A DNA stretch of 28,357 bases from a virus. How positions within the stretch are numbered: position 1 is the stretch's first letter; each line of letters begins with the position of its first letter. The notes below the pieces were generated by a model. That model did no database searches. It saw only the letters and a list, made by a program, of their open reading frames with translations, and was not told the DNA's origin. Made by a program: the position numbers and the translations under genes. The stretch covers positions 1 to 28,357 of the IMG/VR virus record IMGVR_UViG_3300007276_000219; one strand, written 5' to 3'. This document shows positions 1 through 28,357 of this stretch, piece by piece.

Positions 1-107
1 CCTAAAATCCAAGTAGTAAATGCCTGTTTGCGCCTATTAATTGAATTGAAACCGTAACCACCTAGTACCAAAAGTGTAGATGTCCATCCGACTATCTCTA
101 TCAGCAT
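1..107 (-). CDS. Partial small membrane protein (N-terminus only), PQ-loop/SWEET-like appearance
   Basis: The ATG directly follows the TAA stop of the 71-aa gene (TAAATG), so the two are probably translated together. The reading frame stays open to the window edge, giving 35 residues. They start MLIEIVGWTSTLLVLGGYGF, one hydrophobic helix, followed by an Asn-Ser-x-Asn-Arg-Arg-Lys turn and a second hydrophobic start containing Trp. A helix followed by a short basic turn and a Trp-containing second helix resembles small PQ-loop/SWEET-like multi-helix membrane proteins. That family assignment is inference from a fragment. No Shine-Dalgarno sequence is visible. Confidence 0.5.
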   Translation of the reverse strand, partial: MLIEIVGWTSTLLVLGGYGFNSINRRKQAFTTWIL

Positions 108-323
108 TTATCTGTTTTTGATAGCTTGATGGCTCATGTTATTTTGTTGTAAGTGTGATAATGGAGCGTCTGCTTCTACCGCTTTCGGCTTATCTACCTT
201 CTTAGCTTCTGGAGCTTTTTTAGCTGCTGGTGCTTTTTTATCTACTGGAGCTTCCGCTTTCACAGTTTTTGCGTTGTTTGCAGTTACTGACTCAGTTTTT
301 TCGTCTGTTTTTTTGTTCGACAT
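108..323 (-). CDS. Small Lys/Ala/Pro-rich basic protein (histone H1-tail-like composition)
   Basis: A 71-residue protein dominated by Lys, Ala, Pro, Glu and Val. It has KKAP/KKAPEAKK-type blocks at about residues 28-45 and no Cys, Trp, Tyr or Phe. This composition is typical of disordered nucleic-acid-binding tails and gives no hydrophobic core, so the protein is probably unfolded alone. It sits between queE and a membrane-protein gene whose ATG follows its stop directly. No clear ribosome binding site precedes the start, and low complexity makes the coding call less certain than for its neighbours. A DNA-binding or packaging role is possible but not shown. Confidence 0.5.
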   Translation of the reverse strand: MSNKKTDEKTESVTANNAKTVKAEAPVDKKAPAAKKAPEAKKVDKPKAVEADAPLSHLQQNNMSHQAIKNR

Positions 324-406
324 ACTTTGTAATCTCGTTTTAAGTTAAAAATAATACCATCCATTATGGATAATACGCCAATAAATATCTAAATTAATTG
401 CCTACA

Positions 407-1204
407 TCACCTACCTCTTTGTTGCCCAAATGCCATAATATGCGGCCTTCCTGTAAAATTGTATCCATTGTCTGCACAAAACTCCATCACATCGCCATAA
501 TTTAAAAATAACGTTTCTGGCGTGTCTCCTGGGGGCATCACATACGTCTTATCTTTTGGGATACCCAATTCAGTTCTGAATTGTTCAATTTCATTCCAAG
601 CTTCTGGATCTCGTATTGGATTACAAACTGGCTTATAATGATAGTCGTTGTGATATGCAAGCATTTTCGTTATAGCATCACGATTCAATCTAAATTTATT
701 ATGTTGCTTTATAAATCGCTCGTCAACTTCAGGCTTTCTCATATTCCATTCTTCAGGAAATTTTGTACCTAATTTAGGTACTGAATTGGAGAATTTTGGG
801 GAGAGGCTAATTAAATGTATTGGTATATCAGTCTCAACAAATTGTCCACCTTCTGTCTCCATTGTAACAAACAAATTGTATTTAGTTGCCAAATACATAA
901 TCTCATTACAAATTCTAGGATGCATTGTTGGAGCACCGCCTGTGAGCATGATATCAGTCGCTTGGGGATTAGCTATAATATAATCCTCCACATCCTGTAA
1001 ACTAAATTTCCCCTTTTCAGGAGCAATTGAGCTATACCATGTATCACACCAACCTCCTTCTTCACCGAACCAACACCTGTGTGTACAACCTGTAGTGCGA
1101 ATCACTATATTTGGACGGCCCATACGAGAACCTTCTCCTTGGACTGCTCGGTATAATTCGTTAATAGGTTGTTTTTTTAAATAATCTTCTATTCGTTTAA
1201 TCAT
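407..1204 (-). CDS. queE: 7-carboxy-7-deazaguanine synthase-like radical SAM enzyme (QueE)
   Basis: 265 residues, near the usual size of QueE. QueE converts 6-carboxytetrahydropterin to 7-carboxy-7-deazaguanine, the committed precursor of queuosine and of 7-deazaguanine DNA modifications. Visible family signatures are the QGEG...G.P substrate region (residues 22-31), a cluster-binding cysteine set at C40, C44 and C53 followed by Asp-Thr, the TGGxPT motif near residue 90 that contacts SAM, and a later ETEGG motif. The cysteine spacing is CX3CX8C rather than CX3CX2C, so the cluster loop is enlarged. The start overlaps the stop of a 26-codon ORF by ATGA. No other pathway gene (folE, queD, queC or a DNA transglycosylase) lies in the window, so whether it serves tRNA or DNA modification is unknown. 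Confidence 0.85.
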   Translation of the reverse strand: MIKRIEDYLKKQPINELYRAVQGEGSRMGRPNIVIRTTGCTHRCWFGEEGGWCDTWYSSIAPEKGKFSLQDVEDYIIANPQATDIMLTGGAPTMHPRICNEIMYLATKYNLFVTMETEGGQFVETDIPIHLISLSPKFSNSVPKLGTKFPEEWNMRKPEVDERFIKQHNKFRLNRDAITKMLAYHNDYHYKPVCNPIRDPEAWNEIEQFRTELGIPKDKTYVMPPGDTPETLFLNYGDVMEFCADNGYNFTGRPHIMAFGQQRGR

Positions 1205-1281
1205 TTCTTGTTATTTATTTTATCATTTACGGTTAAGTATGTCATGAAGAGGAAGAAAGCTGCGATGATTAGATCGTCCAT
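1201..1281 (-). CDS. Putative 26-aa single-helix membrane peptide coupled to queE
   Basis: A 26-codon ORF starting MDDLIIAAFFLFMTYLTVND and ending in a Lys/Asn-rich tail. It has one strongly hydrophobic stretch (residues 4-17) flanked by acidic residues before and basic residues after, as in a small single-pass peptide. Its TGA overlaps the queE ATG (ATGA), the arrangement used for translational coupling throughout this genome. No Shine-Dalgarno sequence is seen. It fills most of the otherwise empty 130-bp gap between queE and the upstream 230-aa gene. It could be a leader peptide for queE, a real small membrane protein, or chance. Confidence 0.4.
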   Translation of the reverse strand: MDDLIIAAFFLFMTYLTVNDKINNKK

Positions 1282-1334
1282 TGAGTGTATTTTTTATTCA
1301 ACATATATATTATCCATATTCGTTTTATCATCTG

Positions 1335-2027
1335 TTATGATTTTTCCTTTGTTATATACCGTATATCATTTTCTATTATTATATAGTCCCCTATATTGCC
1401 ATCATAATGGTAATTAATTTCCAACAAGTCGACCAACTCATTAATTTTTTGAGTAATATTAGCCTTGTCAATATTACACACAATTGTATCAATTTGATAT
1501 TGCAATGATAAATTTTTAGATAGCGCTTCAAAATCGTCAACTAAAAACTCAGCATATTTTCCAGTCGGTTCTTTAGTGTCTTTATCAAATGTCATCGCGA
1601 TTGATGACGAACCATACACTGCTGAAGGTGGTATTAGAAAATAATGATATTTCTCCAGGAATGGATTATAACAAATAACTCTAAGTACTCCGAACTTCTT
1701 GTCAACTCGTTTAATTGCTGCTATAAATGACTTACATTTGTAACGACGTTTCGTTCCTGACTTAAGAGTCTTTCTTTTAATTGCATTAACCTCTCTAACT
1801 GTCACAGTCTTGACATCTGAGTCGTCAATTAAATCGCGGTTATAACCTATAGGACACATTGGGATATTATCAACTTGGCTGACTGCAATTTCTACTAATT
1901 GCGTACCATTAATAATATTATCTTTAACTAATGTATCAAAATCAGGCTTTCCGTTTGGATATGCTTTGTCTAAAAAGTCGTAAATCAACCGAGCATTAGA
2001 ATCGGCATTTTTTGCTAACGTGTGCAT
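1335..2027 (-). CDS. Hypothetical protein, 230 aa
   Basis: I do not recognise this family. The protein is soluble-looking, with no signal peptide or membrane helix. It has a basic central part (Lys/Arg-rich around residues 83-112), a hydrophobic beta-like segment ending in a Pro-Pro (FLIPPS, about residue 132) and acidic, helical C-terminal regions. The mixture of a charged centre and alternating hydrophobics could fit a small nuclease-like fold, but no catalytic motif can be identified. It lies 23 bp downstream of the 120-aa gene and is probably co-transcribed from the promoter upstream of that gene. The start is chosen as the first ATG; no ribosome binding site supports it. Confidence 0.7.
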   Translation of the reverse strand: MHTLAKNADSNARLIYDFLDKAYPNGKPDFDTLVKDNIINGTQLVEIAVSQVDNIPMCPIGYNRDLIDDSDVKTVTVREVNAIKRKTLKSGTKRRYKCKSFIAAIKRVDKKFGVLRVICYNPFLEKYHYFLIPPSAVYGSSSIAMTFDKDTKEPTGKYAEFLVDDFEALSKNLSLQYQIDTIVCNIDKANITQKINELVDLLEINYHYDGNIGDYIIIENDIRYITKEKS

Positions 2028-2050
2028 AAATGATGTTTAAGTGAAATTAA

Positions 2051-2413
2051 TTATATGAGAATTACAGATTCTACATCAACTTGTTGTATTTTCGCTGTCA
2101 AATATTGTTGTAGTTCAGTTTCAATAATAGTTATGTCCTCAACTGCAATACAATCAAAATATCCACTCTTGTGAATCGTATTATTGATATCGTCGAATGC
2201 GTCGTCATTGTTAGGTACAAATACACTACCATGCAACTTGCCGAGTTCGTTGAGGATATTTACAGATGCAGATAAGTGATCAATAATACCAGAGTCACTA
2301 TCCGCATTAATGTTATATGTAATAATTACATCTTTGCAAATAGTTTTAAATTTATTTTCATTAGGCGTCTTTGCGATATATGCCCAGTTTTTATATACTT
2401 CGTGCTTTTTCAT
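2051..2413 (-). CDS. Hypothetical protein, 120 aa, first gene after a phage promoter
   Basis: A 120-residue protein of unknown family, slightly acidic overall with a basic N-terminus (MKKHEVYK). It has alternating hydrophobic segments suggesting a compact alpha/beta fold and a hydrophobic C-terminus (VESVILI). The only Met is the start. The conserved promoter-like element at 2419-2448 ends only five bases before the ATG. If the element works as a sigma-70-type promoter, transcription would begin at or next to the start codon and the message would be leaderless. It begins the short group that continues with the 230-aa gene and queE. Confidence 0.65.
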   Translation of the reverse strand: MKKHEVYKNWAYIAKTPNENKFKTICKDVIITYNINADSDSGIIDHLSASVNILNELGKLHGSVFVPNNDDAFDDINNTIHKSGYFDCIAVEDITIIETELQQYLTAKIQQVDVESVILI

Positions 2414-2418
2414 AATTA

Positions 2419-2448
2419 AATATAAGTAATATTATTCAAGTTACCAAA
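2419..2448 (-). promoter_or_regulatory. Phage promoter-like element, copy 1 (before the 120-aa gene)
   Basis: Read on the minus strand: TTTGG, then 18 nt, then TTATATT, with TAC immediately before TTATATT. Read as a sigma-70 promoter this is a TTGG-type -35 box, 17-bp spacer and TATATT -10 box. The 10-base core TACTTATATT and the exact spacing are shared with four other intergenic sites. The -10 box lies 5 nt from the ATG. Confidence 0.7.
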
Positions 2449-2503
2449 TTTTTCTACAACTTTCTTTGATTTTTTTATGACTTTCTGCATTATTTAGACG
2501 ATT

Positions 2504-4219
2504 TTATCCTTCACAACTGCTACACGTCATTAAATCACGATTAAATTCTTGAGCGGCATTAATGGAATATTGATAATATAAACTCTTTATCCCCTCGTCA
2601 TAGGCTGTTAAATATAGCTTATTAATCTCTTTACCTGGAGTGTCTGGATGCATCATTACATTTAAGCTCTGCCCCATGTCTATGTATTTTTGACGTTGAG
2701 CTGCTAATTTAATAACATCAATTTGCGATACTTCAGCAAAAGTTTTATACACATCCTTTTCATGATTAGATAAACAATCTAAATGCTGAACACTCCCATT
2801 ATTGATTAATATAGTTCTCCAAACTTCCTTTGTATTCTGCCCTTTGGATTCCAATAAATCAATCAATTGGGAGTTTTTATATTCAGTTTGAATTTTAGCT
2901 AAATCCTTTTCATGATAGTTACTTTTTAAAGGCTCAGTGGATAGACTACGCATGCCCATAATGAATGATGAACTTTTAGTTGGTGCCAATGCCATTCGAC
3001 TTGAATTACGCAATCCGTATCCAGTCATCATTTCTGGTTCTCCCCAGGCTTTAGCCATCCATTCAGATGCAACATCTGATTCTTCTCTAATGTATTTAAA
3101 TATTTCATTATTGATTCGGTAACTTTCTAAACTCCCGAAACTAATCATATGCTTTTGTAAGTAGTCGTGGAAGCCAAGCACTCCTAATCCTACTGCCCTA
3201 TGTTCCTTTGCGAATCTCACTGCCTTTTTTAATCCAGGTAACTCAGACCCTTTTCTAATATACTCAGTGATGACACAATCAAGCATCACTTGACAATCTT
3301 TTATAAAGTGTGGATCAGTTTTCCATTCGTCATACAAAAATACATTAACTGATGAAAGGCAACAAGCGAATTCCTTATCTGTGTCGCACCATTCTATTGC
3401 TTCAATGCACATATTTGCATTATGTAGCCACATATCCTTGTCAATATAAACTTGCGGTGAATTTTTATTGCAATTTTCTTCAAACAGTATATACGGATAT
3501 CCTATCTCATTTCTAGTTTTAAGTATCTTGCCCCAAATTTTACGCGCTTCTGGATCGCCAGTTTTGAGTTTCTGCATCCACCCTTTAGGTATTGTCACTG
3601 CAGTCGTAATTTCCTGGAAATGTTTTGACTCCTCCTTAGATTGAGACTTTGTCCCTATCGTTAAAAACTCCAATATCTGTGGATGATCTACTGACAAGTA
3701 CGCTGCTAAAAATCCTCTACGCACTGACCCTTGTGTGACTTTGGACATCACATGGGCATATAACTCAATCCATTCCATGACACCTTCTGACTTACCACCT
3801 GTTGATATGGGAGAGCCAATAGTTCTAATAGATGAAAAGTTCTTTGCTGTGCCTGCTCCGAATTTAGCCAACATACCAACTTCATGCATACCACCTAATA
3901 TGGAATCCAATGTGTCATCAATAATTCCATGATTACAACTTATTGGCAATCCAGTAGTTTTACCAAAGTTTGATAGTATTGGAGATGCGTATGATATCCA
4001 GTTGTTAGATGCATATACTTCAAACCGTTGACCAATACCATCTGTGCTATAGTCCCCGTCAGGTATAAGTTTCCCCTCTGAATTACTGTCACAAATTTCT
4101 TGTATTGTGTCACAAATTTTCTGATACCGATCTTCAGGAGTTTCACTTGGTGACAAATATCCTCTAGAGAGGAATGTTCGCTGGTCTTGTCCTAACCATT
4201 CTAATTTCAATCGTCCCAT
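2504..4219 (-). CDS. nrdA: Ribonucleotide reductase class I large (catalytic) subunit, compact form without ATP-cone
   Basis: 571 residues, against about 760 for E. coli NrdA. Together with NrdB it reduces ribonucleoside diphosphates to deoxyribonucleotides for phage DNA synthesis. The active-site set is present: C95 (first redox cysteine), the N269-x-C271-x-E273 finger-loop triad, C286 in a CxLxSxN context (second redox cysteine), the AP..S....G phosphate-binding loop in the C-terminal third, the Y548-Y549 radical-transfer pair, and a C-terminal C566-x-x-C569 swinging arm. The N-terminal ATP-cone is absent, so dATP feedback inhibition through that domain is not expected. The start overlaps the 3' end of nrdB by 13 nt, so the subunits are co-translated. 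A promoter-like element lies just after its stop. Confidence 0.95.
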   Translation of the reverse strand: MGRLKLEWLGQDQRTFLSRGYLSPSETPEDRYQKICDTIQEICDSNSEGKLIPDGDYSTDGIGQRFEVYASNNWISYASPILSNFGKTTGLPISCNHGIIDDTLDSILGGMHEVGMLAKFGAGTAKNFSSIRTIGSPISTGGKSEGVMEWIELYAHVMSKVTQGSVRRGFLAAYLSVDHPQILEFLTIGTKSQSKEESKHFQEITTAVTIPKGWMQKLKTGDPEARKIWGKILKTRNEIGYPYILFEENCNKNSPQVYIDKDMWLHNANMCIEAIEWCDTDKEFACCLSSVNVFLYDEWKTDPHFIKDCQVMLDCVITEYIRKGSELPGLKKAVRFAKEHRAVGLGVLGFHDYLQKHMISFGSLESYRINNEIFKYIREESDVASEWMAKAWGEPEMMTGYGLRNSSRMALAPTKSSSFIMGMRSLSTEPLKSNYHEKDLAKIQTEYKNSQLIDLLESKGQNTKEVWRTILINNGSVQHLDCLSNHEKDVYKTFAEVSQIDVIKLAAQRQKYIDMGQSLNVMMHPDTPGKEINKLYLTAYDEGIKSLYYQYSINAAQEFNRDLMTCSSCEG

Positions 4220-5190
4220 AAACTATCTTCTTCAAATGAATTATCTAAATTGTAATCTGTCGACTTACCGTCAAAGAAATCAAAATCCTTTGTCGCCAAA
4301 AGCATCCTCTCTAAATAATCTGATTTTTTTAATTTGTTGTTATCAATTTCATATTCACTATCATATCCAATCTGGTTTAAGCTGTCATTAAATCTGTGCT
4401 TTAAAAACTCCTGGACTTCATCCTTAGATATCCAATCTAGTTCTCCTCGCTCAAAGATCCAATCTAAAACTTGGACTTCTGCTATATATGCTTTTCGTAT
4501 ATTTCTTCGTATTTTATCTTCCATCTCATCATCAAACCATTCAGGATTTTCTTTCCTAATAATGTTGATAATTTCAGCTCCAAACTTACCGTGTAATATT
4601 TCTTCCCTTGCTGTCGCATTAATAACTTTTGAAAAGTTTTTAAGTACGTTTCTGTATTTACTAAATGACGATACAATCAAAAATTGAGAAAACAAACTAC
4701 AATTCTCTATCATCAATGTAAATAATATCAGTGACTTTGTAAATTCAAGATCAGATCTAGATTTTAAACCTTTTAAATATTTCTGCAAATATCTTGTCCT
4801 GCCTTGCATACAAGGGACTGAATCTATTTGGGAAAACTTTTCCTGGAGGCCTAGTTCATTCAATAAACGCTCATAAGCCTGGCGATGGATTACTTCATTG
4901 CCTGCAAATGTATGTCCAACATCTGAAATTTCAGTCTTTGGTAGTCGTAAATCAATACGAGCCCAAAATGTCTTTACTTTATTTTCTACTACACCAATTG
5001 CAAGCATACACCGTTCGACAACTTGGCGCTCTTCTGGAGTCAAGTCTATCTTGAAGTCTCTCACATCTCTTGTATATGTGAAATGATCCACTTCCCAGAA
5101 TGCTGAGTGGATTGCTTTCACAAATTTTAGTAAATGTGGATATTCATACGGTTGTATCGCTTCACGGGCTTCAAAGATATTCATGTCCAT
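4207..5190 (-). CDS. nrdB: Ribonucleotide reductase class I small (radical-generating) subunit
   Basis: 327 residues, a ferritin-like R2 protein. Dimetal ligands visible are E99 and H102 (ExxH), E162, and E197 with H200 (ExxH). Y106, seven residues after E99, matches the radical tyrosine Y122 of E. coli, so this is a tyrosine-containing R2. By alignment of the helix LAIGVVENKVKTFW with other R2 proteins, the remaining ligand appears to be glutamate (E69) where E. coli has Asp84. The acidic C-terminus ending SLWDD is the expected docking tail for the large subunit. The ATG chosen gives MDMNIF; a second ATG lies two codons later and neither has a Shine-Dalgarno sequence. nrdA overlaps its end. 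Confidence 0.95.
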   Translation of the reverse strand: MDMNIFEAREAIQPYEYPHLLKFVKAIHSAFWEVDHFTYTRDVRDFKIDLTPEERQVVERCMLAIGVVENKVKTFWARIDLRLPKTEISDVGHTFAGNEVIHRQAYERLLNELGLQEKFSQIDSVPCMQGRTRYLQKYLKGLKSRSDLEFTKSLILFTLMIENCSLFSQFLIVSSFSKYRNVLKNFSKVINATAREEILHGKFGAEIINIIRKENPEWFDDEMEDKIRRNIRKAYIAEVQVLDWIFERGELDWISKDEVQEFLKHRFNDSLNQIGYDSEYEIDNNKLKKSDYLERMLLATKDFDFFDGKSTDYNLDNSFEEDSLWDD

Positions 5191-5260
5191 AGTCGTTCAG
5201 TTCATGTTGTCGGTTGATAAAATAAAGGTTGCGCCAAATAATTTTGACGTTTGAAAAATG

Positions 5261-5659
5261 TTAAGAAGATTTCGAAGACGATGTAGTCGTCGTCACTCCT
5301 GTTCCACTACTCGGCTTAAAAGTGGTGGTTGGAACTGTAGCCTTGGCCTTTTGTTCTGTTGGTGGTTTTGGTGCTAAGGTCGTAGGTTTGCCGCTATGGA
5401 GCCCTTTAAACGCAGGAACATTTTGGTATTTTTTTGCATATTCAGCACCTAATTTGGATAATTCATCCATTGAATATACTTCTGCAAGCATTCGTTTTTC
5501 ACAATTATGAATTTTTCGCCCTGCTCCATTATCGCCCATTGCTTTAAACATACCCGCTGGGTCTGTCCACTTAACTGGATCAAATGTTGATCTTGGCTGA
5601 TCACTCAACCCTATATAAAACTCTCTTGTTGGTAAATGTGTAACTTGATAAACGTACAT
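5261..5659 (-). CDS. GIY-YIG-like small protein with Thr/Ser/Pro/Lys-rich tail
   Basis: 132 residues. The N-terminus (MYVYQVTHLPTREFYIGLS) matches the first strand-turn-strand of the GIY-YIG nuclease fold: an aromatic-Val-Tyr strand, a Thr-x-x-x-Thr turn, then YIG. A helix at about residues 56-80 could be the second part of the fold. From about residue 85 the protein changes to a low-complexity Pro/Thr/Lys/Ser tail, and no DNA-binding domain typical of homing endonucleases follows. Catalytic Arg and Glu positions cannot be assigned confidently. It lies 28 bp after the helicase gene and 70 bp before nrdB. Genes for nucleotide reductases in T4-like phages are known landing sites for homing nucleases, so a degenerate relative or a domesticated protein are both possible. 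Confidence 0.65.
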   Translation of the reverse strand: MYVYQVTHLPTREFYIGLSDQPRSTFDPVKWTDPAGMFKAMGDNGAGRKIHNCEKRMLAEVYSMDELSKLGAEYAKKYQNVPAFKGLHSGKPTTLAPKPPTEQKAKATVPTTTFKPSSGTGVTTTTSSSKSS

Positions 5660-5686
5660 ATATTCTCTGTGTTTAATAATAATTAT

Positions 5687-7081
5687 CTAAAATAAATTGT
5701 TTACTCGGTTCGAACTTGAACTTTTTTCAGTTTTTGTTGGCAGTTGTCCTAAACGCTTTCTAAGCATCTGCTTATCATATTCACTATCAGTCCGCATCGT
5801 GTTTGACACCTCCTTTCCGCGATCACTCGCCTCAGCATGAATATTGATATGACCCCGTGAAGTGTCCATATGTACTGGAAACGTCATCCCATCTATACCA
5901 AAACGATTCTTGATGATGTGTATCCTTGCTGTATTTGATAATTTGTCTTGCTGCTTTCTTGACAACGACAATACAAAATCTGCAGGAAATATTTTAGCAT
6001 ATGCTCCAGCGGCTTTATCAGCCTCAATAATATCACTATTCAATCCTTCCCGATTCGATTGGGAAACTGTCCAAACTGGCACTTGATACTCTCCTGCGAA
6101 TCCCCTTAGCTCCTCATACAACGCTTCTAATATTTCATGCTTTGCCATTTTACTGTTTCCAGATTTTAATAAATCGGCATAATCAATAATGACTACATCA
6201 GGTGGCATATCCAACATTTTCAATTTCGTTATATGGGATCGTATGCCCATCAATGATATGGACTTAGTCGGGTACCATTTAATAATTAACTCTCCTGGAA
6301 CATCTTTCAATGCCTTTTCAACTTTATCTACATGTAAATGTATTTTATCTAATGATATACCTGATAATATACAATCATACCGCCACCCTGTATAGTTTTC
6401 ACTCAACTCTAAAGTATAATGGACTACACGTTTTCCTTGCCGCATCGAATTTGCTCCTACTGCGGCTAAGAGCCAACTCTTCCCTGCTCCAGATGGTGCA
6501 ATTGCAACGGCTAGTTCTCCTGGACCAATCCCTCCTTTTGTAATTTCATCAATCACATCCCATCCAGTTGATATAGGTTGACGTGCATCTTCCATATATC
6601 GCTTTGGGATATCTTCAAAATAATTCAATCCAATATCTGTATCCATCCCTACTTTTAGGGCAGTGTCTACAAGCACCTTTATTGATTCATAATCACCTTT
6701 CTGTAATAATGGAACTGATTCTATTATTGCATTTTTCAACTCTTGATTTTTACAAAAGTCGACAGTTTTCTCTTTGATAAATTCCAAGTCGGTAGCCGTT
6801 GCTGACTTGCATGCTTCCTTCAATGTACTAATAACTTCCTGCTTTAACAAGTCATCAGTAATTGCATCAATGTCAACTTTCAATACTTCTAAAGTTGGCA
6901 CTCTTTTATACTTATCAAAATACGCTAAACTCTTATCAACTAGAAACGATACAGATTCAGATTCAAAATATTCCAATTTCAATAAGTCGTAAATCTGTCC
7001 GACAAACCCTGCGTCAATCATCAAGCAGGCAATTATTTTAGCTTGGAATTTGAATCCAAAATTTGAAATTTTATCGCTCAT
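5687..7081 (-). CDS. 41: Replicative DNA helicase, DnaB/gp41 family
   Basis: 464 residues, the usual length of DnaB-type helicases. The N-terminal helical domain occupies about residues 10-145. The RecA-like motor domain follows, with Walker A at residues 195-202 (APSGAGKS), a Walker B strand VVIIDYADLL, a later VSQSNRE segment (motif H3-like, sensing Gln) and a basic IKNRFG element near the C-terminus corresponding to the arginine-finger region of the family. It would unwind the fork on the lagging strand ahead of the phage polymerase. No primase (gp61) gene is in the window. It starts 9 bp after the 5' nuclease stop. The start context is AT-rich with no Shine-Dalgarno sequence. Confidence 0.92.
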   Translation of the reverse strand: MSDKISNFGFKFQAKIIACLMIDAGFVGQIYDLLKLEYFESESVSFLVDKSLAYFDKYKRVPTLEVLKVDIDAITDDLLKQEVISTLKEACKSATATDLEFIKEKTVDFCKNQELKNAIIESVPLLQKGDYESIKVLVDTALKVGMDTDIGLNYFEDIPKRYMEDARQPISTGWDVIDEITKGGIGPGELAVAIAPSGAGKSWLLAAVGANSMRQGKRVVHYTLELSENYTGWRYDCILSGISLDKIHLHVDKVEKALKDVPGELIIKWYPTKSISLMGIRSHITKLKMLDMPPDVVIIDYADLLKSGNSKMAKHEILEALYEELRGFAGEYQVPVWTVSQSNREGLNSDIIEADKAAGAYAKIFPADFVLSLSRKQQDKLSNTARIHIIKNRFGIDGMTFPVHMDTSRGHINIHAEASDRGKEVSNTMRTDSEYDKQMLRKRLGQLPTKTEKSSSSNRVNNLF

Positions 7082-7089
7082 ATGTTAAT

Positions 7090-8121
7090 TTATTGTTTAT
7101 TCCTTTTCGCGAAAATGTTAAGTCGGTTAAATGTATCTCGTAGCCAATTATCGACATTCTTTATATTTGCATACAATTTGTCGTCTAAAAATAACCGCCT
7201 AAAGATTTTACGGTTGATTGATTCTACTCCAGAATCCATTAAATCTTGGATTGCTAATTTGGAATGCCCAGGTATATCAACATCAGCTAATTGCATCAAT
7301 TTAAAATTGCGCTCCAACAATTCTTTGTTGCTTGCAATCTCTTTGAATATTTTCAATTTAGATCCATCAGCAACTAAACCTGCAGCTTTATCTATTATAT
7401 CGTCCGCCGTCATTGGTGTGTCGACAACTTCTGGGAATCGCTTTATCAAAGTCTTCAATCCAACTCCACTAATTCCTGGAATATTATCCGACGCATCACC
7501 TGACATCATTCTGTATAATAAGTAATTTTCTGTTAGAAGTCCAACCTCTTCCTCAATCTTCTCTTTAGTGTATAGTTTTTTCTTTGTTGGACTATACACT
7601 CGGACATCGTCATTTATCAACTGTAAGAAATCCCTATCAGTCGAAACAATTGTAACTTTATTATCTACATCCTTATAATATTGTTTAGTAATATATGCAA
7701 TAACATCATCAGCTTCAATATTATCTATGGTAATAATAGTCAACGGTAACACATCAAAATATTCTATAAGTCTTGTAAATTGGCGTTTCATTGAGGCTTG
7801 CTCATCAACCAAATCTTCAAACTCCTTATACCTATTTAATTTGTTTTTGTTTTTTCTATTACCTTTGTAGTCTGGGTATAACTTCCTCCTCCGCGATGAA
7901 CCGCCAGTTCCATCAAATACGATTATGCATCGCGTTGCTTGGAACTGGCGGATGTTTGAACCTACAGATTTAAGAAAGCCTATAACACCGCCGACGTGTT
8001 GCCCGTCATCGTTTAATGCTGGGACAGCACTGAATACTCGGATAAAGGTGTTTAGTCCGTCAATGATTAAAACATTACTATCTTGATTGGCTGGGCCAAT
8101 CCCTTTAGCTTGTTCAATCAT
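7090..8121 (-). CDS. rnh: 5'-3' exonuclease / RNase H of the T4 Rnh-FEN family
   Basis: 343 residues, similar to T4 RNase H (305). It removes RNA primers and flaps at Okazaki fragments. Metal-binding acidic motifs are in family order: LIIDGLNTF near the N-terminus, VFDG followed by the basic RRRKLYPDYKGNR segment, IEADDVIAY, STDRDFLQL, and SGDASDNIPGISGVGLKT, the helix-3-turn-helix DNA-binding motif. I chose the ATG at 8121. It is preceded by GTGAGGGAA, a good Shine-Dalgarno site, and lies just past the uvsX stop. An in-frame upstream ATG at 8202 would add 27 residues that overlap uvsX and look nothing like the family. Confidence 0.93.
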   Translation of the reverse strand: MIEQAKGIGPANQDSNVLIIDGLNTFIRVFSAVPALNDDGQHVGGVIGFLKSVGSNIRQFQATRCIIVFDGTGGSSRRRKLYPDYKGNRKNKNKLNRYKEFEDLVDEQASMKRQFTRLIEYFDVLPLTIITIDNIEADDVIAYITKQYYKDVDNKVTIVSTDRDFLQLINDDVRVYSPTKKKLYTKEKIEEEVGLLTENYLLYRMMSGDASDNIPGISGVGLKTLIKRFPEVVDTPMTADDIIDKAAGLVADGSKLKIFKEIASNKELLERNFKLMQLADVDIPGHSKLAIQDLMDSGVESINRKIFRRLFLDDKLYANIKNVDNWLRDTFNRLNIFAKRNKQ

Positions 8122-8140
8122 TTCCCTCACTTTGTCTATA

Positions 8141-9373
8141 CTATGCTTCTTCACTTGTAAATTCTTCGTCAATAGTAATATCTTCAATTCCAAAATCCTC
8201 ATTAACTTTATAGTTCATGATGATTCGATCGCAGATGAATCCATAATAAAACTCCCTAAGGGAAGGATTCGCTTCCATCCATTTAGCGAAGTCTTTACTT
8301 CTACATTTCCATTCACCATCAATCCTTTTCAACTCTGCAGTCTCAGGATTGATAATTTCGCCTTCATACGTTTTAGTAACAAAATTGCCATCTTTGTCTT
8401 TTTCTTTGACACTCTCATATGCCAATTTGAATGTCCAATAACCGCCTGATTTCGCTACCTTATAACTCTGTAATGTATGCAACCAACTTCCATAATTATC
8501 AATCCCTGATGAGAAATAAATTTCATAATCAGTAGATCGCAATGGCGGTCCCATTCTATTCTTCTGTACTATGCACCGCGTTTTAATACCGACGACTTGG
8601 TCGATGCCATGCTGTTTCATCTTAATCTGTCCTAAACTTTTCAATCGCAAACGCACACTAGCAGCGAAGGCAATTGCCTTACCTCCTGATGTCGTCCACG
8701 GGTCACCAAAACTTACACCCAATCGCTGCCTGAGTTGATTTGTAAAAATCAAACAAGCATTTTCACGTGCAATAGTATTAGGCAACTTCCGCATTGCTTT
8801 TGATAAGATAATAGCTTTGTCAGTAGCCCATCCATCTTTTCCCCACTCACCATTTAACTCATTTAATGTTGTAGCTCCCATGACGGAATCCACTACAATA
8901 GTTACAAGCGGCTTCTTTTTTGACTCTCTTGCCTTTACAATAATATTGTCAATAGCTCCGAAAATATCTTCCAATGCTTCCAACTGTAAATACAATAAGC
9001 TGTCTATATCAACACCGATCGCCTTCAAGTATTCTCTACTTGTTGCGGATTCAGTGTCAATATAAACTGCCAAGCCTCCCTGTTGTTGAGTACTTTTTAA
9101 AGCGTATGCGGCAAGTAAAGATTTCCCGGAGGCTTCTAATCCAGTTATCTCGACAATCCTGCCTGCTGGATATCCACCATGTGGGCGATTTGAGATTGCT
9201 AAATCCAATGTATCGCATCCTGTGCCTATCCAATCTGTCACCTCACTACCGCCTCCTGAATCTGAAAGTAAAGATGCAGCTTTATCGACGTGATGTTTAA
9301 ATTGTGTATTCAACGAAGATACTAATTCCTTGGCCAAGTCTTTCGTGACTTTGGCGTTCATCTTTTTTGCCAT
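8141..9373 (-). CDS. uvsX: Recombinase UvsX / RecA family
   Basis: 410 residues (T4 UvsX 391). It forms filaments on single-stranded DNA and drives strand exchange, recombination-dependent replication and repair. Walker A is at residues 78-85 (GLEASGKS), with a Walker B strand TIVVDSV. A segment with TNQLRQ, then GDPW, then GGKAIAFAASVRL corresponds to the RecA L2 loop and following helix. The C-terminus is acidic (DITIDEEFTSEEA), as expected for partner binding. The ATG at 9373 has no Shine-Dalgarno sequence; a second ATG follows four codons later. The downstream nuclease has its ribosome binding site just after this stop, and gp32 precedes it by 17 bp. Confidence 0.95.
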   Translation of the reverse strand: MAKKMNAKVTKDLAKELVSSLNTQFKHHVDKAASLLSDSGGGSEVTDWIGTGCDTLDLAISNRPHGGYPAGRIVEITGLEASGKSLLAAYALKSTQQQGGLAVYIDTESATSREYLKAIGVDIDSLLYLQLEALEDIFGAIDNIIVKARESKKKPLVTIVVDSVMGATTLNELNGEWGKDGWATDKAIILSKAMRKLPNTIARENACLIFTNQLRQRLGVSFGDPWTTSGGKAIAFAASVRLRLKSLGQIKMKQHGIDQVVGIKTRCIVQKNRMGPPLRSTDYEIYFSSGIDNYGSWLHTLQSYKVAKSGGYWTFKLAYESVKEKDKDGNFVTKTYEGEIINPETAELKRIDGEWKCRSKDFAKWMEANPSLREFYYGFICDRIIMNYKVNEDFGIEDITIDEEFTSEEA

Positions 9374-9389
9374 GTGATAGTTTTAAAAA

Positions 9390-10193
9390 TTAAGAAAACA
9401 TGTCGTCAAATGCAGAATCAATATCAGCAGTCGCTGCAGCACCTTGTGGGCTTTGTATTGCGTCTATAGAATCATCTGCATCGCTTGAAACTGCAGCGGA
9501 GCTATTCGCAGACGTTTGATTTGGCGGCGTGGCGTCATCACTCTCTTCACCTTGATTGTTTAGGAATGCCTCAAATAAGCTTTCTAATTCTTGATAGGAT
9601 GGCGCTTCCCAAATATCTTGGATTGATGGCATTTCTTCCAACAGTTTAACAACTGCTTTATTAGTAGTAGCAGGAGTCGTGTTTGGCTTCACTCTAAAGT
9701 TTGTCTTAGGGTAGCCGTCTTTCGGTCTTTCATAATCAACCGTGATGTCTCTACCGTTTTTAAGATCGGTAATGTCACCATAATCGGGATCGTCAATTGT
9801 TTTCAACAACTCTTCATAGACAGTCTTTCCAAAGCCCCACATTTTCACACCTTCTTCTTCTTTGCCTCTCACCAATACTGGAACATATGTTCGCATCTTT
9901 GGTTCAATTTTACGGGCAAATAACCAATCTTCCTTCTCGCCAGTTGCTTTCAAAGCATCTGCCTTTTCTTGAATTGGATCTGGGTTTCCGAAGTTTTGAG
10001 GGGAAATAATTGTACGTTTTGCTAAGTCATAATAGAATAGCAATTCTTGGAATGGCCAATCTCGGTCGTGCATATAAGGAACTATACGAATCACTTGCGA
10101 TCCTTCTTCTGGTTTCCAAATCACTTTAGTACCTGAGCCTTGGCCTTGTCTGTTAAGTGTGTCTAATTTCTGACGAATTTTGTTTAAATCCAT
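9390..10193 (-). CDS. 32: Single-stranded DNA-binding protein gp32-like, without zinc cysteines
   Basis: 267 residues (T4 gp32 301). The core contains WKPEEGSQVIRIVPY, a WPFQELLFYY segment, KMRTYVPVLVRG, WGFGKTVYEELL, DPDYGDITDLKNGRDITVDY and a YPKTNFRVKPN segment, the order seen in marine T4-type gp32 proteins. The C-terminal 60 residues are Ser/Ala/Asp-rich and disordered and end in DIDSAFDDMFS, the acidic tail that recruits replication partners. The protein has no cysteine at all, so the His-Cys3 zinc site of T4 gp32 is missing. A promoter-like element with a roughly 30-nt leader precedes the gene, which fits separate strong expression. Confidence 0.93.
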   Translation of the reverse strand: MDLNKIRQKLDTLNRQGQGSGTKVIWKPEEGSQVIRIVPYMHDRDWPFQELLFYYDLAKRTIISPQNFGNPDPIQEKADALKATGEKEDWLFARKIEPKMRTYVPVLVRGKEEEGVKMWGFGKTVYEELLKTIDDPDYGDITDLKNGRDITVDYERPKDGYPKTNFRVKPNTTPATTNKAVVKLLEEMPSIQDIWEAPSYQELESLFEAFLNNQGEESDDATPPNQTSANSSAAVSSDADDSIDAIQSPQGAAATADIDSAFDDMFS

Positions 10194-10233
10194 TGTCTGT
10201 TTAAATAGTTTAGTTAATAAATGATATAATAAT

Positions 10234-10263
10234 AATATAAGTAAATGTTTTCACACTTCCAAA
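10234..10263 (-). promoter_or_regulatory. Phage promoter-like element, copy 2 (before gp32)
   Basis: Minus strand: TTTGG, 18 nt, TTATATT, with TAC before TTATATT. It lies in the 81-bp gap between the 129-aa gene and gp32. The -10 box ends 40 nt before the gp32 ATG, leaving an AT-rich leader of about 30 nt without a Shine-Dalgarno site. Confidence 0.75.
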
Positions 10264-10274
10264 TATTTCTTTAA

Positions 10275-10664
10275 TTAATTTGTAATTTTGTGTATTTTTT
10301 CTAACCTAAGTGGAATATGAGCCAATTCAGACCCTTGAGATAATATTAATGTATTTGTATAATTATCCCATGGAATCTGCATGCTCATATCTAGTATCCC
10401 GTTATTCATTTGTTTTATTATGTCGTTAAGTGCGTTAATTGTATATAAAGTATTTGTGTCTGATTTTCTATGTATTAATATAGTATTGGAAGTTAAGTTG
10501 TAATTACCGACTACATTATATGTACAATACAGTTGGTACGGTTTCTGCACGTGGCTCAGTACGAATATTACATTTGTATCAAGTTTATAAGTCGCAGGTA
10601 TGAATTCTAATATCATACCTAAATCATTTTTATGTACAAAAGTACAAAGTAAATTCGCCTTCAT
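10275..10664 (-). CDS. Hypothetical protein upstream of gp32, 129 aa
   Basis: A 129-residue soluble protein of mixed alpha/beta character. It has hydrophobic strands (VIFVLSHV, LYCTYNVVGNY, NTILIHRK) and a NTLYTINALNDIIK segment. It looks like a conserved small phage protein, but I cannot name its family. It lies between the 367-aa gene (16 bp) and the promoter of gp32, so it belongs at the end of the polymerase transcript. No membrane segment, signal peptide or catalytic motif is visible. Confidence 0.75.
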   Translation of the reverse strand: MKANLLCTFVHKNDLGMILEFIPATYKLDTNVIFVLSHVQKPYQLYCTYNVVGNYNLTSNTILIHRKSDTNTLYTINALNDIIKQMNNGILDMSMQIPWDNYTNTLILSQGSELAHIPLRLEKIHKITN

Positions 10665-10679
10665 TCATTTTCCCACGTA

Positions 10680-11783
10680 TTAGTCAATGATCTCTTTATG
10701 TATCTTGGATGCATTTACCCATAAGTGCAATCCTTTAAAATTAGATACAGCAGTTGTAACTTGATTGTTCTTACATAAAAGTGGCTCAAGTACTTCATCT
10801 GCAGATTCTATGTATACTTTACTACCTATAATGATGCCCCACCAATCAACTGATTTGATTTTCCTAGTGAGCATCGCATCAACATGATTACACATGGATG
10901 TTGCAATATCGGATGGATCTGCACCATTTAACATCTTCGCAATTTTTTCTGTAACACGCTTAATGAATTTAAGTTCAGTGTCTCGAGATAATGCTAGTAG
11001 TCCATTAATATCAGCAATCACTTCTGGATCTTGTAATGATGATAATACATCATTTACACCGACCCTACCAACTGATGCTGTAATTGATTTGCCAGTTAAC
11101 AAACTTCCTAAATTAAGCATTGTTTTAAATGTCCTAGTGAAGTCTGGAGATAATGATCCGAAATCCACAGAGCCAAGTCTCTTATAATTCTTGAGAGACA
11201 CACCGTCACCGTCTACATCAACATCACTAACAATACCAGTATCACCTGCGACGCCGCCTTTAATTTCACCATCATGTATTATTGCAAACCATAACTCTGA
11301 AAAATGACCGTTTGGGATTTTTATCGTACGTTTAATTATATCAAATAATGTACGTTCATGTTTCCCCATTGTATATGAACCAGTACTAAGTTTACGTTTT
11401 GTATTCTGACCGATGATTTTAACTATCGACTGACGGACGGAGGGGCTTAGTGCTATTACTTCTGCAAACATCCCTTCTAATCCAAGTACATCCTGGCCTG
11501 GCATCACATATGTACTGTCCATATATTTTTTGAATGCGTCAACGCTCATCAACCAAGGCTGTGATTTAGCAATAAATCTATCATCTGCTGAATCGTCAGC
11601 CTTGCCATCCTTATCTACATCCTTTTCTGTTAATGCATCAATAACTGGACGCGATTCGATACCTTTCGATTCTAATATGTTTTCAAGTATTTGTAATTCA
11701 GATATAGTATACGGCTTCTGTGCATATCCTTTTGGTAAATGCGCAAACCATTCATTCATTAAGTTTTCGATATTCATAATCAT
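10680..11783 (-). CDS. Hypothetical protein with two acidic DxDxDG-type loops, 367 aa
   Basis: The family is not recognised. Two loops resemble calcium-binding EF-hand/dockerin loops: residues 55-68 (DVDKDGKADDSADD) and residues 187-194 (DVDVDGDG). The second loop is followed at once by VSLKNY (S196-L-K198), so Asp residues, a strand and SLK occur in an order that could also be a PD-(D/E)xK nuclease core with Ser replacing the usual acid. Either reading is inference. A helical region (about 205-300) and a mixed C-terminus follow. Its ATGA start overlaps the polymerase stop by 4 nt, so the two are translationally coupled and it may work with the polymerase or be packaged in the virion. A second ATG lies two codons in. 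Confidence 0.75.
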   Translation of the reverse strand: MIMNIENLMNEWFAHLPKGYAQKPYTISELQILENILESKGIESRPVIDALTEKDVDKDGKADDSADDRFIAKSQPWLMSVDAFKKYMDSTYVMPGQDVLGLEGMFAEVIALSPSVRQSIVKIIGQNTKRKLSTGSYTMGKHERTLFDIIKRTIKIPNGHFSELWFAIIHDGEIKGGVAGDTGIVSDVDVDGDGVSLKNYKRLGSVDFGSLSPDFTRTFKTMLNLGSLLTGKSITASVGRVGVNDVLSSLQDPEVIADINGLLALSRDTELKFIKRVTEKIAKMLNGADPSDIATSMCNHVDAMLTRKIKSVDWWGIIIGSKVYIESADEVLEPLLCKNNQVTTAVSNFKGLHLWVNASKIHKEIID

Positions 11784-13099
11784 TTTTTATATTTTTTAGG
11801 TGTAACCATATTATGATAATCACGTCCCATCTTTAAACTAACCTTCATGTTGAATTGATTTAAGATAGTTTTAATATCATCTATAAACGATTTACCGTCT
11901 CGTCTATCATATACAAAAAGGAACGAGTCATATGTGTACAGTATTAACTCACTGTATTTATCATATAAATATTCCAATACGTGGCGTAACATTAAGGAGT
12001 TCACTTCTGTTTCATATGCTTGTAAAATGTAATTGAATAACTTGTTAGCAGACATATCCTCGAAGTTCTTTGAATATATCTTCCTACTACTCATTGGCAC
12101 TTTAACATACCCAACTCGCTTGAAATCTGCCCACAACCGCTCACGAAATTTATGTACATGTTTAAAGAATCTAATATGTTTATATTCGTGCGGTATTGTA
12201 CCATACAACATTCTGAATGTTAACCCCTTCGATTCCTCATACTCCTTTGGGCTAATCATTGGTGTGTTAAAATATTGACGTCCGAAATAGTGGTGTAAAT
12301 TGCCTGGAGGTAATTTGTATCCAATCAACCTTGCGACTAATTTAACGTGATAACTATCATAATCGAAATCAATCAACATTCGATCACCAGTTGGCGTAAT
12401 CATTGACCGCTCCCCATTGGACTTGTTTAACGCTGCAAAATTTATACCACCAAATCTATTACTCGGCCTACCTGTTGATGTATATGGGAAATATTCTGTA
12501 TATAATACATCCCTCTTAATATTATGGAAATGCTCCAATACATTAGAGTTGATTGGCAAGCCTGCGTTTTCTAATTTGAAATAGTTATCCAATACAATAT
12601 CATTATAAAATTGTAATGTTTTATCGAAATCAATATTCGGCAAGCATTTTTTAAAGTTCTCAACAATCATTTGACACAATGGTATAAATACAACTACTGG
12701 AACTATATTATTAATATCTGATGCAGTCCTGTACCATTGGTGATAAACTGTTATTTCTGACGACTCGGCCACATCAATCGGTGTATTATATTGTAACCAA
12801 TAACATAAATCGACATCATAACATTTAACGCCACGTTGCCTTAATACATTTGAACTCCAGCAGAAAGTATTCTCAGGCCATTCAACGTTCTGAATCCATT
12901 CTTCACCATTCTGATGCAAATCGTTATGAGTGCAGCCGATTAAGAATTCTTCACCATTGTTCAAGTTTTGTATGTATATGAAACTTATAGTATTCTCCAA
13001 TCTATGTAAACGATGATCGGCTTGAATAGGCACAACAAGTATGTCAGACCCTTTTAGAGCAAGCCAATCAATCCCAGTATAATCGTCTACAAACGTCAT
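11780..13099 (-). CDS. Compact, divergent family A DNA polymerase
   Basis: 439 residues. The palm and fingers motifs of family A are in order: STGR (207-211); motif A with D246 (Klenow D705) in DFDYDSYHVKLVARL; LHHYFG (267-273), supplying the H734 equivalent; the O-helix K291-x3-F295-x3-Y299-G300, the exact K758/F762/Y766 spacing; N356-x3-Q360 (N845/Q849); and motif C Y390-D391-S392 (HDE in Klenow). Unusual replacements are His251 for the E710 steric-gate glutamate, Tyr287 for R754, Lys253 for R712, and YDS for HDE. Only about 20 residues separate the LENAGLPI helix from TGR, where Klenow has over 100, so the thumb is essentially missing. Residues 1-140 may be a worn 3'-5' exonuclease fold without its acidic residues. 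It probably replaces T4 gp43. Confidence 0.85.
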   Translation of the reverse strand: MTFVDDYTGIDWLALKGSDILVVPIQADHRLHRLENTISFIYIQNLNNGEEFLIGCTHNDLHQNGEEWIQNVEWPENTFCWSSNVLRQRGVKCYDVDLCYWLQYNTPIDVAESSEITVYHQWYRTASDINNIVPVVVFIPLCQMIVENFKKCLPNIDFDKTLQFYNDIVLDNYFKLENAGLPINSNVLEHFHNIKRDVLYTEYFPYTSTGRPSNRFGGINFAALNKSNGERSMITPTGDRMLIDFDYDSYHVKLVARLIGYKLPPGNLHHYFGRQYFNTPMISPKEYEESKGLTFRMLYGTIPHEYKHIRFFKHVHKFRERLWADFKRVGYVKVPMSSRKIYSKNFEDMSANKLFNYILQAYETEVNSLMLRHVLEYLYDKYSELILYTYDSFLFVYDRRDGKSFIDDIKTILNQFNMKVSLKMGRDYHNMVTPKKYKK

Positions 13100-13105
13100 A
13101 CTATT

Positions 13106-13135
13106 AATATAAGTAAAAGATCTTAGACGAACAAA
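13106..13135 (-). promoter_or_regulatory. Phage promoter-like element, copy 3 (before the DNA polymerase)
   Basis: Minus strand: TTTGT, 18 nt, TTATATT, with TAC before TTATATT. It is in the 47-bp gap after the 188-aa structural gene. Six bases separate the -10 box from the polymerase ATG, so a transcript from it would start at about the start codon. It marks the border between structural and replication genes. Confidence 0.7.
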
Positions 13136-13146
13136 TTATTTACAAG

Positions 13147-13713
13147 TTATTTTGAGAACTCCAACGGATTGTCAAGATAATTTTGAATGCCTGGAAAATC
13201 TATTTCTGCTTTTCCGATTGATATAGTGTTGAAGTATCCCGCCAGATCGCCTGATAGCTTCCATATGATAGTGGTATAGTTCCAAATAGTACTATTAATG
13301 CCAGGATTGTTTGAGCTGTTTAGAGAGAGGTATTGACTTCTTGATATTTCGTAAATTGTAGGGATAGGATTATTCCTTTTTTGTACAAAGTATCTAGGAA
13401 TTTCTCCTTGGATATAATCGTCCGCAACAAGATCAGGTTTGACATTTATTGGACTTTGGTAATTATTAGATTCTATCTGTCGAGTTTGGTTGTATAATTT
13501 AACAGTATCTGATGCGTTAAATTGTGGTACAATTAATGGCTCAGTGTCAGTACCTGGGGCAGCCTTTGTCCATGCGTCGCCTGTAGGTAATAAGTGATAT
13601 AAACCAATATATTCAGTACCAAAATCAGACCGCAGTATGTATTCACCGCCTGCTGTGTACAAGCCTGTTTGGACTTTATGTAATGGATAAAATGGCTCTC
13701 GTTTACTTGACAT
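13147..13713 (-). CDS. Putative virion/baseplate-associated structural protein, 188 aa
   Basis: 188 residues. The N-terminal part (YTAGGEYILRSDFGTEYIGLYH, read as two short strands around a glycine turn, residues 19-40) resembles a short beta module often found in structural proteins of marine myoviruses, where a G.Y.G.YH pattern is followed by a statement of gap and charge. The remainder is rich in Asn, Pro, Ile and Tyr, typical of beta-rich virion parts. It is the last gene of the tail block, after the hub gene (25 bp) and before the polymerase promoter. A baseplate or tail-tip position is inferred from location; no specific T4 homologue is recognised. Confidence 0.7.
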   Translation of the reverse strand: MSSKREPFYPLHKVQTGLYTAGGEYILRSDFGTEYIGLYHLLPTGDAWTKAAPGTDTEPLIVPQFNASDTVKLYNQTRQIESNNYQSPINVKPDLVADDYIQGEIPRYFVQKRNNPIPTIYEISRSQYLSLNSSNNPGINSTIWNYTTIIWKLSGDLAGYFNTISIGKAEIDFPGIQNYLDNPLEFSK

Positions 13714-13738
13714 AATATATTAATAGTTTTATTTCGAT

Positions 13739-15673
13739 TCAGGGGAGGTAAGTTACATCATCATTGAATGCTAATTTCCCTTCTAACTTTGTACTCCAAT
13801 CTGATGTATCGCCTTGGAACGCATGTGTCACAGATTCCACAAAAAAGTATGCTTTAGCATCATTATATCCCTTGGGGAGTTGTGTTGTAGATATCGCATT
13901 ACCAGGGAGAAATCCGTAAATGCCATCTATTTCAACATCTATGCCAAGGCCAGCATACATTAACATATCATTACCTTTACCATCAGGTGCACCGTAGCGC
14001 AATGCTCCGAGGCAACCTTCTAAAGTTTTCATATGAATTGGATCAAATTTGTCGTTGCCTAATGATCCAGGATTACGAAGTATTTGTCCCATTGATTCAA
14101 ATGCATCGTCACGCTTTGTTGTCCTGCCTTCTGTATTACCGTTGTCCATATTACCACAACATTCTTGTACAGGATCTGCTTGTTTCATTTGTCCTGAAAA
14201 CAAAGCTGCTTGATATTCATTAGAGCCGACATTTGAAGTTAAAGTACAAGACCTAATCGACCCGTCACCATCAATTGGGTCAAACGTCCAACAAGGTAAT
14301 GATCCACCAAACCGACCATTATTCTCATCAAATATATACATCTCATATGGCAACTTCCCGCCGCCACCCTTGTGTATATCAGGATGCTGCGCTAACCTGA
14401 GTTTTATCATACCGCCTGATGCTTTTGATATTTCATTGAAGAGTTTTTTGAAAAATGTATCTAGTGATATTAAACCTTCTGTAGATTCCTTCCCATCGTT
14501 TGTGGCAGCCACTTGTTTTTCTGAATATGAATCTTCCAATGCTGATAATACTAAAGAACGTTCAATTAATATCTTTTTCAAGTCAACTTCTAAGCGAGTG
14601 CCAGCTTTCGTCAAGCACATAACTGCTGGGTTTTTGTTTGCATCCCCCTCAAAGTCTTTCCCATTGCCATTATTCGCTTTGTAGTTGCCGCGATTCAAGC
14701 CCATGAATAATATTTTCGTTGGCCATGCTGAATATAATCCTTGGTCAGTATATGACTTGCTCAAGACGCTATCAAACTTCACTGCTAGTTTGTCAAAGTC
14801 TGGTCTATGGTTTTCATGAATCATCTTGGAATATTGTTTTAATATTTCACCATTAATCAGTCGTTCCACTACATATTCCAATGTGAGATAAACAATATTA
14901 TCTGTTTCTGTTACTCCGTTTGTGTCACCATATACACCAAAACTATTTGCCAGCCATCCATGTAAATGGTTAGGCTTATAAATTACTATTGCGCCTTTTT
15001 TACCACCTCCTGGTATTACAACCTCACCGTCATCCATAGAATCCACTGAGTGTTGACCGTTGACTTGGCAATCATATGCGATTAAATCAGGGATGCCTGT
15101 AACTATTGCGACATCACTCTCACCTTTATATTTTCGACTCACATCTTTCTCCACAGTCATTCCCATATTGATTGCTCGCAATGCGACTCCTGGAGATACG
15201 GCTTTGAATTTCGCTATCCAAAAGCCTTCAGCTGTTGTGTTGAATGCGTAAGTTGCAACTTTAAATCCTTTTATATTATTTGATTCTTGATATCCTGTCG
15301 GCCATAGGTGGCCATATCCGAACTCAACTCTAACATTCGTGCCTGGGCGTAAGAATGAGTTTTCAATTTGTATAAAATCTTCCTTAGTGTGGCACTGGAT
15401 TGTCACTTCCAATTCCATTATTAAACCAAAGTCGCCGCCATTTTTAAGTGTGACATCTTTCAATATTGGTCCTGGCTTCAATGAGGATCTGTATAATGAT
15501 TCAAAATCGTCTTGATCCGTCGGTACTGATTTCCCGTTTCCATACACCTTACACCAAGCAGGATTTCTTGATGCAGCTTGAGGATTAGTTCCAGCTGTCC
15601 AAGTCTCCAGTCTCTCGCTAAGTAATCCAAATAATGCACCGTCAGGCTGTCGTTTGTATGGGGATTTACTCAT
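13739..15673 (-). CDS. Baseplate hub protein (gp27/VgrG-type hub candidate)
   Basis: 644 residues. The N-terminal third contains a strand-rich region with LKDVTLKNGGDFGLIMELEVTI followed by the loop LRPGTNVRVEFGYG (about residues 108-122), the feature of tail hub domains in which a short beta-barrel shows a G-x-x-V-x-V-x-F-G-Y-G strand. No lysozyme domain and no obvious central spike helix is visible, so the cell-puncturing tip must be encoded elsewhere. It is larger than T4 gp27 (391), with an inserted region of polar loops in the middle. It follows the LysM baseplate gene by 3 bp and precedes another structural gene, the usual position for the hub after the tape measure. Confidence 0.65.
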   Translation of the reverse strand: MSKSPYKRQPDGALFGLLSERLETWTAGTNPQAASRNPAWCKVYGNGKSVPTDQDDFESLYRSSLKPGPILKDVTLKNGGDFGLIMELEVTIQCHTKEDFIQIENSFLRPGTNVRVEFGYGHLWPTGYQESNNIKGFKVATYAFNTTAEGFWIAKFKAVSPGVALRAINMGMTVEKDVSRKYKGESDVAIVTGIPDLIAYDCQVNGQHSVDSMDDGEVVIPGGGKKGAIVIYKPNHLHGWLANSFGVYGDTNGVTETDNIVYLTLEYVVERLINGEILKQYSKMIHENHRPDFDKLAVKFDSVLSKSYTDQGLYSAWPTKILFMGLNRGNYKANNGNGKDFEGDANKNPAVMCLTKAGTRLEVDLKKILIERSLVLSALEDSYSEKQVAATNDGKESTEGLISLDTFFKKLFNEISKASGGMIKLRLAQHPDIHKGGGGKLPYEMYIFDENNGRFGGSLPCWTFDPIDGDGSIRSCTLTSNVGSNEYQAALFSGQMKQADPVQECCGNMDNGNTEGRTTKRDDAFESMGQILRNPGSLGNDKFDPIHMKTLEGCLGALRYGAPDGKGNDMLMYAGLGIDVEIDGIYGFLPGNAISTTQLPKGYNDAKAYFFVESVTHAFQGDTSDWSTKLEGKLAFNDDVTYLP

Positions 15674-15676
15674 ATG

Positions 15677-15985
15677 TTAAAATTGTTTTTCTCTCAATAA
15701 ATTTGATAGTTGCGTACTAGTTAATGGGTATGGTATTCGGATACGCTTACCTGCAGGTATTTGTAATGTGCCACCAGGAAGATTATTTGAAATTTTAATC
15801 ACCCACCACAATCTAGGATCCCCATAATATGCATGAGCTATATTATCTAAGCGATCTAACTGCTTAGCTATAAAATAAATATCTGATGTTGTATGGGGGA
15901 TGTTAGGATACAACATTGTTTCGTATCTACGTTTACCGTCCCCATTATGCCGAATATATTCTACTGTGTTTTCATATCGTTGCAT
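15677..15985 (-). CDS. LysM-like baseplate protein (gp53/tail protein X type)
   Basis: 102 residues. A LysM-type module occupies about residues 40-85: DRLDNIAHAYYGDPRLWWVIKISNN, then L-x-IPAGKRIRIP. This is the pattern of P2 tail protein X and the T4 gp53-like baseplate wedge proteins, which contact the tail tube or hub. In phages this domain serves protein-protein contacts rather than murein binding. The ATG overlaps the stop of the upstream tube-initiator-like gene by one base (TAATG) and the hub follows 3 bp downstream, so the three are made together. The first 25 residues are polar and Tyr/Arg-rich. Confidence 0.75.
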   Translation of the reverse strand: MQRYENTVEYIRHNGDGKRRYETMLYPNIPHTTSDIYFIAKQLDRLDNIAHAYYGDPRLWWVIKISNNLPGGTLQIPAGKRIRIPYPLTSTQLSNLLREKQF

Positions 15986-16515
15986 TATTTACTCTTTCCT
16001 GTTCCAAATCCAGGCTTAAAACTCGCTGGAGATATTTTATATGATGGTTTCTTCGATCCTACTACCTTTAATGACACACTACAATTAACATATAATGGCA
16101 CGTCATTTTTCCATGGAGTTTCATTATCAATGGAATAGTCAACATTTGTTAGAACTCCAATTTCATCAATCAAATTACCAATTAATAATTTAGTGAATAC
16201 ACCTTGGAATCCTTCTCCTGGTTTATATTTTGGCTTTGTCATTTCTGCAAGGGAACTTAACGCTTTGAGCCATACAGTCTCCTCGCCTGTATCAATCGCT
16301 ACAGTCCAAAAATCCACATTGATTGATCTACTATAACTTTGGTACATTAGTTTTGGGTCTGCACGACCCATATCCATATGTTCACCCCACGACGGTGAAT
16401 GGCTGTCAGATATATTAGTTATATGGGCTCTGAAATTTATTGCAGCGCCGCCGCCTCCTCCTGGTTCTAAAGGGAGAAAGGAAAATAGTGTGCCGCCTTG
16501 TCTAAGTGTACTCAT
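15985..16515 (-). CDS. Baseplate protein, tail-tube-initiator-like (gp48/gp54 type candidate)
   Basis: 176 residues. After an N-terminal Pro-Gly-rich stretch (LEPGGGGGAA) come a strand INFRAHITNISDS and a SPSWGEHMDMGRADPKLMYQSYSRSI segment. Next is a core with LTKPKY, LLIGNLIDEIGVL and a DNETPWKNDVPLYVNCSVSLKVV ending. This order (a GR-x-DP-x-x-x-Y turn, then a PG-I-x-x-V-x-Y strand and a final P-x-Y-V-x-V-S strand) is typical of tube-like baseplate proteins that nucleate tail tube polymerisation. It stands right after the tape measure, where such proteins are common. It has no Shine-Dalgarno site. The gp48/54 label is an inference from fold-level similarity. Confidence 0.55.
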   Translation of the reverse strand: MSTLRQGGTLFSFLPLEPGGGGGAAINFRAHITNISDSHSPSWGEHMDMGRADPKLMYQSYSRSINVDFWTVAIDTGEETVWLKALSSLAEMTKPKYKPGEGFQGVFTKLLIGNLIDEIGVLTNVDYSIDNETPWKNDVPLYVNCSVSLKVVGSKKPSYKISPASFKPGFGTGKSK

Positions 16516-16548
16516 ATTAGTTATTTAAGTTTAATATATCATCTATAA

Positions 16549-19500
16549 TCAATTAAATGATTTCATTTTCTTATGGAGACTTCTTAATTCCAAATCTCCA
16601 ATTTTCACCACTATTGGTGCGCCGTTTGAATTTTTAACTTCACGTATCAATTCTTTCATTAATGCATTTGATTTACGAGTATCGTTTGACTGTTGCAATC
16701 CCACCTCTGGATTCACAATCGGCGCTGGAGCTGGTTTAGGCTCTATTGTTTGGATGCCTGTACTCCTGACAGCTGCTGCTGCAGAATGTGAAGGTCCTAT
16801 TGATTTGGCGAGTGGATTAGTTATGCCTGAGTTGCTTTTGCTGCCGCCCATAAAGTTGTTTAACTTAGCTGCTGGACTATTTGATGTAATTGCGCTCATA
16901 CTCAGAGTCATCGCCATGCCGCCTAGCGACTTTGTCATACCTTCCAAGTTTCCTACATCCACACCATCAATAGTCGCCATCAAGTCTTTTAAATTTTCAG
17001 CTAAACTAGATATTGATTCTGCCACTATTGAAAGAGGGTCAGCTAATTTTGCAAGTTCGGATAACTTCGCCATTGGGTCACCACCAAACATACTCCCAAT
17101 TGCAGATCCAATGCCACCAATTGCTGATCCAGCTCCGAATGCTGCTAATGCTGCTCCAATAGCTGTTATCCCATATGCCGTACCGATTAAATCTATAGGG
17201 GAGACGCTTGTCAATGCAGTAAACATATCAACAAATCCATCAGTAATGGTTGTAATAATTCCTGTAATTCCTGAGAATACTGAACTTACAACGGTTCCGA
17301 GACCTCCTAATACTGATCCTATTGCTTCTATAGATGGTGCCATTTTACTTATCGCATATCCTAATCCGACTGCAAGGCCTATAAATGCTAATAATCCGAT
17401 AGCGCCAACTCCTGATGACATCAATGTGCCGAATACTGTTAATGCAGTACCTAACATTGTTAATGCTCCAACTGCAAGTGGGGCAGCCATACTTAATGCC
17501 GCTATTCCAATCGCACCTGGAATCATTAGTGTGAATGCCAATCCTGCTCCTATTAATGCTAAACTACCAAGTAATACTTTTCCTGAAGCCATCTTTTCTA
17601 ATCCTTCTGCCATCCCAACAAGGCCACCTTTCAACGCAGAGCCATCAATTTTAGATATTAATTTTGCTCCGATATATCCTGGGATCATTGCGACGAATCC
17701 TATACTGGCAGGTATTAATGCTAATGCGCCACCGACAACTTTCATTGATGCCATTTCCTTTAATCCAGCAGCTAAATTTGTCAAGAAGTCTTTAACGCCT
17801 GTCCCGACTTCTTTATTTAAACGACTAGAACTTTTTCCGACGGAATCTAAGCTATCAGTTACTGAAGACCCTATTGACGACGGGGCGTCGACAGAGCCAG
17901 ATGTTTTGTCTTTCATACCCCCTAATACACTGCCAGCCTTATCTTTAAGTTTATCAAACACTCCCCCGCCAGTTAATTTTTCAGATATTTTACTACCAAT
18001 ACCTTTGAGGCTTCCAAGCATTGTTTTCGCAAATCCTCCGCCAGTTAATTTTTCAGATATTTTACTACCAATACCTTTGAGGCTTCCAAGCATTGTTTTC
18101 GCAAATCCTCCACCTGCTTCGACTCCGCCTTTTGAGAATATTCCAGTTATACCTTTAGCCATCTTAGGAAAAATTTTATATACTCCCGTAATATGTTTCA
18201 GCATACCAGTTTTGAATAGTATAAATCCGCCGATTGCAAATTTAAAGAATGTGCCAAGAATTGATTGCCATGACGAAAATGTATCAGTAACTGAACCTGT
18301 GATGTCGTCTAGCACTCCAAAAAATGATTGTTTGAGCGGCTCTAATGAAAATGACGTCATTGCATCTGCAATGCCGCCTACAAGTTTAAGAAGCCATGTG
18401 ACTGGCTTCAATATAAATGCAACAGTGGATCCGACAGCTCCGAGTAATTTGCCAATAATACCTAACACTGGCAATACTGCCGATAGCCCTTCTCCAAATG
18501 CTTCAATCAATGGGAGTAATGAAGTCATCAATTCACCTTTTAACTTAGACATAGCCACTCCGAACTTCTCTTGCGTATCAAGTCTACTAGCTGCCATCAT
18601 AGCTGATTTTGAATCTGCTAAATCCATTTTAGACATTGAACCTAAATGTTTGTCGAGTAGTGCTTGTTGATCCGTTGATAACGAATTACTCATTTCCCGC
18701 ACTTTAGCTCCTTTTTTCAATTCCTCGACGGACATTCCGAGCGTTTTCGCATACTTCGCTGCAATGAATTCATTTTGTTTCATTGAGTCTGGCAATTTAT
18801 CCCACTGGGCTCCTACCTCCTCTGCTATTTTTGCTGGATCTGCACCACTCATACGCATTTCAAATACTCCTGACAAGTCGGACATACCGCCTGTCATTGC
18901 ATTCACTTCAGCCATGTCGCCTAAGAAGCCGCTAACATTCATACTAGCATCCATCACTTTACCAACTTGCTGTAAACTCATCCCCATACGTCGAGTGGCA
19001 ACTACTGCCTTGGCTGCTTGTTTGGGCATACCATCAAAATGCGTAGCAATTAACTCGGAAGCTTCTGCCATGTCTTTAGTGAATGTGGAAAATGGTATAC
19101 CTGATAATTCTGATGATTTTGCTAACCACGATGTCAAGTTATCAGATACTTCTGAATCTGCGCCGAGCATTTTAAATTGCTGACTGATGCCATACACTTC
19201 TCCAGCAGCAACTCCATATTGCGAACCTAAATTAGCTGCAAATTTAATAGACTCTTGATTCGCTTTATTACTTATGTCAAGTAAAACACCATACTTCTCT
19301 TGATGTTTTTTCATCACATCAAGTACATCTTCCTGAGTAGTCAATTGGTTATCCCAGGAATTAGTTAATTGCATGCTCTGCTTATACAAGCCTAATGCTT
19401 GACCTCTAGACACTCCGAGTTCTTTAGATATATTTTTAGTTGCGTTTTCTACACTAGTTAGTGCTGCAAATAATCCTGCGACTACCCCAGCTATTATCAT

Positions 19501-20946
19501 CCAAGGATTAATCAGTTTTTTCACATTGCCTAACATTGAGCCAAAATTCGTCATCAGTGATTTTGCGAAAGATCCCGTCTCTTCAAAGCCACTAGCTAAA
19601 TCGCTAGTGATGTTGTTTACTGCACCACTCCATTCCTTTCCTATATTGACGACGAGTTGATCAATTCCAAGTAAACCTTTTTGCGCTGGTGTGAATAATT
19701 TATTAAATCCGTTATGTAATGTGCTAGTAAATTCCTCCCCTGTCCTCGACAATGCGTCTAACGCACCTTTATGTTTCTGTAATAACGCTAATTGTTTATG
19801 TGCGAGATCGATAGCTTCTTTTTTCGCAACAACATCTTTTTGGAGGTGAGCCTCTTGGATTATAAATGAACTAAGTTGTGCTTTATTGTACTTGACCAAC
19901 AAGGACATTAATGCGTTTGCTTGTGCTTCTTGTTCTTTAGAAATAGACTCCAGACCGCTTAATGCAGTTATCGAATCTCGTACTACGTTTTCAAGACCGA
20001 CATCAATGTCAACTGAATCCCCGCTGAATAGCGACGCTACCTCATTACTAAAATCACTAGCCATATCCGCATCATTTATCAACTCGCCTGTTATCTCTGC
20101 GGCAATCGCCTGGGGGACTACTGATGAAGATCGCACATTCACACCTTTTTGTGCAGCAGTGTAAAGGTTGTCGAGGTGGCTACGTGCTGCTATAACAGAT
20201 GATTCAAAATTACCAACATTTCCATTGATTGTAAATTCACTAGCACCTATCGCACTTAAACTGTCAGAAACAGCGCCTATCTCACGCAGCAGATCTGTAA
20301 CTGGATCATCTTCCAATATCGGATCTACCGCTGCTGCGGCAACTCCTAAGTTCTTCATATTCGCAGTCATGCTTTCCACACTTTGGTTTGTCATCATTGC
20401 TATTAAGGCATTGCTGTCTAATGATGATTTTACCCTTTTAATCGCATTGTTTGTTAGTTTGTGGAAGTTGAGTTGGTCGGATAATGCGTCAGATCCTATT
20501 TCTTGGAAATCAGTTATTTCTTCAATAATGTCACGTTGATCTGTCCATGCACGAATTAATTTGTCAGATCCAGTTATTTTAGTTTTCTGATCTTCGAGGC
20601 TAATTTTATTAGCGGCAGCCGTGTCACGCCTGTGTTTCTGATGTTGTGCTGAAAAGTCAGCCAACGCCTTTCCTTGTAGACCAGTTATAGATGCGATGTC
20701 TTGGAGATTTTCCTTTAACCCTTTGTTGGAGGCGATATTTTTCAGAACCTTCTCGAGCTTGGAAGATTCACTAGTGAGTTTGATATAACCTTTCTCGATG
20801 CCGTAAAGAATAGTACGCATATCAGCCATCTGGTTTTTTACCCCACCAGTGGACTTAGCGATTTCCTTAAACGCGGACTGTAGTTTAGATTGCTGATCAC
20901 GGAGCGCATTTAAGTTTATAGAGCCTTTATTGTCTTTGGAAGCCAT
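16549..20946 (-). CDS. Tail tape measure protein, 1465 aa
   Basis: By far the largest gene, and longer than T4 gp29 (590 aa). The N-terminal 450 residues are mostly helical and charged, with coiled-coil character (for example KLQSAFKEIAKS and HLQKDVVAKKEAIDLAHKQ). A hydrophobic stretch NPWMIIAGVVAGLFAALTS lies near residue 485. Glycine-rich hydrophobic helices near residues 1060-1210 are the kind that insert into the host membrane during DNA ejection. The C-terminus (IVVKIGDLELRSLHKKM) has the form often conserved in these proteins. Residues about 946-994 hold an exact 24-aa tandem repeat. A Shine-Dalgarno AGGA lies 9 nt before the ATG. A long antisense ORF opposite it reflects codon bias only. 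Confidence 0.93.
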   Translation of the reverse strand: MASKDNKGSINLNALRDQQSKLQSAFKEIAKSTGGVKNQMADMRTILYGIEKGYIKLTSESSKLEKVLKNIASNKGLKENLQDIASITGLQGKALADFSAQHQKHRRDTAAANKISLEDQKTKITGSDKLIRAWTDQRDIIEEITDFQEIGSDALSDQLNFHKLTNNAIKRVKSSLDSNALIAMMTNQSVESMTANMKNLGVAAAAVDPILEDDPVTDLLREIGAVSDSLSAIGASEFTINGNVGNFESSVIAARSHLDNLYTAAQKGVNVRSSSVVPQAIAAEITGELINDADMASDFSNEVASLFSGDSVDIDVGLENVVRDSITALSGLESISKEQEAQANALMSLLVKYNKAQLSSFIIQEAHLQKDVVAKKEAIDLAHKQLALLQKHKGALDALSRTGEEFTSTLHNGFNKLFTPAQKGLLGIDQLVVNIGKEWSGAVNNITSDLASGFEETGSFAKSLMTNFGSMLGNVKKLINPWMIIAGVVAGLFAALTSVENATKNISKELGVSRGQALGLYKQSMQLTNSWDNQLTTQEDVLDVMKKHQEKYGVLLDISNKANQESIKFAANLGSQYGVAAGEVYGISQQFKMLGADSEVSDNLTSWLAKSSELSGIPFSTFTKDMAEASELIATHFDGMPKQAAKAVVATRRMGMSLQQVGKVMDASMNVSGFLGDMAEVNAMTGGMSDLSGVFEMRMSGADPAKIAEEVGAQWDKLPDSMKQNEFIAAKYAKTLGMSVEELKKGAKVREMSNSLSTDQQALLDKHLGSMSKMDLADSKSAMMAASRLDTQEKFGVAMSKLKGELMTSLLPLIEAFGEGLSAVLPVLGIIGKLLGAVGSTVAFILKPVTWLLKLVGGIADAMTSFSLEPLKQSFFGVLDDITGSVTDTFSSWQSILGTFFKFAIGGFILFKTGMLKHITGVYKIFPKMAKGITGIFSKGGVEAGGGFAKTMLGSLKGIGSKISEKLTGGGFAKTMLGSLKGIGSKISEKLTGGGVFDKLKDKAGSVLGGMKDKTSGSVDAPSSIGSSVTDSLDSVGKSSSRLNKEVGTGVKDFLTNLAAGLKEMASMKVVGGALALIPASIGFVAMIPGYIGAKLISKIDGSALKGGLVGMAEGLEKMASGKVLLGSLALIGAGLAFTLMIPGAIGIAALSMAAPLAVGALTMLGTALTVFGTLMSSGVGAIGLLAFIGLAVGLGYAISKMAPSIEAIGSVLGGLGTVVSSVFSGITGIITTITDGFVDMFTALTSVSPIDLIGTAYGITAIGAALAAFGAGSAIGGIGSAIGSMFGGDPMAKLSELAKLADPLSIVAESISSLAENLKDLMATIDGVDVGNLEGMTKSLGGMAMTLSMSAITSNSPAAKLNNFMGGSKSNSGITNPLAKSIGPSHSAAAAVRSTGIQTIEPKPAPAPIVNPEVGLQQSNDTRKSNALMKELIREVKNSNGAPIVVKIGDLELRSLHKKMKSFN
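17966..18111 (-). repeat. Perfect 72-bp tandem duplication inside the tape measure gene
   Basis: Two directly adjacent copies, 17966-18037 and 18038-18109, are identical, and the match runs 2 bases further. Each encodes 24 residues (GFAKTMLGSLKGIGSKISEK plus LTGG). Flanking bases diverge at once. Absence of any third-position change points to a very recent event. Confidence 0.95.
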
Positions 20947-21015
20947 TTAACATTTCCTAGTTCTTGGAGTTGTACACATACAGAATTTGATAGTTTAATA
21001 AAGAAGAAATTGTTT

Positions 21016-21264
21016 CTATTTGTACTTGTACGGATTTAATTTCTTCTTTCTATTTTTGCATTGTGGTACATTTGGGTGGCGCGCACAATAGTTATCCATA
21101 TGGTCGTCCACACGCTTATAACTTTGGCGTAAACTCTCAAGTTCTGCTTCCAATTCAGCATCATGTTCAGGGGCTAATTTTATAGCTCTGTCAATCGCCT
21201 TTTGAGCTGCTTTAGATGCTAACACCCTTACTATTTTTTCTAAAATTCCTTCTACTAACTGCAT
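21016..21264 (-). CDS. Hypothetical helical protein upstream of the tape measure, 82 aa
   Basis: 82 residues. The first 55 form an amphipathic, charged helix pattern (ILEKIVRVLASKAAQKAIDRAIKLA, then EHDAELEAELESLRQSYKRVDD). The C-terminus contains two cysteines, at about residues 59 and 68 (CARHPNVPQC), and a Lys/Asn/Tyr-rich basic tail. The family is not recognised. It lies 69 bp before the tape measure gene and is headed by its own promoter-like element, so it may be co-expressed with the tape measure. A role as a small tail-assembly factor is inferred from position only. Confidence 0.65.
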   Translation of the reverse strand: MQLVEGILEKIVRVLASKAAQKAIDRAIKLAPEHDAELEAELESLRQSYKRVDDHMDNYCARHPNVPQCKNRKKKLNPYKYK

Positions 21265-21287
21265 AATATTTTATTTGTTTACATTTA

Positions 21288-21317
21288 AATATAAGTAAAA
21301 CCTTTCAATAATCCTAA
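21288..21317 (-). promoter_or_regulatory. Phage promoter-like element, copy 4 (before the 82-aa gene and tape measure)
   Basis: Minus strand: TTAGG (one mismatch to TTTGG), 18 nt, TTATATT, with TAC before TTATATT. It lies in the gap between the tail-chaperone ORF and the 82-aa gene. The -10 box ends 23 nt before the ATG, leaving a leader of about 16 nt. Confidence 0.65.
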
Positions 21318-21359
21318 TATTACACCAGGTTATTTCATATAAATATCAAAAAAACAGTA

Positions 21360-21644
21360 TTATCTACGCCTTTTTTGAGCCTCTTGACGCTCATGTAACA
21401 CTTCTGCAAGGAAACCTAAATTTAGTCGACGCATTGAGACTGGCATATGATACAATTCTGTATGTGAAAACCGACCTTCACTCATATATACAAAATTAAA
21501 AAGCTCTTTATGTAGTGCTAATTTATAACTAGCAGTAATACCGAATATGCGATGATCAAATGGTATGACGATTCGCTGTCTACCCTTCGAAGTCTGGGTA
21601 GAGAAGATCCAATCCGACTCTGAAGTCACTACGAAAGGTGGCAC
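21360..21644 (-). CDS. Tail assembly chaperone-like protein overlapping gp26-like gene (possible frameshift product)
   Basis: An ORF of 94 codons from a GTG at 21644, overlapping the last 65 nt of the gp26-like gene in the +1 frame. The C-terminal half (FVYMSEGRFSHTELYHMPVSMRRLNLGFLAEVLHE, as YHMPVSMRR followed by a helix and a basic tail) matches the short C-terminal helices of tail assembly chaperones that sit before tape measure genes. The GTG has only a weak, distant GAGG upstream. It is therefore unclear whether it is translated separately or joined to the upstream protein by a +1 (or -2) shift near the GGG-TAG stop. In that case the true extension would be about 73 residues from 21580. 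Confidence 0.65.
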   Translation of the reverse strand: MPPFVVTSESDWIFSTQTSKGRQRIVIPFDHRIFGITASYKLALHKELFNFVYMSEGRFSHTELYHMPVSMRRLNLGFLAEVLHERQEAQKRRR

Positions 21645-22401
21645 CTGATTCGGGATCCTCCACTTCTATACTTAAATCAATGTCTGGTTGTATTTGAGAA
21701 ATATATTCCCTCAATGCTCTTGAATCAATAGCTAACATATTCTGGACAAATCTATTAATTGTCGTAGAATCAGACTTTCCTTGAACTGATTGGATCATAA
21801 ACCGCAACCTAGTCGTTAAATTCTGCTCCACTTTATTAATACCTGATTTTTTGATACCTTTTAAATCTGCAGTTATTTTTTTCTGATCGCCTACCGTCAA
21901 CAGCCTAAATTCTATTTCATACCCGCTTTTAGGTAAAGTAAATTTAAAGTTGTTCTCCCCCTTAGTAACAAGTGTCTCATCAAAATCCTTATGAGGCACT
22001 GCACTTAAGTCCACAGTAATGGGAATTTCTCTGCCATCTGATGTAGTTACTACAGTTTCATATTCTGCTCCGTATCCAAACATCCTTGCTGCTAATAATA
22101 ATGCATTTTTATCGCCTACCAATAAATCATTATATTTGACTCCTGGAGTGACGATGATCGATTCACACACTTTATCGAGTACGATGCCACTAGCAAGATA
22201 TGATTGAGTTGATAAAATATCTTCTTCTTTAGCTGTAAGATATTTAACTTCAATTTCACCTGTTGATAATGGACTATCTGCTGGATATAATATCCCCTTG
22301 GACGGTAGTTTCACCAGTTCTGTTGGGTAGTCGAATTTTAAAGATGGTTGGTTGCTTGGCACTTCTGGTGCGCTTGGTTGAGTTGGTGTTGTTGTTGCCA
22401 T
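21580..22401 (-). CDS. gp26-like baseplate/tail assembly protein
   Basis: 273 residues. After a Pro/Thr-rich N-terminus (residues 1-20) comes a compact domain with ELVKLPSKGILYP, then GEIEVKYLTAKEEDIL, SGIVLDKV and IVTPGVKYNDLLVGDKNALLLAAR. These are the features of the T4 baseplate protein family that includes gp26 (Pfam T4_baseplate, recalled from memory). In long-tailed phages this position just before the tape measure is held by assembly chaperones. An AGGA ribosome site lies about 10 nt before the ATG. The gene is preceded by a strong terminator, so it needs its own promoter; a motif-B site (22425-22432) is the only visible candidate. The downstream ORF overlaps its end. Confidence 0.7.
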   Translation of the reverse strand: MATTTPTQPSAPEVPSNQPSLKFDYPTELVKLPSKGILYPADSPLSTGEIEVKYLTAKEEDILSTQSYLASGIVLDKVCESIIVTPGVKYNDLLVGDKNALLLAARMFGYGAEYETVVTTSDGREIPITVDLSAVPHKDFDETLVTKGENNFKFTLPKSGYEIEFRLLTVGDQKKITADLKGIKKSGINKVEQNLTTRLRFMIQSVQGKSDSTTINRFVQNMLAIDSRALREYISQIQPDIDLSIEVEDPESGATFRSDFRVGLDLLYPDFEG

Positions 22402-22454
22402 AAAACTGTTTTCCTATTTTACATATAAATATGTTCTCTCGGTAAATTTTAACA

Positions 22455-22491
22455 TAAAAAGGGGCAACTACTTTTTATAGTAATTACCCCT
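22455..22491 (-). terminator. Strong intrinsic terminator after the holin-like gene
   Basis: On the minus strand a 13-bp stem (11 Watson-Crick pairs and two G-T pairs) begins AGGGGTAATTACT. It has a 6-nt loop and the complementary arm, and is followed by TTTTT. It starts 22 nt after the stop of the 81-aa gene and separates the neck-sheath-tube group from the gp26-like gene. The other strand has no T-tract, so it works in the direction of the genes. Confidence 0.92.
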
Positions 22492-22512
22492 AAATGTGCT
22501 TTGTAATATAAA

Positions 22513-22758
22513 TTATTTAGCGTCTGTGGAAACTGCTGCTATTCCAGCCTCCCTCTCTTGGTGTCGTGTAGGATCCTTTAAAAATCCGAATATCGTTGTT
22601 GCAAAACCAACTATCATTACTATTGCATCCCAAACGCCATCCAGTGAATTTATTAAAAAATCTAATATCGGAACAAAATCGTTCAATCCTGCTAGGCCTA
22701 AAATTGTACCGAATACGGTTAATATATGCCTGATTAATGATTTAGTATTCTCTTTCAT
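22513..22758 (-). CDS. Holin-like small membrane protein, 81 aa
   Basis: 81 residues with two hydrophobic helices, about residues 9-24 (IRHILTVFGTILGLAG) and 43-62 (WDAIVMIVGFATTIFGFL). A short, almost uncharged N-terminus and a polar C-terminal tail flank them. The RH-(I/L)LT-x-x-G-x-x-L pattern in the first helix occurs in many small phage holins. Holins oligomerise in the inner membrane to time lysis. No endolysin gene is next to it, and its place between the tail tube and a terminator is unusual, so a different membrane role is possible. Confidence 0.6.
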   Translation of the reverse strand: MKENTKSLIRHILTVFGTILGLAGLNDFVPILDFLINSLDGVWDAIVMIVGFATTIFGFLKDPTRHQEREAGIAAVSTDAK

Positions 22759-22790
22759 GTTTAATTACCTGTTTACTATAAATAAATTAA

Positions 22791-23252
22791 TTACCCTAAT
22801 ACTGCGTAATCATATTTGATGTTCAATTCAATCGTTTTTGCTTCCTCACTACTCCAATCCATGTCTCCCCAGTTTGCTGATCCAATAAACGCTCCGTAGA
22901 GTGTCCATGATTCAACTGGTGTTCCTTTTGGATCTAAAGCTTCTAAAGTGATATCCTTTTTATATTCCGCAAATGCGTACCCGTCAATTCCTGATTCACT
23001 ATTGTGGTGTATTTTAATCCAGTTATGTACCGCAGCAGCTCCTGACGGAGTTACTGGATCATATAACGTTACTGTAATGTCTTGCCAACGTGATTTGCCC
23101 TTCACTTTAAAATCTGTGTTGATGTAATCTATGACGATCTCACCATTTTCTAGATTAGGCATTCCGCTCGACTTGCAAAGGAACCCAGGTATTCCATCAA
23201 TATTTAATGTATACCTAAAGGCAACTTTTGGTTCAAATGGTGTAAATAGCAT
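22791..23252 (-). CDS. 19: Tail tube protein gp19
   Basis: 153 residues (T4 gp19 163). It forms the inner tube of the contractile tail, through which DNA passes. The sequence has the family layout: a beta-strand YTLNIDGIPGFLCKSSGMP, then a conserved WQDITVTLYDP segment, a W-I-K helix, KDITLEALDPKGTPVESWTLYGAF, and the ending WSSEEAKTIELNIKYDYA, the usual final strand. An AGGA sits 6 nt before the ATG. It directly follows the sheath gene in transcription (71-bp gap), the standard 18-19 order of T4-like phages. Confidence 0.95.
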   Translation of the reverse strand: MLFTPFEPKVAFRYTLNIDGIPGFLCKSSGMPNLENGEIVIDYINTDFKVKGKSRWQDITVTLYDPVTPSGAAAVHNWIKIHHNSESGIDGYAFAEYKKDITLEALDPKGTPVESWTLYGAFIGSANWGDMDWSSEEAKTIELNIKYDYAVLG

Positions 23253-23323
23253 TCTTTATCCTAATTTTTTTTAAATCTAATTTCGTCAATAAATATCATC
23301 AACGTCTATTTTAACCGCCTAAA

Positions 23324-25186
23324 TTAATCATCTATTGGAAATTTCGCTCCTGTTGGGAGGACAAAAAAGTCAACGATAATAAATTCTGCCGTCTTAGCTG
23401 GCTTCAAGTAAATTGATGCTCTCATTTCATTTCTGTCAACAACATCAGCAGTATTATTTCTCTCGTCAATAACGATTCTGAAATCATATATTCCTTGCTT
23501 TCTTCTCGCATTCTCAAACCATGGTCTAGTTATATTGATGAAACGCAATCTAGTTTCTCTAGTGTTTTGTTCGAACACTAAATATTTAGCTGTTTCAGCA
23601 ATATGCCTTTTGGCTGCAATTAAAAGTCGTCTAACATTAATTCTATCCATTGCTGAACGTTTTTTCTGTAATGTCTTCTGACCCCAAATTACTAATCCAT
23701 GTCTTGGGAAAGTTGCAATTGGATTGATATTTTTGATATATAAGTTATCACGATCATTCTGAGTCATGATTCTCTCTGTCTGGACACCTTGGTCCAATCC
23801 ACCTCTATTAAGTCCTGCAGGTGCATACCATTTTTCTGAAACTAAATCATTAAATGAATATACTGAAGGTACTATTGCGGATGGTGGTACCCATCTTCCA
23901 CCGCCTAAATCTGCATCTGCAATTTGAACCCACGGATAATAGTAACCTGCATAATTAGAGTTTCTATTCTCTGCTGCTGCTCTGGCTTGTCCTACCGTAG
24001 ATCCTTTATATGTTGGATCAATGATATAAAATGCATCACCGCGTTCTTCAACCATACTAATCGCCCTTGTAATAACTACGGCATGATTATCTAAGTTGTC
24101 AATTAAACCTGGTGTTAATAATAAATCAAAGTCAAATTGATCTCTATTTGAAAGTATATCAATTGCATCTTCGTAAGCTGTTTTACCACTGCCTGCGACT
24201 GCTAAATTAAATCCTTGCGTATTAGTATTCCATATATTTTGATTCATTGCTTTTGGGTGGGCAACTGTACCGTCGCTACCGTCGGCAAATGTTCCTGATA
24301 ATGGAATTGCTTCTTCTACAAAAGTCGATCCTGATATTGAACCACTAAAACCTCCTGGAAGAGATGCTGTTAATGATTGGTCTCTTATAGATCCTTCATT
24401 TGTTAAATATTTCAATGTATTTTGATACACTTCAACTCTGACAAAACGAGATCTGTTTGGATATGATCCTGTTAGTTCCAAGTATGGAGATCCACCACTA
24501 TCATATCTAATTTGATATGCTTGGTCTCCGATTACCTTCGCAATGTAATTAGTTGTATTCGGGTCAAGGGATACACCGACGAATTGTTCCATAACAACTT
24601 TTCTAAAGTCACTATCGTCTCCACGTCTTATGTATAAGTCAAATGTACCTCTGTCGGTATCAACATTTGCCACTTCCCATCTCATATTATAACGAGATCC
24701 TGAATGGAGTACATTACCATCGTATTCATCACCTGTTATTCCAGATCCTGAATCCGCTGCAGCTTTTTGTCCACTATTAGTAACATCACCGTCTGTCAAT
24801 GCTATTAACTTGAAGGACATATCATCTGAAGTGTATGTACCAGCGGTTCTACCTGCTTGGCTAATTACGTTTGAATATGCGGGTCTATACTGGCCTGCTA
24901 GTATTCGTATCACTGTACAAACTTCACCCCAACGCAAATACTCTTGTACTGCATAAGATGTTAGATATTTGTACTCCTGTTCAACTGCTCCAGAGCCACT
25001 AGAGAATACGTCACCGAACCATCTAAGATATTCTGAATAAGTTGAAATTGCAATTGGTACCATCGCTGGTCCTCTCACAGTTGGTCCTATTACTGCTGCT
25101 CCTACAGCTGGAATGTCTAATGGCAAGAATGAAAGATCAAATTCTCTTGTATAAACACCTGCACTAAGATAAGTATTTTTAGGCAT
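23324..25186 (-). CDS. 18: Contractile tail sheath protein gp18
   Basis: 620 residues (T4 gp18 659). It surrounds the tail tube and contracts to drive it into the host. Family features: a short N-terminus (TYLSAGVYTREFDLSF, where G-V-Y-T-R-E-x-D is typical), a GPTVRGP segment, then a long, beta-rich protruding domain in the middle. The C-terminal conserved domain has the WGQKTL helix, NVRRLLIAAKRHI, LVFEQNTRETRLR and a strand DFRIVIDERNNT near the end, finishing FFVLPTGAKFPID. A good AAGGA site lies about 6 nt before the ATG. It is the most certain structural gene in the window and sets the operon order 15-18-19. Confidence 0.97.
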   Translation of the reverse strand: MPKNTYLSAGVYTREFDLSFLPLDIPAVGAAVIGPTVRGPAMVPIAISTYSEYLRWFGDVFSSGSGAVEQEYKYLTSYAVQEYLRWGEVCTVIRILAGQYRPAYSNVISQAGRTAGTYTSDDMSFKLIALTDGDVTNSGQKAAADSGSGITGDEYDGNVLHSGSRYNMRWEVANVDTDRGTFDLYIRRGDDSDFRKVVMEQFVGVSLDPNTTNYIAKVIGDQAYQIRYDSGGSPYLELTGSYPNRSRFVRVEVYQNTLKYLTNEGSIRDQSLTASLPGGFSGSISGSTFVEEAIPLSGTFADGSDGTVAHPKAMNQNIWNTNTQGFNLAVAGSGKTAYEDAIDILSNRDQFDFDLLLTPGLIDNLDNHAVVITRAISMVEERGDAFYIIDPTYKGSTVGQARAAAENRNSNYAGYYYPWVQIADADLGGGRWVPPSAIVPSVYSFNDLVSEKWYAPAGLNRGGLDQGVQTERIMTQNDRDNLYIKNINPIATFPRHGLVIWGQKTLQKKRSAMDRINVRRLLIAAKRHIAETAKYLVFEQNTRETRLRFINITRPWFENARRKQGIYDFRIVIDERNNTADVVDRNEMRASIYLKPAKTAEFIIVDFFVLPTGAKFPIDD

Positions 25187-25284
25187 GTATTTTCCTTATT
25201 GTTATTTTCATCATGTTATAAATTAATTTTCAATGATAAATATTATATTTTTAGTCCAAACCTGAGTTGTTTGTTTGGTTTTTA

Positions 25285-26130
25285 TCAAAAATTCTTAGTT
25301 GGCCTCCTGGAACTACCCATCCGTATGATTTTAGGTTTATGATCTACATAAATTTCTTCCTGTTCAACCTCATTGCGGAAATCTACACGCTTAATTGTAT
25401 GGGCTTTTCGTATTGTAGATTCTCTCATTTCATATTCAGGTTGTAATATACCTTCAACTTCTAGAGGAATTTGACATCTCACAATTCGATCTTCGCCAGT
25501 ATTGTTTATAGTCTCAAAGTTATAATCACCTATTTTAGTTGTGAATTGCATAACGTCTCCCCAAGGCATTCTGTCTTGAGGTACAATTTGTTCTACAACT
25601 GCATTCATTTGAGCTGTAAGGTCTGTCCATATAAATAAATCATATGATACAAGTACATGATCTGGAATTACACTTACAAAATAAGTTTTAGATTCTTTAG
25701 TATTGTATGATTTGTTGATCCAATCTGTTGAGTTATTCTGCTGCTGATCAGGAAACATTATTAATTGCGTAGCTCCATTATCTCCTGGAATATCCAATTT
25801 TGGAACTCTAGTGTCTGGAGTCATTGAGTTGCGCTTCAGGGTGACTATAGGTGTCATAATCTTCCTACCTTTGTCACGTAAAAATCCATGACGTTGAATT
25901 TGGCTCCAAGTTTCTCCAGCGGCCATTTGGATTGGTATAGGGATTGTTTTCCCGTTTTCCGTAACTTCGAGAACTATATTATTCTTTAAATGCCACAATA
26001 ATGCATAATCAATATCAAATAATGTTATAGATGGGACTTTAAAATTGTCATCATCCCTTCTAGTATCCAATGCCCTGTTCCGTCCTAGCTCTATACCTCT
26101 TGAACCGTGTTCCACAAAATTGTCTGACAT
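25285..26130 (-). CDS. 15: Tail sheath stabiliser / tail completion protein gp15
   Basis: 281 residues, close to T4 gp15 (272). gp15 caps the head-proximal end of the tube and sheath and joins the tail to the neck. Comparison from memory with T4 gp15 supports it: a K-x-IPIPI-x-(A/S)-x-x-E segment near residue 65, a PR/P-x-x-x-x-K region near residue 108, and the strongest signature, LVSYDLFIWTDLTAQM followed by VVEQIVP (about residues 160-190). This corresponds to I-Y-E-L-S-I-F-T...VEQILP. A strong AGGAG ribosome site lies 8 nt before the ATG. It lies immediately before the sheath gene, as in T4. Confidence 0.8.
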   Translation of the reverse strand: MSDNFVEHGSRGIELGRNRALDTRRDDDNFKVPSITLFDIDYALLWHLKNNIVLEVTENGKTIPIPIQMAAGETWSQIQRHGFLRDKGRKIMTPIVTLKRNSMTPDTRVPKLDIPGDNGATQLIMFPDQQQNNSTDWINKSYNTKESKTYFVSVIPDHVLVSYDLFIWTDLTAQMNAVVEQIVPQDRMPWGDVMQFTTKIGDYNFETINNTGEDRIVRCQIPLEVEGILQPEYEMRESTIRKAHTIKRVDFRNEVEQEEIYVDHKPKIIRMGSSRRPTKNF

Positions 26131-26173
26131 ATGTCAACTCCTATATTTATTGATACATTTATTATTGTTGCAC

Positions 26174-26431
26174 TTATTTAAATTTATGTTGTGCCATTTT
26201 CTTGAAATCATTATATGGCGCTTTATGTTTTGCTGCCATTTGATCCATCAACTTTAACCATTCACGTTTTTTGGCTTTAGGGTCTATTGGTGGCATTTGT
26301 TTTTTAAGCCAATATACGTAACGTAATAATACGTCTGGGTCGTTCTTCCACCATTTAGACATTGGGTATTTTGGTAATTTATCGTCAATGGCTTCGTTTA
26401 CAAGTTTTTTTAATGTAGACATTGTAGTCAT
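26174..26431 (-). CDS. Hypothetical basic protein, 85 aa
   Basis: 85 residues, strongly basic and Trp/Met/Pro-rich (for example WKNDPDVLLRYVYWLKKQ and KKREWLKLMDQM), likely helical. It has no membrane segment. It sits between the metallopeptidase-like gene and gp15, close to both (18 bp and 43 bp), so it is probably a neck or head-tail assembly protein or a minor structural component. The family is not recognised. The first ATG is chosen; another occurs three codons in. Only a weak GAGA element precedes it. Confidence 0.65.
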   Translation of the reverse strand: MTTMSTLKKLVNEAIDDKLPKYPMSKWWKNDPDVLLRYVYWLKKQMPPIDPKAKKREWLKLMDQMAAKHKAPYNDFKKMAQHKFK

Positions 26432-26449
26432 AGTTAGTTCTCTTTTTTA

Positions 26450-27121
26450 TTATAAATATCCACTCCATTGTGCATTAGGTAGATTTTTCTTCGCGTAATC
26501 AAACCAGACACTACGGATACGTTTTTGGTCTCCCGACTTTAGTCTGTGTGCATAATCTTTTAAAAAGTGATTTATTGTGACGTCTATTGTCTCCCGCCTT
26601 GTTTTTGCTGCTTTATACAACCCTCGAACAAATGCTGGTACTTCATGTTTCAGTAAAAAATATCTGCCCAAATGATGTTGAGGGTCTTTAAGTTCTACGA
26701 AATTCATATTGCAATCTTCAAAGTCTTCCGAACTCGGCCTTAGCCCATTTGCTTGTGCAACGTGTTCCAATTCATGTCGCATTGCTTCTTTTATTGTCGG
26801 CACTAAATTACTAAATGCCTCAGGGAAATATTTAGGATTTATAGTAATAGCCAAATCAATTGAGTCATCATCCGCAAACCCCGCTACATCAAATGCGTTT
26901 GGATCAGTTTCGTCATATTGAATTTTAAAACTGACTATGACATTTATTGGAACTTTAAATGTGACATCATCTAATATGTCCATAGTAGCTAATCTGTTCA
27001 ATACTAATTCAAACTTGCCACGCTTCCTTCCCTTCTTCACCATATTGATCAACACACGGCTCGATTGAGTTGTGATTTGATCGTAACGCCCTTTAATTAT
27101 CAATTGCTCTATTAGCTGCAT
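26450..27121 (-). CDS. HExxH metallopeptidase-like protein in the neck gene cluster
   Basis: 223 residues. A zinc-peptidase signature H116-E117-L-E-H120 stands in an amphipathic helix (AMRHELEHVAQ), preceded by TINPKYFPEAF. The segment FLLKHEVPAFVRGLY places E160, 40 residues downstream, in a good position for a third zinc ligand as in gluzincins. The N-terminal 60 residues are basic. No signal peptide is visible, so it would act in the cytoplasm or be packaged in the virion. It starts directly at the gp14-like gene stop (TAAATG), so it is made with the neck proteins. It might process a head or tail protein, or be structural only. Confidence 0.7.
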   Translation of the reverse strand: MQLIEQLIIKGRYDQITTQSSRVLINMVKKGRKRGKFELVLNRLATMDILDDVTFKVPINVIVSFKIQYDETDPNAFDVAGFADDDSIDLAITINPKYFPEAFSNLVPTIKEAMRHELEHVAQANGLRPSSEDFEDCNMNFVELKDPQHHLGRYFLLKHEVPAFVRGLYKAAKTRRETIDVTINHFLKDYAHRLKSGDQKRIRSVWFDYAKKNLPNAQWSGYL

Positions 27122-27673
27122 TTATAAAAATTTAGGTATACTTGTATTAGTAGTCAAAGGTGACGGTATGATTCCTGTCCTTGTATTCACGACATGAATT
27201 GAATTTGTTTTAGTGAGATGGCATTCAGCAACTACTGCATGATCATATCCGTGAACTGGCCAATCGTCTTCTATAATACCAATCATTGTATTTGGATTTC
27301 GGCCTCCCCAATAATTTGAATTGCTGATTTGGTCTACTTCATAATATCCATTATCATAAAATACAATATCACCTTCCTCCATAATCATATCAGCGTCACG
27401 TAAATCTGATTTAAGGAATCCGAATGCTGCAGTTTTAGCATAATCAATACCGTAGTCATCACCAACTCCTGATTTAGAGTCTAACCGCAATTGACAAAAC
27501 AATCTAATTGGTGGTTTGTAAGACCGTTGCTCTGACTCTTCATATATATTAATTTCAGTTGCAGGCAAATCTAATTTATAAACTCCCACTTCGATACTGA
27601 TAAAGGCATGTAATAGCTCTTTATTGATACCTTTAAGGAATCCTGAATCTCGTCTGCTTTGAAATAACGGCAT
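27122..27673 (-). CDS. Neck protein, gp14-like candidate
   Basis: 183 residues. The C-terminal half has DADMIMEEGDIVFYDNGYYEVDQIS followed by a Y-W-G-G-R-N-P turn, resembling the GD-hxx-(Y/F)...(F/Y)E-h-x-x-h pattern of the T4 neck protein gp14 and its marine relatives. In T4, gp13 and gp14 close the portal after DNA packaging and receive the tail. The position before gp15 and the sheath is that of gp14 in T4. It begins at the last base of the 175-aa gene stop. The protein is smaller than T4 gp14 (256), so the identity is tentative. Confidence 0.55.
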   Translation of the reverse strand: MPLFQSRRDSGFLKGINKELLHAFISIEVGVYKLDLPATEINIYEESEQRSYKPPIRLFCQLRLDSKSGVGDDYGIDYAKTAAFGFLKSDLRDADMIMEEGDIVFYDNGYYEVDQISNSNYWGGRNPNTMIGIIEDDWPVHGYDHAVVAECHLTKTNSIHVVNTRTGIIPSPLTTNTSIPKFL

Positions 27674-28200
27674 TATCTGTAAGTCTCCACTCCAACATTT
27701 GCCATGAGCTCTTCAAATGCCTCACTAAATTCGTCGAATTTTTTAACCAATGCAATCAAATCAGCATCGAATGGTGCTTCTGCATCTAAATCTTCAACAT
27801 TATTAAATAACGCTCCAAGTGAGTCATACGCATCTTCCCAAGGTTGAGCGTCTGTGGTATACATTTTATTTCCATCACCTTCAAATTCTGATTCATCTGG
27901 CACATGTCCAGTTTTACCGTATTCCGCTTCACCCAAATTGAATTTGAAAAATCGTTTGTAATTCTCTGCTAATATATGTGCGGCTTTCATTTTGTGTTCT
28001 CCTTCTTGAATTATTTCAATCGCTGTATCGACATCATATCCTGAGGAATCTGCATGATCTCGGAATCTATCAAATTCACGTTTGGGTAACACGTAATATG
28101 TATCACCTTTAATATCTGAATAATCTAATTTCTTGTCAAACTTGCTTAATAACAAATCGTCTAATTTGCCGTCGTCAATTGAAAATGTTACTGTATCCAT
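27673..28200 (-). CDS. Hypothetical acidic protein, 175 aa, first gene of the neck group
   Basis: 175 residues, acidic (many Asp/Glu), with no membrane segment. It has a helical N-terminal two-thirds and a C-terminus with a heptad-like run of acidic helix (LVKKFDEFSEAFEELMANV). No recognisable family; it may be a head-completion or neck component (the place of gp13 in T4), but I see no sequence support for that. It is preceded by promoter-like element 5 with a leader of about 25 nt and no Shine-Dalgarno site, and its stop shares a base with the next start, so it heads the neck-tail transcript. Confidence 0.7.
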   Translation of the reverse strand: MDTVTFSIDDGKLDDLLLSKFDKKLDYSDIKGDTYYVLPKREFDRFRDHADSSGYDVDTAIEIIQEGEHKMKAAHILAENYKRFFKFNLGEAEYGKTGHVPDESEFEGDGNKMYTTDAQPWEDAYDSLGALFNNVEDLDAEAPFDADLIALVKKFDEFSEAFEELMANVGVETYR

Positions 28201-28232
28201 TTAGTTTTCATCTGTTTAATTATATATTATAT

Positions 28233-28262
28233 AATATAAGTATAAGTATTCATAAGTCCAAA
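28233..28262 (-). promoter_or_regulatory. Phage promoter-like element, copy 5 (before the neck-tail genes)
   Basis: Minus strand: TTTGG, 18 nt, TTATATT, with TAC before TTATATT. It lies in the 73-bp gap between the partial gene and the 175-aa gene. The TACTTAT core is repeated 6 nt upstream, so the region may hold two overlapping -10 boxes. A 5-bp inverted repeat (ACTTA-A-TAAGT) lies just upstream. Confidence 0.7.
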
Positions 28263-28273
28263 TACTTAATAAG

Positions 28274-28357
28274 TTATTTTACATAAATTTTAAGTGGCAA
28301 TTTCGCCATTGCTGTCGACAATGCGTCAGTCTCTGATTGTTTTCTTTCTAATTGTGC
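28274..28357 (-). CDS. Partial gene, C-terminal 27 residues only
   Basis: An open frame enters from the window edge and ends with TAA at 28274-28276. The 27 residues are mostly polar and helix-forming at first (AQLERKQSETDALSTAMAKL), then basic and hydrophobic (PLKIYVK). This is too little to name. It reads in the same direction as the neck-tail genes and is separated from them by promoter-like element 5. Confidence 0.6.
   Translation of the reverse strand, partial: AQLERKQSETDALSTAMAKLPLKIYVK

Follow-up and report, generated by a model that had tools for sequence, protein, structure and literature searches.

A lineage of divergent family A DNA polymerases, divPolA1, has been described from Flavobacterium phage immuto and related phages, 14 in all (Yutin et al., 2024; PMC11348598). 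In these proteins the palm is kept, the thumb is truncated and the exonuclease is dead, and a replication gene cluster is conserved downstream; the phages also encode a regular polymerase, which may belong to family A, B or C, and DNA polymerase activity of divPolA1 has been proposed, not demonstrated (PMC11348598). The replication-like gene context goes with divPolA1, not with the regular polymerase, and was read by Yutin et al. to mean that divPolA1 acts in replication (PMC11348598). A second divergent family A polymerase, divPolA2 of barbaviruses, likewise has no normal thumb, but differs from divPolA1 in its unrelated N-terminal domain and its variable gene neighbourhood (PMC11348598). In the literature that we searched, the name divPolA1 occurs only in Yutin et al. 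(2024) and its preprint. Here we analyse a divPolA1-type gene in an IMG/VR virus record of 28,357 nucleotides (IMGVR_UViG_3300007276_000219), the whole of which we refer to as the window. The window protein resembles the immuto-group proteins (PMC11348598) in full-length homology, truncated thumb, dead exonuclease-like domain, kept palm residues and downstream cluster. We conclude that it belongs to an already-described family; what is new here is the scale of that family, a corrected active-site signature and strict linkage to a small neighbouring gene, p129.

The gene is an open reading frame without interruption at positions 11780-13099 of the window, minus strand, and encodes a divPolA1-type family A DNA polymerase of 439 aa, identified by profile, alignment and AlphaFold model. 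Its domains, with approximate limits, are a putatively dead exonuclease-like domain (residues ~1-155), a thumb remnant (~160-203), and palm and fingers (~204-435). The initial annotation had recognised motifs in family A order in this short protein (STGR, D246, K-x3-F-x3-Y-G, N-x3-Q and D391), and each lies where it was placed and aligns to Pol I. Taken alone, the window protein matches Pfam DNA_pol_A weakly (E 0.0072, below the curated cut-off), and phmmer gave no PDB match; the same Pfam model is matched by 44 of 46 relatives scanned (best E 1.8e-12), and Klenow is matched by the divPolA1 family profile (E 2.7e-8). The AlphaFold model of the window protein (46 sequences; mean pLDDT 92.1, pTM 0.88) contains a palm that carries motifs A, B and C, including the two catalytic Asp residues, and the residues named from the sequence align with those of Klenow. 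In a PDB fold search with this model the best 50 matches were all family A DNA polymerases (E ~4e-14 to 5e-16) and included no RNA polymerase; the highest TM-score, query-normalised, was 0.73 (Klenow 1d8y and Bst 3eyz). Marks of family B were sought in the 439-aa protein and neither SLYPS nor DTDS was found, and Pfam gives DNA_pol_A only. Given the matches of the relatives, of the profile and of the predicted model, the family A assignment is more than chance, and membership of the window protein in divPolA1 is near certain.

The family is large and, so far as our searches reach, viral. In a search of phage records, the window protein matched immuto gp001 with 30.3% identity over 89% of its length (E 7e-49), the homologue of Microcystis phage Mel-JY01 with 26.5% identity, and that of LR756508, a 484-kb uncultured phage, with 37% identity over 63% of the query; no barbavirus match appeared in that search. 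In the family tree the window protein shares a branch, separate from immuto, with a protein 57% identical to it (L019). A single-sequence pattern search for relatives found none; an alignment-based scan of IMG/VR found, and we confirmed, at least 583. Across 84,980 prokaryote genomes there were only six matches, all on MAG contigs that are probably phage, three of them labelled Flavobacteriales, Flavobacteriaceae or Winogradskyella, and we therefore regard divPolA1 as a viral family. With at least 583 relatives in IMG/VR as against 14 published genomes, divPolA1 is far commoner than reported, and many T4-like phages of aquatic habitats have it.

The overall arrangement of exonuclease-like domain, palm and fingers is that of E. 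coli Pol I and Klenow, and the window model aligns with Klenow along its length, the exonuclease-like part included. As the initial annotation had stated, there is almost no thumb: from G180 (in LENAGLPI) to T209 (in TGR) the window protein has 29 residues, as compared to 122 in the equivalent segment of E. coli Pol I, and across 78 relatives the span is 18-36 residues, with a median of 28. The window protein thus falls well short of a canonical Pol I-type thumb (~100 residues). The accompanying suggestion of a dead exonuclease domain is also borne out: the first strand of the exonuclease-like domain carries P24 in 97% of sequences and no D-x-E. The sole near-invariant acidic residue of a single type in this part is D95 (Asn in 4 of 78 sequences), and the positions that mix Asp and Glu (5, 9, 51, 60 and 67) all lie outside the D-x-E strand. 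On alignment and model, we conclude that the N-terminal domain is a 3'-5' exonuclease-like domain whose catalytic acids are replaced and which is predicted to be dead. Pol I also differs from the window polymerase in having a 5' nuclease domain of its own; in the window, a 5' nuclease is encoded by a separate gene of the same cluster.

The active-site signature was read from an alignment of 78 sequences, which fall into 63 clusters at 90% identity and have a median identity of 37%. R211, D246, H251, F295, G300, Q360, E363, Y388, Y390 and D391 are invariant in all 78, and K291 and Y299 are each kept in 77. Motif A, D246-Y-D248 (12356-12364, minus strand), aligns to Klenow with D246 at Pol I D705; the codon for H251, the residue that replaces E710, is at 12347-12349 (minus strand). 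Motif B, the O helix, Y287-x3-K291-x3-F295-x3-Y299-G300 (12200-12241, minus strand), places Y287 at R754, K291 at K758, F295 at F762 and Y299-G300 at Y766. Motif C, Y390-D391-S392 (11924-11932, minus strand), places Y390-D391 at H881-D882, so that Tyr replaces H881; all sequences have Ser or Ala directly after D391. The remaining Pol I equivalents are R668 for STGR, R712 for K253, N845 for N356 and Q849 for Q360. Relative to E. coli Pol I, then, the window protein keeps R668, D705, K758, F762, Y766, N845, Q849 and D882, and changes E710 to H, H881 to Y, E883 to S and R754 to Y, in addition to losing the exonuclease acids.

The replacements at E710 and of HDE by YDS had been proposed from the single sequence, and both hold across the family, the second as YDS or YDA. 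Because the scan patterns could themselves have imposed H251 or Y390, we checked each separately: H251 was present in 11 of 11 loci matching the motif C pattern alone, and Y390 together with D391 in every full-length locus matching the motif A pattern alone. The further proposals, Tyr for R754 and Lys for R712, are correct for the window protein but do not extend to the family. Position 287 is Tyr in 59 sequences and Arg in 18 of the 78; the Arg-287 sequences form one cluster nested among the Tyr-287 ones, which requires a minimum of two changes (the deep branches of the tree are unsure). Tyr at this position was therefore rejected as a universal divPolA1 trait, and Arg was probably regained. 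K253 is a minor variant, the R712 equivalent being Arg in 76 of 78. In family A enzymes a network formed by R668, Q849 and H881 secures the primer end as well as the catalytic Asp, and changes of Pol I H881 cost about tenfold in kcat (PMC11122685). In divPolA1 the Arg and Gln of this network are kept as R211 and Q360, as is its Asp, and H251 and Y390 stand in place of E710 and H881. We conclude that the family signature, as read from the alignment and new here, is replacement of Glu710 by His and of His881 by Tyr, with Arg668 and Gln849 kept.

The same gene order surrounds divPolA1 in the window, in immuto, Mel-JY01 and LR756508, and in dozens of loci from IMG/VR. Tail and baseplate genes (p176, p102, which has a weak gp53 match, and p644) and p188 are followed by divPolA1, in most loci an intervening gene, p129, gp32, UvsX, the 5' nuclease and DnaB. 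In the window these are, all on the minus strand, p367 (10680-11783), p129 (10275-10664), a gp32-like single-strand binding protein (9390-10193; Pfam PF08804, E 1.2e-14), a UvsX/RecA-type recombinase (8141-9373; PF00154, E 7.8e-53; phrog_97), a 5'-3' exonuclease of the T4 RNase H or Pol I 5'-nuclease type (7090-8202; PF02739, E 2.5e-34) and a DnaB/gp41-type replicative helicase (5687-7081; PF03796, phrog_19). The neighbourhood is shared with T4, which has gp32, UvsX, an RNase H-type nuclease and a gp41-type helicase; T4 gp43, in contrast, is a family B polymerase and the window enzyme a family A polymerase, the window's relatives carrying a family B polymerase elsewhere in the genome.

The intervening gene of the window encodes p367, a protein of 367 aa whose translational coupling to divPolA1, through an ATGA overlap with the divPolA1 stop, had been correctly called; the same four bases occur in 31 of the 62 intervening ORFs listed. 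Most products of the intervening gene share a short N-terminal motif, EWxxxLxKGY (EWxYRLxKGYP-like), and, bar a few unrelated small ORFs, they range from ~340 to 790 aa in relatives. In twelve loci the gene is absent and p129 directly follows divPolA1. Some variants were seen on single or few contigs: two p367-type genes in tandem (L020:1117-3391); a 182-aa ORF between divPolA1 and the p367-type gene on three contigs (L028:7337, L029:7341 and L032:1187), with a ferritin/DPS-like look only (AEEYxAHYFYRGAxNWCQGVGY); and short ORFs just downstream of divPolA1 that by eye resemble HNH or GIY-YIG homing endonucleases (L080:7194 and L088:7470).

Linkage to p129 is strict in both directions. Wherever a divPolA1 locus extends 2.5 kb or more downstream, p129 is present (62 of 62), and in a reverse search divPolA1 was present wherever a p129 locus extends 3 kb or more upstream (42 of 42). 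Of 50,697 phage records, six carry divPolA1 and the same six carry p129; four of them are near-identical immuto records. The product of p129 is predicted to be a compact alpha/beta protein (pLDDT 95.9) and gave no convincing match to Pfam, PHROGs, PDB sequences or PDB folds; its signature is an invariant HR followed by KK in 90% or more of sequences, and a conserved NxxYxxNxxN.

The complete relatives and most of the long contigs carry a regular, full-size polymerase in addition to divPolA1. In immuto it is a family A polymerase of 777 aa with, as read by eye, motifs A, B and C and an intact-looking DTETTGL exonuclease motif; in Mel-JY01 it is a PolB ORF of 855 aa, with a clamp loader one ORF downstream (phrog_168, E 1.5e-75). 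A PolB of 835-859 aa is present in eight of ten long divPolA1-bearing IMG/VR contigs, including all six of at least 90 kb; none of the ten has a second family A match, and none matches family C. Five PolBs were read, and all have SLYPS or MYPS, NSxYG, DTDS and the DIE exonuclease motif in intact form. A search for a T4-type clamp with PF02916 returned no match anywhere, controls included. As a separate observation, LR756508.1 (L004; record positions 47415-48068, 260623-262308 and 266583-266900) has PolB matches in two ORFs, of 1022 and 625 aa, and a family C match in a 575-aa ORF, alongside divPolA1; its PolB is perhaps split or interrupted, and the genome perhaps holds three polymerase families.

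As in the immuto group, divPolA1 in the window phage would be second to a regular polymerase: because the window record is only a 28-kb fragment, within which no regular polymerase was seen, we infer this second enzyme, lying outside the fragment, from the relatives. With a separate full-size polymerase in three complete relatives and in most of the long contigs, the idea that the 439-aa protein stands in for gp43 as replicase finds no support. The precedent offered for it, that Rhodothermus phage RM378 is a T4 relative with a family A enzyme, also failed: RM378 encodes a family B polymerase, and one ORF is a B-type exonuclease; PF00476 has no match in the genome, and the 313-aa ORF annotated there as 'DNA polymerase' is matched by models of family B.

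We consider it probable that divPolA1 is an active, distributive accessory DNA polymerase that makes short tracts beside a full-size replicase. Because D246, D391, R211, Q360 and F295 never vary, and K291 and Y299 almost never, at a median identity of only 37%, we infer that divPolA1 is catalytically active. With no thumb and no proofreading, it would be distributive and a poor enzyme for copying 150-190 kb; the single-strand binding protein, recombinase, 5' nuclease and helicase encoded beside it fit short synthesis at gaps, primer-removal sites and D-loops; and the swapping of the regular polymerase between families while divPolA1 is kept (PMC11348598) fits a specialised, partner-bound role. 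According to this proposal, the full-size PolB or PolA would copy the genome, and divPolA1, as a low-processivity DNA polymerase, would fill gaps once the 5' nuclease has removed primers and would extend UvsX-made D-loops on gp32-coated DNA. The arrangement would amount to a kind of split Pol I, with its 5' nuclease encoded apart, at 7090-8202, and the missing grip on DNA would probably be supplied by a partner.

We think it improbable that the roles are reversed, with divPolA1 as the main replicase, its processivity supplied by p129, p367 or gp32, and the full-size enzyme as accessory. It is true, and counts against the reading that we favour, that divPolA1 is the polymerase that adjoins gp32, UvsX, the 5' nuclease and the helicase, and that regular polymerases sit in mixed neighbourhoods (PMC11348598); but divPolA1 lacks a proofreading site and nearly all of the thumb, the same genomes retain full-size polymerases whose motifs are intact, one of them near a clamp loader, and the regular polymerase is swapped among families A, B and C, as expected of a generic bulk job (PMC11348598). 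Less probable again is that divPolA1 uses ribonucleotides or extends RNA primers, in a primase-like or primer-extending role, with sugar selection relaxed by His in place of Glu710 and by loss of the Glu after the catalytic Asp. Both changes run through all 78 sequences and depart from the DNA polymerase pattern, and a helicase cluster adjoins the gene; yet the bulky His could still serve as a steric gate, every one of the 50 best structural matches is a DNA polymerase, and a primase role is made less likely by the Toprim_2 (primase-type) proteins of ~314-318 aa present in two of the three complete relatives, immuto and LR756508. A Toprim_2 protein was not detected in Mel-JY01, and the DNAG_N model had no match in immuto, Mel-JY01 or LR756508. 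Least probable is that divPolA1 is a catalytically dead relic serving as a scaffold in the replication cluster, since, even with the thumb and exonuclease site gone, H881 replaced and R754 replaced too in most members, both metal-binding Asp residues and the nucleotide-binding K, F, Y, R and Q, needless for a scaffold, are kept despite deep divergence.

For an accessory polymerase of the kind that we favour, the best candidate partner is p129, because it is always present; the 367-aa protein, suggested in the initial annotation, loses that place with its variable length and its absence from some loci. A bolder version, which we regard as unlikely, is that the polymerase is an obligate pair of divPolA1 and p129: p129, alone or with p367, would act as the thumb, and the rewired site (His for Glu710, Tyr for His881) would confer a specificity for substrate or primer that no characterised family A enzyme has. 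In T4, the gene for the repressor regA adjoins gene 43. By analogy, p129 could be a regulator.

What was known from 14 genomes as a curiosity is now a common family with a fixed, rewired site and a strictly linked small neighbour. The family raises the questions of how a family A enzyme can function with no thumb and of why a second polymerase is retained in the core of the recombination-replication operon by phages already equipped with a full replicase; these are directly testable, because immuto phages grow on cultured Flavobacterium. As a minor observation outside the replication cluster, the window encodes a QueE-like radical SAM protein (407-1204, minus strand), and immuto has a fuller 7-deazaguanine set, with DpdA; by analogy, 7-deazaguanine DNA modification is possible in the window phage too.
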